This document shows, one piece after another, positions 1 to 64,000 of a DNA stretch of 64,000 nt (its first letter is position 1; the number at the start of each line of letters is the position of its first letter). A model generated the notes under the pieces. That model made no database searches. It had not been told where the DNA came from and saw only the letters and a program-made list of their open reading frames with translations. The stretch is from the NCBI RefSeq assembly GCF_002093665.1, contig NZ_MRWE01000005.1, forward strand, positions 62,001 through 126,000, given 5' to 3'. Both the position numbers and the translations under genes were made by a program. Source of the stretch: Rouxiella badensis (GTDB lineage Bacteria > Pseudomonadota > Gammaproteobacteria > Enterobacterales > Enterobacteriaceae).

Positions 1-1
1 C

Positions 2-892
2 AGCAACAGTAACCTGCGATCGACGCTGTTCAACCATTCTGTCTACGCCAAAGACAGCATCCACTTTACCGACCACTGGATTGGGGTCATCGGTGGTCGC
101 TATCAGCACTACAATCAAAAGGGTTCTTCCGGCTTCGTGACGCCGGTCGAGACGCAAAACGATACCGCCAACAAGTTCCTGCCACAGGTTGGATTGGTGT
201 ACATGCTCAACGATTCCCTGTCGTTCTACGGCAACTTCAGCAAGTCGTTTACGCCTTCAACCGACGTCGATGACGACGGCAATACCGCGCAGCCAGAACT
301 GGGTACCACCTATGAGATAGGCAGTAAATGGCAGATTTCTCCCCGCCTTGATGCCACTGTCGCGCTTTACCGCATCGATGAAAAAGACATGTCGGTATAC
401 ATCAATGGCGTCACGCGCAACATTCCAAAAGCACGTTCAAGCGGCGTCGAGCTTGAGCTGAACGGAGAAATAGCCAAAGACTGGAGCGTCAGCGCCAACT
501 ACGCCTACGACAAGACCGAGATAGTTGAGGACAACGTGTCGCAGAACAACGTCGGTAACCGTCTGGTGAATGCGCCCACCAACATGGGGAGCCTGTACGT
601 CAGCCATACTCTGCGCTGGCTGCCGGTTCCGGGCGATATTCGCCTCGGCGGCGGTGCGCGCTATGTTGGCACGCGGGCGGGCGATCCTGAAAACAGCTTC
701 ACCATGCCAGCCTATACGGTGGCGGATGCCTTCATCACCTGGGACAACGCGTTGCTCGGCAAACACACTCAGTTGCGTTTGAACGTTAACAACATCTTCA
801 ATAAGGAATACTACACCTCAAGCGCCGGTAACCTGCGCGTTGAAGAAGGCGAGACCCGCAATGTGGTGTTGTCGGCCAGCGTCGATTTCTGA
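2..892 (+). CDS. TonB-dependent siderophore receptor, C-terminal part (cut by window edge)
   Basis: The reading frame is open from base 2, so the 5' end lies outside the window; about 296 residues of the barrel are visible. Alternating beta-strand segments, sections such as YGNFSKSFTPS and LRLNVNNIFNKEYY, and a C-terminal aromatic residue (SASVDF) are typical of TonB-dependent outer-membrane receptors for ferric siderophores. The barrel binds a ferric chelate and passes it to the periplasm using TonB energy. The convergent downstream gene encodes a periplasmic iron-type binding protein preceded by a Fur box, which supports a role in iron. The ligand cannot be read from the sequence. A FoxA/FhuE/FpvA-like hydroxamate receptor is the best guess. 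Confidence 0.85.
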   Translation, partial: SNSNLRSTLFNHSVYAKDSIHFTDHWIGVIGGRYQHYNQKGSSGFVTPVETQNDTANKFLPQVGLVYMLNDSLSFYGNFSKSFTPSTDVDDDGNTAQPELGTTYEIGSKWQISPRLDATVALYRIDEKDMSVYINGVTRNIPKARSSGVELELNGEIAKDWSVSANYAYDKTEIVEDNVSQNNVGNRLVNAPTNMGSLYVSHTLRWLPVPGDIRLGGGARYVGTRAGDPENSFTMPAYTVADAFITWDNALLGKHTQLRLNVNNIFNKEYYTSSAGNLRVEEGETRNVVLSASVDF

Positions 893-975
893 TGCTCTGC
901 ATCTAGAAAAAATCATAAAAAAATCAGGATTTACTCATGAGAAATGGCTGCCGGAAGGTTCCGGCAGCCTGGCGG

Positions 976-2100
976 TTAGGGCTTGGCCTGGAGTCGAGTC
1001 CAGTAGGTTCCCGTTAGAGGGATAGGTAAAAACTGCTGGTACAGAGTTTTCAGCGTTTGATCGGGGTCCAGCGAGGCAAACAGCTGCGGATAAAACACCT
1101 TGGCGAACACTTCCACGTCAATGAGGTGGTAAGGGCTTAAATAGAAGTTGTGCCACAGGCTGTAGGCGTTCCCCTCTTTCACCGCGCGCAGATTCGACAG
1201 AATTAGCTGGTTTGACATTAACGACCTGAAGCTGTTTTCTGCCCGTTCCTTCGAGACCTGCGGGCCGAGCTGCAAATCGTCCGGCTTTTCAGGACCCGAC
1301 ATGCCGGTGGTGAGGTAGACGTCAGGATTGGCAACAATAACCGATTCAGGATTCATCTCGCCATACACGCCCTTGAAGGCCTTTTTAGCGATATTATCGC
1401 CGCCGGCAAACGCCAGCAGGTCAGCGAGATTACCGTTGGCAACCGTGGTACAGCAGCTCTCTCTTCTGCCCAAATGCAGTTGCAGCATCACCCTGGGCTT
1501 TTTACCCTGATAATTCGCCAGCGTTTGGCTAATATGCTGCATATGCTGCTGATAAAAATCAATAAAGCGTTCAGCTTTCTGTTGAGTATTCAATGCCTGG
1601 CCGAGCAGCCGCAGGCTCGGAACGGTGTTATGCAGTTGATCGACGCGAAAATCGACGTAGATAAACGGCACCTTGGCCTTATCCAGCTGCTGTTCAAGCG
1701 TTCCTTCATTCGACGACCGTTTGGCATAGCGCGGCAGGATAACAAGGTCCGGTTTTAAGGCGATGATCTTCTCTGCGCTCATCTGGTCGTAACTGGTGTT
1801 GCCTATCTGTTCGACGCTGGCAATATGCGGGAACGCCTTCACGTAAAGCTGCCAGCTCTGCGGGTCATAATGCTGCATGTCACCCGGCCAACCCACCACG
1901 TGGGCCGAAGGGTCACCGTCTTCAATCAGCGCCAGACTGTAGAGCATGCGGCTCTCACCAAGCACTATTCGCTGTGGATTATCGGGGATCTCGACCTTCC
2001 GCTGGTAAATATCGACAACCGTTTTGGCCTGCGCCGTCTGGATTACTGCACCACTGCCTACCGCAATAGCGATGGCCATTGCCCAACTTGAGAAACGCAT
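976..2100 (-). CDS. Periplasmic ABC substrate-binding protein, iron-siderophore (FecB/BtuF fold) type
   Basis: A 374-residue protein with a hydrophobic signal sequence ending at AQA. It then shows the fold of class III binding proteins: an early PQRIVL segment, a second domain starting near DLVILPRYA, and VIVANPDVYLTTG. I start it at 2100 because a GAGG Shine-Dalgarno lies just upstream. The longer in-frame start at 2160 adds an Ile-rich stretch that would be translated Fur box. No permease or ATPase gene is adjacent, so it must use a transporter encoded elsewhere or upstream of the window. It converges with the siderophore receptor gene. The Fur box in its leader predicts repression by iron. 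Substrate specificity is inferred. Confidence 0.8.
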   Translation of the reverse strand: MRFSSWAMAIAIAVGSGAVIQTAQAKTVVDIYQRKVEIPDNPQRIVLGESRMLYSLALIEDGDPSAHVVGWPGDMQHYDPQSWQLYVKAFPHIASVEQIGNTSYDQMSAEKIIALKPDLVILPRYAKRSSNEGTLEQQLDKAKVPFIYVDFRVDQLHNTVPSLRLLGQALNTQQKAERFIDFYQQHMQHISQTLANYQGKKPRVMLQLHLGRRESCCTTVANGNLADLLAFAGGDNIAKKAFKGVYGEMNPESVIVANPDVYLTTGMSGPEKPDDLQLGPQVSKERAENSFRSLMSNQLILSNLRAVKEGNAYSLWHNFYLSPYHLIDVEVFAKVFYPQLFASLDPDQTLKTLYQQFLPIPLTGTYWTRLQAKP

Positions 2101-2133
2101 AAGGCCTCGAAGTTCATCTTCAAAGCCATGGAT

Positions 2134-2152
2134 GATAATGATTATCGTTATT
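2134..2152 (-). promoter_or_regulatory. Fur box
   Basis: The 19-mer GATAATGATTATCGTTATT matches the classical Fur consensus GATAATGATAATCATTATC at 16 of 19 positions. It lies 34 bases upstream of the start of the binding-protein gene at 2100 and overlaps the last codons of the GNAT gene. This is the expected place for iron repression of the binding-protein gene. Confidence 0.8.
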
Positions 2153-2708
2153 TTTCGCAATCAAAGGGTGGGGTTGTCTCTCCCTCGCCGAGGGTTCGCT
2201 GCATCATAATGGTGTTAACCCAACGCCCATGCTTGAAACCGACGCCGGTCAGTTGCCCGATGACGTGAAATCCGAGCGACTGATGGAGCCTCAGTGAGGC
2301 GATATTTTCGCTGTTACCGATGACCGCCATCATCTGACGCCAGCCGCCGCGTTCGGCGCGCAAAATCGCCTCGGCCATCAGGCTTTTTCCCACGCCTTTA
2401 CCCTGGTGCGCTTCGGCGATATATACCGAACCTTCTACGGTAAATCGGTAGGCATAGCGTGGCCGGTAGGGTGAGAGATAGCAGTAGCCTAGGACTTGCC
2501 CAAATTGGCGTGCAACCAGATAGGGCAAACCTTTGCCGAGCACGTTTCTGCGGCGCAGCAGCATCTCCTCGAGCGTCGGCGCTTCGGTCTCGAAGCTCGA
2601 CAATCCGTGGATCACGTGATGTGCATAAATCTTCTGCACTTCCACCATATCCGCTTCGCTGGCATCGCACAGCTCAAGGGCATTTTCTGTGTAACTCTCG
2701 GGTAACAT
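2148..2708 (-). CDS. GNAT N-acetyltransferase, phosphinothricin-acetyltransferase/MnaT type
   Basis: A 186-residue GCN5-related acetyltransferase. The acetyl-CoA pyrophosphate loop HQGKGVGKSL follows a SVYI strand, and ASLRLHQSLGFH is the C-terminal signature. The layout FTVEGSVYI...HQGKGVG...LHQSLGF...GRW is that of the PAT/MnaT group, which acetylates the amino group of phosphinothricin, methionine sulfone or sulfoximine. The exact substrate is unknown. Its 3' end overlaps the Fur box of the next gene on the same strand. It is divergent from the LysR gene, whose product could regulate it. Confidence 0.85.
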   Translation of the reverse strand: MLPESYTENALELCDASEADMVEVQKIYAHHVIHGLSSFETEAPTLEEMLLRRRNVLGKGLPYLVARQFGQVLGYCYLSPYRPRYAYRFTVEGSVYIAEAHQGKGVGKSLMAEAILRAERGGWRQMMAVIGNSENIASLRLHQSLGFHVIGQLTGVGFKHGRWVNTIMMQRTLGEGETTPPFDCEK

Positions 2709-2812
2709 AGCGTTTTCTCGATATCATTGATTGCGTTGTTTTCAAGAGTAAAGTAAACAGTTAACTTAATGTAGCTTTGTCAACTTATCATCGGCATAAG
2801 AAAAACTTTGGT

Positions 2813-3736
2813 ATGAACCGACACCCCTCGCCCAAACTGAATCTCGAACAGCTCGCGACCTTCGAACTGGTGGTTCGCCACGGCAGTTTTTCGGCAGCCG
2901 CCGAGCAGCTCGGACTGACCCAGCCTGCGGTCAGCCTGCAAGTCCGTCAGTTAGAAAAATACTTCAACCTCAAACTGCTCGAACGCATCGCCAAGCGCAT
3001 GAAGCCGACCTCGGCAGGCAGCACGTTACTTGAGCATATCGCGCAACTCGACAACAGCGTCGAGCTCGCGCTGCGCGCAATGGCGGTCCACGCACAAGGA
3101 GTCAGCGGACAGGTTACGTTAGGCACCGGGGCGACGGCCTGTATTCATTTACTGCCTGAATTACTCGGTCAACTTAAGGTCGACTGGCCAGATCTCGAGG
3201 TGAGCGTCAGGATTGGAAATACCGACGAGATAACCCGTGCCGTTGAGGAGAACCGTTTGGATCTCGGGTTGGTTACCCTTCCCGCCGCGGGAAAAAATAT
3301 GTCGATAACGCCCCTGTATCGCGAGCAGTTTGTGCTGATTGGCCCACAACGCCACGACACGGACCTGTCTTCACTCACGCCCGAACGGCTATGCGGCCTG
3401 CCGCTGGTCTTGTTCGAAACAGGCAGCAGTACGCGATTGCTGATCGACAACTGGTTTCAGTTACAAGGCTTGAAACCCCGTCCGGTCATGGAGCTGGGCA
3501 GTATCGAGGCGATAAAACAGATGGTGAGCAACGGGCTAGGCTATAGCATTGTCCCGCAGCTGGCGCTGCGCGGTGAATCAGCGGGATGCGGACTGGCTCA
3601 GTGTCCGCTCCAGCCGACGCTAGAAAGGCAGCTGGCGCTGGTTCTCAGGCAGGACAAGCCGCTGAATAAAGGGCTGAAAAAGCTTATCGACAAACTGATG
3701 TCGAGACCTATAAGTAAAACTGATTATGTGATTTGA
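2813..3736 (+). CDS. LysR-family transcriptional regulator
   Basis: A 307-residue LTTR. The N-terminal winged helix-turn-helix (LEQLATFELVVRHGSFSAAA, then TQPAVSLQVRQLEK) is followed by a two-lobed effector domain with the usual GTGATA and IVPQLAL segments. I start at ATG 2813; a TTG at 2777 would add 12 residues that do not fit the family. It lies divergent from the GNAT gene and directly upstream of the drug exporter at 3858 on the same strand, so either may be a target. The effector is not predictable. Confidence 0.88.
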   Translation: MNRHPSPKLNLEQLATFELVVRHGSFSAAAEQLGLTQPAVSLQVRQLEKYFNLKLLERIAKRMKPTSAGSTLLEHIAQLDNSVELALRAMAVHAQGVSGQVTLGTGATACIHLLPELLGQLKVDWPDLEVSVRIGNTDEITRAVEENRLDLGLVTLPAAGKNMSITPLYREQFVLIGPQRHDTDLSSLTPERLCGLPLVLFETGSSTRLLIDNWFQLQGLKPRPVMELGSIEAIKQMVSNGLGYSIVPQLALRGESAGCGLAQCPLQPTLERQLALVLRQDKPLNKGLKKLIDKLMSRPISKTDYVI

Positions 3737-3857
3737 AACTCCTCTTTGCCTTTCACTCTGGCCTCCCCCTATTATCTTCGCAGGCTAAGGCTTGAAATAT
3801 TCAGGCCCCTGCTGCCCAGCACCTCGTTTTCTCTCTTTTTGCCGCAGAGCATGTTTT

Positions 3858-5420
3858 ATGACTGATTCAGTTGTTGCCGCACCCTTAACTTTCCGTCGTT
3901 CGTTATTAGCCGTCCTCGGACTGGCGCTGGTACTGATGCTGTCCGCCCTGGATCAAACGGTTATCGGCAATGCGATGCCGTATATCGTGGCCGACCTGGG
4001 TAATTTCGACCTCTACGCCTGGGTTGCCACCAGTTATCTGCTGACCTCGATCATCACCGTGCCGATTTTTGGCCGTCTGGGCGATTACTATGGCCGCAAA
4101 TATTTCGTCATTGCCGCCACGCTGCTGTTCACTCTCTCCTCTGCGCTCTGCTCCTTTGCGGGCACCATGCAGACGCTTATTCTCTGGCGCGCGGTGCAGG
4201 GCATCGCGGGCGGTATGTTGGTCGGCACCGCCTTTGCCTGCATCCCCGAACTGTTCCCCGATACTCGACAACGCCTGCGTTGGCAGATTCTTTTCAGTAC
4301 GGCGTTCAGCATCGTGAATGCGCTAGGTCCAACGCTCGGCGGGATCCTGACTGAGCAATACGGTTGGCGTTCGGTGTTTTATCTTAACCTGCCGCTGGGT
4401 GCGCTGGCGCTGGTGGTGTCGTGGATTTATCTGCCCTATATCAAGCCGCCCAAGAAGGCCGCGATTCGCCTCGACTGGCTGGGCGCACTGCTGATTATGT
4501 GCGCGCTGGGCAGCATGCAGCTGTTGGCGGAGTTTTTACCGAGCAACGGTTCGGCCTTCTCGCTGATTGGCCTGATGCTGGCCTGCGGACTCAGTGCCGC
4601 GCTGTTGGTGTATCAACAACGACGTGCTCATTCGCCTATCCTGCCACCGGCGCTCTTCGCCATCGGCCCGGTTAAGCAACTATTTACTATTTCGATATTA
4701 ATCGGTGCGGTGCTGTTTACCCTGCTCTACTTTATGCCGCTGCTGTTTCAGGGGGGATACGGATATTCGCCGAAGCAGGCGGCGTGGCTGGTCACACCGA
4801 TGGGTGTGAGCATTACTGTCAGCGCGATTATCAATGGTCGTATTGTGACCCGCATGAATAACCCGATGCGTCTGCCGCAGATGGGCTTTCTGGTCGCCGC
4901 CAGCGCCTGTGCACTGCTGGCGTTGCTCGGCAGTCGTGGACACTTCGGCGTACTGATGGGACTGATGATGATGGCGGGGATCGGCATTGGTTTCATCCTG
5001 CTGAACGTGACCATTTTTATTCAGACGCTGGCACCGCGTGAATTTCTCGGCATTGCCACCGCCCTGACCCAGTCTCTTCGTCTGGTCGGCGGCCTGCTTG
5101 GGACGGCGCTGACTGGCGCAGCCGTGACGAAGTGGTACAGCGTTCACGTGGCAGGCAAGCTGCTGGACGGCAGCAACGCTGTGCTTCCCGAGTCGGTTCA
5201 GCGGCATTTTGCCGACCCGCAGGTGCTGTTGCAGCCGGTGGCAGCGCAGTTTGTGTCGTATTATCCACTCGCTCGCAGCGCCATGGTCAACGCGATTGAT
5301 ATAGGTCTGGCGGTCTGTGCCTTACTGGCATTATTGGCCTTTTGGCAGTCAACCCGCCTGCCGCTGATTCAATTTCCCGGGGTAGCGGTGAAACAGACGC
5401 AGAAACCTCAAGAATCTTGA
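3858..5420 (+). CDS. MFS multidrug exporter, DHA2 (EmrB/QacA) family
   Basis: A 520-residue, highly hydrophobic protein with features of the 14-helix drug:H+ antiporters. It shows LDQTVIGNAMPYI in helix 1 (the motif D1 region), FGRLGDYYGRK as motif A between helices 2 and 3, and GPTLGGILTEQYGWRSVFYLNLP as motif C. It probably exports hydrophobic or cationic toxic compounds across the inner membrane, using the proton gradient. I start at ATG 3858 rather than 3792, because the longer form adds a Cys/Pro-rich leader with no family match. No adjacent membrane-fusion gene is present, so it may act alone. The LysR gene upstream is a candidate regulator. Confidence 0.88.
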   Translation: MTDSVVAAPLTFRRSLLAVLGLALVLMLSALDQTVIGNAMPYIVADLGNFDLYAWVATSYLLTSIITVPIFGRLGDYYGRKYFVIAATLLFTLSSALCSFAGTMQTLILWRAVQGIAGGMLVGTAFACIPELFPDTRQRLRWQILFSTAFSIVNALGPTLGGILTEQYGWRSVFYLNLPLGALALVVSWIYLPYIKPPKKAAIRLDWLGALLIMCALGSMQLLAEFLPSNGSAFSLIGLMLACGLSAALLVYQQRRAHSPILPPALFAIGPVKQLFTISILIGAVLFTLLYFMPLLFQGGYGYSPKQAAWLVTPMGVSITVSAIINGRIVTRMNNPMRLPQMGFLVAASACALLALLGSRGHFGVLMGLMMMAGIGIGFILLNVTIFIQTLAPREFLGIATALTQSLRLVGGLLGTALTGAAVTKWYSVHVAGKLLDGSNAVLPESVQRHFADPQVLLQPVAAQFVSYYPLARSAMVNAIDIGLAVCALLALLAFWQSTRLPLIQFPGVAVKQTQKPQES

Positions 5421-5501
5421 GTAAAAAGCGCGTTAAGTCTGAGATTTTTGACTGTTAGCGATTACACTAGGTATCACTTTCCTCAAAGGGATACCAAAGC
5501 A

Positions 5502-5774
5502 ATGAAAAGACTGACACAGCAGGACATGACGGAAAGCGAGCAACGCGAGTTAAAAACGCAGCTAGACAGGGCGAGAAAGGCCCAGGGACGTGATCTGACC
5601 AATTCGGAAAACAACCGCATTAAAGACGATTATATTGATGCATTAATGGCTGAAAAAGAGAAAGTCGCTAGCAAAGCGCGAGCAGAAAAACGCCGTGCCA
5701 AAGCCAATGCCACGCCAAGCACTTCGGCAACTTATGACTGGACTGCCAGAACCCATCCTCGCGGCCGTCGCTAA
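5502..5774 (+). CDS. yjbD: YjbD-like DUF3811 small basic protein
   Basis: A 90-residue, charged, probably helical cytoplasmic protein starting MKRLTQQDMTESEQ and containing GRDLTNSENN. This matches my recollection of E. coli YjbD closely, including the Arg-rich end HPRGRR. The function of the family is unknown. I start at 5502 rather than 5448 because the family begins with this Lys-Leu-Thr-Gln-Gln segment and an AAAGGG lies upstream. It is followed by a strong intrinsic terminator, so it is probably a monocistronic unit. Confidence 0.85.
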   Translation: MKRLTQQDMTESEQRELKTQLDRARKAQGRDLTNSENNRIKDDYIDALMAEKEKVASKARAEKRRAKANATPSTSATYDWTARTHPRGRR

Positions 5775-5790
5775 ACAAGATTTTTGCATT

Positions 5791-5821
5791 AAAAAAGGCA
5801 GCTTCGGCTGCCCTTTTTTTT
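5791..5821 (+). terminator. Intrinsic terminator after yjbD
   Basis: A perfect 6-bp GC stem, GGCAGC-TTCG-GCTGCC, is preceded by an A-run and followed by a T-run. The A/T symmetry lets it serve both yjbD and the convergent rhodanese gene. Confidence 0.93.
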
Positions 5822-5841
5822 GGCGGATTCTCCCCCCCGTA

Positions 5842-7122
5842 TTAGATCAAACGAAAGCCGTGAGTATCATCACGTTCGAGCTGCGCCACCAAACCTTTCT
5901 CCCAATCCTGATAGGCCTGTATTGCCTCAGGGCTGGCGTCGTCTTGCTCATGCTGACGCAGGTATTTGTCGCGTGGATTCTGCAAATACGGCGAATCGCC
6001 GTGCTCCAGCGGGCGCTGTTCATCGATCCATTTAAGCGTGCCGCCGTGGAGTAAATAGGTCGGTGATCCCGTCAACTCCGCCACTTCGGTGACGGCGTAA
6101 CGCGCCAGAAAACCGCTGCCACAGGTCACTACCCAGCGTTTATAAGCTGGACGCTGCGACAACGTCTGCGGCAGCTGGCTGCGTGCGGTAAAAACCGCAC
6201 CGGGAATGCGACGGTTACGAAAATTGGCGCTAAGCGTCAGGTCCACTATCCCGGTTTCCCCTTCCTCAAGCCACTGTTGCAGCTGCTGGCCATCAATACT
6301 TTCAATCGCAGGAACCGGTGCCGAGGTGACAGTCCCGTTACCTGATTCGGTAAACAGTGCCTCAGGCTTGCCGCCGTCGGCCAGCACGAAGGCGTCCCAG
6401 TTCAACTGGGCCAAACGTGACGCCGCGAGATTCGCCCTTACGCCGTCGTTATCGATAAGCACCACGCGTGCCCCACGTACGCTGGCAAACTGGTCGATGG
6501 ACTGCGTCAGTCTGTCTCCCGGGACATTACGCGCACCCGGCAAATGACCGGCCTGAAACTCTTCGGGGCTGCGCACGTCGAACAGATAAAGTGTGCGTTG
6601 GCCATCGGCCTGCCACTGGATAAACTGCGCTAAATCGATCTGCTGAGCCCCAGTGCGTGCCGCCCATTCACGAGCGATTTCCGGCGCGCTTTCTTGTGGC
6701 GCAGAAGGCTGATGATGATATTCGGCCCACGCGGCAAAGGCTTTGCTCTGTGAATTAAGATCGGTAAAAACCTCACCCCCCGCCTCTTTCCAACCGGCGA
6801 GGTCGCCCGCCAACAGCGCCACATCGACATATCCCAGCGCCTTAAGTCGCTGATACGCGACTTCAGCCAGCCGCGTTCCGGTGCGCGGGTTATAACGTTG
6901 TCCGTTGTCATACAGCGTGATAGCGGTGCTACGACGCGGTATGCGGTCAAGCACCTCAATCTCCAGCTTCGACAGCGGCAGATTGGTGGCAAATAGCGGA
7001 TGACCGGTGCCGAAATCGGCCTCTTCACGCAGATCAACGATAGCCACTTCCTGACCATTGCGCAGCGCCTGAGTCAGTTCGGCAGTGTGGCGTAAGGGAA
7101 TTGAATTTAGAGAATCAGACAT
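5842..7122 (-). CDS. Triple-rhodanese-domain sulfurtransferase
   Basis: A 426-residue protein with three consecutive rhodanese-like domains (roughly residues 10-118, 155-255 and 273-375). Only the third keeps a cysteine at the sulfur-carrying position (C334, in VTCGSG). At the same place domain 1 has aspartate (D72, YDNG) and domain 2 has aspartate (D224, IDNDG). So there is one active and two degenerate domains. It likely moves sulfane sulfur from thiosulfate or a persulfide donor. I start at 7122, where a GGAG lies nine bases upstream; the longer form from 7218 is unlikely. It is divergent from the sulfonate genes at 7318, which places it in sulfur assimilation. Confidence 0.85.
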   Translation of the reverse strand: MSDSLNSIPLRHTAELTQALRNGQEVAIVDLREEADFGTGHPLFATNLPLSKLEIEVLDRIPRRSTAITLYDNGQRYNPRTGTRLAEVAYQRLKALGYVDVALLAGDLAGWKEAGGEVFTDLNSQSKAFAAWAEYHHQPSAPQESAPEIAREWAARTGAQQIDLAQFIQWQADGQRTLYLFDVRSPEEFQAGHLPGARNVPGDRLTQSIDQFASVRGARVVLIDNDGVRANLAASRLAQLNWDAFVLADGGKPEALFTESGNGTVTSAPVPAIESIDGQQLQQWLEEGETGIVDLTLSANFRNRRIPGAVFTARSQLPQTLSQRPAYKRWVVTCGSGFLARYAVTEVAELTGSPTYLLHGGTLKWIDEQRPLEHGDSPYLQNPRDKYLRQHEQDDASPEAIQAYQDWEKGLVAQLERDDTHGFRLI

Positions 7123-7317
7123 AGGACGTGCTCCACGCATCGAAGGCTCGGAATGAGACAATGATATGCAGGCTAGCACCGGGCCTGAGGATGCAAAATT
7201 CATATTATCGCTAACCAAATGTTAAATTTTGATTTCTCAGCGCGGACCAGGCTGTCTAAGGTAAATCTCGTCTGCCATCTGATGTGGTGAGGGTTATTAA
7301 CAGCGGGAGTATCAGCC

Positions 7318-8430
7318 ATGAGCGTTCAATTTATTGGGATGATCGGCCATCGATTAGCCTCGGAGACTATTGCGCCCACTGGGCCAGTGTTTGATAAGCA
7401 ATATATTGCCGACTTCGCAAAAGCCCACGAAAATGCCGGATTCGACCGAGTTCTGGTGGCCTATGGGTCCGATCAACCCGATGGTTTTCTGGTGACTGCT
7501 CACGCAGGCGCCAGTACCTCGAGAATTAAATTCCTGCTGGCTCATCGCCCAGGATTCGTTGAACCGACGCTTGCCGCACGCAAGCTGGCAACGCTTGATA
7601 ACCTCCTCGACGGGCGTTTGGCAGTGCACATCATCAGCGGAGGCAGTGATGCCGAGCAGCGCCGCGACGGAGATTTCCTCGACAAAGCCCAGCGCTACGC
7701 CCGCACCGAAGAGTTTTTGCAGGTGATTAAAAAGAGTTGGTATTCGGATAAGGGCTATAACCACCGGGGCGAATTCTATCAGGCTGAAAATGCCTTCACG
7801 CAGATAAAACCCCACCAGCCTCGTTTACCGATTTACTTCGGTGGGTCCTCTGATGACGCTATCCGCGTGGCCGGGAAACACGCCGACGTGTTCGCACTTT
7901 GGGGTGAACCGCTCGCCAGCGCGTCCGAAACGGTCAACGCGGTCAAGGCAGAGGCTGAGCGCTATGGCCGTGAGGTAGGCTTCAGCATTTCATTCCGCCC
8001 TATCTTGGGTCGCACCGAGGAAGAAGCATGGCAAAAGGCTGAAATCATACGCGCCCAAGCCAAGGCCCAGCTGGAAAAGAACGGCGTGAACCTCGGTCAG
8101 GCCAAACCACAGAGCGTGGGAGCTCAACGGCTGCTCGATGCGGTAGCGAAAGGCGATCGTCTGGATAACCATCTCTGGACCGGTATCGCGGCGCTGGTCG
8201 GCGGCAGCTCGAATTCGACCGCGCTGGTCGGTACGCCGGAACAAGTCTCGGATGCGCTGCTGAAATACTACGACCTCGGCATCGAGACTTTCCTGATACG
8301 CGGCTTTGATCCGCTTAATGACGCCGTGGAATACGGGCGCGAACTTATTCCTCTCACGCGACAGAAAATTGCCGCACACAAACAGCAGGCGTTAAAGGAA
8401 AGTCTTCCGGCTGCGCATGCAGAATGGTAA
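7318..8430 (+). CDS. LLM-class FMNH2-dependent monooxygenase, SsuD-like
   Basis: A 370-residue bacterial-luciferase-fold enzyme close in layout to alkanesulfonate monooxygenase SsuD. Shared segments are FLLAHRPGFVEPTLAARKLATLDNL, YFGGSSDDA, LWGEP and ALVGTPEQV. Such enzymes use reduced FMN and oxygen to release sulfite from an organosulfonate. No flavin reductase (SsuE) gene is nearby, so reduced FMN must come from elsewhere. It overlaps the downstream binding-protein gene by seven bases, implying coupled translation. The regulator gene cbl follows, and the rhodanese gene is divergent. The substrate could be a sulfonate or another organosulfur compound. Confidence 0.85.
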   Translation: MSVQFIGMIGHRLASETIAPTGPVFDKQYIADFAKAHENAGFDRVLVAYGSDQPDGFLVTAHAGASTSRIKFLLAHRPGFVEPTLAARKLATLDNLLDGRLAVHIISGGSDAEQRRDGDFLDKAQRYARTEEFLQVIKKSWYSDKGYNHRGEFYQAENAFTQIKPHQPRLPIYFGGSSDDAIRVAGKHADVFALWGEPLASASETVNAVKAEAERYGREVGFSISFRPILGRTEEEAWQKAEIIRAQAKAQLEKNGVNLGQAKPQSVGAQRLLDAVAKGDRLDNHLWTGIAALVGGSSNSTALVGTPEQVSDALLKYYDLGIETFLIRGFDPLNDAVEYGRELIPLTRQKIAAHKQQALKESLPAAHAEW

Positions 8431-9389
8431 TGGGAACACGAATGATATCTTTAGGTTATCGACTCGCTGGACTGAGTCTGTTGGCGGCACTTTCACTCTC
8501 ATCGCTGACCGCTCACGCGGCAGAAATCACACTGCGTATTGCGGATCAGAAAGGCAATATGCGCGCCCAGCTTGAGGCCGCTAATAAGCTGCAAAATTTG
8601 CCCTATAAGATTGAATGGTCTGAGTTCCCCGCCGCTGCCCCGCTCGCCGAGGCGCTTAACGCGCAGGCGGTGGACATTGGTGTGATTGGCGATGCGCCGC
8701 TATTGTTTGCCGAAGCGGCCGGTGCGCAAGTCAAGGCGATTGCCGTCGATAAGTCAGACGCTTACGGCACGGCGCTTATCGTGCGCGCCGACAGTCCGAT
8801 TCACAGCGCCGCCGACCTGAAAGGCAAAAGCATCGCCACCAACAAGGGATCGATTGGCCACTTTGTCGCGCTAAAGGCCTTAGCCTCTGCGGGCCTCACC
8901 GCCAAAGATGTGACCTTCAGATTCCTTCAGCCGAGCGACGCCAAACTGGCGCTGGTGCAGGGATCGGTTGACGTCTGGGCGACGTGGGAACCTTACACCG
9001 CCTTTGCCGAAACGCAGGACTCTCTTAAGGTGGCGGTAAACGGACGCGGATTGTGGTCGGGCAACAGCTTTATCGCCGCGACCGACCGCGCGCTGAATGA
9101 CAAGCAAAAACGCGCTGCCATTGCCGACTATGTGCAGCGACTTGCCGAGGCACAGGTGTGGGCGCACCAGCATCTGGATACTTACAGTCAGACGCTGTCG
9201 AAAATCATCGGCTTCCCGCCTGAGGCCGCCAGGCTGTCCTATGGGCGCAGCAACGCCCGCTGGCAGTCGCTCGATGACAAGACGATTGCGCAGCAGCAGC
9301 AGACCGCCGATTTTTACCAGCAGGCGGGATTATTGCCGGTAAGAGTTGACGTTAAAGGGACATTTGATCGGAGTTTTATCATTCAGTAA
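8424..9389 (+). CDS. Aliphatic-sulfonate ABC transporter substrate-binding protein, SsuA-like
   Basis: A 321-residue periplasmic binding protein. A signal peptide ends near TAHAAEI, and the NMT1/SsuA fold follows, with IGVIGDAPLLFAEAAG, KGKSIATNKGS and VDVWATWEPY. It should deliver a sulfonate or related compound to an SsuBC-type transporter, but no permease or ATPase gene lies here. The frame opens at 8424, inside the end of the monooxygenase gene. ATG 8442, preceded by GGGA at good spacing, is an equally possible start and gives a cleaner signal peptide. Confidence 0.86.
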   Translation: MVMGTRMISLGYRLAGLSLLAALSLSSLTAHAAEITLRIADQKGNMRAQLEAANKLQNLPYKIEWSEFPAAAPLAEALNAQAVDIGVIGDAPLLFAEAAGAQVKAIAVDKSDAYGTALIVRADSPIHSAADLKGKSIATNKGSIGHFVALKALASAGLTAKDVTFRFLQPSDAKLALVQGSVDVWATWEPYTAFAETQDSLKVAVNGRGLWSGNSFIAATDRALNDKQKRAAIADYVQRLAEAQVWAHQHLDTYSQTLSKIIGFPPEAARLSYGRSNARWQSLDDKTIAQQQQTADFYQQAGLLPVRVDVKGTFDRSFIIQ

Positions 9390-9412
9390 TGGCCTTAAAT
9401 GGCCATTGTTTT
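9388..9412 (+). terminator. Hairpin with T-tract after the sulfonate binding-protein gene
   Basis: The inverted repeat AATGGCC-TTAAAT-GGCCATT starts at the stop codon and runs into GTTTTAGG and then a longer T-tract. It is consistent with a modest intrinsic terminator. Confidence 0.6.
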
Positions 9413-9476
9413 AGGTTTCTTTTTTTGGGCAAGAGTGTGTGGCGTGTTTGCTGGGCGGCTGCCCTGGACCTGCTTT

Positions 9477-9526
9477 TTAGGTCAAAGGCACGCGCCTTGC
9501 GCGCTGGGCGCGTGCCCTTGACCTAA
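9477..9526. repeat. Long near-perfect inverted repeat (20-bp arms)
   Basis: The left arm (9477-9496, beginning TTAGGTCAA) and right arm (9507-9526, ending TTGACCTAA) are complementary at 19 of 20 positions, the exception being a G-T wobble. A ten-base GC-rich loop separates them. It lies between the convergent ssuA-like and cbl genes. It could act as a strong bidirectional terminator or be a copy of a REP/MITE-like dispersed palindrome. Confidence 0.85.
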
Positions 9527-9543
9527 GAAATTAAATTCAAACC

Positions 9544-10506
9544 CTAAATTTGATAATCAATCACCACGTCACTGTCGTTCTGCGGCTGTTTAAAGACTTT
9601 CTCTTTAATCTCATTGATCGACAAACTCTGATTACACAATTCAATAAATCGCCAGACATAGTTACGTTGTAACTGCGAACGCTTGAGGCCCAGCCAAACG
9701 GTGTTGGCTTCGAAAAGGTGCTCGGCGTTAATCAGTTGCAGACCCCGGTCACGGTCGGCGTCGAAGGCTTTATCCGCCAAAATCCCGACACCCAGCCCCA
9801 GCTCCACGTAGGTCTTGATAACGTCGGAGTCCTGCGCGCTGAGCACGATGTCCGGGTTAAGCCCGTGTTGCTCGAAGGCGCTGTCTATTCTCGAACGTCC
9901 GGTAATCCCCTGACGATAGGTCACCAGCGAGTATTCGGCGAGCTGCTGCAAGGTCACCGGCTGCTGGTCCAGCAACGGGTGGCCATCCGGCACCAGGATG
10001 GCGTGATGCCAACGGTAATACGGAAACGAGGCGACGGAAGGATCGTTGATGAGCTTCTCACTGGCGATCGCCACGTCGGCCTGACCACTGAGCAACATCG
10101 CCAGCACTTCCTGCGGCGAGCCCTGATGCAGCTCGAGACGCACGGCCGGATACACCGAACGAAACGCCTTAATAACCCTCGGCAGACTGTAACGCGCCTG
10201 AGTGTGCGTGGTCGCTATGGTCAATACACCCGCATCTTCTTTAGAGAAGATATCGGCCAGGCGACGGATATTTTGCGCTTCATTCAGAATACGCTCGGCG
10301 ACGGAAAGCAGTTCTTTGCCCGGCTCGGTCAAACCCAGTAACCGTTTGCCGCGACGAATAAAAATCTCAACCCCAAGCTCGTCTTCCAGTTCGCGGATAT
10401 GACGACTCACCCCCGACTGTGAAGTGAAAAGCATGTTCGACACTTCAGTCAGGTTGTAATTGCATCGCGCTGATTCCCGAATAATTTTTAGCTGTTGGAA
10501 ATTCAC
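9544..10506 (-). CDS. cbl: LysR-family regulator Cbl (CysB-like)
   Basis: A 320-residue protein nearly colinear with E. coli Cbl from MNFQQLKIIRE to the terminal IDYQI. It includes FTSQSGVSRHIRELEDELG (helix-turn-helix), TIATTHTQARYSLP and TYRQGITGRSRID (the sulfate/APS-binding region in CysB and Cbl). Cbl activates sulfonate and taurine utilisation genes when sulfate is scarce, and adenosine phosphosulfate is its anti-inducer. Its position next to an SsuA/SsuD pair makes these the probable targets, possibly with the rhodanese gene. It is convergent with the ssuA-like gene. Confidence 0.93.
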   Translation of the reverse strand: MNFQQLKIIRESARCNYNLTEVSNMLFTSQSGVSRHIRELEDELGVEIFIRRGKRLLGLTEPGKELLSVAERILNEAQNIRRLADIFSKEDAGVLTIATTHTQARYSLPRVIKAFRSVYPAVRLELHQGSPQEVLAMLLSGQADVAIASEKLINDPSVASFPYYRWHHAILVPDGHPLLDQQPVTLQQLAEYSLVTYRQGITGRSRIDSAFEQHGLNPDIVLSAQDSDVIKTYVELGLGVGILADKAFDADRDRGLQLINAEHLFEANTVWLGLKRSQLQRNYVWRFIELCNQSLSINEIKEKVFKQPQNDSDVVIDYQI

Positions 10507-10637
10507 CGTGAACCCCTAATTAGTTATACTTGCCTCTATTGTTACGTCCGTGTAACCAATAGGACAAATACGAAAAAAAAGTTACTTATGCTTTTTACTA
10601 ATAAGGGTTGTTTCTTTATGCCTTAAACGCGTGAGGA

Positions 10638-11585
10638 TTAGGCCGGTACTGGCGTGACTACCGGTTGTCCGCTGAAATGGGCGTTCAAGTTCTCGAGCAC
10701 CTGTTTCATCATGTTTGACATCGCCTCGGGAGAACGCCCCGCGACGTGAGGCGTAAGCACCAGATTCCCGGTGATGCCTACCAACTCTTCCGGCACCTCA
10801 GGCTCACCGGCAAGCACGTCAAGCGCCGCGCCAGCGATAGTGTGATTATTCAGACTCTCGATCACCGCCCGCGTATCAACCACCGTGCCGCGCGCAATAT
10901 TGATGAGATATCCCCGTGGCCCGAGTTCGCGTAGCACCTCGGCATCAATCAGATTGAGAGTCTCTTTCCCTCCCGGTGTCGCCACGACCAGATAGTCTGC
11001 CCAACGCGCCAGTGACTGACGGCTGTCAAAATATTGGTACCGGCTGTCTGCCACAGGACGGCGATTGAAATACCCTACCGGCATATCGAATCCTCCGGCG
11101 CAGCGATGAGCAATCTGCATACCTATATTGCCCAAACCAATGATGCCCAACTTTTTGCCAAACATGCCGGGGGTTACGATGCGCGAGCGCGCCCACTGCC
11201 CGGTGCGCACGCGATGGTCGAAGTCGGGAATATTGCGAGTGATGGCCAGCATCAGTGCCAAAGTGTGGTCGGCAACCGCTGAATTATTGGTACCGGGGCC
11301 GTGCGTCACCTGAATATTACGCGCTCTGGCAGCCGCTATATCAATCTGTTCAAAACCCACGCCCTGCGCGCAGATAATCTCGAGTTTGGGCATCGCGTCC
11401 ATCTGCTCGGCGGTGAGACCAATTGAACCCACGGTCAATACCGCGCGAATTTTTGCCGCGACATCGGCTGGCAGATTATTACGGTCTTTCGGCGTCAGTG
11501 CGAAATGCAGCGCAAAACCTGCGGCCTCATAGTGGGCCGGAAACCCGGCGTCCATCTCAAAATGACATAATAAATCGATTTTCAT
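10638..11585 (-). CDS. D-isomer-specific 2-hydroxyacid dehydrogenase (glyoxylate/hydroxypyruvate reductase type)
   Basis: A 315-residue NAD(P)-dependent dehydrogenase. The Rossmann motif is GIIGLGNIG, and the catalytic Arg (NIARGTVVD), Glu (AGEPEVPEEL) and His (LTPHVAG) are all present. It likely reduces glyoxylate, hydroxypyruvate or a similar 2-keto acid to the D-hydroxy acid. I start at 11585 because a GGGGG stretch sits at Shine-Dalgarno distance; the longer frame to 11672 is not needed. It stands alone between cbl and the debranching-enzyme gene, so its pathway is not indicated by context. Confidence 0.87.
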   Translation of the reverse strand: MKIDLLCHFEMDAGFPAHYEAAGFALHFALTPKDRNNLPADVAAKIRAVLTVGSIGLTAEQMDAMPKLEIICAQGVGFEQIDIAAARARNIQVTHGPGTNNSAVADHTLALMLAITRNIPDFDHRVRTGQWARSRIVTPGMFGKKLGIIGLGNIGMQIAHRCAGGFDMPVGYFNRRPVADSRYQYFDSRQSLARWADYLVVATPGGKETLNLIDAEVLRELGPRGYLINIARGTVVDTRAVIESLNNHTIAGAALDVLAGEPEVPEELVGITGNLVLTPHVAGRSPEAMSNMMKQVLENLNAHFSGQPVVTPVPA

Positions 11586-11849
11586 GAATGTCCCCCTTCG
11601 AAAATAACCGTCAGCAAAAAGGTGCGGTAAATCATTTTGTTGTGCACCCGATTGCGAGCAACTTCGCGTCAAAAATAGACAGGAAAAAAAGACTTAGCAG
11701 GCTATTAACTATCCTGTAACAACCTCAACTTGTACAGGATTTCGCCCAAAACATCTGTTTCAAGGTGCGTTTGTAAAACCAGCGTCTACACTCCAACTAT
11801 GCGCTTTGCAGATTTCTTGCTTGTTTACTCTCCTGGAGAACTATCAACG

Positions 11850-14123
11850 ATGGCCAAAGCCCCACCCAAAAAAGTTGTTAAACCCACGGCTTCAGTTACC
11901 CCTCCTATCAAACCTCAGGCGCAGGTCGATGTTGAAGTTACCGAGCAGGGTGTCCGCCTGATCCATCCCTACAGCGATGGTGAATTGGTTAAAAATTTCG
12001 ACAGCGGGCATAAAACGCGCGTCCGTGAGGGACTGCCAGTGCCTCTGGGCGCAACCTGGGACGGCCTCGGCGTAAACTTTGCGCTGTTCTCGGCGAACGC
12101 CACTAAAGTAGAACTTTGTCTGTTTAATGAAGAAGGCGAAGAGTATGACCGCATCGAATTGCCGGAGTATACCGACGAGGTCTGGCACGGTTATCTCCCC
12201 GATGCCCGGCCCGGCATGCTCTATGGTTACCGCGTTCACGGGCCTTATGCCCCGCACGACGGACACCGTTTTAATCCCGCCAAGCTGCTGTTAGACCCTT
12301 ATGCCAAGCAGATTGTCGGCGATTTAAAATGGGACGATGCCCTGTTTGCCTACGACATGGAAAGCGACAAAAAAGACCTGCATTTGGATGACCGCGACAG
12401 CGGACCCTTTTTACCGAAGTGTCGGGTTATCGATCCGGCGTTTTCATGGGCGCGCTCGCGTAAGAACCCGGTTCCCTGGGAAAAAACCATCATTTATGAG
12501 ACGCACGTTCGCGGTTACACTATGCGCCACCCCGCCGTGCCGGAGCACCTGCGCGGCACCTTTTCGGCCATGACCACCCCACAGATTGTCGATTACATTA
12601 AATCTCTCGGCGTGACTTCGATCGAACTGATGCCTATTCATGCATTCACCGACGACCGTCATTTGCAGGAAAAAGGGCTGCACAACTATTGGGGCTACAA
12701 CACGCTAAGCTTCTTTGCGCCGCATCCTCAATATATGGCAACGCACACCATCAACGAATTCAAGCAGATGATAGCCACCCTGCATGCCGCTGAAATCGAG
12801 GTTATCCTCGACGTGGTTTACAACCACACGGCGGAGGGCAACGAGCTTGGCCCAACGCTTTCTTTTAAAGGCATCGATAACGCCAGTTATTATCGTCTGA
12901 TGCCGGAAAACAGGCGCTACTACATCAATGATACGGGCACTGGCAATACGCTGAACCTCAGCCATCCACGCGTGCTGCAAATGGTGACTGACTCCCTGCG
13001 CTATTGGGCGACCGAGATGCAGGTTGACGGTTTCCGCTTCGACCTTGCCACCATTCTTGGCCGCGAAAGTTACGGTTTCGATGAAGGCTGTGGGTTCCTC
13101 GACACCTGCCGTCAGGACCCGATACTGAGCCAGTGTAAGCTGATTGCAGAGCCCTGGGACTGCGGGCCGGGCGGCTATCAGGTCGGTGGTTTTCCTCCGG
13201 GATGGGTGGAATGGAACGACCGCTTCCGCGATTCGGTACGAAAATTTTGGCGCGGCGACGAAGGACAGCTGGCCCAGTTTGCTACCCGTCTTTCCGGTTC
13301 GGCCGATATTTTCAACCATCGTGGGCGCAAACCTTACGCCTCGGTCAACTTTATTACCGCGCACGACGGTTTCACCCTCAATGACCTTGTGTCCTATCAG
13401 GACAAGCACAACGAAGAGAACGGGGAAGACAGCAAGGACGGAACCGACAACAATATTTCGGCCAACTATGGCGTCGAAGGCCAGACGGACGATCCTGCTA
13501 TCAATGAACTCAGGCTTCGGCAGATGCGAAACATGTTGGCGACGCTGTTTTTCTCGCAGGGAACGCCAATGTTGCTGGCCGGCGACGAGTTTGCCCGCTC
13601 GCAGAACGGCAACAACAATGCCTACTGCCAGGACACGCCAATTGCGTGGGTTAACTGGAATATCGAGGACAAAGGGCGTTCACTCATCCTCTTCACCTAT
13701 CGGTTGATTGCCCTGCGTGCCAGGTTTCCTATTCTGCATCGCGGTCGCTTCCTGACCGGTCAGGTGCATGAAAAACTGAATGTTAAAGACGTCAGTTGGT
13801 TCCAGCCGAATGCTGAAGAGATGAATGACGAAGCCTGGGGAGATGCGCACGCCAAGAGCATTGGTATGTTGCTGGACGGGCGCGCTCAGCCTACCGGTTT
13901 GACTCGCTATGGTTCACTGAGCACGGTACTTCTCCTGTTTAACGCGGCTCACGAGGACGTGGTGTTCTCGCTGCCTTCCGTGGCACACGGCGAAAGCTGG
14001 CGGCATATTCTCGACACCTACCAACCAGACGACATCAACGAGCGCAACTTCGAGTTTGGCAGTCAATACACCTGCCCATCACGCAGCGTGGTGCTGTTTG
14101 AATTGATGAGTCTGCCTAAATAA
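11850..14123 (+). CDS. glgX: Glycogen debranching enzyme, GlgX/isoamylase type (GH13)
   Basis: A 757-residue enzyme with an N-terminal CBM48-like domain (GATWDGLGVNFALFSANA), then the GH13 barrel. Catalytic regions are VDGFRFDLA (nucleophile Asp), LIAEPWDCG (acid Glu) and ITAHDGF. A YWGYNT signature and an AGDEFARSQNGNNNAY segment place it with the GlgX/TreX debranching enzymes, which hydrolyse alpha-1,6 branches of glycogen or limit dextrins. It is about 100 residues longer than E. coli GlgX (about 657) and has a Lys/Pro-rich N-terminal extension. No glg genes surround it, so it may be a second copy. The start at 11850 follows GGAG; a start at 11730 would add 40 unrelated residues. Confidence 0.85.
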   Translation: MAKAPPKKVVKPTASVTPPIKPQAQVDVEVTEQGVRLIHPYSDGELVKNFDSGHKTRVREGLPVPLGATWDGLGVNFALFSANATKVELCLFNEEGEEYDRIELPEYTDEVWHGYLPDARPGMLYGYRVHGPYAPHDGHRFNPAKLLLDPYAKQIVGDLKWDDALFAYDMESDKKDLHLDDRDSGPFLPKCRVIDPAFSWARSRKNPVPWEKTIIYETHVRGYTMRHPAVPEHLRGTFSAMTTPQIVDYIKSLGVTSIELMPIHAFTDDRHLQEKGLHNYWGYNTLSFFAPHPQYMATHTINEFKQMIATLHAAEIEVILDVVYNHTAEGNELGPTLSFKGIDNASYYRLMPENRRYYINDTGTGNTLNLSHPRVLQMVTDSLRYWATEMQVDGFRFDLATILGRESYGFDEGCGFLDTCRQDPILSQCKLIAEPWDCGPGGYQVGGFPPGWVEWNDRFRDSVRKFWRGDEGQLAQFATRLSGSADIFNHRGRKPYASVNFITAHDGFTLNDLVSYQDKHNEENGEDSKDGTDNNISANYGVEGQTDDPAINELRLRQMRNMLATLFFSQGTPMLLAGDEFARSQNGNNNAYCQDTPIAWVNWNIEDKGRSLILFTYRLIALRARFPILHRGRFLTGQVHEKLNVKDVSWFQPNAEEMNDEAWGDAHAKSIGMLLDGRAQPTGLTRYGSLSTVLLLFNAAHEDVVFSLPSVAHGESWRHILDTYQPDDINERNFEFGSQYTCPSRSVVLFELMSLPK

Positions 14124-14148
14124 CGTCCCTCTTCGAGCGAGCCCCTTC

Positions 14149-14174
14149 AACGCCCGGTTAGTACAACGGGCGTT
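14149..14174. terminator. Hairpin between convergent glgX-like and pbpG
   Basis: AACGCCCG and CGGGCGTT form an 8-bp stem around a ten-base loop, ending at the pbpG stop codon. The T-tract is short, so termination is plausible but not certain. Confidence 0.5.
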
Positions 14175-15025
14175 TACAGATTGCCGTGCATCAACCACGC
14201 CTTGAGCCCGAGCGCATCGTGATAATGCGAGTAACCGCGCGGCCCACCGGTTATCACCATCAGGACGTCCTGCCCCTTGATGCGGGTATAGATAATCAAA
14301 CAGTGTCCGGCCTGATCGGTATAGCCGGTTTTCTGTAGCACAATATTCCAGGTTTTATTGTTAATTAGCCCGTCAGAACTGCGATACACCAGCTGGCCGT
14401 GCCCCGGATGCACCACATCGCGTTTATCGGTCGAAAGCTGGCGGATAAGCGCATAGCGGTACGCGTGCTTGGCCATAATCGCCAGGTCATGCGCCGAGGC
14501 GGTGTTACGCGGGGTTAATCCGGTCGGATCGTAAAAATGCGTGTGGGTCATGCCATAGGCTCGCGCTTTACGATTCATCTGGCGAACAAAAGCACGGCGG
14601 CCGCCGGGATAGTAGCGACTGAGCGCGGCAGCGGCACGGTTCTCTGAAGACATCAGCGCGATGTGCAGCATGTCCTTGCGCGACAGCACAGAACCTATCG
14701 TTAAACGTGAATGCGTTAGCTTGAGCAAGTCTCTGTCGGCGGGCGTAACGGTGATTTTTTGCTTCAGCGACTGGTGGCTGTCGAGCACCACCATCGCGGT
14801 CATCAGCTTGGTTAGCGAGGCTATGGGGTAAGCACGGGTGGCGTTCTTTTGATACAGCACGCGACCGTTGGTGGCATTCATGACCAGTACCGACCGTGAA
14901 AGCATAGGGGGATAAACCTTGGCCGAGGCGCTGTAGGAAGTGACACACAGCAGGCTAAACAGCGGAACGGTGAGACGGGCAAATCCTGAACGAACAATGC
15001 GGGAAAAAAATGACATAACAACCAT
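14174..15025 (-). CDS. pbpG: D-alanyl-D-alanine endopeptidase PbpG (PBP7)
   Basis: A 283-residue periplasmic serine peptidase of the low-molecular-weight penicillin-binding protein class. After a signal peptide (cleavage near SASA-KV) come the three active-site motifs: SLTK (S70 to K73), SEN (127-129) and KTG near residue 235. PBP7 cleaves the D-Ala-mDAP cross-links of peptidoglycan and helps cell-wall remodelling. It is slightly shorter than E. coli PbpG (about 310). GTG, TTG and ATG starts within nine bases cannot be told apart; an ATG at 15016 also exists. Confidence 0.88.
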   Translation of the reverse strand: MVVMSFFSRIVRSGFARLTVPLFSLLCVTSYSASAKVYPPMLSRSVLVMNATNGRVLYQKNATRAYPIASLTKLMTAMVVLDSHQSLKQKITVTPADRDLLKLTHSRLTIGSVLSRKDMLHIALMSSENRAAAALSRYYPGGRRAFVRQMNRKARAYGMTHTHFYDPTGLTPRNTASAHDLAIMAKHAYRYALIRQLSTDKRDVVHPGHGQLVYRSSDGLINNKTWNIVLQKTGYTDQAGHCLIIYTRIKGQDVLMVITGGPRGYSHYHDALGLKAWLMHGNL

Positions 15026-15390
15026 AAGACGATTAAAAATGAATTAATGACTTCAACAACTCAGAGACCAACCAGCCGCATTCCTGAAGACGATGCAGGA
15101 GATCGTTTTATTGACGATACGCAGTAAAGCTCTCCCTGACGCCAAATAGTGCCCAACTTGGCAGAGGTGACCAAAAGGTAAATTGTAAAAAAATCGTTGC
15201 ATAGGGACGACAACCCCGCAGAATCAGGACTTTGTGTACCACTTTTAAGACACATCTTAGAAATAGCCAGTTCAGTTTACTTAACATCCGCAGTGGGATT
15301 CAAAACAAGACGTCGAGCCCCGGCAAAATACGCTCTCACAGGGGCTTGAGTCATGACAAGAATACGCAGGCTTGTAGAGATGGGTTACTT
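15026..15390. other. Intergenic region pbpG-apbE, nothing recognised
   Basis: These 365 bases hold the promoter side of pbpG and the 3' flank of apbE. A 64-codon reading frame on the minus strand (15061-15255) has no Shine-Dalgarno or family character and is not called. I see no clear hairpin with a T-tract. Confidence 0.5.
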
Positions 15391-16443
15391 TTATTTCTCG
15401 GCTTTGCGCAGATAGGCTTTGAACTGCGGGGTCATGGTAATTTTGAAGCCGTCTTTTTCCTTAGTGATCAAATACACCGCAAGATGCTCTTTTTCGGCCA
15501 ACGCCAGGGCTTTTTTAGTACCTAACACCATCAGGCCAGTATCCCAGCCGTCGGCCTCGAGTGCAGTCGGTGCAATCACCGTTGCCGAGACCAGTTTGTG
15601 GGTAATAGGGCGTCCGGTTTCGGGGTCGATGATGTGCGAGAGGCGCTTACCGTCCAGCTCATAGTAGTTGCGATAACTGCCCGAGGTGCTTATCCCCATC
15701 CCCTGCAGGTCAACAATGGCCTCCACCGCATCTTCTTTGTCGGTCGGTTTCTGGATAGCAACCTGCCACGGTTTGCCTTCAGGGTTTCTGCCGCGAGAAA
15801 CGACTGCGCCGCCCACGGAGACCAAATAGTTGCTGACACCGTTGCCCTCTACCAGTCTCGCAAGGTGATCGGTGGCATAACCCTCGCCAACGGTTGAGAG
15901 ATCAACGTACATATTGGCTTTGTCTTTCTGCAAATAGTCTCCGTCCACGGTCTCGATGACCTTGAGATGCGAAAGCCCAATCTCGGCCTTGGCGGCGTCT
16001 ATCTGCTCCTGGGTTGGCATCTTGACAGGCTCTTTGGTCGGGCCAAATCCCCAAAGATTGACCAGTGGGCCGACGGTAATGTCCATCTCGCCACCGGTCT
16101 TTTTGCCGATGCGCAGCGCAGTGACAATGGCGTCGGCCATGCCGGAGCTGACAGGCTGCGGATCGGTACCGTTATATTGGTTAAAGCGCGAAAGAACAGA
16201 GTCGTTCTTATAGGTTGAAAGCTCGTGGTCGTCTTCTTTCAGCTGGTCTTCAATCTGTTTGCGCAACTCCGGTTCGCGGCTTTTATCCAGCCCGACCATG
16301 CTGACGCGATAGTAGGTGCCCATGGTTTGACCGGAGATAACGACTGCCGACAGGCTTGGGCTGTTGGTTGGACCGCAGGCGCAAAGCAGCGCAGTTCCGC
16401 TCAGAACAAGAGAGGCAGGCAAAAGGTGGCGATTGAACAGCAT
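15391..16443 (-). CDS. apbE: FAD:protein FMN transferase ApbE (lipoprotein)
   Basis: A 350-residue lipoprotein with signal sequence and lipobox LLCAC. Family signatures present are TMGTYYRV near the mature N-terminus, GEGYATD, SGSYRNYYE, HIIDPETGRP and AWDTGLMVLG-like WDTGLMVLGT. ApbE moves FMN from FAD onto threonine residues of exported proteins such as NqrB/NqrC and RnfG, on the outer face of the inner membrane. No nqr or rnf genes adjoin it here. It is expressed alone, upstream of nothing on the same strand until pbpG. Confidence 0.93.
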   Translation of the reverse strand: MLFNRHLLPASLVLSGTALLCACGPTNSPSLSAVVISGQTMGTYYRVSMVGLDKSREPELRKQIEDQLKEDDHELSTYKNDSVLSRFNQYNGTDPQPVSSGMADAIVTALRIGKKTGGEMDITVGPLVNLWGFGPTKEPVKMPTQEQIDAAKAEIGLSHLKVIETVDGDYLQKDKANMYVDLSTVGEGYATDHLARLVEGNGVSNYLVSVGGAVVSRGRNPEGKPWQVAIQKPTDKEDAVEAIVDLQGMGISTSGSYRNYYELDGKRLSHIIDPETGRPITHKLVSATVIAPTALEADGWDTGLMVLGTKKALALAEKEHLAVYLITKEKDGFKITMTPQFKAYLRKAEK

Positions 16444-16577
16444 GTAAACTCACTTAGCAAAACGCAGGGTTAACATAGGGATAAATTAGGTAGGGCCAAG
16501 AGTATACAGTTTTTGTTAAACCCTGCGTTAACGGTGCCAACGCTTAAAATGTTACTTCCCGATTGTTTAATTTAGAT

Positions 16578-17153
16578 TTAACGACTGTGTTTGGCGTGCC
16601 TTTCCCAGTTCTCCTGCTTAGCCTGAGGCGATTTTTTAAGCGCGACATAGCAGGCTCCTGCCCCGCCGTCCTTGCCGGTTGCCACGCTGAAAGCCTGCAC
16701 CTCGTCAAGCTGCCTGAGCCATTTGGCGAGATAGCTGCGCACGATATTGGCATGGCTCTCGTCATGCCTGCCACGGCCGTGAACGATCAGCAAGGTGCGT
16801 AGATTCTGCGCCTGTGCCTGCAGAAAAAAGCTAAACAGTTCCTGACGACAGGTCTCGACCGGTTTGCGGAGAAGGTTAAGGCTGGCTTCGAGCGGATATT
16901 TCCCCTGACGCAGCTTATCCAGGACGCCCTGCTGCACGCCCGCCTGCTTATATTCCAGCGGTTCGGCGCAGTCGATGACGTCAAGAAAGCCGGTAGTCAG
17001 AATATTTTCAGGTTCAGTTACGTCCGGCGTCTGAGGCCGTGCCGCTTTTTGATGGTTTTTGAGGTAAACCACCTGATTGTTATCTGAGAGTTTGTGGACG
17101 CCGGCCATTTCCTGTGAAAACAGAAAATCATCATTTTCATCATCATTTTTCAT
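16578..17153 (-). CDS. smrA: Smr-domain DNA endonuclease SmrA (YdaL)
   Basis: A 191-residue protein with a C-terminal Smr domain. VHGRGRH carries the conserved HGxG motif, preceded by the LNLLRKPVETCRQEL helix and followed by GGAGACYVAL. The size and acidic N-terminus (MKNDDENDDFLF) match E. coli SmrA, which has nicking activity in vitro. I start at ATG 17153 because GGGAGG lies six bases upstream; the GTG two codons earlier has no room for a ribosome site. It is divergent from the glucosylglycerate operon. Confidence 0.87.
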   Translation of the reverse strand: MKNDDENDDFLFSQEMAGVHKLSDNNQVVYLKNHQKAARPQTPDVTEPENILTTGFLDVIDCAEPLEYKQAGVQQGVLDKLRQGKYPLEASLNLLRKPVETCRQELFSFFLQAQAQNLRTLLIVHGRGRHDESHANIVRSYLAKWLRQLDEVQAFSVATGKDGGAGACYVALKKSPQAKQENWERHAKHSR

Positions 17154-17445
17154 CGTCACCCTCCCGACGTTTTATTAGATTTTCACGTTCTCAAACCTGG
17201 CCGGCACCCTGAAGCGGTGACGGTCAGGCTTAAGAACTGAGTGTATAGAAAAAAGTGCAGGCTGCAATATCCTGCCCGACCGCTCTCACCGCTTCAAAGA
17301 TAAGAATCATATAACTCCCTGTTCCACAGTCTGTTATTTATCGCTCAAAAAAATGGCTTATTGATTTAGGGCTATACTTAGGCCCTGGAGTGGAATAATT
17401 CTGATGCTTGGTCGTTTCTGTTTCCATTCATTTTGAGGAGAAATG

Positions 17446-18255
17446 ATGCCGTACCTTGATGACAATCTGGTTGTATTTACTGACCTCGACGGATCGCTGC
17501 TAGACCACCACAGCTACGACTGGCAGCCAGCGCAGGAATGGTTGAACACACTGAGTGCGGCGAAGGTTCCGGTGGTTCTAACCACCAGCAAAACGGCGGC
17601 CGAGGTCGCAGAACTCCAGAGAAAGTTAGAACTTACTGAGGTACCTTTCATTGCCGAAAATGGTGCGTTGATAGGTTTGCCAGACCGTTGGCAAAAGCAC
17701 GAATCGTCGACTTCGGGGCACATTATTGGCGCCGCTTACGAAGACATTCGTCATGTTCTGGTCGCGTTACGCCAGCGCTACGATTTTGAATTTCGCGGTT
17801 TCGGTGACGTTAACGCCCAGCAGGTGATCGACTGGACCGGGCTTCCGCTTGAGAATGCCAAACTGGCCATGCAGCGCGAAGCCTCTGAACCGATTATCTG
17901 GTTTGGTAACAGCCTCGATTTCTCCCGTTTCGAAAAATATCTGCATCAAGAGAAACTGGCTCTTACGCGCGGTGGTCGCTTCTGGCACGTGATGGGGGCC
18001 GATGCAGGGAAAGGCCCGGCGGTGAAATGGCTGAGCGACTGCTACGCAGAGAGGGCCGGAAAACCCGTTGTTAGCATCGCACTCGGCGATGGCCCCAACG
18101 ATATTGGCATGCTTAATGCTTCAGATTATGCGGTGGTCATTCGAGGTCACCATGACCATAAAATGCCAGTCAAAGAAGGTGTAAACGTATTTCGCACCGA
18201 ACAATACGGTCCCGAAGGCTGGAAAGAGGGACTGGACCACCTTATCGACCGTTAA
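17446..18255 (+). CDS. yedP: Mannosyl/glucosyl-3-phosphoglycerate phosphatase (MPGP/YedP, HAD family)
   Basis: A 269-residue HAD-superfamily phosphatase. Motif I is DLDG (nucleophile D13, acid/base D15), motif II lies at LTTSKT, and motif IV is GDGPNDIGM. The cap domain and the length match MPGP, which dephosphorylates mannosyl- or glucosyl-3-phosphoglycerate to the compatible solute. AGGAG five bases upstream picks ATG 17446 over the ATG one codon earlier. It is followed after 62 bases by a GT81-like synthase, so it has a ready partner that E. coli yedP lacks next to it. Confidence 0.88.
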   Translation: MPYLDDNLVVFTDLDGSLLDHHSYDWQPAQEWLNTLSAAKVPVVLTTSKTAAEVAELQRKLELTEVPFIAENGALIGLPDRWQKHESSTSGHIIGAAYEDIRHVLVALRQRYDFEFRGFGDVNAQQVIDWTGLPLENAKLAMQREASEPIIWFGNSLDFSRFEKYLHQEKLALTRGGRFWHVMGADAGKGPAVKWLSDCYAERAGKPVVSIALGDGPNDIGMLNASDYAVVIRGHHDHKMPVKEGVNVFRTEQYGPEGWKEGLDHLIDR

Positions 18256-18317
18256 CAGATTCACGTTTTGCCCTGTGTGGTTTTTTTGATGTTCTTTTAA
18301 ATAAATTGAGGATGCCT

Positions 18318-19538
18318 ATGAGCGAATTTTATCAGGACGGTATCATTACTAATTTTCACAACCTCACGAAAAGAAAATTAGAAGAATTAGAATACGATCT
18401 GCAGGTGTTCTCGGGTCGACGCTCGATGGGGCTTATCCTCCCTTCTCTGTTCTCGGAGCTTGAAGGGCCGGCGTTGAGCAAGATTGTTGACGAGTTGACC
18501 AAGGTTCCTTACCTGGAAGAGATTGTCATTGGTTTAGATCGCGCAGACCGCGATCAGTTTCTATTTGCACGCGAATTTTTCTCTCGCCTGCCACAACGTC
18601 ACCGTATTTTGTGGAACGATGGCCCACGCCTGAAGGCGATCGATGAAGAGTTAAAGAAAGAGAACCTTTCGCCAATGGAACCGGGCAAAGGCCGCAATGT
18701 GTGGTTTTGCGTCGGTTACACGCTCGCTTCGCGCCGTACCACGGTGGTCGGCCTGCATGATTGTGACATCGTCACTTATAGCCGGGACATGCTGGCTCGC
18801 CTGATGTATCCGGTCGCGAACCCTAATTTCCACTATGATTTCTGTAAGGGCTATTACGCGCGAGTGGCTGACGGTAAGTTCAACGGCCGCGTGGGACGCC
18901 TGTTGGTGTTTCCACTGCTGAAATCGCTGCAAATCGTTTATGGAAACTCCGAGTTTCTCGAATACCTGCGCAGCTTCCGTTATCCCCTCTCCGGCGAATT
19001 CGCTATGCGTACCCACGTACTCAACGATTTGCGCATTCCGAGTGACTGGGGTCTTGAGATTGGCGTGCTGTCGGAGCTGCATCGCAATACGGCCACCAAG
19101 CGCATCTGTCAAGTCGATATCGCCGATAACTATGACCACAAACATCAGCCAATGTCTGAAGATGACGCGAGCAATGGCCTACAGCGCATGAGTATCGACA
19201 TTACCAAGGCACTGTATCGCAAGATGGCGATTCTGGGCGTGCCGATCACCAGCGAATCGTTCCGCATTCTCAAAGCCACCTACTATCGCAACGCGTTGGA
19301 CATGATTGACGGCTTCGAGCATGACGCGCGAATGAACGGCCTGAAGTTTGACCGCCACAGCGAAGAGTCGGCGGTTGAGCTGTTCTCAGGGGCAATCATG
19401 GAGGCCGGTTTGGCATTCGTCGATACGCCGAGTGAAAAGCCGTTTATTCCGAGCTGGAGCCGCGTTCAGTCGGCGTTCCCGGACATGCTGGAACGTATTC
19501 ACGATGCGGTAGAAGAAGACAACAAAGGTAACGTTTAA
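18318..19538 (+). CDS. Glucosyl-3-phosphoglycerate synthase-like glycosyltransferase (GT81-like)
   Basis: A 406-residue GT-A glycosyltransferase. The metal-binding DxD is DCD (148-150, GLHDCDIVTYSRD). GRVGRLLVFPLL, YPLSGEFAMR and WGLEIGVL resemble the acceptor and base regions of GpgS (GT81), more than the GT55 mannosyl enzymes. It should transfer a sugar from an NDP-sugar to 3-phosphoglycerate, and the upstream phosphatase then yields glucosylglycerate or mannosylglycerate. GAGG six bases before ATG 18318 selects this start. The sugar donor is inferred from motif resemblance only. A hairpin closes the operon. Confidence 0.78.
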   Translation: MSEFYQDGIITNFHNLTKRKLEELEYDLQVFSGRRSMGLILPSLFSELEGPALSKIVDELTKVPYLEEIVIGLDRADRDQFLFAREFFSRLPQRHRILWNDGPRLKAIDEELKKENLSPMEPGKGRNVWFCVGYTLASRRTTVVGLHDCDIVTYSRDMLARLMYPVANPNFHYDFCKGYYARVADGKFNGRVGRLLVFPLLKSLQIVYGNSEFLEYLRSFRYPLSGEFAMRTHVLNDLRIPSDWGLEIGVLSELHRNTATKRICQVDIADNYDHKHQPMSEDDASNGLQRMSIDITKALYRKMAILGVPITSESFRILKATYYRNALDMIDGFEHDARMNGLKFDRHSEESAVELFSGAIMEAGLAFVDTPSEKPFIPSWSRVQSAFPDMLERIHDAVEEDNKGNV

Positions 19539-19547
19539 GATAAAACC

Positions 19548-19575
19548 GGGCGTCACAGGATTTATTGTGACGCCC
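19548..19575 (+). terminator. Hairpin closing the glucosylglycerate operon
   Basis: A perfect 10-bp stem, GGGCGTCACA with TGTGACGCCC, and an eight-base loop lie nine bases after the stop codon. The T-tract is weak, so it may end transcription or protect the 3' end. Confidence 0.65.
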
Positions 19576-20206
19576 TACTGCTTAATAGATTTATCCGTTC
19601 ACAATTTTATTACATTATTCTGCCGCAATTAATCAGCGATAAATTAATAGTCATAATTTCTGCGCGTACGGTATTGTGACCCGCTGATTTAAAACCCTAT
19701 TTGATTAAAATTAATTTCAGCCGCCAGCGGTCAATAACTCCCACGAGTTATTTTCGCCATTTCACCTGCACTTATTGACACATTTCCTGCTTATGGCCTG
19801 TCAAAAATAACATTGCAATAACATCAATCCGTATTAGTACGAAATAACCGACAAACCTAAAATGTTGGCATAGAATTTGATTTCACAGCGCGTGAAAATC
19901 ACAACTTACTGAATAAAATGAATTTTAAATTAACGTCGCGCCTGCACTTATTTTGCCCGACCTGTTTACTCCGCCTGCAAAAATCGATCAACCTTTGCTC
20001 CAACCCGCGTTCCCGGGATGCAAAAAAATTGACGTAAACGAGACTCTTTTTATATATTCGCCTAAGAGTTCTGGCCGAAATGACCGCTTATTTGTCGTTA
20101 GATCAAAAAATATTTATAAAAAACCCCTTAAAAATCGTGGTTTTTAACTAAATACCTCTTTCGGGACAAAACTTACACTTATCACTCATTGCAAAAGATG
20201 TTAAAA
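19576..20206. other. Long AT-rich leader region upstream of fnr
   Basis: About 630 bases without a credible gene, clearly richer in A and T than the neighbours and with many short A and T runs. It must hold the fnr promoter. A 64-codon frame at 19953-20147 has a poor ribosome site and no family character. The region could be a silenced (H-NS-like) promoter zone or hold a small RNA, but I see no defined terminator to support the latter. Confidence 0.5.
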
Positions 20207-20220
20207 TTGACGCATATCAA
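20207..20220 (+). promoter_or_regulatory. FNR box upstream of fnr
   Basis: TTGAC-GCAT-ATCAA matches the FNR consensus TTGAT-N4-ATCAA at nine of ten defined positions. It lies 20 bases before the fnr start codon, where it should repress, as in the known negative autoregulation of fnr in E. coli. Confidence 0.85.
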
Positions 20221-20239
20221 TATTGCGAGAGCGAAACCT

Positions 20240-20995
20240 ATGATCCCGGAAAAACGTATTATTCGGCGTATCCAATCTGGTGGTTGTGCAATTCACTGCC
20301 AGGATTGCAGCATCAGTCAGCTGTGTATTCCCTTCACTTTGAATGAGCATGAGTTAGACCAACTCGACAACATTATCGAGCGTAAAAAACCGATTCAAAA
20401 AGGGCAGACTCTTTTTAAAGCCGGTGACGAACTCAAGTCTCTCTATGCTATCCGTTCCGGCACCATCAAGAGTTACACCATCACAGAACAAGGTGACGAG
20501 CAGATTACCGGTTTCCACCTCGCGGGTGACCTGGTTGGCTTTGACGCTATCGCGGGTCTGCAACACCCAAGCTTTGCTCAGGCGCTTGAAACCTCAATGG
20601 TTTGCGAAATACCTTTCGAAACGGTCGATGATCTTTCTGGAAAACTGCCAAAACTGCGTCAGCAAATGATGCGGCTGATGAGCGGCGAAATCAAAGGCGA
20701 CCAAGATATGATCCTACTGCTTTCCAAAAAGAACGCGGAAGAGCGCCTGTCGGCCTTTATCTATAACCTTGCTCGCCGTTTTTCACAGCGCGGCTTCTCG
20801 CAGCGCGAGTTCCGCCTGACGATGACGCGCGGCGATATCGGTAATTACCTCGGCCTGACCGTGGAAACGATCAGCCGCCTGCTCGGGCGTTTCCAGAAAT
20901 CTGGCATGCTCAGCGTAAAAGGTAAATACATTACGATTGAAGACCATAACGCGCTGTCGGTGCTGGCCGGAAACCCTATTTCGCTGGTTTCGTAG
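20240..20995 (+). CDS. fnr: Oxygen-sensing transcriptional regulator FNR
   Basis: A 251-residue CRP/FNR-family regulator that begins [15 protein letters not shown], like E. coli FNR. The cluster cysteines C20, C23 and C29 (with C16 also present) and the internal cysteine in TSMVCEIP, equivalent to C122, are all kept. So it should bind an oxygen-labile [4Fe-4S] cluster. The DNA-recognition helix [10 protein letters not shown] has the Glu/Ser/Arg of FNR. It controls the switch to anaerobic respiration. I start at 20240 by homology; the frame is open from 20189 but that stretch covers the operator. uspE follows on the same strand. Confidence 0.98.
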
Positions 20996-21277
20996 CTGCG
21001 CTTTCGGGCACCCTGCCCGAGGCGTCAAATACCGGATCAATAATTTGTCTATTTTATTGATTTACTTTATTGATCCGGTTCAATTTATCCTCTGTTCTGT
21101 TTGTCCATCCTGGTTTACTCTATAACTATAACGCGGGCTCTTTTCGTCCATCGATAAGGCGACAGCTTAAGCGTTTGCATTTGGCTTCTCTTTTGCGTTC
21201 TCTTTTAACGGGTTTTGACTTTCCTTGAGAAAATGGCGCCCTGTGCGCTTTCAATCACAGATGTTAAGGAGGCTCCT

Positions 21278-22249
21278 TTGGCCAAGTATCAGAACCTTCT
21301 GGTCGCTATTGACCCCAACCAGGATGACCAGCCGGCGCTACGTCGCGCGGTCTATCTTGTTCAACGCAACGGTGGGAAGATCAAAGCCTTCCTGTCGATC
21401 TATGATTTTTCCTACGAAATGACCACCATGCTGTCCCCTGAAGAACGCACCGCCATGCGTCAGGGTGTGATAAGCGAAAGAAGCGCATGGATTGCAGAAC
21501 AGTGCCACTACTACGTCGAAGCAGGCATTCCTATCGACATTAAAGTGGTATGGCACAACAAACCCTTTGAAGCCATCATTCACGAGGTCCTTGCCGGACA
21601 GCACGACCTGCTGTTGAAAATGGCCCACCAGCACGACCGCCTCGAGTCCGTCATCTTTACGCCTACCGACTGGAATTTGCTGCGCAAATGCCCTTGTCCG
21701 GTGTGGATGGTTAAAGACCAACCTTGGCCGGAGGGCGGTAAAGCGGTGGTTGCCGTCAACCTGTCGAGTGAAGAGCCCTATCACGACCCGCTGAACATTA
21801 AATTGGTCAAGGAAACCCTTGAGGTCGCCTCGCACGTTAACCAGACCGAGGTTCATCTGGTGGGTGCCTACCCCGTAACCCCTATCAACATTGCCATCGA
21901 ACTGCCTGATTTCGACCCTAGCGTTTATAACGATGCCATTCGCGGTCAGCACTTGATTGCCATGAAAGCGTTACGACAAAAGTTCCAGCTAGACGAGAAA
22001 TACACTCACGTTGAAAAAGGACTGCCTGAAGAAGTCATCCCCGATCTGGCTGAGCATTTGCAAGCCGGCGTCGTAGTCTTAGGGTCGATTGGCCGCACGG
22101 GACTGTCTGCCGCGTTTCTCGGCAACACTACCGAGCAGGTTATCGATCATTTGAAATGCGACCTGCTGGCGATTAAGCCCGACGATTTTGTCTGCCCTAT
22201 TTCTCTCGAAGAGAGCGGAGCAAATATCAAGGATACCGACGCCGAATAG
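21278..22249 (+). CDS. uspE: Universal stress protein UspE
   Basis: A 323-residue protein with two tandem Usp domains. It aligns along its whole length with E. coli Usp[46 protein letters not shown], and the second-domain ATP-loop-like [16 protein letters not shown]. UspE takes part in stress resistance and cell aggregation and motility control. The start is TTG 21278, since AAGGAGG lies exactly upstream and homology begins there; an upstream TTG at 21215 has neither. In E. coli fnr and uspE are also neighbours. Confidence 0.95.
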
Positions 22250-22273
22250 CGTTTTCGGTTAGGTTTGGGCAAT

Positions 22274-22304
22274 AAAAAAGCCAGTCATCGCGACTGGCTT
22301 TTTT
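22274..22304. terminator. Bidirectional terminator between uspE and pntB
   Basis: The stem GCCAGTC-ATCGC-GACTGGC is flanked by an A-run on the left and a T-run on the right, so it can end both convergent transcripts. Confidence 0.93.
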
Positions 22305-22326
22305 TATCTGGAAACTACAGCATCGC

Positions 22327-23718
22327 TTAGAGCGCGCGCAGGATCCCTTCGACACTCTCTTTGGCATCACCAAACAGCATCTGCGTGTTCTCTTTAAAGA
22401 ACAGCGGGTTCTGAACGCCAGCGTAACCGGTGCTCATAGAACGCTTAAACACGATAACGTTTTGCGCTTTCCACACTTCCAGCACCGGCATACCGGCGAT
22501 CGGACTGCGTGGGTCTTCCTGCGCGGCTGGGTTAACGGTGTCATTGGCACCGATAACCAGCACCACGTCGGTGTCGCTGAAGTCGTCGTTGATTTCGTCC
22601 ATCTCGAGCACGATGTCGTAAGGCACCTTCGCCTCAGCCAACAGCACGTTCATGTGGCCTGGCAGACGTCCGGCCACCGGATGAATACCAAAGCGCACTT
22701 TCACCCCTTTGGCACGCAGTCGAGCCGTAATATCCTGAACCGGATACTGCGCCTGCGCCACCGCCATGCCGTAGCCAGGGGTGATAATGACCGAGGAGGC
22801 GTTTTTCAGCATATCTGCCACGTCTTCCGCGTTAATTTCACGATACTCGCCCATTTCCTGGTCATCGCCAGTCGAGGAGCTGTCGGTACCGAAACCACCG
22901 GCAATAACGCTGATAAACGAACGATTCATCGCCTTACACATGATGTAAGACAGAATCGCACCCGAAGAACCGACCAGCGCACCGGTCACGATCAGCAGGT
23001 CGTTGCTCAGCATGAAGCCTGCCGCCGCTGCCGCCCAACCTGAGTAGGAGTTCAGCATAGAAACGACAACCGGCATGTCTGCACCGCCAATTGACGAGAC
23101 CAGATGCCAGCCGAAAGCCAGCGCGATGACGGTCATAATCAGCAGCGCAAACACCTGTGTCCCCACGCTTTCAGCACGGACAAACACGACGAGCAGCAGG
23201 AATGACACCACCAGCGCCGCCAGATTCAGCTTGTGACGATGCGGCAGAGCCAGCGGTTTTGAAGAAAAAATACCGCGCAGCTTACCGAACGCAACAATAG
23301 ATCCGGTGAAGGTCACAGCACCGATGAAGATACCGAGAAACACTTCGACCAGATGGATGTTTTCCATCACTCCGTCCATCGGCACTGCGCCGTGGTCGAG
23401 ATAGCTGTTGTACCCCACCAGCACCGCAGCGAGACCGACAAAGCTGTGCAAAATCGCAACCAGTTCCGGCATTTGAGTCATTTCGACTTTACGTGCCAGA
23501 TAGATGCCAATAGCGCCGCCGATAACCATAGCCAGAATAATCCAGCCAACGTGACCGGAGTCAGGGCCAAGGATGGTGACGATAAGCGCGATCGCCATCC
23601 CGGTCATGCCAAAGATATTCCCCTGCTTGGACGTCTCATGCTTGGACAGTCCCGCAAGGCTGAAAATAAACAGAATAGCGGCAACAATGTATGCAGCTGT
23701 AACTAAACCCCCAGACAT
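22327..23718 (-). CDS. pntB: NAD(P) transhydrogenase subunit beta PntB
   Basis: A 463-residue protein. The N-terminal two thirds are membrane helices (domain II), and the C-terminal part is the NADP(H)-binding domain III with [10 protein letters not shown] (nucleotide loop), [20 protein letters not shown] and [11 protein letters not shown]. With PntA it couples proton entry to hydride transfer from NADH to NADP+, supplying NADPH. It starts ten bases after the pntA stop, so the two are co-transcribed. Its length equals E. coli PntB. Confidence 0.97.
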
Positions 23719-23728
23719 ATGCTACCCC

Positions 23729-25258
23729 TTAATTCTTACGAAACATTTTCAGCATGCGCTGAGTGACGGTAAATCCGCCAAATATATTGATACTGGCAAT
23801 CAGTACCGCCACGAAGGACAGGAAGCTCACCCAGCCGCCGTGCCCAATCTGCAGCAATGCCCCGACCACAATGATGCCGGAAATTGCGTTGGTTACCGCC
23901 ATCAAAGGCGTATGCAGCGCATGGCTGACGTTCCAGACCACATAGTAGCCAACCACGCAGGAGAGCGCGAAGACGGTAAAGTGGGACAGAAACTCTTTCG
24001 GAGCGACATCGGCCAACCAGCCAAACAGCACCACGGCAATCGCCATAATGATGTATTTGGTCCATGGGGAGGCAGGCTTGGCGGCCTCTTTGGCGACAGG
24101 GGCTTCAATCTTGGCCACCTGTGGCTGAGCAGAAACCTGAATCGGCGGAGCCGGCCAAGTCACTTCGCCGGTTTTAACCACAGTCACGCCGCGCACAACG
24201 GTATCTTCGAAATCGATCTCGATTTCTCCGTTTTTCTCTTTGCACAGCAGTTTCAGCAGGTTAACTAAGTTAGTACCGTACAGCTGGGAAGACTGGGTTG
24301 GCAAACGGCTTGGCAAATCGGTGTAACCGATGATTTTCACGCCGTTCGGGGTCACTGTGATGGTATCCGCGACGGTCAGCTCACAGTTGCCGCCGGTTTG
24401 CGCCGCGAGGTCAACAATCACGCTGCCCGACTTCATGGATTCAACCATTTCGCGGGTAATCAGCTTAGGTGCCGGACGGCCTGGGATAAGCGCGGTGGTG
24501 ACAATGATGTCAACTTCTTCCGCCTGAGCAGCAAACAGCGCCATCTCGGCCTTGATAAAGGCCTCAGACATGACTTTGGCATAGCCGTCGCCGTTGCCTG
24601 CTTCTTCTTCGAAGTCGAGCTCGAGGAACTCGGCGCCCATACTTTGAACTTGTTCTTTTACTTCAGGACGCGTATCGAAGGCGCGCACGATGGCACCCAG
24701 GCTGCCCGCAGCACCGATAGCAGCCAGACCGGCAACGCCCGCACCGATGATCATCACTTTGGCAGGAGGAACTTTACCTGCGGCCGTAATCTGACCGGTA
24801 AAGAAGCGTCCGAATTCGTGTGCGGCCTCAACGATTGCGCGATAGCCTGCGATGTTGGCCATCGAGCTGAGGGCGTCCATTGACTGTGCACGAGAGATAC
24901 GCGGTACAGAGTCCATTGCCAGCGCAGTGACGTTGCGTTCAGCCAGTTTCTGAATCAGCTCAGGATTTTGGGCTGGCCAGATAAAGCTCACCAGCGTGGA
25001 GCCTGCCTGCAGCTTTTCGATTTCGTCGTCCAGAGGGGCATTGACCTTCATGACGATGTCGGAATGCCAGACGGCGTCTCCCGCTTCAACCGTAGCACCG
25101 GCTGCTTCATAAGCCGCGTCGTCAAAACTGGCCAGTTTACCTGCGCCCTGCTCAATGGCGACTGTAAAGCCGAGTTTCAGCAGTTGTTCCACCGTTTTCG
25201 GTGTTGCTGCAACGCGGGCTTCATTGGTCAACCGTTCTCTTGGTATACCAATACGCAT
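23729..25258 (-). CDS. pntA: NAD(P) transhydrogenase subunit alpha PntA
   Basis: A 509-residue protein beginning [21 protein letters not shown]. It has the NAD(H)-binding domain I ([40 protein letters not shown]), a variable Ala/Pro linker near residues 385-405, and C-terminal membrane helices ending [10 protein letters not shown]. It is the NADH side of the proton-translocating transhydrogenase. The start at 25258 is set by homology; a GTG at 25273 would add five residues. It is divergent from ydgH, the same arrangement as in E. coli. Confidence 0.97.
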
Positions 25259-25796
25259 AATTATTCCCTTCACCCTTTTATTTGATGATGCATATCATCG
25301 ATGTAGATACAAAAATTAAAAACCTGTCGGCTTGTTTCGCCGAAATACTGACGGAATTTTCAGGCCGGCTATAACCTACTGAATATCGGGTTAATAAGCT
25401 ATAAGGAAACCGCATTAATGAGGATTAAATCACCTAAAAACGGCATAAGCCTCGATAGCACTGCAAAGCCGGTAATTTTCATATTTAATTCACTTCAATG
25501 AGGTAAAAATACCAGATGAATCACTCTTGCATGATGATGTCTATTCGCCAACGGCGGGCACAAAAGTGAGGAAAATGTAAATAATTAACATTTATTTCAC
25601 TTATTTACTCCATCACGAAACTTATATAAGTTATCAGGGCAAAATAAAGTGACCAGGCTAGCGATTACAGACTTAAAGCATTTAAAAAATTACTAAAGCG
25701 CTCGCCATTATTACATGCAATAATCGGGAGCTAATCTGTTACACATCAATAATTCAGCATGTTTCAACATTACTGCGCAAGGTGAAAGGATTTTTT
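25259..25796. other. Intergenic control region between pntA and ydgH
   Basis: About 540 bases of AT-rich DNA between divergent genes, holding both promoters. I see no open frame of merit. I could not identify a specific operator with confidence. Confidence 0.5.
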
Positions 25797-26771
25797 ATGA
25801 AGCAGACGAAAACGATCATCGCATCGGCCGTTGTTTTGTTAATCTCGCAATTCTCTGTTTTGTCTGCAGCACAGGCGGCAGAAGAGATCAGTCCCGAGAA
25901 AGCAGCCGCCCTGAAGCCCTTTGATCGCATTGCATTTACTGGCCATTTTAACAATCTGGGCGATGCCTCTGATGAAGCATCTAAACGCGCCGACGATAAA
26001 GGCGCGGATTACTTCTATATTCTGGACACTAACAGTGTAAGCGAAAGCGGCAACTGGCGCGTAGTTGCCGACCTTTATCATAAAGATGCGCCTAAGGTCA
26101 GCCCAAAGCCGGTGCTTAACAGCGTTAACGGCGTTAGCGGCGTGAAACAGCTGCCAAAAGAAGTGGCCTATGAGTTAGAGCCTTTCGATACCGTTACCGT
26201 CAGCGGCCTGTTCCACAGCCAGCCTGACGTCATTCAGGCTATTGCTGAAGCCGCAAAAGCCAAAGGGGCTTACTCCTTCTTCATCGTACGCCAGATTGAT
26301 GCCAATAACGGCGGCAATCAGTACGTGACTGCCTTTGTTTACAAAAAAGATGCGCGTAAGCGTGTGACTCAAAGCCCGGATGCTATCCCGTACAACTCTG
26401 ACGCAGGTCGTGCAGCGCTGGCAGCCGGCGGTGCCGCAGCCAAGAAAGTTGAAATCCCGGGTGTGGCATCTTCAGAAAGCCCAAGCCGCGATGTAGGCCT
26501 GTTCTTCCAGACACAGTCTTCAACCGGTAAGCGTTACTCTGTCACTCTGCCAGACGGTAAGAAAATCGAAGAAGTGAACAACGTGACTGCGGCACAGATG
26601 ACGCCGTTCTCTACCGTGACCTTCACCGGCCACTTCAACAGCATCACCGACGTCTCTGAAGAAGTCGCCAAGCGTGCGGCGGATCAGGGTGCTAAGTTCT
26701 ACCACATCACGCGTCAGTGGCAGAACAAAAGCGGGGGTAACCTCACCGTCACAGCAGACCTGTTCAAATAA
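25797..26771 (+). CDS. ydgH: Periplasmic YdgH protein with three DUF1471 (YdgH/BhsA/McbA) domains
   Basis: A 324-residue secreted protein. The signal peptide ends at AQA-AEE. Three repeats of the DUF1471 fold follow, each with the pattern FDRI/FDTV/FSTVT-GHF/GLF...DVS/DVI..A...A...KGA/QGA-..F/Y-I. The family includes stress-induced envelope proteins such as BhsA and McbA; YdgH itself has no agreed function. AAGGA six bases before ATG 25797 selects the start; the GTG at 25782 overlaps it. A hairpin follows downstream. Confidence 0.93.
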   Translation: MKQTKTIIASAVVLLISQFSVLSAAQAAEEISPEKAAALKPFDRIAFTGHFNNLGDASDEASKRADDKGADYFYILDTNSVSESGNWRVVADLYHKDAPKVSPKPVLNSVNGVSGVKQLPKEVAYELEPFDTVTVSGLFHSQPDVIQAIAEAAKAKGAYSFFIVRQIDANNGGNQYVTAFVYKKDARKRVTQSPDAIPYNSDAGRAALAAGGAAAKKVEIPGVASSESPSRDVGLFFQTQSSTGKRYSVTLPDGKKIEEVNNVTAAQMTPFSTVTFTGHFNSITDVSEEVAKRAADQGAKFYHITRQWQNKSGGNLTVTADLFK

Positions 26772-26873
26772 GTTTTAATGAGCGCGCAGTGGCTACAGCC
26801 GAAGGGCATCACGTCCTTTGGTTGTATCCTTGATAGCGTCAGGCAGGGAACAGCATGGGTAGGGATAACGCTC

Positions 26874-26908
26874 CCCCTCAGGTCTGAAATAATCAACGAC
26901 CCGAGGGG
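26874..26908. terminator. Hairpin between convergent ydgH and the 26917 gene
   Basis: CCCCTC-A-GGTC (26874-26884) pairs with GACC-C-GAGGGG (26898-26908) with one mismatch. There is no clear T-tract, so terminator function is only likely. Confidence 0.45.
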
Positions 26909-26916
26909 CAGTGAAA

Positions 26917-27339
26917 TTAATGTTTTGAGGGGTCTTGCAGTATTTCTACCGCTAAATGCTCATCCTGTTGCGTCAATTTCAGCGGATGTTTGCACTCTTC
27001 CTGAATGGCCGCCAGCTGCTCTTCGGTCAAACCATAAGGCAAATGAATATCAACGCTGTAAATATTCTGCTGCTGCGCCAACTCAATCAGTCGAACGATA
27101 TTGATTTCGTCACTCACCTGCGTCGAGACAACTTGTAACGCTAATGCATTAAGCTTGTCTTGTTTGGATTTTTCCTGGGCTGTGCTTCGCGACCTCAACA
27201 CCATGCCAAAAAAAGGCAATACGCCGTGGATGGCATCGAGGAAACTCCATTGCTTCTTGCACGATGCGGACAGGTATTCCATGTAGTTAAAGGACGCTTT
27301 TTCACTGCGCGCATCGGGTACCAGGCGACTATCAGCCAT
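26917..27339 (-). CDS. Hypothetical protein, unrecognised
   Basis: A 140-residue soluble protein that I do not recognise. The N-terminal half has a hydrophobic stretch (FLDAIHGVLPFFGMVL) and then a basic segment. The C-terminal half looks like a small alpha/beta domain (INIVRLIELAQQQNIYSVDIHLPYGLTEEQLAAIQEE). GAGGA six bases before ATG 27339 supports translation from there rather than from the ATG two codons earlier. It is convergent with ydgH and divergent from folM. Confidence 0.65.
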   Translation of the reverse strand: MADSRLVPDARSEKASFNYMEYLSASCKKQWSFLDAIHGVLPFFGMVLRSRSTAQEKSKQDKLNALALQVVSTQVSDEINIVRLIELAQQQNIYSVDIHLPYGLTEEQLAAIQEECKHPLKLTQQDEHLAVEILQDPSKH

Positions 27340-27507
27340 CTCCATTCCTCTCAGGGCCAGTGCTAACCCGTCTAACGTGTGTTAGAAAAGACCTTACTTT
27401 TTGAAGATAATGTTTTGAAACGATAAACACAATCATCTATATAATGGCATAGCTTTATATAATGACATAGTTTATTGATGCTTTGCCAGCGAGTTCAGGA
27501 GCTTTAC

Positions 27508-28233
27508 TTGACCGATTTTATCCCTTCTGCACCGGTACTTATCACCGGTGGCGCCAAGCGAATAGGACTGGCTCTGGCTGAGTCGATGCTAGAGAAAAAA
27601 ATTCCGGTAATCGTGAGTTATCGGCAACCTTACCCTGCCCTTGAGGAGCTGATTAAGAAAGGCGCATGCTGCATTCAGGCCGATTTTTCAGAAAATGCAG
27701 GGATACTCGCCTTTGCTGAAAAAGTGCGTGCCCAAACCGGTAAACTGCGTGCCATCATTCATAACGCCAGCTCATGGGTCGCAGAGTCGCCAGACACCGC
27801 ACCACAGGATACGATGGCGATGATGCTGCAAATCCACGTTTACACCCCTTACCTGCTCAATCTCGAGCTGGAAGAATGTCTGCGGGGTCAGGGCACGGCC
27901 GGCGCCGATATCATTCACATTACCGATTTCGTGGTGGAAAAAGGCAGTAAAAAGCACATCGCCTATTCGGCAAGCAAGGCAGCGCTGGATAATATGACGC
28001 TCTCATTTGCACGAAAGCTGGCACCTGAGGTCAAAGTTAACTCCATTGCACCCGCGCTAATCCTCTTTAACCCAGAGGACGACGCCTCATACCGCGAGCA
28101 CGCGTTAAATAAATCGTTAATGAAGATTGAGCCGGGCGAAAGTGAGATAGTCAATCTGGTTGATTACATCATGCGCAGTAAGTATGTGACCGGCAAAACA
28201 CTCGGCGTTGACGGCGGCAGAAGATTGCGCTGA
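27508..28233 (+). CDS. folM: Dihydromonapterin reductase FolM (short-chain dehydrogenase)
   Basis: A 241-residue SDR enzyme with the NADP-binding motif TGGAKRIG and catalytic YSASK (Tyr and Lys). It matches E. coli FolM in SYRQPYPALEELI, QADFSENAG, ARKLAPEVKVNSIAPALILF and the terminal GVDGGRRLR. FolM reduces dihydromonapterin to tetrahydromonapterin and has some dihydrofolate reductase activity. AGGAG six bases upstream and homology point to TTG 27508 as the start; the frame is open from 27475. rstA follows, as it does closely in E. coli (with ydgC between). Confidence 0.94.
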   Translation: MTDFIPSAPVLITGGAKRIGLALAESMLEKKIPVIVSYRQPYPALEELIKKGACCIQADFSENAGILAFAEKVRAQTGKLRAIIHNASSWVAESPDTAPQDTMAMMLQIHVYTPYLLNLELEECLRGQGTAGADIIHITDFVVEKGSKKHIAYSASKAALDNMTLSFARKLAPEVKVNSIAPALILFNPEDDASYREHALNKSLMKIEPGESEIVNLVDYIMRSKYVTGKTLGVDGGRRLR

Positions 28234-28259
28234 CGCAGCGGTTGCCTGTGTTTATTAAT

Positions 28260-28346
28260 ATGAACGAAGTCTACTGCGGGCGTGGCGTTGATGCCCCGCT
28301 CGCGCTATGCTGGAACCCGATTTTCACCTTGACAGCAAACCAATGA
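28260..28346 (+). CDS. Possible leader ORF upstream of rstA (28 codons)
   Basis: ATG 28260 opens a 28-codon frame whose TGA overlaps the rstA ATG as ATGA, the usual arrangement for coupled translation. rstA has no clear Shine-Dalgarno of its own, which makes coupling attractive. However, this small frame also lacks a good ribosome site, so it may be chance. Confidence 0.25.
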   Translation: MNEVYCGRGVDAPLALCWNPIFTLTANQ

Positions 28347-29077
28347 ATAAAATCGTTTTTGTAGAAGATGACGCCGAGGTGGGTAAGCTGATCGCTGCCT
28401 ATTTGGGCAAGCATGACATTGAAGTTCTTATTGAACCTCGCGGAGACACGGCGCAAGACAGAATCGCGGTCGAAAAACCCGATTTGGTATTACTCGACAT
28501 CATGCTTCCCGGTAAAGACGGCATGACCCTCTGCCGCGACCTGCGCCCGGCCTATGACGGCCCCATCGTGTTGCTGACCTCGCTGGACAGCGACATGAAC
28601 CATATTTTGTCGCTCGAGATGGGCGCTAATGACTATATTCTGAAAACAACGCCACCGGCCGTGCTGCTGGCGCGTCTTCGGCTGCACCTGCGCCAGCGCC
28701 CGACGTCTACCACCGCCGAGCCAGAGAAAACCAGCAAACCGATGCAGAAAAGCAACGCCCTGCACTTCGGCCAGCTGTGCATTGATCCCGTCAACCGCGA
28801 AGTCACGCTGGGTGAAGAAACGATTACCCTTTCAACCTCAGACTTTGACCTTCTGTGGGAGCTCGCCACGCACGCAGGCCGCATCATGGACCGTGAAGCG
28901 CTGCTGCTCAACCTGCGTGGCGTGAGCTATGACGGGCTCGACCGCAGCATTGATGTCGCTATCTCTCGCCTGCGTCGCAAACTTTACGACAACGCGCTTG
29001 AACCATTTCGTATCAAAACGGTGCGTAATAAAGGTTATCTGTTTGCCCCTAACGCCTGGGAGTCCGTGCAGGAATGA
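28343..29077 (+). CDS. rstA: Two-component response regulator RstA
   Basis: A 244-residue OmpR-type regulator. The receiver has the acidic pocket EDD (8-10) and phospho-acceptor D52 (LLDIMLPGKDGM), and LLTSLDSDMNHILSLEMGA matches E. coli RstA. The C-terminal winged helix contains RGVSYDGLDRSIDVAISRLRRKL. RstA activates asr and other acid-related genes and is itself under PhoPQ control in E. coli. Start by homology at MNKIVFVEDD. Its stop overlaps the rstB start (ATGA). Confidence 0.97.
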   Translation: MNKIVFVEDDAEVGKLIAAYLGKHDIEVLIEPRGDTAQDRIAVEKPDLVLLDIMLPGKDGMTLCRDLRPAYDGPIVLLTSLDSDMNHILSLEMGANDYILKTTPPAVLLARLRLHLRQRPTSTTAEPEKTSKPMQKSNALHFGQLCIDPVNREVTLGEETITLSTSDFDLLWELATHAGRIMDREALLLNLRGVSYDGLDRSIDVAISRLRRKLYDNALEPFRIKTVRNKGYLFAPNAWESVQE

Positions 29078-30378
29078 GAAAACTTTTCGTTCAGTTCTTC
29101 CTGCTGCTGCTGGTGTGTTTCCTGGTTATGGCAATGCTGGTCGGACTGGTTTACAAAGTCACCGCCGAGCGCACCGGTCGCCAGTCGATGAACGATCTGA
29201 TGAAAAGTTCGCTCTATCTGATGCGAAGCGAGCTGCGTGAAATTCCTATCAAAGACTGGAACAAGACCATCAGCACCCTTGAGCTGAACCTCTCGTTCAA
29301 ACTGCATATCGAGCCACTGGGCAAGCGCAAGCTAAGCCCGGCACTCGACGCCCAACTGCGTGACGGCGAAATTGTGGCGCTCGACAGCGAATACACCTTT
29401 ATACAGCGCGTGCCGCGAAGTAACTATGTTTTGGTCGTCGGGCCGATTCCATATCTGTTTTACATGCATGAAATGCGCTTGCTCGATTTGGGGCTGCTGA
29501 TTTTCATCGGCCTGTCGTTAGCGTTGCCGGTATTTTTATGGATGCGTCCACACTGGCAGGACCTGCTTAAGTTAGAAAACTCGGCGCAGCGGCTTGGCAA
29601 TGGTCATCTCGACGAACGAACCAATTTTGACTCGACGTCGAGCCTCAATCGTCTGGGAATTGCCTTTAACCAGATGGCTGACAACATTAATACCCTTATT
29701 GCGAGCAAGAAGCAGCTTATTGACGGTATCGCTCACGAGCTGCGAACGCCGCTGGTCCGGCTGCGTTACCGGCTTGCCATCAGTGAAAATCTGCCAGAGG
29801 CCGAACAGCAGGCCATAAACCGTGACATCGGTCAGCTGGAGTCGCTGATCGACGAGCTGCTGACCTACGCCCGTCTCGACCGGCCACAGGTCGCGCTGCA
29901 TTTAACCAAAATCAACCTGCCGGAATGGATTGAAGACAAGGCCGATGACTTCCGTCTGGTAAATACCGAGCATGAGATAGAACTCGATGTGACTAAACCG
30001 GCCGACTTCGGCGGTGTGGACCTCCGCCTGATGGAGCGCGTACTCGACAATCTGGTCAACAACGCGCAGCGCTACGCTCATAAGCATTTGCGTATCAGCC
30101 TGTGGTTACAGGGTGAAGAAGCCAACCTACAGGTTGAGGACGATGGTCCGGGCATTCCACCGGAAGAGCGTTTGAGAATTTTTGAGCCATTCGTTAGGCT
30201 GGACCCAAGTCGTGACCGTGCAACCGGCGGCTGCGGGCTGGGATTGGCCATCGTGCATTCGATTGCCGTGGCCTATCAGGGGCGCGTCATGGTTGATTCC
30301 AGCCCGCTCGGCGGCGCAAGCATCCGCTTTAGTTGGCCGATTAAACCGACATTTAATCTCGCTATTGAACCGCAATAA
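29074..30378 (+). CDS. rstB: Sensor histidine kinase RstB
   Basis: A 434-residue membrane kinase. Helix 1 is at residues 4-27, followed by a short periplasmic domain and helix 2 near 136-156. Then come a HAMP linker (LENSAQRLGNGHLDERT), the H-box GIAHELRTPL with phospho-acceptor H221, the N-box NLVNNAQRY, and G-boxes DDGPGIPPE and GGCGLGLAIV. It phosphorylates RstA. In E. coli the small protein MgrB-PhoQ axis feeds this system. It overlaps rstA by four bases. Confidence 0.97.
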   Translation: MRKLFVQFFLLLLVCFLVMAMLVGLVYKVTAERTGRQSMNDLMKSSLYLMRSELREIPIKDWNKTISTLELNLSFKLHIEPLGKRKLSPALDAQLRDGEIVALDSEYTFIQRVPRSNYVLVVGPIPYLFYMHEMRLLDLGLLIFIGLSLALPVFLWMRPHWQDLLKLENSAQRLGNGHLDERTNFDSTSSLNRLGIAFNQMADNINTLIASKKQLIDGIAHELRTPLVRLRYRLAISENLPEAEQQAINRDIGQLESLIDELLTYARLDRPQVALHLTKINLPEWIEDKADDFRLVNTEHEIELDVTKPADFGGVDLRLMERVLDNLVNNAQRYAHKHLRISLWLQGEEANLQVEDDGPGIPPEERLRIFEPFVRLDPSRDRATGGCGLGLAIVHSIAVAYQGRVMVDSSPLGGASIRFSWPIKPTFNLAIEPQ

Positions 30379-30438
30379 ATCGGGCCTGGGGGCAAACTTC
30401 CCCCACATTTTTATTATTTTGAAAGCACGGAGTTCAGC

Positions 30439-31920
30439 ATGGCTACAGCTTATTCACAGTTACGCGCTACCTTTACCCGACTGTCGCGTTTCAGTCATCT
30501 TTCGTCCATCGCCGGATGGGACATGCAAACCATGATGCCACCGGAAGGCAGCCGCGCTCGCTCCGAGGCTTTGGCTGAATTGAGCGTTCTTCAGCACCAG
30601 ATTTTGACCGCGGGCAAAGTGGGCGAATGGCTTGAGCAGGCGAAGCAAGAAGACCTCAACGATCTCGAGCAGTCTAACCTGCGCGAAATGGCCCGCCAGT
30701 ATCAGCACGCCGCCCTGCTTCCGGAGAGCCTGGTTGAAGCGAAATCTCTCGCCGGCGCCCGCTGTGAGCACGCATGGCGTCGTCAACGCCCAGCGAATGA
30801 CTGGGAAGGTTTTGTCGATAACCTGCGTGAAGTAGTGAAACTCAGCCGTGAAGAAGCGACACTGCGCGCCGAAGCAGCGGGTATCAGCCGTTATGACTCT
30901 CTGCTTGACCTCTATGAGCCGGGCATGACCGCCCACAAGCTCGACGGTATTTTTGGTGATTTGAAAACCTGGCTGCCCCAGTTGTTGCAAAAGGTGGTTG
31001 AGAAACAGAAATCCGTACAGTTTGTTCAGCCGCAGGGCCCGTTTGCTATCGACAGTCAGAAACAGCTGGGCCTTAGCGTCATGAAGCGTCTCGGCTTCAA
31101 CTTTGACGCAGGTCGTCTGGATATCAGCGCACATCCATTCTGCGGCGGCGTCCCGCAGGACGTGCGTATTACCACGCGTTACAACGAAGATGAGTTCATC
31201 ACCGCCATGATGGGGGTTATCCACGAAACCGGACATGCGCGCTATGAGCAAAATCTGCCGAAAGAGTGGCTGGGCCAGCCGGTATCCAACGCGCGTTCAA
31301 TGGGCGTTCACGAATCGCAAAGCCTGCTGTTTGAAATGCAGCTCGGCTGTAGCGACATTTTCCTGAAATCTATTTTCCCGCTGGTTACCGAGCAGTTTGG
31401 TGAGCGTCATGGCCTCGACGTCGATAACTTCATCAAGCTTAACCAACGTGTACAGCCGGGCCTGATCCGCGTCGATGCCGATGAGGTCAGCTACCCTGCG
31501 CATATTATTCTGCGTTATGAAATTGAGCAGGCGCTTATTGAAGGAGAAATTGAAGTCGACGATATTCCGGCACTGTGGAGCAGTAAGATGCAGCAATATC
31601 TGGGCCTCGATACCGTCGGCAATTATACCAACGGCTGTATGCAAGATATTCACTGGACCGACGGTGGCTTCGGTTATTTCCCGACCTATACGCTGGGTGC
31701 CATGTATGCAGCACAGTTATTCCAGACGGCGAATAAAGCGATTCCAACGCTACAGGACGATATAGCCCGAGGCGATCTGACGGCATTATTCCAGTGGCTG
31801 AACCAGAATATCTGGCAGCACGGCAGCCGCTTCTCGACCGACCAGTTAATTGCCAATGCCACGGGTGAAACCTTAAATACCGAGTTCTTCCGTAAACATC
31901 TCGAAAGCCGTTACCTGTAA
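30439..31920 (+). CDS. Carboxypeptidase M32 (Taq carboxypeptidase family)
   Basis: A 493-residue cytoplasmic metallopeptidase of family M32. The zinc motif HETGH begins at H262 (H262 and H266 ligands, E263 catalyst), and the third-ligand segment HESQSL follows some 30 residues later. DVRITTRYNEDEF and DADEVSYPAHIILRYEIEQ are further M32 signatures. It removes C-terminal amino acids of broad type, except proline. It lies 60 bases after rstB but is probably an independent unit, as no functional link is known. Confidence 0.92.
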   Translation: MATAYSQLRATFTRLSRFSHLSSIAGWDMQTMMPPEGSRARSEALAELSVLQHQILTAGKVGEWLEQAKQEDLNDLEQSNLREMARQYQHAALLPESLVEAKSLAGARCEHAWRRQRPANDWEGFVDNLREVVKLSREEATLRAEAAGISRYDSLLDLYEPGMTAHKLDGIFGDLKTWLPQLLQKVVEKQKSVQFVQPQGPFAIDSQKQLGLSVMKRLGFNFDAGRLDISAHPFCGGVPQDVRITTRYNEDEFITAMMGVIHETGHARYEQNLPKEWLGQPVSNARSMGVHESQSLLFEMQLGCSDIFLKSIFPLVTEQFGERHGLDVDNFIKLNQRVQPGLIRVDADEVSYPAHIILRYEIEQALIEGEIEVDDIPALWSSKMQQYLGLDTVGNYTNGCMQDIHWTDGGFGYFPTYTLGAMYAAQLFQTANKAIPTLQDDIARGDLTALFQWLNQNIWQHGSRFSTDQLIANATGETLNTEFFRKHLESRYL

Positions 31921-32153
31921 TAATCGTGACTTCCCGGGCAATGAATTCTCATGGCCCGGGAAAACCGCCCCATTCTGCTAAGATTTTTCTTATTTCATTG
32001 TTACAGATCCCCCTGATTTTAACCGATTTATGGCTTCTCAAAACGCTTAGGTAACCTGAATCTGCCGTGTGTTGTAACTAAGCAGCGTAATTTGTATGTT
32101 TTTCGTTGTACATAAAATCGCAACCAACTGATAAATATCAATAATACAGTTTG

Positions 32154-32167
32154 TACATACGGTTACA
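32154..32167 (+). promoter_or_regulatory. RstA box in the asr promoter
   Basis: TACATACGGTTACA matches the RstA consensus TACATNTNGTTACA at all but one defined position. It lies 106 bases before the asr Shine-Dalgarno region, within the 352-base non-coding gap 31921-32272, and a TAGTAT at 32210 could be the -10 element. The rstAB genes are only 2 kb away. Confidence 0.82.
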
Positions 32168-32272
32168 CGCCGAAACCAATCACTAACGGACAACAGACAC
32201 TCAGAAGCCTAGTATTCTCCTACCGGCCCCGCAGTGGGGTGGATACATAAATTCAATTCTGAGGAATTAACG

Positions 32273-32662
32273 ATGAAAAAGGTATTAGCTCTGGTTATTG
32301 CCGCTGCAATGGGCCTGTCTTCTGCAGCATTCGCTGCTGAAACTACCGCTGCTCCAGCTGCTGCTGCAACCACCACTACTGCTGCTCCTGCTCCAGCTGC
32401 TAAAGCGCCAGTTGCTAAAACGCACACTGCGAAAAAGCACGCTAAGAAGCACGCAACCAAGAAGAAAGTTGCACAGAAAGCTCAGGCTGCTAAAAAACAC
32501 GTGAAAAAACACGCTGCTAAGAAGCCAGTTGCTCAGAAAGCGCAGGCTGCTAAAAAACACGTGAAAAAACACGCTGCTAAGAAGCCAGTTGCTCAGAAAG
32601 CTCAGGCTGCTAAAAAACACGTGAAAAAACACGCTAAAAAAGCTGCTCCAGCAGCTAAGTAA
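32273..32662 (+). CDS. asr: Acid shock protein Asr
   Basis: A 129-residue secreted, very basic protein. The signal peptide ends at AFA-AET, then comes an Ala/Pro/Thr segment, then Lys/His-rich repeats such as [20 protein letters not shown]. Asr is strongly induced at low pH through RstA and is a disordered periplasmic protein thought to buffer or chaperone. GAGG precedes ATG 32273. It is followed by ydgU and ydgD, as in E. coli, and ends at a strong terminator. Confidence 0.94.
32461..32640 (+). repeat. Three 60-bp in-frame tandem repeats in asr
   Basis: Units 32461-32520, 32521-32580 and 32581-32640 differ at only a few positions and encode a 20-residue Lys/His/Ala period. The near identity at DNA level suggests recent copy-number change. 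Confidence 0.92.
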
Positions 32663-32711
32663 TAAGTCTTTGTGAGCAACTCGTCTCACCATTATCAAGA
32701 CTGATTATTTG

Positions 32712-32737
32712 ACACCCGGTTCGCCGGGTGTTTTTTT
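32712..32737 (+). terminator. Intrinsic terminator after asr
   Basis: CACCCGG-TTCG-CCGGGTG has a UUCG-type tetraloop and is followed by seven T residues. Confidence 0.94.
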
Positions 32738-32813
32738 CTCCGGCCTTAGACCCCCTAGCGAAATATGAACACGGGGTTATCTTAATTAGGCAATCTTGAG
32801 GTATTGATGGACG

Positions 32814-32894
32814 ATGCTGCGACGCTACCTGTTCGAAATTACCCTGAGTTCACTGATCCTGTTAGGCCTGATTACGTTGTTCTTCTACTTCTAG
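32814..32894 (+). CDS. ydgU: Small membrane protein YdgU
   Basis: A 26-residue protein consisting of MLRRY, then one hydrophobic helix rich in Leu, Ile and Phe. E. coli has a 27-residue acid-inducible membrane protein, YdgU, in the same place between asr and ydgD, so synteny supports the call. The GAGG Shine-Dalgarno is 12 bases upstream, longer than usual, and is better spaced for another ATG at 32807 in a different frame. That other frame gives an unremarkable peptide. Confidence 0.7.
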   Translation: MLRRYLFEITLSSLILLGLITLFFYF

Positions 32895-33078
32895 AGGAAA
32901 ACGTTTTTCAACTAATCCGGAAAGTCAGAACCCATAATTAAAAAAATCCAATTAATACCGAGATAAATTGTTATTACCGAGTTATCTTAACCTCCTGTTA
33001 CCAATAAGCTCTATACAGCTATAATCATCATCTTATTAATTGACTCTCAGTCAATCCCGCACTTAAGGTCAAAACGAT

Positions 33079-33924
33079 ATGCGCATAGCTTTACCGCTTG
33101 TCTTGTGCTTCCTCTGCTTCGCCCTCCCTGCTCATGCCGATTCATCAGACTCGGATAGCGACTCAGACACAATCAGCCTTAAAGAAAAAACCGCCCTATT
33201 TTTTGGCCAGGATCACCGTACCCACGTCAGCGATGTTAAAAGCTGGCCATGGCAGGCGATAGGTCAGATTGAAACGGCAAGCGGTAATCTTTGCACCGCG
33301 ACCCTCATTTCCGAGCACCTGGTCCTGACCGCCGGACACTGCGTGCTAGCGCCCCCGGGTAACATCGACAAAGTCATCGCTCTGCGTTTTATCTCTCAGC
33401 ATGAGAAATGGCGCTATCAGATTACGTCACTGCAAACGCTGGTTGATCCTGCGCTAGGCAAGAAACTCAAAGCCGACGGTGATGGCTGGATAGTGCCACC
33501 AAAAGCCGCGCCGTATGACTTCGCGCTGGTGCGTATTACCGATGAAAAACGAAAGTTGCCTATCAAGCCCCTGCCCCTGTGGCAAGGCACGCGTGACGAG
33601 CTGACGGCGGCGCTGAAGGCCAATGACCGCAAAGTGACGCAGGCAGGTTACCCTGAAGATCACCTCGATGACCTCTATAGTCATCAGGATTGTTTAATTA
33701 CCGGATGGGCACAGCCGGGCGTGATGTCGCACCGTTGTGATACCTTGCCAGGCGACAGTGGCTCGCCGTTACTGCTTAAGCAAGACGGTAAATGGACGCT
33801 GATTGGTATTCAAAGCTCGGCGCCTGCCGCGCAGGACCGTTATCTGGCGGATAACCGCGCCCTGGCCGTTCCGGCAATCAGGGACGCGTTAGTCGAGTTA
33901 AGCGATAACCAGCTGGCGCACTAA
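33079..33924 (+). CDS. ydgD: Secreted trypsin-like serine protease YdgD
   Basis: A 281-residue protein with a signal peptide ending at AHA and an Asp/Ser-rich linker (SSDSDSDSD). A chymotrypsin-fold protease domain follows. The triad is His in TAGHC, Asp in YDFALVRI and Ser in GDSGSP. E. coli YdgD has the same order of genes and a similar length (about 273). It probably acts in the periplasm; its substrate is unknown. Its 3' end overlaps the hrpA 3' end by four bases. Confidence 0.92.
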
Positions 33925-36900
33925 GCCAGCTGCTCCATGGTCTGTAAAATACGCTTGTCCGAGATAGGATAAGGCGTTCCAAGCTGCTGCGCGAAGTAAC
34001 TCACGCGCAGCTCTTCAATCATCCAGCGCACTTCCTGAACCTCTTCACTGGCCTGACGCACCGGCGGCAGCTTGTTGAACCACTGTTGCCACTTCTGTTG
34101 AACGCTCTCAACCTTAAGCATCTGCGCGCGATCGCGATGTGCATCCATCGCCAGTTTGTCCATGCGTTTTTCAATAGCCTGTAAATAACGCAAGGTATCA
34201 GGTAGACGCTTCCAGCCATTCTGCGTCACAAAACCGCGATAGATAAGGCCCGACATCTGCGCCTTGATATCAGACAGCGCCAGCGCCATCGTCATGTCAA
34301 TTCGCCCTTTCAGGCGCTTATTAATACTGAATACTGCGGTCAGAATCTGCTCAACCTGGGTGGCAATCGTCACCACGGTGTCGTTGAGATTGGCGCGAAC
34401 GTGTTCATGCAGTTTGGCGAAACGGGCTTCGTCCCATACAGGCCCACCCGACTCGGCGACCAGTTTGTCGATACCGCAGGAGATGCAGTCGTCTATCAGG
34501 TCCAACACCTTGCCGTAGGGATTGAAATAAAGACCCAACTTCGCCTTGTTCGGCAGCTTCTCGTGCAGGTATTTGATAGGTGAAGGAATGTTCAACAGCA
34601 GCAAACGTCGCGTACCGCGCCACATCGCCTGTGACTGTTCAAGCTCGCTGTCAAATAACCGGATAGCGATACTGTCTTTTTCGTCCACCAGCGCCGGATA
34701 GGCTTTCACCTCATAACCGCCGCGCTTCTGCTGGTAGCAGTCCGGCAAGGTTCCGAAGCTCCAGACATGCAGGTTATTTTGCTCGATACCGTCGTCAGCG
34801 ACCGCAGAGAGCGTTTGCTGCACCTGTTCTTTCAGCGTTGACTTCAACGCTGTCAGACTCTTGCCTTCACGCAGCGTCTTGTTTTTGTCGTCAACAACGC
34901 GGAAAGTCATCTTGAGATGGTCCGGCACCTGGTCGAGCTGCCAGTCATCTCGTGACACCGTCACTCCCGTCATTTTACGTAATTCGCGCTCCATGGCCTC
35001 CAGCAGCGGCAGTTCAAACGGCGTAACGCGACCCAGCAGCGCATCGGCGTAGTTTGGCGCTGGAACAAAGTTACGGCGCACTGGCTTAGGCAGCGATTTA
35101 ATCAGCGCCATGATAAGGTCGCGACGAATACCCGGGATCTGCCAGTCGAAGCCCTGCTCTTCAATCTGATTAAGCAGCGGCAAGGGGATATGTACCGTAA
35201 CGCCGTCAGCTTCTGTGCCGGGTTCAAACTGATAGGTCACGCGCAGTTTGATATTTCCCTGATGCCAAAAGTTCGGGTAGTCATGCGCACTTATTTTCCC
35301 CGCCCCCTCTTTGATAAGCATGCTTTTTTCAAAGTTCAGGCTGTCGACAGGCTGTTTCTTCCACCAGGTATCAAAATGCTTACCGGACACCACCTCACGG
35401 CCGATGCGCTGGTCATAAAACAGGAACAGCGTCTCTTCGTCGACCAGAATGTCGCGACGGCGAGACTTATGCTCTAGCTCCTCAACTTCTGCGCGCAGAC
35501 GCAGGTTGTCGCGGAAGAAGGCATGACGGGTTTGCCAGTCACCCTCCACCAAAGCGTGACGGATAAACAGCTCACGCGAGAGGACGGCGTCGATGCTGCC
35601 ATAGTTGACGCGACGCGCCATGACAATCGGCAGCCCAAACAGTGTGACCTTTTCGTTGGCCATCACCGCGCCCTGGGCTTTTTCCCAATGCGGCTCGCTG
35701 TAGCTGTATTTCAGCAGGTGTTTGGCCAGCGGTTCTATCCACTCTGGCTCAATTTTGGCCGCAATACGCCCCCACAGGCGACTGGTTTCAACCAGCTCGG
35801 CAACTATCACCCACTTTGGCGGCTTCTTGAACAGACCAGAACCCGGGAAGATAGAGAACCGTGCGTTACGCGCACCGGTAAACTCCTGCTTCTCTACGTC
35901 TTTCTGCCCAACGTGTGACAGCAGACCGGTCAACAGCGCGCAGTGCACGCTGCGATAATCAGCGGCCACGCTGTTGATACGCAGTCCCAGCTCCTTCACC
36001 ACCTGACGCAGCTGGGTATAGATATCCTGCCACTCGCGAACGCGCAAATAGTTGAGGTAATCGCTGCGGCACAGCTTACGGAACTGTGCCGAAGAGAGCA
36101 CTTTTTGCTGCTCCTGAAGATAGTCCCACAGGTTCACGAAGGCGAGGAAATCGGAATCTTTATCCGCAAAGCGGCGATGTTTTTCGTCCGATGCCTGCTG
36201 TTTGTCCATCGGACGCTCACGCGGGTCCTGAATCGACAGCGCAGCGGTGATGATCATCACCTCGCGCAGACAGGCGTTTTTCTGCGCCTCAAGCACCATA
36301 CGGGCGAGTCGCGGGTCAACCGGCAGTTGAGCCAGGCTGCGGCCCTGTTCGGTCAGGGTATAGCGACCGTGCTCGGCAGGGTTAATCGCCCCCAACTCTT
36401 CGAGCAGGCGGACACCGTCCTGAATGTTGCGCTTATCGGGCGCTTCGACGAACGGGAAAGCAGAAATATCGCCCAGACCGAGTGAGGTCATCTGTAGGAT
36501 GACGGACGCCAGATTGGTACGCAGGATCTCTGGGTCGGTAAACTCAGGGCGCGACAGGAAGTCCTGCTCCGAATAAAGACGGATACAGATACCCTCGGAC
36601 ACACGCCCGCAACGTCCTTTACGCTGATTGGCCGAGGCCTGCGATACCGGCTCAATCGGCAAGCGCTGTACCTTGGTGCGGAAACTATAGCGACTAATAC
36701 GCGCCGTGCCGGGGTCGATAACGTATTTAATACCCGGTACGGTCAGCGACGTTTCGGCCACGTTGGTGGCAAGAACAATGCGGCGTCCAGCGTGCGACTG
36801 GAACACACGGTTTTGTTCACTGTTCGACAGGCGCGCATAGAGCGGCAAAATCTCGGTGTGCGGCAAATCAAGGCGATTCAGCGCGTCGGCGGTGTCACGA

Positions 36901-37796
36901 ATTTCGCGCTCACCGCTCATAAAGATCAGGATATCCCCGTTGCTCTCATGCCCCAGCTCGTCAACCGCGTCAAAAATAGCCTGCAGCTGGTCACGATCGG
37001 TATCATCTGCATCGTCAACGACCGGGCGATAACGCACCTCAACCGGATAGGTACGGCCTGAAACCTCAATAATAGGGGCATTGTTAAAATGTTTGGAAAA
37101 GCGCTGAGGATCGATGGTCGCCGAGGTGATGATGACTTTTAAATCCGGGCGCTTTGGCAGCAGCTGGCGCAAATATCCGAGAATAAAGTCGATGTTCAGG
37201 CTGCGCTCGTGCGCCTCATCGATAATCAGGGTGTCGTACTGCATCAGCATGCGGTCTTGCTGGATTTCGGCCAGCAAAATACCGTCGGTCATCAGCTTGA
37301 CCAGCGTGTTTTCACTCACCTGGTCGTTAAAACGGACCTTATAACCGACGGTACTGCCGAGCGAGGTTTCCAGCTCGTCGGCGATACGGTTAGCGACAGT
37401 ACGCGCCGCCAGTCTGCGCGGTTGAGTATGGCCAATCAGGCCTTTGATACCCCTGCCAAGCTCCATACAGATTTTCGGAATCTGCGTGGTTTTACCCGAA
37501 CCGGTTTCACCTGCGACGATAACGACCTGATGATCGCGGATGGCTTCAAAGATGTCCTGCTTCTTTTGACTGACCGGCAGATTGTCGGGATAGGTGATTT
37601 TAGGGCGTGACGCCTCACGTGCGCTGACTTTTTGCAGCCCCTGCTGGAGCGAAGTTTCAAGCTCTTGAGTCAGTCCCAGCAATGCCTGCGGGTCATCTAT
37701 TTTTTTTGCGCCCTGCAAACGACGTTGCAGGCGTTGTCGGTCACGTAGCATCAGCCCGTCTAGTTGTGCTGATAGTGCCGCGAGCGGTGATTTCAC
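33921..37796 (-). CDS. hrpA: ATP-dependent RNA helicase HrpA
   Basis: A 1291-residue DEAH-box helicase, near the length of E. coli HrpA (1300). Motif I is GETGSGKTT (96-104), motif II is DEAH near residue 195, then TSAT, the Q-R-x-G-R-x-G-R motif VI ([11 protein letters not shown]), and the winged-helix, ratchet and OB regions. A DUF3418 C-terminal domain follows. HrpA unwinds RNA and has been linked to mRNA processing and ribosome stalling rescue. It forms a single-gene unit convergent with ydgD and divergent from azoR. Confidence 0.97.
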
Positions 37797-37955
37797 GTTC
37801 TTGATTCCTTGATTAGAGGCGGCCGCTGGCCTTGCCTGAATAACGCTATGTTATCACAAGCTATTGAGGTTACTGAAAGTTGGAGGCGGATTTCTCAAGT
37901 GCCAGGTTATTCAAAAAATTCGAATGTAGATCTCGAAATATTGCACTATCACTGA

Positions 37956-38654
<699 letters not shown>

Positions 38655-38727
38655 TTATTTACCGTCACTCTCGGCTAACTCATTTTAGAAGCTGATGAGT
38701 CACGGTAGAGACGCTGTAATAAACATT

Positions 38728-38754
38728 GCGCGCCCAGTAAGGCGCGCTTTTTTT
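38728..38754 (+). terminator. Intrinsic terminator after azoR
   Basis: GCGCGCC-CAGTAA-GGCGCGC is a perfect 7-bp GC stem followed by a run of T residues. Confidence 0.93.
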
Positions 38755-38799
38755 ATTACAACAATAAAACGAGACTCCAGAATCACGCGAAGCGTGGCT

Positions 38800-39138
38800 C
38801 TATTTCTGGAGCCACTGGCCGTTGATGCCGCGCACGTATTCACCCTTCCCGGCACGCGTCACCAGCTTTTGCCCGGCAAGTTTCGCTACGTCGGCGGTGC
38901 TGATCTGATTATTGGTTGCTACGTCCTGATACTGCTGCTCGCGGGCCTGATTAATGCGTTTTACCAGTGCCAGGGTTTCGGGATCCTGTTTCACCGGAGC
39001 CAGATAACCCGACAGCGTCTCCCCCACCCGTCCCTGCATTTTGGCCTGTTCGACGGTCAGCGCCAGCGCCGAACCGCAGCATAGCCAGCCGCAAAGCATC
39101 ACTATCAACGCCAGACCTTTGCCTTTTACCGATTTCAT
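38800..39138 (-). CDS. ydbL: Periplasmic protein YdbL
   Basis: A 112-residue DUF1318 protein with a signal peptide ending at ALA-LTV. The mature part has GRVGETLSGYLAPV and LVKRINQAREQQYQ. In E. coli, YdbL works with YdbH and YnbE in phospholipid transport between the membranes; it is thought to act as a chaperone that controls YnbE assembly. It is last in the ydbH-ynbE-ydbL operon. Confidence 0.94.
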   Translation of the reverse strand: MKSVKGKGLALIVMLCGWLCCGSALALTVEQAKMQGRVGETLSGYLAPVKQDPETLALVKRINQAREQQYQDVATNNQISTADVAKLAGQKLVTRAGKGEYVRGINGQWLQK

Positions 39139-39149
39139 AACCCTTGTCC

Positions 39150-39344
39150 TTAAAAAAGATCGCTCTTGTTCTTCAATAGGTCTTCGACGTCTTTATCGAC
39201 CTTGATATGAATCTCATGTTCAATCTTGACGTTCATATTGATGGTTATCGGCGCTGTGGGCGTCGCTATCTCGATGCGCGGTACGCATCCGTTGAGCAGT
39301 AGCGTCGCGAGTACTAGCGGTAAACAGGACGGTATCAGGTTCAT
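39150..39344 (-). CDS. ynbE: Outer-membrane lipoprotein YnbE
   Basis: A 64-residue lipoprotein with lipobox LLNGC. The mature part has alternating residues (ITINMNVKIEHEIHIKVDKD) suited to a single amphipathic beta strand. In E. coli YnbE connects the YdbH beta-groove to the outer membrane by strand stacking. Its ATG overlaps the ydbH stop (ATGA), implying coupled translation. Confidence 0.95.
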   Translation of the reverse strand: MNLIPSCLPLVLATLLLNGCVPRIEIATPTAPITINMNVKIEHEIHIKVDKDVEDLLKNKSDLF

Positions 39345-42031
39345 TGTTCCTTCCTCAATTCAGTATCCTTGGTCGCAGGCGCAAACTGGTTGGTGGCAGA
39401 AAGCTGCTGTTGCAACCCTTCCTGCAGGTTGTCACCAAAACGCAGGCTGCGCCAAAGCTGATAAACGTTTTCCTGGTGGGTGTAGTTCAAATCGATTTCA
39501 CGTTTCTGGTGATCGATATTATTAACCCCCTTAATCTGCGCCGCCATGGTCAGCCCCCCCAGATTGTCGAGGCTCACTTTGGCGTAAGACTTAGAGATTT
39601 CAAGGTATTGCAGCAGCTTGATGATAAGCCCGTTGGCGATATTACCCTGTGCCATTGCGGCCACAAACTGCGGATCCAGCCTCAGCGTCAGTCCGCCGTC
39701 GTTGGCTATCCAACCTTCGTGAATCAGCCATTTCGGATTATCGACGTACAGCGGCAGCTCGCCGTTAACGCGCCCGGACATAGCCAGCTGTTTTGGTTTT
39801 AGCGCGGTAAAGAGCGCGCTGAGGTCAATTTTTTGCAGCTTCAGCACGGCCGCGTCATGCTGCGGGAGACGCAACTCGGAAAGGCTAATGTGCCCCAGCA
39901 GGACGTCCATGCCAACGTGGGTAAGCTTAAGCGGTGCGCTTTCACTCCACGGATAACTGCCCTGCAGTTCGGCGGTAATGTTTTGCATCGCAAACAGGTT
40001 GTTAAGCTCGCCAATCCGCAGACTGACCGGCTGCCGGGTACCTAACCGCCACTTCTGGTCCTTGAGGCGATAAGACAGTGAGAAGTTGAGCCCGCTTAGG
40101 TCGCCGTCTTTCAGCCACATGCTGCCGTCTTTAACCACCCAGTGCCCTCCAGCGATAAATCCCTGGCCGCGCGCAGCGGAAAACGCTGACTGCGCGTAGA
40201 AGCTACCGCCTCGAAGCTTGACGTTGAGGTCTGGCGTCAGCAGCGTCTGGAAGGCGGTGAGATCCTGTTTTGGCCACCACGCCTGACCGCGCAGACGCTC
40301 GCCGTCCCAACGTCCATTAAGACGGATAGGCCCAATTGGCAGCGCCGCAAGCTGACCGTTAAGCGTTATGTTCATTGGGCTATTGCCCTTCATCGCCAGG
40401 GTGAGTGCCGCGGGGGGCAAATAGCCGCCATTTTCCAGCGAAACCTTTTGCGCCACCAGCTTAATCGCGCCTTCAAAATTCAGCGTCGTGGGCGGTTGTG
40501 TGCTGGCATAACGTTCAGGTATCGGCCTCATCCACCTTAGCGGCGTGGTCAGCGTCAGGCGAGGTGCATCGACGTTGACCAGCCCGTAATGCAGGCGATC
40601 AAAACCGGCCGATAGCTGCGTCAACGTCAGCTGATTGTCGTTCCAGCTGCCTTTACCGGCGACGTCCCACCGCCCACTCAGCGGCGGGAGATTGCCCTTA
40701 CCCCAGTAGTTAAACGCCCACTGCCCATGGTCAGGCCAGAAGCTTTGCGATTTACCGTTGAGATGCAGGTCAATGTTGCCCCAGTAACTGTCCTGCCCGC
40801 GGATAATGGCTTGCAGAGGGCCACTCACGCCCCCGGCGCTTACCTTCACCCCCGCCAGCGGCCAGCGCGCGTCCTGAAGACTTAGCGTCGCGGTCGGCTT
40901 ACCCCAGGCACGCAGCAATGCGCCGCTGTGCAACGAAATTTCAGGATTAAGCACCGAGCCGGTCAGCGTGGCGGGAAACGATGCACTGAGTGAAACCTGC
41001 GCCAGATTGGCCTGACCGGTTAACTGAAATGCAATACTACTGTCGAGCAGGCCCACGCGGCCCGGCCCCATCGTCAACACCGCGTTGGCCTTGCCGTTGT
41101 GACCTTGGGTCAATACGTTCAACCGACCGCTCAGCGTCGTTTGGTTAAGGTTGTCGCTCCAGTTGTTCAGCGTCAGGTTCACGCCACCGGACAGCGGCTG
41201 CTGCGCATACGGCCAACGCCACTGCCCGTCGCTAATCTGGATCTGCTTATTGCCCAATTGCCACGGCAAACTGAGCAGCGGCTCGGTTTCACCCTGCTCG
41301 ACAAGCCGCAGCTCGCCCCGCTGGTTCTGCCAGCTCATGCTGACGTTAAGCGGATGCGGCACCGCGGAGGTGTGCATCTGCCCATGCAGCTCACCGCTTT
41401 CCGGCAAGGTGTCAAGTGCCGCAGGCAGAGTCAGCTTGCCCGCTAACTGGATAGGCTCGTCGCTGCCCGGCGGCGTCAGGCTCAAGGTGCTAATTATCAG
41501 CTGCCGTTGGTTGTCCAGCGCAGCATCGAAGCTCAGTGCATCCCCCTGATAGCGCAGCGCCTGAGTTTGCCCGCTGTTGTCTATTAGCAGACTGCCCGCG
41601 TACTGTTGCCACGGAGTGATTGAAAGCCTGGCGATGTGCAGTTGGCCTACAGGCAACTGTTTCTGAATATCGGGCAGTGAAAGCGCCGAGTTGGAATTTT
41701 TACTGACAGGGTATTGGCTCAGGCAGGCCGTGTCGACGCTCAGGCTTCCCAGACTGAGGTTCCATCCTTTCTGCGCCTTGTCGAGCGCGATGTCCTGTGC
41801 GTCGGCAAGCACGCAGTCCTGCGCCAGATAGCGCAGGCCCGGCAGTCGCAGCTGTCCGTCTGACCAGACGGGTGCCGAGGACAAACTTAATGCCGTCCCC
41901 TGCGCCAGCCAGTGTCCAGCCAGCGATGGCAGCCACTGCGGCAGCGTTTTCCACAGCAGTACCAGCAGCAGAAGTATCGCCACCACCGCGGCCAGCAGAA
42001 TCTGTATGAGACGTTTAGGTCCTTTCCTCAT
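39341..42031 (-). CDS. ydbH: AsmA-like intermembrane phospholipid transporter YdbH
   Basis: An 896-residue protein with an N-terminal membrane anchor (residues 8-28) followed by a long run of periplasmic beta structure typical of the AsmA/TamB/YhdP group. A DUF2339-type C-terminal part ends with the YTHQENVYQLWRSLRFGDN segment seen in YdbH proteins. YdbH, YhdP and TamB together carry phospholipid to the outer membrane. It is first in the operon with ynbE and ydbL, divergent from ldhA. Confidence 0.94.
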   Translation of the reverse strand: MRKGPKRLIQILLAAVVAILLLLVLLWKTLPQWLPSLAGHWLAQGTALSLSSAPVWSDGQLRLPGLRYLAQDCVLADAQDIALDKAQKGWNLSLGSLSVDTACLSQYPVSKNSNSALSLPDIQKQLPVGQLHIARLSITPWQQYAGSLLIDNSGQTQALRYQGDALSFDAALDNQRQLIISTLSLTPPGSDEPIQLAGKLTLPAALDTLPESGELHGQMHTSAVPHPLNVSMSWQNQRGELRLVEQGETEPLLSLPWQLGNKQIQISDGQWRWPYAQQPLSGGVNLTLNNWSDNLNQTTLSGRLNVLTQGHNGKANAVLTMGPGRVGLLDSSIAFQLTGQANLAQVSLSASFPATLTGSVLNPEISLHSGALLRAWGKPTATLSLQDARWPLAGVKVSAGGVSGPLQAIIRGQDSYWGNIDLHLNGKSQSFWPDHGQWAFNYWGKGNLPPLSGRWDVAGKGSWNDNQLTLTQLSAGFDRLHYGLVNVDAPRLTLTTPLRWMRPIPERYASTQPPTTLNFEGAIKLVAQKVSLENGGYLPPAALTLAMKGNSPMNITLNGQLAALPIGPIRLNGRWDGERLRGQAWWPKQDLTAFQTLLTPDLNVKLRGGSFYAQSAFSAARGQGFIAGGHWVVKDGSMWLKDGDLSGLNFSLSYRLKDQKWRLGTRQPVSLRIGELNNLFAMQNITAELQGSYPWSESAPLKLTHVGMDVLLGHISLSELRLPQHDAAVLKLQKIDLSALFTALKPKQLAMSGRVNGELPLYVDNPKWLIHEGWIANDGGLTLRLDPQFVAAMAQGNIANGLIIKLLQYLEISKSYAKVSLDNLGGLTMAAQIKGVNNIDHQKREIDLNYTHQENVYQLWRSLRFGDNLQEGLQQQLSATNQFAPATKDTELRKEQ

Positions 42032-42173
42032 GAATTGTCCTGATATTTTCTTTACGTCTGCAAGATATCATAAAAATCACGTTACACTCGCTTACCCTTT
42101 GTTTACACGACGCCCAAATGCTAGTTTTAACTATTATTTCTCGAAAATTCCCTTACTTCTTGGAGAATCAGGT

Positions 42174-43172
42174 ATGAAACTTGCGATTTACGGCACCAAG
42201 AATTACGACAAAAAATATTTTGAGCTGGTTAATCAGCAGTACGGCGATGAGCTGGTATTTTTTGATTTTATGCTAGGTGCAGCCACGGCGAAGAACGCCG
42301 AAGGCTGCGATGCGGTCTGCATATTCGTTAATGATGACGCCAGCCGAGAGGTGCTTGCCGAACTCGCAGCACTCGGTATTAAAACACTGGCGCTGCGCTG
42401 TGCGGGCTTTAACAATGTTGATTTGGATGCCGCCAAAGAGTTGGGTATTAGCGTAGTCCGCGTGCCGGCATACTCACCGGAAGCCGTCGCCGAACACGCG
42501 GTGGGGCTGATGCTGTGCCTTAACCGACACATTCACCGCGCCTATCAGCGCACTCGTGAAGCCAACTTTTCGCTCGAAGGACTGACCGGCTTTAACATGT
42601 ATCAACGTACTGCCGGAATCATCGGCACCGGCAAAATTGGCGTTGCGGCCATGCGTATTCTGAAAGGTTTTGGCATGCAGATTCTGGCCTACGATCCCTA
42701 TCCAAGCCCGCTGGCGCTGGAACTGGGCGCGGAATATGTCGACCTGCCCACGCTGTACGCCCAATCCGACATTATCTCGCTGCATTGTCCTCTGACCGCC
42801 GACAACCATCATCTTCTCAATAAAGAGTCGTTTAGCCAGATGAAAGACGGCGTGATGATCATCAACACCAGCCGTGGCGCACTGCTCGATGCCAGCGCGG
42901 CGATTGACGCCCTGAAGCAGCAAAAAATCGGTGCACTGGGGATGGACGTCTATGAGAACGAACGTGACCTGTTCTTCGAAGACAAATCTAACGAAGTCGT
43001 GCTCGACGACGTTTTCCGCCGCCTGTCTTCCTGTCACAACGTGCTGTTTACCGGCCATCAGGCGTTCCTGACCGGCGAGGCGTTGACCAGCATTGCGGAA
43101 ACGACGCTCGGTAATCTCTCGCAAATTGCGAACGGAGAGCAATGTCCGAATCAGGTAACGGCTCAGTCCTAA
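42174..43172 (+). CDS. ldhA: Fermentative D-lactate dehydrogenase LdhA
   Basis: A 332-residue NAD-dependent enzyme beginning MKLAIYGTKNYDKKYF, like the E. coli enzyme. The Rossmann motif is GTGKIG, and the catalytic residues lie in NTSRGALLD (Arg), VYENER (Glu) and FTGHQAFLT (His). It reduces pyruvate to D-lactate during fermentation. The frame is open back to 42006, but GGAG and homology fix the start at 42174. hslJ follows, as in E. coli. Confidence 0.96.
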   Translation: MKLAIYGTKNYDKKYFELVNQQYGDELVFFDFMLGAATAKNAEGCDAVCIFVNDDASREVLAELAALGIKTLALRCAGFNNVDLDAAKELGISVVRVPAYSPEAVAEHAVGLMLCLNRHIHRAYQRTREANFSLEGLTGFNMYQRTAGIIGTGKIGVAAMRILKGFGMQILAYDPYPSPLALELGAEYVDLPTLYAQSDIISLHCPLTADNHHLLNKESFSQMKDGVMIINTSRGALLDASAAIDALKQQKIGALGMDVYENERDLFFEDKSNEVVLDDVFRRLSSCHNVLFTGHQAFLTGEALTSIAETTLGNLSQIANGEQCPNQVTAQS

Positions 43173-43303
43173 TCAGAACAATAGTGAGATTTTTAGGTCT
43201 CTTTTCGATATAATGATGACGTTAAAAAGCGCTTAATAAGTTTAAAGCGCTGCCATTTCGACGAAATGAATGGAAATCAACTCAGGTTTCTTCAGGAGAG
43301 AAG

Positions 43304-43723
43304 ATGAATAAAAAACTGATTTTAGGCAGCCTGCTGGCCGCCGTTGCGCTCAGTGGCTGCAGCTATCCCCACCAGGAAAAACTCACCCCCGAACGCCTGC
43401 AACAGCACCCTTATGAACTCGTCAGCATTGACGGCGCACCGATAGCCAGTCAGAGCAGCCGTAGACCGACTCTCGAATTCAGCGAAAAGATGCACGTCTC
43501 AGGCGCTATGTGTAACCGCTTTATGGGACAAGGACAGCTCGACAACGATCGACTCTTCGTCAGGCAAATGGCCTCAACGCGCATGCTTTGCGCCGACAGC
43601 CAACTCAACGTCGGCGACCGGCTCATCGCCGAGATGCTACAGAATGGCGCGAAAGTCTCCCTGCACGGCAAACAGCTCATACTCCGCGAAGGCGAACACG
43701 AGCTGGTCTATCGCGCCAAATAG
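43304..43723 (+). CDS. hslJ: Heat-inducible lipoprotein HslJ
   Basis: A 139-residue lipoprotein (lipobox ALSGC) with the META/HslJ domain: LEFSEKMHVSGAMCNRFMGQGQL and the MASTRMLC segment with its paired cysteines. HslJ has been linked to novobiocin resistance and heat induction in E. coli. The gene follows ldhA with 131 bases between; that gap contains a palindrome with arms AGCGCTT/AAAGCGCT that may end ldhA transcription. Confidence 0.94.
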   Translation: MNKKLILGSLLAAVALSGCSYPHQEKLTPERLQQHPYELVSIDGAPIASQSSRRPTLEFSEKMHVSGAMCNRFMGQGQLDNDRLFVRQMASTRMLCADSQLNVGDRLIAEMLQNGAKVSLHGKQLILREGEHELVYRAK

Positions 43724-43740
43724 CGTTAGGGCAAGACAGT

Positions 43741-43990
43741 ATTACTCACCGCCATTAGTGTTGTGGCAAGGCGGCCACAGAGTGAGTCCCGATGAGCTGA
43801 CACACGTCAGTGATTTGGGTGAGCGAAGACAGCCAACGCAGCCACAGCGCTGGGGCGAAGAGGCATTCCTCACAGCCATTAGTGTTGTGGCAAGGCGGCC
43901 ACAGAGTGAGTCCCGATGAGCTGACACACGTCAGTGATTCGGGTGAGCGAAGACAGCCAACGCAGCCACAGCGCTAAGGGCGAAGAGGAA
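43741..43990. repeat. Tandem pair of ~124-bp intergenic repeats
   Basis: Unit 1 (43741-43864) and unit 2 (43865-43990) are about 96 percent identical by eye. Each contains a hairpin, CCCGA-TGA-GCTGAC then ACAC then GTCAGT-GAT-TCGGG, and a GAGCGAAGACAGCCAACGCA segment. I associate similar elements with intergenic regions of Serratia, Pectobacterium and Dickeya. They fill the gap between hslJ and the DUF333 gene and may act as mRNA 3' hairpins. Confidence 0.9.
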
Positions 43991-43992
43991 TT

Positions 43993-44268
43993 TTAGGTAC
44001 AGGCACCGCTCATCACAGCCGACTCCCCGCATCGACGACCATTAGACATCTGGCACATGCCTACTGAGGTACCGTCGAGTTGGCGTGCGAGCTGTAGCGT
44101 GCCTCCGGCCATTGAACAGGCTGCTGCGGCAGGGCTGTTACTCAGGTTACGATGGGCAATATTGAAGCTGTTACCCTGCTGTTGAACTTCCGCACTTTCT
44201 TTATTGCTGCTGCAGGCAGCTAAAACCAATGTGGCGCCAGCCAGTAGAAATCGTAACCCTGTTTTCAT
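43993..44268 (-). CDS. DUF333-containing small lipoprotein
   Basis: A 91-residue lipoprotein with lipobox VLAAC. The mature part contains the DUF333 pattern: PAAAACSMAGGTLQL, then DGTSVGMCQMSNGRRCGESA with conserved cysteines, then a final GAC. Members such as YoaF and the hemolysin-inhibitor-like lipoproteins have no firm function. It is convergent with hslJ across the repeat pair. Confidence 0.87.
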   Translation of the reverse strand: MKTGLRFLLAGATLVLAACSSNKESAEVQQQGNSFNIAHRNLSNSPAAAACSMAGGTLQLARQLDGTSVGMCQMSNGRRCGESAVMSGACT

Positions 44269-44518
44269 GCACCCTGCTCCTGGATGATTATTTCGTTAAA
44301 TTTAACGAGAGTCATCATAGCCGAGCTTTTCTGCTAACGTCGAGTCCTGAAAAGAAGTAAATAGCCACTTTTCTTAAAAATTTATATCCAGAAACAGATT
44401 ATTTCCGTTTGTTATTTATTCTGCTCATAGAGTGGACGCTTATTAACCCGAAATTCTTCTTAAATCACAAAAAATTCGCCCTTGGGATGAAATAATATAA
44501 AAAAGGAGGAAGTCTTTT

Positions 44519-45175
44519 ATGCTGACAGATTTTTTAATCAGAATTGCCGTTGCCGGTGTCCTTGGAGGACTTATCGGTATTGAAAGACAGCTGCGTGCAA
44601 AAGAAGCCGGTTTACGTACCCATATTTTGGTCGGCATCGGCAGTGCGATGTTTATGATCGTCTCGAAATATGGCTTTGAAGATATTCTTAATCAGAGCCA
44701 CGTCAGTTTTGACCCCAGTCGTGTTGCCGCGCAGGTGGTCAGCGGCATGGGTTTCTTGGGTGCCGGTACCATCATTATTCAAAAACAAATCGTCAAGGGA
44801 CTGACCACCGCCGCCGGGCTTTGGGTGACCGCGGCAATTGGTTTGGTCATTGGTAGCGGACTGTATGAGATTGGGGTCTATGGCACCGTATTAACGCTGC
44901 TGGTTCTTGAGGTATTTCGTCAAATCAGCAACCGTTTAATTGGTCATCATCATCTGATCGAAGTCCGCCTGAGACCACAAAGCGTCCCTCAGGTATTAAT
45001 TGCACTACAGAAAATGCGTATCCGTCCCGGCCATATAAAAGTCAGCCAAAAGGATGACGATGAAGATAAATGTGAGCTTGTTATGGACGTCGTATTATCG
45101 CCGCGTCAGAAAATTGAAGCCCTCTATGAGGCCATAATGTCGGTAGACGGTATTAAGCGGGTAGACGTTAATTAA
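44519..45175 (+). CDS. MgtC/SapB-family inner membrane protein
   Basis: A 218-residue protein. The N-terminal membrane domain has GGLIGIERQLRAKEAGLRTH and SGMGFLGAGTIIIQ, the MgtC family signatures. A C-terminal ACT-like cytoplasmic domain follows (RIRPGHIKVSQ...VDGIKRVDV). MgtC itself inhibits the ATP synthase and helps survival at low magnesium, but many SapB-group members have other or unknown roles. A strong AAAGGAGGAAG precedes the start. I saw no clear PhoP box. Confidence 0.88.
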   Translation: MLTDFLIRIAVAGVLGGLIGIERQLRAKEAGLRTHILVGIGSAMFMIVSKYGFEDILNQSHVSFDPSRVAAQVVSGMGFLGAGTIIIQKQIVKGLTTAAGLWVTAAIGLVIGSGLYEIGVYGTVLTLLVLEVFRQISNRLIGHHHLIEVRLRPQSVPQVLIALQKMRIRPGHIKVSQKDDDEDKCELVMDVVLSPRQKIEALYEAIMSVDGIKRVDVN

Positions 45176-45352
45176 GGCGCACAGAATCACCATAACGCAT
45201 TGAATTGCAAATGCAAAATTTGAATAACTAATCCCAATCTATCTATATGCGGCAAAGATTTGCCGCATGATAAGCTTTCCCCCTCTCTTTATAGTCGTTA
45301 TTTCCAACATGGCAATAAAAGCTGCAACAGTAATGTTTGGGGAAGGTGAAGT

Positions 45353-46051
45353 GTGCCCGCTTGGTTTTCTTTAGCTGTAGATTCTTTTTGGCCCATGCTT
45401 TATGCAGGGCTGACATTTACCATTCCACTGACGCTGATAGCGTTTGCTTTGGGATTAACGCTGGGTTTTATTGTGGCATTAATTCGCCTTTATGGCCCCG
45501 CGCCACTGCGAAGTTTCGTCCGCTTTTATGTCTGGCTTATTCGCGGTACTCCTCTCCTGGTGCAGCTTTTCCTGATATTTTACGCCCTGCCGAGCGCAGG
45601 AATTACTCTCGACGCTTTTCCGGCGGCGGTGATAGGCTTTACCCTGAATATCGGTGCTTATACTTCTGAGGTGATTCGAGCCACTCTATTATCGGTGCCA
45701 AAGGGGCAATGGGAAGCGGCCCATTCCATTAGCATGAGCTGGTCCCAGTCTTTGCGCCGGATTATTCTGCCGCAGGCCGCTCGCGTCGCCGTCCCACCGC
45801 TGTCGAATACCTTTATTTCATTAGTCAAAGACACCTCCCTGGCCTCGGTGATTACCGTGCCAGAGCTGTTTCTGGCGGCGCAAAGAATTGCCGCCGTAAC
45901 CTATCAGCCCCTCATTCTTTATACCGAAGCGGCCATCATCTATTTACTGATCAGCTCCGTTTTATCCGCATTACAGAGCCGTCTGGAAATCAGACTGGCC
46001 AGAAATACCGCAGTAAAGGAAAACTTTAATGATAACGCTATCCGGAGTTGA
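45353..46051 (+). CDS. Polar amino-acid ABC transporter permease, cystine (YecS/TcyL) type
   Basis: A 232-residue HisM-type permease with the EAA loop QWEAAHSISMSWSQSLRRIILPQA, which contacts the ATPase. IRGTPLLVQLFLIFYALP is also close to the E. coli cystine permease YecS. The GTG start at 45353 follows GGAAGG. It opens a five-gene operon (permease, ATPase, binding protein, second binding protein, C-S lyase) and overlaps the ATPase gene by 23 bases. The substrate is inferred from this context. Confidence 0.87.
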   Translation: MPAWFSLAVDSFWPMLYAGLTFTIPLTLIAFALGLTLGFIVALIRLYGPAPLRSFVRFYVWLIRGTPLLVQLFLIFYALPSAGITLDAFPAAVIGFTLNIGAYTSEVIRATLLSVPKGQWEAAHSISMSWSQSLRRIILPQAARVAVPPLSNTFISLVKDTSLASVITVPELFLAAQRIAAVTYQPLILYTEAAIIYLLISSVLSALQSRLEIRLARNTAVKENFNDNAIRS

Positions 46052-46796
46052 GAAAAGTTTTGGACTAAATAAAGTCCTGAACGACATAGCGCTGACGCTC
46101 GAAGAAGGCAGCGTAACTGCACTGATCGGGCCTTCAGGCAGCGGCAAAAGTACCTTATTACGCTGCATTAATTTATTGGAAATTCCTCAGGCCGGGCAAT
46201 TAAAGATTGGGAATGAAGAAATACGTTTTTCCCCAAAGATGCGCATCGGCAAACGAGATATTCGCCGAATAAGCCAGCAAACCGGCATGGTATTCCAAAA
46301 TTTTCAATTATTCCCTCATCTGACCGTACTCGAAAATATCACCGAGGGATTGGTCGTAGTGCATAAATGGCCGTTGGATCGGGCGATAAAACGTGCCGAA
46401 GCGCTGTTGGCCAAGGTAGGTATGCAGCATAAGCGTGACGCCTGGCCTGCCACACTCTCCGGTGGACAGCAGCAGCGCGTCGCCATTGCACGCGCTCTGG
46501 CCCCTTCGCCCAAGGTGCTGCTTTGTGATGAACCGACCTCAGCGCTGGACCCTGAGCTGTCGCTTGAGGTGGTCGCGGTATTAAAGCAGCTGGCACAGGA
46601 AGGGACCACCATGCTGATGGCCACTCACGACCTGCGCCTGGCGGCGAATATCGCTAATAACGTCGTCTTTCTTGAGGCGGGTGAAATTGTTGAAAGCGGT
46701 ACCTCAGAGGCTATTTTCACTCAGGCCAGGAAAGCACGAACAAAGACCTATATTTCAACGTTAACCAATACCCTTCCCGATTCATGGGAAATCTAA
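46029..46796 (+). CDS. Polar amino-acid ABC transporter ATPase
   Basis: A 255-residue ABC ATPase: Walker A GPSGSGKST (34-42), Q-loop FQNFQLFPH, signature LSGGQQQR, Walker B LLCDEPTSALD, and H-switch TH in MATHDLRLA. It powers the permease encoded just upstream. Its closest kinds are the cystine and glutamine transporter ATPases. It is followed by the binding-protein gene after 39 bases. Confidence 0.92.
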   Translation: MITLSGVEKSFGLNKVLNDIALTLEEGSVTALIGPSGSGKSTLLRCINLLEIPQAGQLKIGNEEIRFSPKMRIGKRDIRRISQQTGMVFQNFQLFPHLTVLENITEGLVVVHKWPLDRAIKRAEALLAKVGMQHKRDAWPATLSGGQQQRVAIARALAPSPKVLLCDEPTSALDPELSLEVVAVLKQLAQEGTTMLMATHDLRLAANIANNVVFLEAGEIVESGTSEAIFTQARKARTKTYISTLTNTLPDSWEI

Positions 46797-46835
46797 AACA
46801 AAAAAATCAATACTAATAATCTTAAGGAGTTACTG

Positions 46836-47609
46836 ATGAAAGTAATAGCGACGGCATTATTGGCCACGGCACTGCAATTTAGCGTTTCTCACGTTGCTTT
46901 TGCCGAATCAGATTTGGCAAAAATTCACTCGGCAGGCGTGATCAAATTTGGTACGGAAGGCACCTATCCCCCGTTTACCTATCACAACACCTCGGGTGAG
47001 CTTGTCGGCTTTGACGTTGATATCGCACGGGAAGTTTCTAAGCGTATTGGTGTTAAAGCGGAGTTTGTCGAAGGGAAATGGGACGGGCTGATTGCGGGCC
47101 TCGACGCCAAACGCTATGACGCGGTGATTAACGAAGTGTCCATCACACCAGAGCGTCAGGCAAAGTACGATTTCTCTGACCCGTATATTGCGTCAAAAGC
47201 GGTACTGATCGTGCGCAGCAACAACAACACCATCAAGTCATTTGCCGACCTGAAAGGCAAGAAATCGGCGCACACCTTGACCAGCAACTATGCACAACTG
47301 GCGCGTAAATACGGTGCGGAGATTGTCGGTACTGACGGTTTCGACCAGTCCGTCTCTCTTGTTGCACAGGGCCGCGCGGATGCCACTATCAACGACAATC
47401 TGTCGTATCTCGACTTCAAAAAACATAAACCTGACGCGCCGGTCAAGATTGTTGCTACCGAGTCAAACGCCGAGCAGGAAGGCGTGCTTATCAGAAAAGA
47501 CAACCCGGATTTACAGCAGGCAATCAACAAAGCATTGGCTGAAATAAAATCCGACGGCACTTATCAGCGCATTTCTAATCAATATTTTGGTGCTGACGTT
47601 TCCAAATAA
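46836..47609 (+). CDS. Periplasmic amino-acid-binding protein, cystine (FliY/TcyJ) type
   Basis: A 257-residue family-3 binding protein. The signal peptide ends at AFA-ESD. Ligand and fold segments are GTEGTYPPFTYHNTSGELVGFDVDIAREV, KWDGLIAGLDAKRYDAVINEV and ADATINDNLSYLDFKK. It delivers a polar amino acid, probably cystine or a related thioether, to the transporter encoded upstream. A stable hairpin follows. Confidence 0.9.
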   Translation: MKVIATALLATALQFSVSHVAFAESDLAKIHSAGVIKFGTEGTYPPFTYHNTSGELVGFDVDIAREVSKRIGVKAEFVEGKWDGLIAGLDAKRYDAVINEVSITPERQAKYDFSDPYIASKAVLIVRSNNNTIKSFADLKGKKSAHTLTSNYAQLARKYGAEIVGTDGFDQSVSLVAQGRADATINDNLSYLDFKKHKPDAPVKIVATESNAEQEGVLIRKDNPDLQQAINKALAEIKSDGTYQRISNQYFGADVSK

Positions 47610-47611
47610 TC

Positions 47612-47650
47612 ACGTCGTTCCGCAGTGGCATGACTGCCGCTGCGGAGACG
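47612..47650 (+). promoter_or_regulatory. Intercistronic hairpin in the sulfur amino-acid operon
   Basis: TCCGCAGTGGCA (47619-47630) pairs with TGCCGCTGCGGA (47635-47646) around TGAC, with one G-U pair. Outer CGTC/GACG bases can extend it. No T-tract follows, so it looks like an mRNA stability element that raises the level of binding protein over the genes downstream, as in malE-malF. Confidence 0.6.
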
Positions 47651-47687
47651 TCTTTCCGCCTTCTCCCGCGATTTTACAGGTCAGAAC

Positions 47688-49133
47688 ATGACAATAGCCT
47701 CAACGCCGGTATTCACGGTGGTACAACCTTCGGCAGTGCTCGCCGATCCCCACATTCTTTCTGACATCCGCGACCGACGCAGCATCATTGACTCTATCTA
47801 TGATTCTCTGGTGCGCCGCGATGACCATGGACAATTTATTCCCTGGCTGGCGACGCATTGGAGGGTTGAGAATAAGGGACTGCGCTGGTGTTTTAATCTG
47901 CGAACAGACGTCATATTTCACAATGGCTCCGCGCTTACCGCGCAAGATGCTGCAGGCTCCCTGCGACGCGCGCTTTCCGCCGACATGCCCGGCGAACTCG
48001 GCACCGAAGGGGTTTTGCGTGGCTATCTTGAGGGGGCGAAAATAGCCGCTACCGATGACAGTGTGCTGATTGTGGAAACGTTAAGCCCCTTTGGCGATTT
48101 GCTGGATTTACTGGTGGATATTCCCGTCGTAGAGACGTCGTCACTGCCTAAATTAATCGGCAGCGGACCTTATCGGGCCAGCAGCCAGCAGCCCGGCAAG
48201 GTCGTTTTGCAAGCGTTCAACCCACATTGGGCCGGCCCCCCGCCCGCTCAATCACTGGTCTGGCTCGCTGAACCCGATGCTAAACGTCGTTTAGCCCTGT
48301 TACAACAAGGCAAAGTGGATTTAGCCGTCGATACCCCGGCACACTACGTGACAGGGTCACATGATAATTTTCAAATTCTAAAACGTAAAAGCACGCTGTG
48401 CGTGATTTTTCTGTTTAACCTCTTTAGCGGCCCCTTGCAGGACGTTCGCATCAGAAAGGCGCTCAATTATGCGATAAACCTGACAGACATCATCAACGAC
48501 CCAGCGATTGCGGCAGGCCAGGCAGCGCCGCTGGCAGGTCCGCTGAGCCCACGTCACGCGGGAACACCGGCAGACCTCTGCGCTTATGCTTATAATCAGC
48601 AAAAAGCACGCGAGCTGCTCGCCGAGGCCGGCTATGCGCAAGGTCTTACGCTTGAGTTTTCATTACCGGCTACGTTCCCCGATGAGTCAATTCCGCTGGC
48701 TGAACGCATCGCCCAGCAGCTTAAGGACGTAGGGATCACCGCCAACCTGACGGTTTACCACGACAGGCCAGCCTATGCGCATCGAGTTCGTGACAAGCAA
48801 TTTGGCGATGTAGCCTGCTTTGACTCAAGCCCCGCCAGCGCCTGGCGCGTGTATATCGAAAAGCTCGACTCCCGTCGTCAAGGCCCGTGGTGGCAGGGAT
48901 ACCACAGTGAAACACTGAACGCCCTGCTGAACGAGATAGCCGCGACACAGCACGCCGAACAGCGTCAGGCGCTTCTGGCGCAGGCATTTACACTTGTCCA
49001 CCATGATGCGCCGTGGCTTTTCCTCTACGCGCCAGATAACCACTGGACGCTGGGCGAAAAAGCCAAGGGATGGCAACCCACCTTCGAAGGACGCGTACGC
49101 ATTATTGCCAACCCAGATGGGGGTACTCATTGA
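47688..49133 (+). CDS. Family-5 (peptide-type) solute-binding protein without signal peptide
   Basis: A 481-residue SBP_bac_5 protein. IIDSIYDSLVRRDDHGQFIPWLATHWRV, FHNGSALTAQDAA, VRIRKALNYAINLTDI and the pattern KARELLAEAGY are family signatures. It begins MTIASTPVFTVVQPSAVL and has no recognisable signal sequence, so as written it would stay in the cytoplasm. There is no HTH domain as in SgrR. It could be a cytoplasmic sensor or carrier, or its true start may be disturbed. The next gene starts inside its stop codon. Confidence 0.82.
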   Translation: MTIASTPVFTVVQPSAVLADPHILSDIRDRRSIIDSIYDSLVRRDDHGQFIPWLATHWRVENKGLRWCFNLRTDVIFHNGSALTAQDAAGSLRRALSADMPGELGTEGVLRGYLEGAKIAATDDSVLIVETLSPFGDLLDLLVDIPVVETSSLPKLIGSGPYRASSQQPGKVVLQAFNPHWAGPPPAQSLVWLAEPDAKRRLALLQQGKVDLAVDTPAHYVTGSHDNFQILKRKSTLCVIFLFNLFSGPLQDVRIRKALNYAINLTDIINDPAIAAGQAAPLAGPLSPRHAGTPADLCAYAYNQQKARELLAEAGYAQGLTLEFSLPATFPDESIPLAERIAQQLKDVGITANLTVYHDRPAYAHRVRDKQFGDVACFDSSPASAWRVYIEKLDSRRQGPWWQGYHSETLNALLNEIAATQHAEQRQALLAQAFTLVHHDAPWLFLYAPDNHWTLGEKAKGWQPTFEGRVRIIANPDGGTH

Positions 49134-50320
49134 GAAGCAAGCACGGCGACAGGTGTATTTTTGATACAGTGATTGACCGCCGATCGCGGCATTCCACCAA
49201 ATGGCTAGCGGTCAAAGAGGGCTCGACGCCGGAGAATGCCTCGGTCATCCCCCTTTGGATAGCGGATATGGATTTCCGCTCTCCGCCTCAGGTTTTGAGT
49301 GCAATGCAGCAAGCGATAGAGCATGGGATCTTGGGCTACAGGGAGTGGCCTGAGGACTTTTTCAGCCTTTTTTGCCATTGGCAGTCCTCGCGACATGGCT
49401 GGGAAATTGATCCTGAATGGGTTGTGCCGTGCCAGTCGGTTATTACCGCGATGGAGCTCATCATCCGAACGTTGAGTGAGCCCGATGACGAGATAATTAT
49501 TCTCTCGCCCGGTTTTGGCACCTTTAACCGGGTCATTCACCATACTGGTCGTCGCCTGGTTGATGTCCCCTTGGTTGAACAGGACCGCCAGTATGGATTG
49601 GATATCTCACGCATCGAGGCGCAGATTTCTCCTCGTAGCCGAATATTAATCCTCTGTAATCCCCATAACCCGATTGGCAAAGTGTGGAATAAGCAAGAGT
49701 TGGCGCAGATAGGCGACCTGTGTCAGCGTCACGGCCTGCTGCTGCTCTCCGATGACGTGCACCAAGACTTGGTCATTGGTGAACGGCCTTATACCCCTAT
49801 CATGTTACTCAATGATAAGGTTGCCGATTTCTGCATTACTTTCACCTCGCCCTGTAAGACCTTTAACCTCGGCGGGTTGCCGGTCACTCATCTGGTGATT
49901 AAAAACGACGCAATCCGTAGCAGGATTCGCCATGAGCTTTACCAACTGAGCGTGCACAAGCCGAACTCTCTTGGCATGAGTGCCTGCGACGCGGCGTATC
50001 GCGAGGGAGAACCGTGGCTGGACGAACTGCTCGGGTATTTAAAGGCCAACTATGCCCTGCTCAAGCAAGGGCTGAACGCAGGGTCAAGTATTCGTTTGTT
50101 TCACACCGAAGGCAGCTATCTTGCCTGGCTGGATTTTCGCCGTGCCGGACTCACTCAGCCCGAGCTGGAACACCGGTTGCTGCATCAGGCAGGGCTTTTG
50201 CTAGAAAGTGGCCTCAATTTTGGCCCAACTGGTCAGGGATTTATGCGCCTGAACTTTGCGTTGCCCAAATCCGAACTGGAAACAGTGATAGAAAGGCTGC
50301 GGCATTATTTTCCGGCCTGA
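49130..50320 (+). CDS. PatB/MalY-family PLP-dependent C-S lyase
   Basis: A 396-residue fold-type I aminotransferase-like enzyme. SVIPLWIADMDFRSP is the PatB start signature, CNPHNPIGKVW the core motif, and the Schiff-base lysine is K243 in SPCKTFNLGG. Members cleave cystathionine, cystine or S-substituted cysteines to a thiol, pyruvate and ammonia. The TTG start at 49130 overlaps the previous stop (TTGA) and follows GGGGG, so it is translationally coupled. With the transporter it suggests import and desulfuration of a sulfur amino acid. Confidence 0.9.
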   Translation: MRSKHGDRCIFDTVIDRRSRHSTKWLAVKEGSTPENASVIPLWIADMDFRSPPQVLSAMQQAIEHGILGYREWPEDFFSLFCHWQSSRHGWEIDPEWVVPCQSVITAMELIIRTLSEPDDEIIILSPGFGTFNRVIHHTGRRLVDVPLVEQDRQYGLDISRIEAQISPRSRILILCNPHNPIGKVWNKQELAQIGDLCQRHGLLLLSDDVHQDLVIGERPYTPIMLLNDKVADFCITFTSPCKTFNLGGLPVTHLVIKNDAIRSRIRHELYQLSVHKPNSLGMSACDAAYREGEPWLDELLGYLKANYALLKQGLNAGSSIRLFHTEGSYLAWLDFRRAGLTQPELEHRLLHQAGLLLESGLNFGPTGQGFMRLNFALPKSELETVIERLRHYFPA

Positions 50321-50369
50321 CCCTTTTTGTTGATAGGCCAGGCAAGTGAAGCTCCCACGACTTCTGTCC

Positions 50370-51701
50370 CTATCTCTTACTTTCCCAAACCGGCAGCGAG
50401 GTCAACCAGGTTTCACGCTGCGCCTCAATGATGGCACCTCGCCGGGCGTTTGCATGATATTCGCCTTTTTCGCCTGGTTTATGAGTGGCTGTCGGTAAAC
50501 TAAAAGAGGCGGCGCGGATCGGCGACTCATATCTCGGTTGGCCGATGCCGTTATCTGCCCACGAAAGCAGAGGCACGATGCGTACGCTAATACGGTCCAG
50601 CGTTTTATACGGCCACGGCTTTGCTTCATTGCTGTACTGCGCCATAAAATCCAATGATTTCAAGACGCTTCCGCCGTCGGGCGTCGTGTAGTGCCACAGG
50701 TCTTGCCCCCCCTTCTGACCGTCAGCCTTCTGGTCAAGGATGGCCAAAAGGCTAACAGCCTGCAAATTGAAATAGCTGTAGTGGAATGAACGCGTTCGCG
50801 CCAGTTCGAGCGGCTGAGTACCGTCGGGCCGCAGTTGGGTGTCTAGTTTGCTTTCAGTGAGCGCCACCATCTTTTTTATCGTTTCCGGTCGGTCGAGATA
50901 CCAGGCGATGCCCGCCACCTGCGTCGCGTACCAGTTACCGTGGTTATTTTTAGTTTTACTCTCTTTAATTGCCAGCTTACTGGTCTGCAACCAGTGCAAA
51001 TATTCCTGCATCCATTGGCGCAACTGGCGCTCATCGTCAGAGGACCAGGCGGCGTTACCGCGCAGCATCAGCACGGAATCAACGATTCTTGTTGCAAAAT
51101 AGCGGCCATCGAGCACGCCCGCGTTTCTGCCCGCACTCATTCCGGGCACACCTTGGGCAAAGTTAAGATTAGGATTCATGCGCGTTGCCGGCGTGATAAA
51201 CCAAGTGCGCAACATGCTTGCGGCCTTATCGGCATAGCGCTGCTGCCCTGAAAAATACCAGGCGAGGGTGAGATCCTGAACCTTTGCAGTAAACGCCGCG
51301 AGCCGCACGCCGTCACTCTGATTATTTTTACTGGCAGGATTTACTTTGCCGTCTCGGCGGATCCAGGGCTGTCCATCGGTTTTACTCGGATCCGGCCACC
51401 AGTAGGCGCTCAGACTCAGGTAGTCGTGTTTAGTCCCACTTGGCGGCGTCATCCCCTTTTCGGTCACGCTTGGGTTCGGCGTTTTCAGCGCCCGATTAGC
51501 GGAGGTAATAAGCAGGTCATAGGCCTCTTGGGTGGACGTTGCCGCTTTCCCCTGCTCAAGTTGATGCTTTACCTGCAACAACTGGCTGGCCTGCAAGAAT
51601 GCCAACGCTTGTGGACCCGAATCGGCAGCATACGCAGCGCACCCTGCTCCTGCACTCAGCATGAAGGCAATGCTTATGGCCACTTTGCAAAATCGACTCA
51701 T
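50370..51701 (-). CDS. Secreted alginate-lyase-family polysaccharide lyase (PL5-like)
   Basis: A 443-residue protein with a signal peptide ending at AYA-ADS. The alpha/alpha-barrel Alginate_lyase domain (PF05426 type) contains YLSLSAYWWPDP, KNNHGNWYATQ (the Asn-His-Trp-Tyr active-site region) and RSFHYSYFNLQA. It would cleave alginate or a related uronate polymer in the periplasm. No alginate synthesis genes are nearby. AAGGA is six bases upstream of the start. It is divergent from the ABM operon and convergent with the C-S lyase gene. Confidence 0.85.
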   Translation of the reverse strand: MSRFCKVAISIAFMLSAGAGCAAYAADSGPQALAFLQASQLLQVKHQLEQGKAATSTQEAYDLLITSANRALKTPNPSVTEKGMTPPSGTKHDYLSLSAYWWPDPSKTDGQPWIRRDGKVNPASKNNQSDGVRLAAFTAKVQDLTLAWYFSGQQRYADKAASMLRTWFITPATRMNPNLNFAQGVPGMSAGRNAGVLDGRYFATRIVDSVLMLRGNAAWSSDDERQLRQWMQEYLHWLQTSKLAIKESKTKNNHGNWYATQVAGIAWYLDRPETIKKMVALTESKLDTQLRPDGTQPLELARTRSFHYSYFNLQAVSLLAILDQKADGQKGGQDLWHYTTPDGGSVLKSLDFMAQYSNEAKPWPYKTLDRISVRIVPLLSWADNGIGQPRYESPIRAASFSLPTATHKPGEKGEYHANARRGAIIEAQRETWLTSLPVWESKR

Positions 51702-52226
51702 CTTCCGTCCTTCTAATTATTAAATTTAATAATTTCCGAAAAACACCGATAGCTGTTTAACGCCTTGAGGAAAGATACGCGAGCATGGGATTATTTATCA
51801 ATAGATAATTTAATAGAGTGAAGCCTAATCGAAAATTCTTTATAGAGAGAGATTCTTATTGCACCAGATAAAGGTGCGCAGCTAACACTGGCTGAAATTT
51901 ACGACCAGTAATAATTTAATATAAAAAAGAACATATCACACCACGTCGTTAGTAACGAAAAGGTTAATTAACCGAGAGGTATTATTCAGAAACCCGATCA
52001 ATAAGTAATTATTTAATCATTTCAATAAACCCCTCTTTTTGGCAAAAGAAAAGATTCAAGAAAATGGCGCACAGTATAAATATGAAATTACCCTGTTCGA
52101 AGAAGGTACGATCGGCCCTGAGGAGCCAATAGCCCTATTCATTAAATTCCACATTTCGCTCTACGTCGAAGTATCAGCGCGGCAAACCGCTAATCTTTCT
52201 CTTACATATTCGTAGGGAGAGAGATA
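51702..52226. other. AT-rich region between the alginate-lyase gene and the ABM operon
   Basis: About 525 bases holding both divergent promoters. An open frame from 52009 to a stop at 52213-52215 reads as a plausible 3' end of a protein (segment KYEITLFEEG and an alternating tail) but has no ATG; a TTG at 52039 has no ribosome site. It may be a gene remnant. No KdgR or other named operator was seen. Confidence 0.4.
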
Positions 52227-52538
52227 ATGATCGCAGTGCTTTTTGAAGCTGAGTCCAATATTACTCTGCAGGAAAGATATTTGGCGCTCGCCGCCGAGCT
52301 AAAACCGATGCTCGCAGAGATTGACGGGTTTATTTCCATAGAGCGTTTTCAGAGCCTGGCATCAACGGGGAAAATTCTATCACTTTCCTGGTGGCGCGAT
52401 GAAGAGGCGGTCCTGACCTGGAAAAAGAATATCTTCCATATGAGCGCACAGGCGGAAGGTCGGGATTCTATTTTCACATTTTACAGAATTCGTATCGCTC
52501 AGGTCATACGCGATTATTCATCGGAAGACAGAGGATAA
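52227..52538 (+). CDS. Antibiotic biosynthesis monooxygenase (ABM) domain protein
   Basis: A 103-residue dimeric alpha+beta barrel type protein with the ABM pattern ...EIDGFISIERFQSLA...LSLSWWRDEEAVLTWKKN. Members act on quinones, haem or small aromatic molecules, often without cofactor. GGGAGAGAG precedes ATG 52227. It is first in a tight three-gene operon with an ACT-like protein and an ArsR-type regulator; the substrate is unknown. Confidence 0.85.
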   Translation: MIAVLFEAESNITLQERYLALAAELKPMLAEIDGFISIERFQSLASTGKILSLSWWRDEEAVLTWKKNIFHMSAQAEGRDSIFTFYRIRIAQVIRDYSSEDRG

Positions 52539-52541
52539 CAA

Positions 52542-52931
52542 ATGTACGATATTCACGTGATTCTGAAGAATATCCCGGGTGAACTGGCCTGGTTGGGTAA
52601 AATACTGGGGCATCACGGCGTCGGTCTGGAAGGAGGCGGCATTTTTACGGCAGGTAATGAATGCCACGCGCACTTCCTCGTTGAGGAGGGTAATAAAGCT
52701 AAATGGGTCCTTGAGAGTGAAGGGTTTAGGGTCAAAAGTATCAATGAACCCATCATCAGAAAGCTTAAGCAGGAGTGCCCCGGCGAGTTTGGCGAAATTG
52801 CCGCCGCGTTGTCTAAAAACGGTGTTAATATTCTGACTCAGTACAGTGATCATGCCAATAGACTGATTTTAATCACCGATAATCAACAAATTGCAGCTAA
52901 AATTACTGAGCCATGGGCTCCGGTTTCCTGA
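52542..52931 (+). CDS. Tandem ACT-like domain protein
   Basis: A 129-residue protein with two ACT-like halves: [35 protein letters not shown] and [26 protein letters not shown]. Each has the ...PGEL/PGEF... loop, which in ACT domains binds small ligands such as amino acids. No catalytic domain is attached, so it is likely a sensor or accessory. It starts three bases after the ABM gene. Confidence 0.82.
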
Positions 52932-52936
52932 TAAAT

Positions 52937-53647
52937 ATGCTTAACAAAATCGAAGTCGATGATAGTGATACTCAGCTCGAATCCTCTATGGCGGCCCTCG
53001 CGGCCGCCATGTCTGACCCGTCGCGCGTCAAAATGTTGTGTGCGTTGATGGACGGGAGAGCGTGGACCGCCACTGAACTCAGCGCCGTTGCGGATATTGC
53101 TTCATCAACGGCGAGCTCTCACCTGAACCGGCTGGTCAATAGCCATCTGATCACTTGCCTTTCGCAGGGGAGACATCGTTATTATCGCCTTGCAGGCCAT
53201 GAAGTTGGGCAGTTGGTCGAGATGATGATGGGTGTGTCGTGGAAAAGAATTCCCCCGCCTAAAACTCGAACTCCGGTGCAATTGAGAGTGGCACGTACCT
53301 GCTATGACCATTTGGCCGGAGAAGTCGCGGTAGAAATTTACGAATCTATGAGGCGCGAGGGCTGGATAAACGATGATGGCACTCACCTCACGGAAAAAGG
53401 TCACGAAAATTTTCAGCAAATGGGCGTCGTGCTTGACCCTAAAACCAAACGAAAGCCTTGCTGCGCCTGTCTGGACTGGAGCGAACGACGCTCTCATCTA
53501 GGGGGAGATGCTGGCGCTGCTTTTTTTACTCTCTGTGAACACCGGGGTTGGCTAAAACGCGTTCAGGGTTTCAGAGAGGTGAATATCACCTCATCAGGAA
53601 AGGCTGCCTTTCGAAAATGGTTTGCTCTGTCAGGCAATCCAGACTGA
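52937..53647 (+). CDS. ArsR-family regulator with a Cys-rich C-terminal domain
   Basis: A 236-residue regulator. The N-terminal winged helix (residues 12-90) has MAALAAAMSDPSRVKMLCALMDGRAWTATELS and the recognition helix SSTASSHLNRLV. The C-terminal half (about 120-236) has KPCCACLDWSERR, which recalls the CLDWSERR motif of long ArsR proteins, and a second winged-helix-like stretch. The cysteines could bind metal or sense oxidants, but this is inference. It starts five bases after the ACT-like gene, so it probably regulates its own operon. Confidence 0.87.
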   Translation: MLNKIEVDDSDTQLESSMAALAAAMSDPSRVKMLCALMDGRAWTATELSAVADIASSTASSHLNRLVNSHLITCLSQGRHRYYRLAGHEVGQLVEMMMGVSWKRIPPPKTRTPVQLRVARTCYDHLAGEVAVEIYESMRREGWINDDGTHLTEKGHENFQQMGVVLDPKTKRKPCCACLDWSERRSHLGGDAGAAFFTLCEHRGWLKRVQGFREVNITSSGKAAFRKWFALSGNPD

Positions 53648-53691
53648 CCCACTACGCCCTTTTATCGCAGGGACTCAGCGGCCTACTCCTG

Positions 53692-53922
53692 TCAGTCCTC
53701 GAGAAATTCAGGCAGATTTACCTTAGTCAGATAATGCCGCTGTATGCCTGCTACAGGAGAATCAGGCCCCCTCAATGATTCCCTCGCTGTTGCGACTATA
53801 AACCCCAGCGCCCCCCAGCCGCTCGAATCAATAAATTGTCCGTTACAGCGCCTCAATCGCTTAAAAAGTTCTTCCCGCTCCTGGTCGGTAATCATGTCGG
53901 TGACGGTGATATCCAAAAGCAC
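53692..53922 (-). CDS. Possible small protein or gene remnant
   Basis: A 76-codon frame with a protein-like composition (MITDQEREELFKRLRRCN, SSGWGALGFIV). It starts with GTG; an internal TTG at 53916 or ATG at 53893 is also possible. The ribosome site is weak and I recognise no family. It lies in the gap between the ArsR gene and the PL9 lyase gene. Confidence 0.3.
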   Translation of the reverse strand: MLLDITVTDMITDQEREELFKRLRRCNGQFIDSSGWGALGFIVATARESLRGPDSPVAGIQRHYLTKVNLPEFLED

Positions 53923-54058
53923 GCCCTACTTCGAGGCTGTGCCGAAATACTACGGGCATCGCAAAACGGTCCAAAAAAAGCTAACCCGCTTATTCAAACG
54001 TGAATCGCTTCACATTAATTCTCCCCAATCCTGCAATATAAAATGCTATACATTTAAA

Positions 54059-54077
54059 AATGAAACGTTGTTTCATT
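54059..54077 (+). promoter_or_regulatory. KdgR operator
   Basis: AATGAAACGTTGTTTCATT matches the KdgR consensus AATRAAAYRNYRTTTYATT at every position. It lies 61 bases before the first ATG of the pectate-lyase gene. It predicts repression lifted by 2-keto-3-deoxygluconate. Confidence 0.93.
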
Positions 54078-54138
54078 TTTAAATGGTCGGGTTCATCCCG
54101 TAACCAGCACAATTTATGTTTTTAGGATGAGAACAATT

Positions 54139-56307
54139 ATGTGGGAATCTAAGGTATTGATTGTTGCGCTGTCATGCGGAATAAGTGCGCAAGTCTTGGC
54201 GGGTACTGTGCCTGAAGCGAGCAGTCTGATTTGGCACAGCATCACCTTCGGTCAGTCGACCGACGTTAATTTCGCCACCAATGTCCTGCAGGATAAAATT
54301 GGCATCAATGAAACGCTTCTGGCGGACGGGAAATCCGTTCCCACGGCCGGTGTAAAACTTGCCACACCTTTTACGCTGGAAAGTCGAGGCGGTAAAATAG
54401 GTAACAGCCATGACGGCCTGACTTATTTCTATACACGACTGCCGGCTGATGTAAATTTCCAGCTGGAAGCCGATGTCACGCTGAATCAATTAGGTCCTGA
54501 AAACGGGGCAAAACCTGCCGGACAGGAAGGTGCCGGATTATTAGTACGCAATATCCTGGGCAAGGCACGGCAACCAGTAACCAAACCCGGCGTTGAGGAG
54601 CTTCCGGCAGCCTCCAATATGGTGATGAACACGGTAATGGCAATCGGAGATAAGCCACAGGAAGTAGCCTTAATAGCCCGCCAGGGAGTGAAACATCCAT
54701 GGGGTAATATCGGTATAGGTATTGTGCGCGAGGCCTATCATCCTTTGACAACGCCTGCACATTTCTCTTTGCGACTGACTCGGACCGATAATGGGTTTGA
54801 GGTCTCCTATGCGCCAGAAAGCAGCCACCGGTGGGTAAGTAAAACTCTCAATGGCGCTGACCTGATTACAAAGCTGGATAAAACGGGTTATTACGTTGGG
54901 TTTTTCGCCTCGCGCAACGCCCGCATTACCGTTAACCATACCAAACTGATACTCAGCGCGGCCGATACCCAACCGTCTCCGCCTTATGTCGCGCCGCCTC
55001 TCGAGCCCCATATCGAGATCATGTCATCGCCTGTTGTAGCAAGCCAGAACGGCATTTTCCAGCTGCGAACCAATGAGCGCGGGCAGATACAGATCAAAAT
55101 GGGTGAACAAACGCTGCTTAGCCAGACGGCTATTGGCGGTGGTGAAGCGGTCGCTGTACCATTTCATCTCCAACAACCCGAGGGCAAAATAAACATAGAA
55201 TTTATCCCGGATAACGCTAAACCCCTGAGCCGCATTTTCCCTGTCAAACGGGTGCCGGTGAGTCATCCGCAGCGGCTTTACGTTTCAGCCAAGGGGGCAG
55301 CAGATAACGATGGAACTCGGCAACATCCGCTGGATTTCGCGACCGCAGTCAACCTGTTAGCCCCCGGCGGCACGCTGTGGATGGCTGACGGTGAATACCC
55401 TGCCAGCGAGATCCCGGCAACGGCGAGTGGCACGGCAAAAAAACCTAAAACGCTGCGTCCGGAGAGTAATAACGTGGTGTTCAACGGGCTTACCCTCGAC
55501 GCAAGCTATTGGCAAATTGAGGGGATCACCGTGACTCAAAAGAGCTTTCACATTGCTGGTAGTTATAATCACATCAACAACGTTAAGGCACATAACGCAG
55601 ACGATACGGGTATTTGGGTTGCCTCACCGGAGGGTATTGGCCGCGCACTTTGGGCCAGTCATAATCTAATAAGCAATTCAGAATCCTGGGGAAATAAAGA
55701 TCCGGGGCATAAAAATGCCGATGGATTTGCAGTGAAAATGCGCGTAGGAGAGGGAAATCGCCTCGTTAACTGCTACTCGCACGATAACATCGATGACGGT
55801 TTTGATTTGTTCAACAAGATTGAAGACGGTCCGAACGGCAGCGTCACAATAGAAAACAGCCTCTCGGTACACAACGGCAGCAACGGCTTTAAACTCGGCG
55901 GCGAAGGCCTGCCTGTCGCTCATGTTATCCGCAATAATGTTGCCGTAGAAAACGGCATGGACGGCTTCACCGATAACTTCAACCCAGGTGCCTTGATCGT
56001 TGAAAATAATCGTGCCGTTGACAATAAAAGATTCAACTTCCTGTTCCGTCCTTCACCCTATACCCCAGCGGATAAACAAGGAACGTTTAAAGCCAATATT
56101 TCGCTGAGATCCTCAGAGGGCAGATATAACGATGTAGTCAGCGGAAACGTAGACAGCAGCAATTATTTCTATGCCCATCGCAGAACGGTGAATGCTTTGC
56201 ATCAAGAGATCCAGCCCGACAGCTTTATTTCCACGCGGCTTCCAAGCCCCATTTCACGTCTTCCTGACGGAGAATTTAATTACTCCAATTTTTTAGCAAG
56301 GAAATAA
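54139..56307 (+). CDS. pelX: Polysaccharide lyase family 9, PelX-like (exo-)polygalacturonate lyase
   Basis: A 722-residue secreted protein with a signal peptide ending at VLA-GTV. The N-terminal half is beta-sandwich-like and the C-terminal half (from about residue 380) is a right-handed parallel beta-helix. PL9 features are NADGFAVKM, the calcium-binding pair D552/D553 in NIDDGFDLF and the catalytic-type lysine K585 in NGFKLGG. It should cut pectate in the periplasm. The start is 54139 or 54127; the first has better ribosome-site spacing. It is in an operon with a KdgM porin behind a KdgR box. Confidence 0.85.
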   Translation: MWESKVLIVALSCGISAQVLAGTVPEASSLIWHSITFGQSTDVNFATNVLQDKIGINETLLADGKSVPTAGVKLATPFTLESRGGKIGNSHDGLTYFYTRLPADVNFQLEADVTLNQLGPENGAKPAGQEGAGLLVRNILGKARQPVTKPGVEELPAASNMVMNTVMAIGDKPQEVALIARQGVKHPWGNIGIGIVREAYHPLTTPAHFSLRLTRTDNGFEVSYAPESSHRWVSKTLNGADLITKLDKTGYYVGFFASRNARITVNHTKLILSAADTQPSPPYVAPPLEPHIEIMSSPVVASQNGIFQLRTNERGQIQIKMGEQTLLSQTAIGGGEAVAVPFHLQQPEGKINIEFIPDNAKPLSRIFPVKRVPVSHPQRLYVSAKGAADNDGTRQHPLDFATAVNLLAPGGTLWMADGEYPASEIPATASGTAKKPKTLRPESNNVVFNGLTLDASYWQIEGITVTQKSFHIAGSYNHINNVKAHNADDTGIWVASPEGIGRALWASHNLISNSESWGNKDPGHKNADGFAVKMRVGEGNRLVNCYSHDNIDDGFDLFNKIEDGPNGSVTIENSLSVHNGSNGFKLGGEGLPVAHVIRNNVAVENGMDGFTDNFNPGALIVENNRAVDNKRFNFLFRPSPYTPADKQGTFKANISLRSSEGRYNDVVSGNVDSSNYFYAHRRTVNALHQEIQPDSFISTRLPSPISRLPDGEFNYSNFLARK

Positions 56308-56376
56308 AGGCAGTTTCATTAACAGGAAGAGACGCTAAATACCCTAATACTGCTCAATATTTCAGGGAGCTCTAAA

Positions 56377-57054
56377 ATGATAAATCACAGACTGCTGATC
56401 TGCGGCCTGCTGCTGGCCAGCGCAAGCAGTCATGCCGTTACCCTTGATATTCGACACGAATGGCTTGATGACAGTAAACAGCATAAAGACCGGATCTTAA
56501 TATCACACCGCTTTGCCAATGGTATCGGTTTATCTTTCGAAGATAAATGGCGCTCCGGGGATAATAACCCCAATCAACCGTTTAACAGAATGGTGGGTAA
56601 CGGCACGGAAACGACGCTTACCTATCAATATAAAGCAACAAAGTCGTTTTTTTTGCAGCCAGGATTTGCCGCAGAGGTGAATTCCGGCAATAAAGTCTAC
56701 AAGCCGTCGTTGGCCGCTGGATACACTTTCTCCAGCGGCATTTATTTTAATACACGCTATCGTTATGAAGAGACACACTATGACAACGGTAATAATGATA
56801 AAAAAACTCATCGCGGAGAGATTTGGCTCGGCTATCGCCTTGCCGACTGGCGTTTCGAATATAACTATATTTATAAACACAGTAATCAGGTTCTGTTTGA
56901 TAATGCTAAATGGGACTATGAAGAAGATTTTAAAGTTGCCTACAACATCAATCACCATTGGACGCCCTATGCCGAAATTGGCAATGTCTCGGTTCGAAAA
57001 AATACCCACGAAAGGCAGACCCGCCTGCGGGTGGGAATTCAATACAGCTTCTAA
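56377..57054 (+). CDS. kdgM: Oligogalacturonate-specific porin, KdgM family
   Basis: A 225-residue outer-membrane protein. The signal peptide ends at SHA-VTL, and VTLDIRHEWLDDSKQHKDRILISHRF is the KdgM N-terminal signature. Amphipathic beta strands and a C-terminal Phe (VGIQYSF) fit a 12-stranded barrel. It lets acidic oligosaccharides in for the lyase to act on. It lies 69 bases after the lyase gene and ends at a terminator, so both are in one KdgR-controlled unit. Confidence 0.9.
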   Translation: MINHRLLICGLLLASASSHAVTLDIRHEWLDDSKQHKDRILISHRFANGIGLSFEDKWRSGDNNPNQPFNRMVGNGTETTLTYQYKATKSFFLQPGFAAEVNSGNKVYKPSLAAGYTFSSGIYFNTRYRYEETHYDNGNNDKKTHRGEIWLGYRLADWRFEYNYIYKHSNQVLFDNAKWDYEEDFKVAYNINHHWTPYAEIGNVSVRKNTHERQTRLRVGIQYSF

Positions 57055-57107
57055 GGTTCGGTATAGGAAATGAAGCAAAATCTTGTCGAGTCCCTTTAAC
57101 ACCTCAC

Positions 57108-57146
57108 GACATATCAGAGTACAAGTCTGATATGTCAGGGAATTTT
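57108..57146 (+). terminator. Terminator after kdgM
   Basis: An 11-bp stem (GACATATCAGA with TCTGATATGTC, loop GTACAAG) is followed by AGGGAATTTTTT. Confidence 0.8.
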
Positions 57147-57393
57147 TTAGGGCCTTTGCTGCACAGTCTGACTTTAGGTTAGTAGCAAACAGAACTCAAC
57201 GCAGAAAACTGCCATGCCTTATACAGCCTCAATATCCTTAAAAACCCAGCCTAACCCCGCTTAAAACGTGTTGGCTTTCGCCCGCGTAATCCGTAACATA
57301 CACGCCAATTAACTCCGTGCCGCATTTTGTCGGCTGGCGCCAGCCTGAATATTGCCCCACTGGTGCCCTTTTTAGATCTCGAGTGTCGATATA

Positions 57394-58320
57394 ATGTTTG
57401 ATAATCAAGAAGTTAGCAAGAAAGAGCAATACAACCTGAATAAACTCCAAAAGCGTCTGCGTCGTGACGTTGGTAAAGCTATTGCTGATTTTGGCATGAT
57501 TGAAGAAGGCGACCGCATCATGGTCTGCCTGTCTGGTGGTAAAGACAGCTATACCATGCTTGAAATTCTGCGCAATTTGCAGCAAAGCGCGCCGGTCAAT
57601 TTCTCTCTGGTTGCCGTTAATCTTGACCAGAAACAACCGGGTTTCCCGGCGCACATTCTGCCGGAATACCTTGATAAGCAGGGTGTCGAATACAAGATCG
57701 TTGAAGAAAATACCTACGCTATCGTAAAAGACAAAATCCCGGAGGGCAAAACCACCTGCTCGCTGTGCTCCCGTCTGCGCCGCGGTATCCTTTACCGCAC
57801 GGCTACCGAATTAGGCTGTACCAAAATCGCGCTCGGCCATCATCGCGACGATATCCTGCAAACCCTGTTCCTCAACATGTTCTATGGCGGCAAACTGAAA
57901 GGTATGCCCCCTAAGCTGATGAGCGACGACGGCAAACACATCGTTATCCGCCCACTGGCCTACTGCCGTGAAAAAGACATCGAGCGTTTTGCGATTGCTC
58001 GTGGTTATCCGATTATCCCTTGCAACCTGTGCGGCTCGCAGCCAAACCTACAGCGTCAGGTCATTAGCGACATGCTGAAAGACTGGGACAAACGTTATCC
58101 GGGCCGTATCGAGACCATGTTCAGCGCCATGCAGAACGTCGTGCCTTCGCACCTTAACGATACCAACCTGTTCGACTTCAAGGGCATCAAGCACGGTGAT
58201 GAAATCGTTGACGGCGGTGATTTGGCCTTCGATCGCGAAGACATCCCAATGCAGCCCGTCGGCTGGCAGGCGGAAGAGGACCTGGTAGTCGAACGTCTTG
58301 ACGTCCTGCAGATCAAGTAA
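57394..58320 (+). CDS. ttcA: tRNA 2-thiocytidine synthetase TtcA
   Basis: A 308-residue PP-loop ATPase. The ATP motif is SGGKDS (47-52), and the paired cysteines in [12 protein letters not shown] and the one in PCNLCGSQ bind the catalytic Fe-S cluster. It thiolates cytidine 32 in several tRNAs. It aligns with E. coli TtcA (311 residues) throughout. The 340 bases before it hold the kdgM terminator and the ttcA promoter. A strong terminator follows. Confidence 0.96.
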
Positions 58321-58343
58321 TCCCCCGCCTCTGCGGACAAAAT

Positions 58344-58383
58344 AAAAAACGCGCTGAAGCCTAAGCTTACAGCGCGTTTTTTA
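58344..58383. terminator. Bidirectional terminator between ttcA and the ABC ATPase gene
   Basis: ACGCGCTG pairs with CAGCGCGT; the loop can itself form AAGC-CTAA-GCTT. An A-run on the left and a T-run on the right fit termination in both directions for the convergent genes. Confidence 0.92.
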
Positions 58384-58402
58384 TTACCTGTGTCGCAAAA
58401 AA

Positions 58403-59989
58403 TCAGGCCGTCTGTTCTTCCAGCCAACCGATACGCATCTCTGGCACCGAACGCAGCAGCTCCCGGGTGTAATTATCCAAAGGCTCTGAAAGCGTGGTGT
58501 TCACCGAGCCATTGCGCACAATCTCGCCTTTAAACAGCACGGCGACTTCGTCGGCAACCTCACGCACCACCTGCAGGTCATGAGTAATAAACAGGTATGA
58601 AATACCGGTCTGATGCTGAATCTGACGCAACAGTGCCAACACGTCGCGGGCAACCAGCGGGTCCAGCGCTGAGGTGGGTTCATCACAGACAATCAGCTTG
58701 GGTTCAGCGGCCAGCGCGCGAGCAATACAGACGCGCTGCTTCTGTCCGCCCGACAGCGCCGCAGGATAACGGGCAGCCAGTTCAGGACTCAGCCCCACCT
58801 GCGTCAGCAGCTCGGAAACGCGCTCGGCACGCTGCTGGCGGGTAAGTTCGGTGAAACACTCGAGCACGCGCGAAATCTGCTTGCCGATAATCTCTTTCGG
58901 GTTCAGCGCAGTATCGGGAATTTGATGGATAAGTTGTATATCACGTAGCTGTTGGCGACTGCGCGCCCGCAGACCTGCGCTCAACGCCTGCCCTTCAATG
59001 CTCACTTCGCCGTTTTCCGGCTTGTGCAGCCCGCAAATCACTTTGCCTAACGTCGATTTACCGGAACCCGATTCGCCAATAACCGCCAACGTCCGCCCCT
59101 GGGGTAGTGACAGGGAAAGATTTTTTAGCACCGGCTGATGATGGTATCGCGCGCTGATGTTATCGATGCGCAACAGCTCGGGCTGATTCATCGGCATCGC
59201 CTCGCGCGGTTCACCCTGTGCGGTCAGCAGGCGTTTGGTATAGTCTTGTTCCGGCGCGTGCAGCAGTCTTTCGGTGGTCGCGTGCTCCACCGTCTTGCCG
59301 TGCTGCAACACCATGATTCGATTGCTTATCTGCGCCACCACCGCCAGGTCATGGCTAATATAAATGGCCGCTACACCGGAAAGGCGGATGACGTCGGCAA
59401 TGGCTTTGAGCACGCCAAGCTGGGTGGTCACGTCGAGCGCGGTGGTCGGCTCGTCGAAAATCAGTAACTCCGGTCCCGCGCAGAGCGCCATCGCTATCAT
59501 GGCGCGCTGAAGTTGCCCGCCGGAAACCTGATGCGGATAGCGCTGATAAAACTGCGCCGGTTCCGGCAGACCCAGCTGGGTGAACAGTTCGATAGCTTTC
59601 GCCTGCGCCTGTTGGCGAGGAAGAATACGATGCTTGAGCGTCGCCTCGATAACCTGTTCGCCGATAGTTATCGCAGGGTTAAACGCCGCGCCGGAAGATT
59701 GCGCCACATAGGCGATTTTTCTGCCGCGCAGCGTTCTCAACTGCCGCTGCGACTGTCGGGCCAATTCAGTGCCATTAAATCTGATACTGCCCGACGCGAT
59801 GCGCATGCCGTGACGGCAGTGGCCGAGAATCGCCAGTCCGATAGTCGATTTCCCCGCACCAGACTCGCCAATTAGTCCCAGCACTTCACCGGCCTTCAGG
59901 TCGAAGCTGACATTATCGACCAAACGGCGCTGAGTTTTATCGCTCGAAACCACGACCAGCTGCTCAACCTGAAGCAAAGGATTACCCAT
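58403..59989 (-). CDS. Peptide-type ABC transporter, fused double ATPase
   Basis: A 528-residue protein made of two ABC ATPase domains in one chain, as in YejF. Domain 1 has GESGAGKST, VSGGQLQRAM and LLIFDEPTTALD. Domain 2 has GESGSGKST, LSGGQKQRVCIARAL and LIVCDEPTSALD. It powers the DppB/DppC-like permeases encoded upstream and overlaps the nearer one by eight bases. Substrate unknown: a peptide, nickel or another small solute. Confidence 0.92.
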   Translation of the reverse strand: MGNPLLQVEQLVVVSSDKTQRRLVDNVSFDLKAGEVLGLIGESGAGKSTIGLAILGHCRHGMRIASGSIRFNGTELARQSQRQLRTLRGRKIAYVAQSSGAAFNPAITIGEQVIEATLKHRILPRQQAQAKAIELFTQLGLPEPAQFYQRYPHQVSGGQLQRAMIAMALCAGPELLIFDEPTTALDVTTQLGVLKAIADVIRLSGVAAIYISHDLAVVAQISNRIMVLQHGKTVEHATTERLLHAPEQDYTKRLLTAQGEPREAMPMNQPELLRIDNISARYHHQPVLKNLSLSLPQGRTLAVIGESGSGKSTLGKVICGLHKPENGEVSIEGQALSAGLRARSRQQLRDIQLIHQIPDTALNPKEIIGKQISRVLECFTELTRQQRAERVSELLTQVGLSPELAARYPAALSGGQKQRVCIARALAAEPKLIVCDEPTSALDPLVARDVLALLRQIQHQTGISYLFITHDLQVVREVADEVAVLFKGEIVRNGSVNTTLSEPLDNYTRELLRSVPEMRIGWLEEQTA

Positions 59990-60800
59990 GATGACCTCCC
60001 CATGAACGCGTCGAGCCGCTCATCAGCCAATCGGCGACCGCATTGATGGCGAGCGCCAGAACAGCAATCGCGCCGCCCGGAACCAGTGCGGCCCAGACGC
60101 CAAACAGGATGCCGTCTTTATTATCACGCGCCAGTCCGCCCCAGTCGGCCGTCGGCGGTTGAATGCCCAGTCCAAGGAACGACAGTGCGGACAGGAACAG
60201 CAAAATAAAGATAAAGCGCAGCCCAAACTCGGCAATCAGCGTTTGCAGCGAATTGGGCAAAATGACTCGCCAGAGGATCCAACCGAGGCTTTCACCGCGC
60301 AGTCGGGCGACGTCCACGAACTCCATCACGCCGATTTCAACCGCCAGCGCACGCGCGACACGCAGTACGCGGGTGGACTCCAGCAGCCCTAGCACCAGCG
60401 TTAGCGTCAGAATAGTTTTAGGCAACACCGCAAGCACGATCAGAGCGAAAATCAGCGTGGGAATAGCCATGATCATATCGTTGATGCGCGAGATAGTCTG
60501 GTCGAGCCAGCCGCCACTCACCCCTGCGATAAAGCCGAGCGTACAGCCCACGACGAAGGCCAGCACGGCGGCCAGAGCGGTAACGCCGAGCGACACCCGA
60601 GTCCCCCAAATCATACGCGACAGCAGGTCACGCCCCAGATTATCGGTGCCGAGACGCAGCGTGGCGTCGGGCGCCTGCCAGGCCATCCCGATGACTTTAT
60701 CCGGCGCATAAGGCGCCAGCCAAGGCGCGAAGACGGCAATCAGCACGAACAGGGTCAGCCCTGTCAGTCCCAGAATTGCGGTTGGTTTTAATGCAGGCAT
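59982..60800 (-). CDS. Peptide-type ABC permease, DppC/OppC-like
   Basis: A 272-residue membrane protein with a first helix at residues 8-28, GTDNLGRDLLSRMIWGTRVSL (DppC signature), and an EAA loop (VEIGVMEFVDVARLRGESLGWILWRVILPNS). It forms the membrane channel with the DppB-like subunit encoded just upstream. Confidence 0.92.
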   Translation of the reverse strand: MPALKPTAILGLTGLTLFVLIAVFAPWLAPYAPDKVIGMAWQAPDATLRLGTDNLGRDLLSRMIWGTRVSLGVTALAAVLAFVVGCTLGFIAGVSGGWLDQTISRINDMIMAIPTLIFALIVLAVLPKTILTLTLVLGLLESTRVLRVARALAVEIGVMEFVDVARLRGESLGWILWRVILPNSLQTLIAEFGLRFIFILLFLSALSFLGLGIQPPTADWGGLARDNKDGILFGVWAALVPGGAIAVLALAINAVADWLMSGSTRSWGGHHG

Positions 60801-60822
60801 CTCAAAATTCCTTTAGCAGCAC

Positions 60823-61812
60823 TTAACGACGATGGCGTAAACGCGGGTTGGCAATCAACGCCAACACGTCGGCCAGCAGGTTGAGCAGGATGTAAATCCC
60901 CGCCAGCAGCAGCGCACAGTCCTGCATGACCGGGATGTCGCGCTTGCTGATGCTGTCCACCATGTACTGCCCTAATCCGGGATAAACAAATACGTTCTCA
61001 ACGATGACCACGCCAACCATCAGGTAGGCCAGGTTGATGGCGACCACGTTGATTATCGGACCGAGTGCGTTCGGCAATACGTGACGCCACAGAATGCGTG
61101 CCGGCGTTAGCCCTTTCAGCAGCGCGGTGTCAACGTAGGCCGCGCTCTGGGCAGCAATCAGCGCCGCTCGGGTCATGTTGCTCATATGGCCGACAATCGC
61201 CAGCACTAAGGTAGCGCACGGCAGCGCGATGGCAGACAGTCTTGCGGTGAAGGACATCGAATCAGACAACGTACTGTTGCTTGGGGCCCAGGCCAGCGTG
61301 ATGGCAAAAATCAGGATAAGCAGATAGCCGGAGAAAAACTCCGGCAGCGCCACGGCGGCGCGCGCTACACCGTTGAGCAACGTATCGATAATCCCCCCCT
61401 GATATCGCACCGACAGAAAACCGATACCCAGCGCCAACGGCACGGCAATCACCGCCGTGCACCCTGCCAGGAACAGCGTGTTGCCAAGGCGGACAAACAG
61501 CGGGCCGGCGATAGACTCTCGGCTGGTATAGCTGATGCCAAAATCACCGTGCAGAATGCCTGCAAGCCAATTGAGATAGCGTCCAACGGCGGGTTTATCC
61601 AACCCCAATTGCAGGTTCAGCTCACGGATGGCGTCGGGCGTGGCGCTCTGCCCCAGAATCGCCGTGGCGGCGTTGCCCGGTAAAAGCTGAACGCCAATAA
61701 AGATAAGCACCGAAACGGCCAGCACCATCAACACGCCGTAGCACAGGCGCAGCGCGACCAGTCGCAGTAAAGATGAACGGCCCGAAGGCCGTTGCGTAAT
61801 CATTTCCGACAT
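60823..61812 (-). CDS. Peptide-type ABC permease, DppB/OppB-like
   Basis: A 329-residue membrane protein with LLPGNAATAILGQSATPDAIRELNLQLGLDKP, the DppB periplasmic loop signature, and the EAA loop ALLKGLTPARILWRHVLPNA. It partners the DppC-like permease. An in-frame ATG three codons downstream is an alternative start. Confidence 0.92.
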   Translation of the reverse strand: MSEMITQRPSGRSSLLRLVALRLCYGVLMVLAVSVLIFIGVQLLPGNAATAILGQSATPDAIRELNLQLGLDKPAVGRYLNWLAGILHGDFGISYTSRESIAGPLFVRLGNTLFLAGCTAVIAVPLALGIGFLSVRYQGGIIDTLLNGVARAAVALPEFFSGYLLILIFAITLAWAPSNSTLSDSMSFTARLSAIALPCATLVLAIVGHMSNMTRAALIAAQSAAYVDTALLKGLTPARILWRHVLPNALGPIINVVAINLAYLMVGVVIVENVFVYPGLGQYMVDSISKRDIPVMQDCALLLAGIYILLNLLADVLALIANPRLRHRR

Positions 61813-61835
61813 ACTTTTTTATCCGCGTTATGGCT

Positions 61836-63383
61836 TCAGCTCTCGATCCAGACTTTTTCCGCCGCGCGGTTGCCGCTCAGCGGCATCCCCGGTACTGAGG
61901 TAAAGCCTTTGATTTTGGTTGAACAGCCGTCGAGGGCGTCAGCGTAAAGCGGAATAATTTCGCTGCCCTGATCGACCAGCATCACCTGAATATCGTGATA
62001 AATCTGCCTGCGGCGCGCTTCGTCCTGCTCGCCTCGCGCGGCTTTTACCATCGCGTCAAAGGCCGGAACGTGCCATGCGGACTCATTCCAGGATGACTGG
62101 CTGGTAAACACCAGTGACAGCATGGCATCAGCGGTCGGGCGGCTGGCCCAGTTAGAAGAAACAAACACCTTTTTCTGCCAGGTATCGTTCCAGAAAGCGT
62201 CATCCGGCACGTGATCGACCTTGAGATCGATACCGGCCTTGGCGGCAGACTGCTGATAGAGCTGTGCCGCGTCCACCGAACCGGGGAAACCGGCATCGGC
62301 AACGGACAGGGTTAATGGACCGGTAAAGCCTGACTTTTTCCAGTGGAAGCGTGCCTGATCCGGATCGTAAGGACGCTGCGGAATGTCTTTGGCAAAGTAG
62401 CGATTCGACGGGAAGAACGGGTTATCGTTCGCCACGCTGGCGTAGCCGCCGAGCACAGTGTTGATAATTTGTTTACGATCGATGGCGTATTTTAGCGCCA
62501 GACGGCCGTCGACATTGTTGAACGGCGCAAGATTAGACAGCCCCGGGAAGGTATAAATTGCGCTGTCTTTCGCTCGCACCAGCTGAATATTCGGCATGTG
62601 CTGAATACGGCCCACGATGCGCGGATTAACGCGGTTGATAAGCTGCGCGGAGCCACTCACCAGCGCAGCAACGCGCGCCGTGGAGTCGTTCATCGCCAAC
62701 GTTTCAACTGAATCAACGTGGCCGCGTTCGCTGTTCCAGTGATTAGGATTACGTTTGGTCAGCGTAGTCACGCCGGGCTGGAATTTCTCGAGAATAAAGG
62801 CACCGGTGCCGATGCCTTTGTCGAAGCTTTCGTTTTCTGCGGTAATCACAAAGTGTACCGCGCTCAGCAGCCACACAAACTCGACGTCCGCCGCGTTCAA
62901 CTTGACAGTCACTTCATGGTCGCCGGTCGCGGTAATCGACTCAACCGGGTCAAGATAGCCTTTGACCGGCGAGGTCGACTTTTCGCCTCGGTGGTGATTA
63001 AGCGAATAAACCACGTCTTTGGCGGTCAATGCGCGCCCGTCATGAAACTGCACGCCCTGACGAATTTTCAGGATCCAGGTCTTGCTGCCGTCGGCGGACG
63101 ACCAGGACTCTGCCAGTGATGGGGCCAGTTCGCCCTTTTCATCTATCTCGACCAGGCTGTTGAAAATCTGCGAGCCGACAAAATACATATAGGTTTCAAA
63201 CCAGAAAGCCGGATCGAGACGGTCGGTGCTGGAGGCATTATCAATGCCGACCACCAGGTGTCCACCCTTTTTAGGTACCGCTGTAACAGCGGCAAAAGCG
63301 TTTGAAAACGGCCACAGAGAACTGGTTGCCGCCACGGCAGAGAGAGCCCCTGCGCCTTTGATAAACGAACGACGATCTATCAT
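61836..63383 (-). CDS. Peptide-type ABC binding protein with Tat signal
   Basis: A 515-residue SBP_bac_5 protein. The N-terminus DRRSFIKGAGALS is a twin-arginine motif (close to SRRxFLK), followed by a hydrophobic stretch and AFA cleavage site, so it is exported folded by Tat. IFNSLVEIDEKGELAPSLAESW and VRQGVQFHDGRALTAKDVVYSL-like segments are family signatures. It heads the transporter operon. Tat export of a family-5 binding protein suggests a bound cofactor or a need for cytoplasmic folding. The downstream order is permease, permease, ATPase. Confidence 0.9.
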   Translation of the reverse strand: MIDRRSFIKGAGALSAVAATSSLWPFSNAFAAVTAVPKKGGHLVVGIDNASSTDRLDPAFWFETYMYFVGSQIFNSLVEIDEKGELAPSLAESWSSADGSKTWILKIRQGVQFHDGRALTAKDVVYSLNHHRGEKSTSPVKGYLDPVESITATGDHEVTVKLNAADVEFVWLLSAVHFVITAENESFDKGIGTGAFILEKFQPGVTTLTKRNPNHWNSERGHVDSVETLAMNDSTARVAALVSGSAQLINRVNPRIVGRIQHMPNIQLVRAKDSAIYTFPGLSNLAPFNNVDGRLALKYAIDRKQIINTVLGGYASVANDNPFFPSNRYFAKDIPQRPYDPDQARFHWKKSGFTGPLTLSVADAGFPGSVDAAQLYQQSAAKAGIDLKVDHVPDDAFWNDTWQKKVFVSSNWASRPTADAMLSLVFTSQSSWNESAWHVPAFDAMVKAARGEQDEARRRQIYHDIQVMLVDQGSEIIPLYADALDGCSTKIKGFTSVPGMPLSGNRAAEKVWIES

Positions 63384-63448
63384 GAGTATCCCTTAATGAG
63401 AGGCACAGCCTCCAATCGCTGATTATTATTTTTAAGAATTCGTTGTTT

Positions 63449-64000
63449 TTAAGATTTGCTTGTTGAAGCCAGCGCCTGATTCAGGGCAGCAATATGTTCA
63501 GGGCCGATGCCACAACAGCCGCCAATCATCGTGGCACCGGCCGCGACCCACTCCTCGGCAAAGCTCAAATATCCCTGTGGATCGGTATCTTTACGCATCT
63601 CGCTGAGACCTTCGTTAGCCCCGCGCTTGTTGTCAGAAGGCTCGAACGCATTGGCATAAACGCCAATGTCCAGCGAGACGCCCTGTTGTTTCAATATTTT
63701 GCTGGCTTCAGCGACGGCGCTCGCCATCACTTCCGGACGGCTACAGTTGAACAACACCGCTTGTGCGTTAAGGCGCAACGCGGCGTCTACGGCTGCAGCC
63801 ACCGATTCGCCAGAGCGCAGCACGGCCTGTTCCTGCGGGTTCAGGGCGTCTTGCAGAGTAAACGACAGCCAAAGCGGGCGTTTATCGTCGCCCAAAACCT
63901 CGCGTACCAGCTCCACTTCAGCGACAGAACTCTGCGTTTCAGCCAGCCATAAATCGACGTTTTCATTAAGTCCAGCCACCAGCACCGAGAGCAGCGCTCG
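63449..64000 (-). CDS. Homocysteine S-methyltransferase (MmuM-like), C-terminal part cut by window edge
   Basis: The frame is open to base 64000, so the N-terminus is outside the window; about 183 residues are visible. FNCSRPEVM carries the first zinc-binding Cys, and GGCCG near the end carries the other two, as in MmuM and the betaine-homocysteine methyltransferase fold. It makes methionine from homocysteine with S-methylmethionine or a similar donor. It lies 65 bases upstream of the binding-protein gene on the same strand, so it may share an operon with the ABC transporter. Confidence 0.85.
   Translation of the reverse strand, partial: RALLSVLVAGLNENVDLWLAETQSSVAEVELVREVLGDDKRPLWLSFTLQDALNPQEQAVLRSGESVAAAVDAALRLNAQAVLFNCSRPEVMASAVAEASKILKQQGVSLDIGVYANAFEPSDNKRGANEGLSEMRKDTDPQGYLSFAEEWVAAGATMIGGCCGIGPEHIAALNQALASTSKS

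Follow-up and report, generated by a model that had tools for sequence, protein, structure and literature searches.

The window analysed here is a stretch of 64,000 nucleotides of Rouxiella badensis contig NZ_MRWE01000005.1, from a genome of 4.78 Mb in 72 contigs. An earlier note on this DNA had proposed a complete two-gene operon for glucosylglycerate or mannosylglycerate. Both open reading frames are confirmed at that place as a complete two-gene unit, a phosphatase gene and a synthase gene lying adjacent and co-directional on the + strand, 62 nt apart. The features of the locus are these:

17373..17378, + strand: candidate -10 element TATACT, in the context GGCTATACTTA, about 70 nt before yedP
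17443..18255, + strand: yedP/gpgP-like gene for a HAD-IIB phosphatase of 270 aa, predicted glucosyl-3-phosphoglycerate phosphatase
18318..19538, + strand: gpgS, predicted glucosyl-3-phosphoglycerate synthase of 406 aa, GT-A fold, GT81-like
19548..19575, no strand assigned: G+C-rich hairpin behind gpgS, RNA fold -21 kcal/mol, z -4.58

The yedP-like frame may start at ATG 17443 or 17446, and its stop ends at 18255. The gpgS-like frame, which ends at 19538, is readable from TTG 18306; ATG 18318 is preferred as its start because the GAGG at 18308-18311 fits. The end point given in the earlier note, 19575, takes in the hairpin. The neighbours are smrA, upstream on the opposite strand, and fnr, downstream. 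The copy in R. silvae (L031) shows the same gene order as the window: glgX, a PBP7-like gene, apbE, smrA, yedP, gpgS, fnr, uspE, pntB, pntA. Among the best 80 of at least 580 matches to the synthase, the nearest named relatives are those of Rouxiella silvae and R. aceris, at 97% identity.

Judged by sequence, the family assignments of both genes are well beyond chance level. The phosphatase passes the NCBIfam YedP model NF002976 (337 bits, cut-off 315, E 6e-101) and the MPGP family model TIGR01486 (278 bits, cut-off 164.75), and does not reach the MPGP equivalog TIGR02461 (161.8 of 244.35 bits). Among solved structures it finds E. coli YedP (1xvi, E 3.7e-67) and Thermus MpgP (3ztw, E 5.3e-24), and the HAD motif residues D14, D16, K190, D216 and D220 are present.

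The synthase carries the motifs DCD, SGEFAMR and WGLEIG that the earlier note had picked out. It matches NF040724 (GpgS_Meth) over its whole length at E 4.9e-105, with 351 bits against a cut-off of 700, and NF010496, the mycobacterial-type GpgS, at E 1.6e-18, with 66.8 bits against a cut-off of 262. Because neither curated GpgS cut-off is reached, the window synthase represents a diverged branch. The profile search for the glycosyltransferase family that the earlier note had proposed as a check thus returned GpgS models only, both under cut-off; no MpgS model was among the NCBIfam matches, and Pfam gave no match at E up to 0.1. In the PDB, the single sequence matches mycobacterial GpgS chains at E 1.2e-4, and a profile built from 46 sequences does so at 4.7e-5; for the mannosyl-3-phosphoglycerate synthase (MpgS) chain of Rubrobacter xylanophilus the values are 0.34 and 0.018, respectively. 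No GT55 chain occurs among the eight PDB matches of the profile at E up to 10. GT55 is therefore rejected by sequence, since Pfam, NCBIfam and the PDB profile all lack a match to it; we assume that GT55 models are present in the searched libraries and take as given which PDB entries are GT55. The models matched are those of GpgS, and in the PDB its chains outscore MpgS, which upholds the reading of the enzyme as GT81-like, the family in which the GpgS_Meth group is presumably filed.

In PMC2581804, the GT81 residues are given as Lys114, Asp134-x-Asp136, a PLSGE motif, Glu232 and His258, with the lysine and glutamate forming an ion-pair network and the histidine a metal site. Alignments to the PDB chains place the window equivalents at K124, D148-C-D150, P223-E227 (PLSGE), E247 and H274; the mycobacterial chains in those alignments read PLGGE, not PLSGE. 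Across 15 aligned sequences these residues are invariant except P223 and S225. An AlphaFold2 model of the synthase, built from 46 sequences, has a mean pLDDT of 80.0. Foldseek ranks 1-29 are all mycobacterial GpgS (26 so titled, three titled only 'mycobacterial protein'), the best being 7pd5 with E 3.0e-10 and TMt 0.63. In VIA-align, the GT55-type mannosyl-3-phosphoglycerate synthase 2zu8 (Z 21.9, 316 aligned, rmsd 3.8) ties with the GpgS 5jqx (Z 21.9, 263 aligned, rmsd 3.1), so fold alone cannot separate the two enzymes, whereas the sequence matches do.

The analysis shows the two genes with their families, strict linkage, catalytic residues and predicted fold; donor, product and physiology we infer. 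The locus is very probably a two-step glucosylglycerate operon of the Persephonella/Methanococcoides type. GpgS would act as a retaining enzyme that transfers glucose to 3-phosphoglycerate from a nucleotide-glucose donor, and the adjoining YedP-family phosphatase would then strip the phosphate to give alpha-glucosylglycerate, an anionic compatible solute expected to be produced in salt stress and/or nitrogen shortage.

Sequence alone cannot decide between a glucose and a mannose donor, and a mannosylglycerate operon, in which the transferase takes GDP-mannose and its partner is a genuine mannosyl-3-phosphoglycerate phosphatase, has to be weighed. GDP-mannose is the donor of the R. xylanophilus GT81 enzyme and of GT55 enzymes, a table in PMC2581804 places the mannosyl-3-phosphoglycerate synthase 3f1y within GT81, mannosyl-3-phosphoglycerate synthase folds tie with GpgS, and the matched phosphatase models bear the MPGP name. 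Against these stand the higher ranking of GpgS chains over R. xylanophilus MpgS in both PDB searches, the restriction of matched synthase models to GpgS, and an enterobacterium, Dickeya (Erwinia) chrysanthemi, in which glucosylglycerate is cited as a major osmotic solute (review PMC11009771, citing Goude et al. 2004). We regard a mannosylglycerate operon as unlikely. Glucosylglycerate might also serve mainly as a precursor, for instance of a glycolipid head group or of a solute that is glycosylated further, as PMC2581804 reports for actinobacteria. Build-up of the free solute as cited for Dickeya speaks against this, as do the flanking genes, which vary by site (fnr, rcsA-dsrB and others); because the flanks differ, no gene of the fixed reference set tested travels with the pair. 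A precursor role appears very improbable.

As a glucosylglycerate operon the locus is of a known kind, widespread in enterobacteria other than Escherichia. The earlier note had called it uncommon in enterobacteria, a view that the counts do not support. In the window's family, GpgS relatives are present in 41 of 198 genomes, from 34 of 154 genera; for its order the figures are 71 of 247 genomes and 27 of 88 genera. Four of the 41 family genomes (G267, G341, G395, G422) carry gpgS in pieces. Named carriers among the best 80 of at least 580 matches include Rouxiella, Rahnella, Hafnia psychrotolerans, Chimaeribacter, Serratia, Brenneria, Pectobacterium, Lonsdalea, Pantoea, Erwinia, Mixta, Izhakiella, Sodalis, Kosakonia arachidis and Mangrovibacter; Halomonadaceae are also represented there. 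Queried with window positions 17000-20000, E. coli genomes gave no near-identical match.

Linkage of the two genes is strict. YedP lies upstream of GpgS, on the same strand and within 2.5 kb, in 71 of 71 genomes of the order sample and 41 of 41 of the family sample, or 107 of 107 in the union of both with broken copies included. Spacing of intact pairs is -8 to 195 nt in nearly all. At L151 (G285) the gap is about 1.4 kb and holds no stop-free frame of more than 128 codons. A tree of 88 synthases, which used nine of the 24 other-family loci and omitted the family loci L111-L183 as well as L103 and L044, places its 38 Enterobacterales rows within one starred group of 42, the remainder being two Acinetobacter rows, one record titled Martelella and one endosymbiont. 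The Acinetobacter synthases L079 and L093, inside the Enterobacterales group, look like transfers from enterobacteria. L067 (titled Martelella alba) and L048 (Enterobacter cancerogenus) have Sodalis-like and Pantoea-like synthases and gene order, respectively, and the organism names of these records are probably wrong.

Carriage on mobile elements was considered and rejected for phages and for enterobacterial plasmids. A scan of viral contigs with a single-sequence query, which detects close relatives only, gave five pattern matches and no relatives; 12 of 72,556 plasmid records match, none of them enterobacterial. Six of the 12 are Pseudoalteromonas replicons of 0.79-0.91 Mb. The 41-kb plasmid NC_007968.1 of Psychrobacter cryohalolentis K5 encodes a diverged GpgS relative at 37082-38290 (42% identity); another record of this species is given as from permafrost. 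The relatives in plasmid records are annotated only as 'glycosyl transferase' or 'hypothetical protein', often next to a 'HAD-IIB family hydrolase'.

The flanks of the window's operon offer some candidates for regulation. Each of the 16 loci that group with the window's site has TATACT no more than 160 nt ahead of yedP (at least two of these loci are one genome), against 0.8 expected from single-base shuffles; it is also found in 34 of 138 other loci, and it is absent from the output of a two-hexamer sigma-70 promoter scan. A stricter pattern, [GT]CTA[CT][AG]CTTA, occurs in six of the 16 (0.04 expected) and in 0/43, 0/17, 0/33 and 0/40 loci of the other groups, where one locus belongs to two groups and enters both counts. 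The TATACT context resembles what we take to be the sigma-S extended -10 consensus and hints, weakly, at a candidate element of that kind, which would suit an osmotic-stress gene. The hairpin fits a terminator of the - strand, on which its T-rich tail lies; it could possibly also form the 3' end of the operon mRNA.

The earlier note's statement that E. coli carries yedP with no synthase beside it is confirmed in the E. coli locus, and 5280 of 5426 complete E. coli genomes have yedP over 80% of its length or more. L184 (NZ_ABACVG020000001.1), the record that stands for E. coli here, has an unusual yedP, to which 5048 of 5292 E. coli genomes are only 90-95% identical. In the family sample, 32 of 73 YedP genomes lack GpgS. 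At all 33 orphan loci, these 32 plus G188, yedP sits between dsrB/yodD and dgcQ/yodC, as in E. coli, and the intact pair is found at the same site in Pantoea, Erwinia, Mixta, Izhakiella and Mangrovibacter loci. The shared order is dsrB-yodD-yedP-(gpgS)-dgcQ-yodC, with gpgS, where present, between yedP and dgcQ or yodC. In G422 (L130) gpgS lies in that same gap in several pieces with stops. This is the one locus of 34 with a gpgS remnant within 2.5 kb downstream; the other 33 orphans have none there.

A tree of 79 YedPs, which used seven of the 80 named loci and left out L144, L182, L183 and L103, has a starred branch (100) of 34 orphan-type rows, 19 paired rows, mostly from the rcsA-dsrB site, and one Acinetobacter row. 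The window's clade lies outside this branch, in which orphan YedPs are nested within paired ones. One outgroup row, from Acinetobacter, is placed within the ingroup, and the E. coli clade as a unit receives a modest SH-aLRT of 80 in this quick tree. The minimum number of changes to the orphan state is two, but the test does not reject monophyly of the orphans (p-AU 0.218), which leaves both one loss of gpgS and two as possibilities. On the simplest account, the pair is ancestral at the dsrB-dgcQ site, with one or two later losses of gpgS. Synteny, tree and residues together suggest that the pair is old in Enterobacterales and that the lone yedP of E. coli is a remnant left after gpgS loss.

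Residue changes were read from a paired set of 136 identifiers, corresponding to 129 distinct sequences. It includes 24 from other families, namely those with loci among 64 other-family GpgS genomes. Four further distinct sequences with the full signature described below (L074, L079, L093 and L086/L176, the last two being one sequence) bring the total to 133. Broken copies (L103, L182, L183, L144) were excluded, and L120 and L130 were not counted among the 32 orphans of the E. coli clade. The 136 paired YedPs share 29 invariant positions, and H22, Y25, R145 and G178 are invariant in 133 of 133 distinct ones. Most of the 29 are largely retained in the 32 orphans (D14, D216 and D220 32/32, K190 30/32, D16 27/32). 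Four positions are not: R145 is kept in 2 of these sequences, H22 in 5, G178 in 9 and Y25 in 12; counted over 33 orphan rows, R145 is kept in 3. Some orphans have changes at other invariant positions as well, with L20 kept in 25 of 32, D21 in 26 and P257 in 27. In E. coli (L184, and likewise 1xvi) residues 22, 145 and 178 are S, H and A, and Y25 is unchanged. By alignment, Thermus MpgP has R and G facing R145 and G178.

An eleven-residue signature, in which these four are combined with catalytic and neighbouring residues that are conserved, is whole in 129 of 129 distinct paired YedPs and in none of the 32 orphans. As a control, the paired YedPs of other families, with 37% mean identity to the window, keep the full signature in 24 of 24; the orphans, at 42%, are nearer to the window than this set. 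In the genus to which G422 and G305 belong, the loss appears to be recent and the full signature is retained, which places the residue changes after loss of the synthase. The changes share ancestry, so the 32 orphan sequences are not 32 events. Two orphans (L118 and L139, from G302 and G420) have K190I, with loss of the HAD motif lysine, and five (L113, L116, L135, L137, L141) have D16E at the second motif-I aspartate; these copies may have lost ordinary phosphatase chemistry.

The ratio dN/dS is 0.043-0.097 for orphan yedP (eight pairs, a ninth saturated) and 0.082-0.239 for paired yedP (eight comparisons, a ninth saturated), values that are rough because several dS exceed 1. For gpgS it is 0.001-0.025 (nine pairs, also rough, with dS up to 2.1). 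As estimated from these ratios, orphan yedP is not decaying and is under strong purifying selection. A conserved catalytic core, changes at recognition-like residues and purifying selection together fit a new substrate rather than a relic, and the four changed residues would be ones that contact substrate. E. coli YedP is probably a repurposed phosphatase of the glucosylglycerate pathway. We lean slightly toward the fuller statement that it is not a mannosyl-3-phosphoglycerate phosphatase and is a leftover of a glucosylglycerate operon, re-tuned to another phosphorylated substrate.

The operon would thus give an origin for yedP, which in E. coli goes under a borrowed mannosyl-glycerate name. 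It also makes YedP function testable, through possible cleavage of glucosyl-3-phosphoglycerate and a possible redirection by the changes at 22, 145 and 178. In the open-access literature no text was found that links yedP to gpgS; subscription papers lay outside this scope, so the link may be published. The open-access titles listed for yedP include none on its enzymology, a 2006 survey of E. coli HAD phosphatases lying likewise outside the scope.

A possible route of breakdown was also surveyed. Of the 198 family genomes, 40 have a YcjM-like gene; 20 of these also have gpgS, 14 an orphan yedP and six neither. E. coli YcjM is a glucosylglycerate phosphorylase. The window genome has, at L187:7404-9224 (G000:C38:20903-22723), a GH13 sucrose-phosphorylase-like gene with 48% identity to E. 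coli YcjM. It has a carbamoyltransferase gene on either side (argI- and pyrB-like by eye), and its match to a sucrose phosphorylase model stays under the cut-off. Its product could break down glucosylglycerate, to go by this resemblance.

The nearest known systems are the GpgS/GpgP pathways of Persephonella marina and Methanococcoides burtonii, for which PMC2581804 cites Costa et al. (2006, 2007). The window's locus resembles them in having a GpgS of about 400 aa and a separate phosphatase, and the Methanococcoides type in that its best whole-length model is GpgS_Meth, although the score is half of the curated cut-off. The P. marina phosphatase is presumably of the same HAD family. The window has the phosphatase gene first, whereas accession order in PMC2874817 suggests that the synthase comes first in P. 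marina. Mycobacterial GpgS, of GT81, shares catalytic residues and fold with the window enzyme, but identity across the structural match is about 20% and the mycobacterial proteins are shorter, 326-344 aa against 406 aa. The mycobacterial glucosyl-3-phosphoglycerate phosphatase belongs to another family. E. coli YedP (1xvi) belongs to the same family as the window phosphatase and differs in standing without an adjacent synthase and in having S, H and A in place of H22, R145 and G178, while Y25 is kept.
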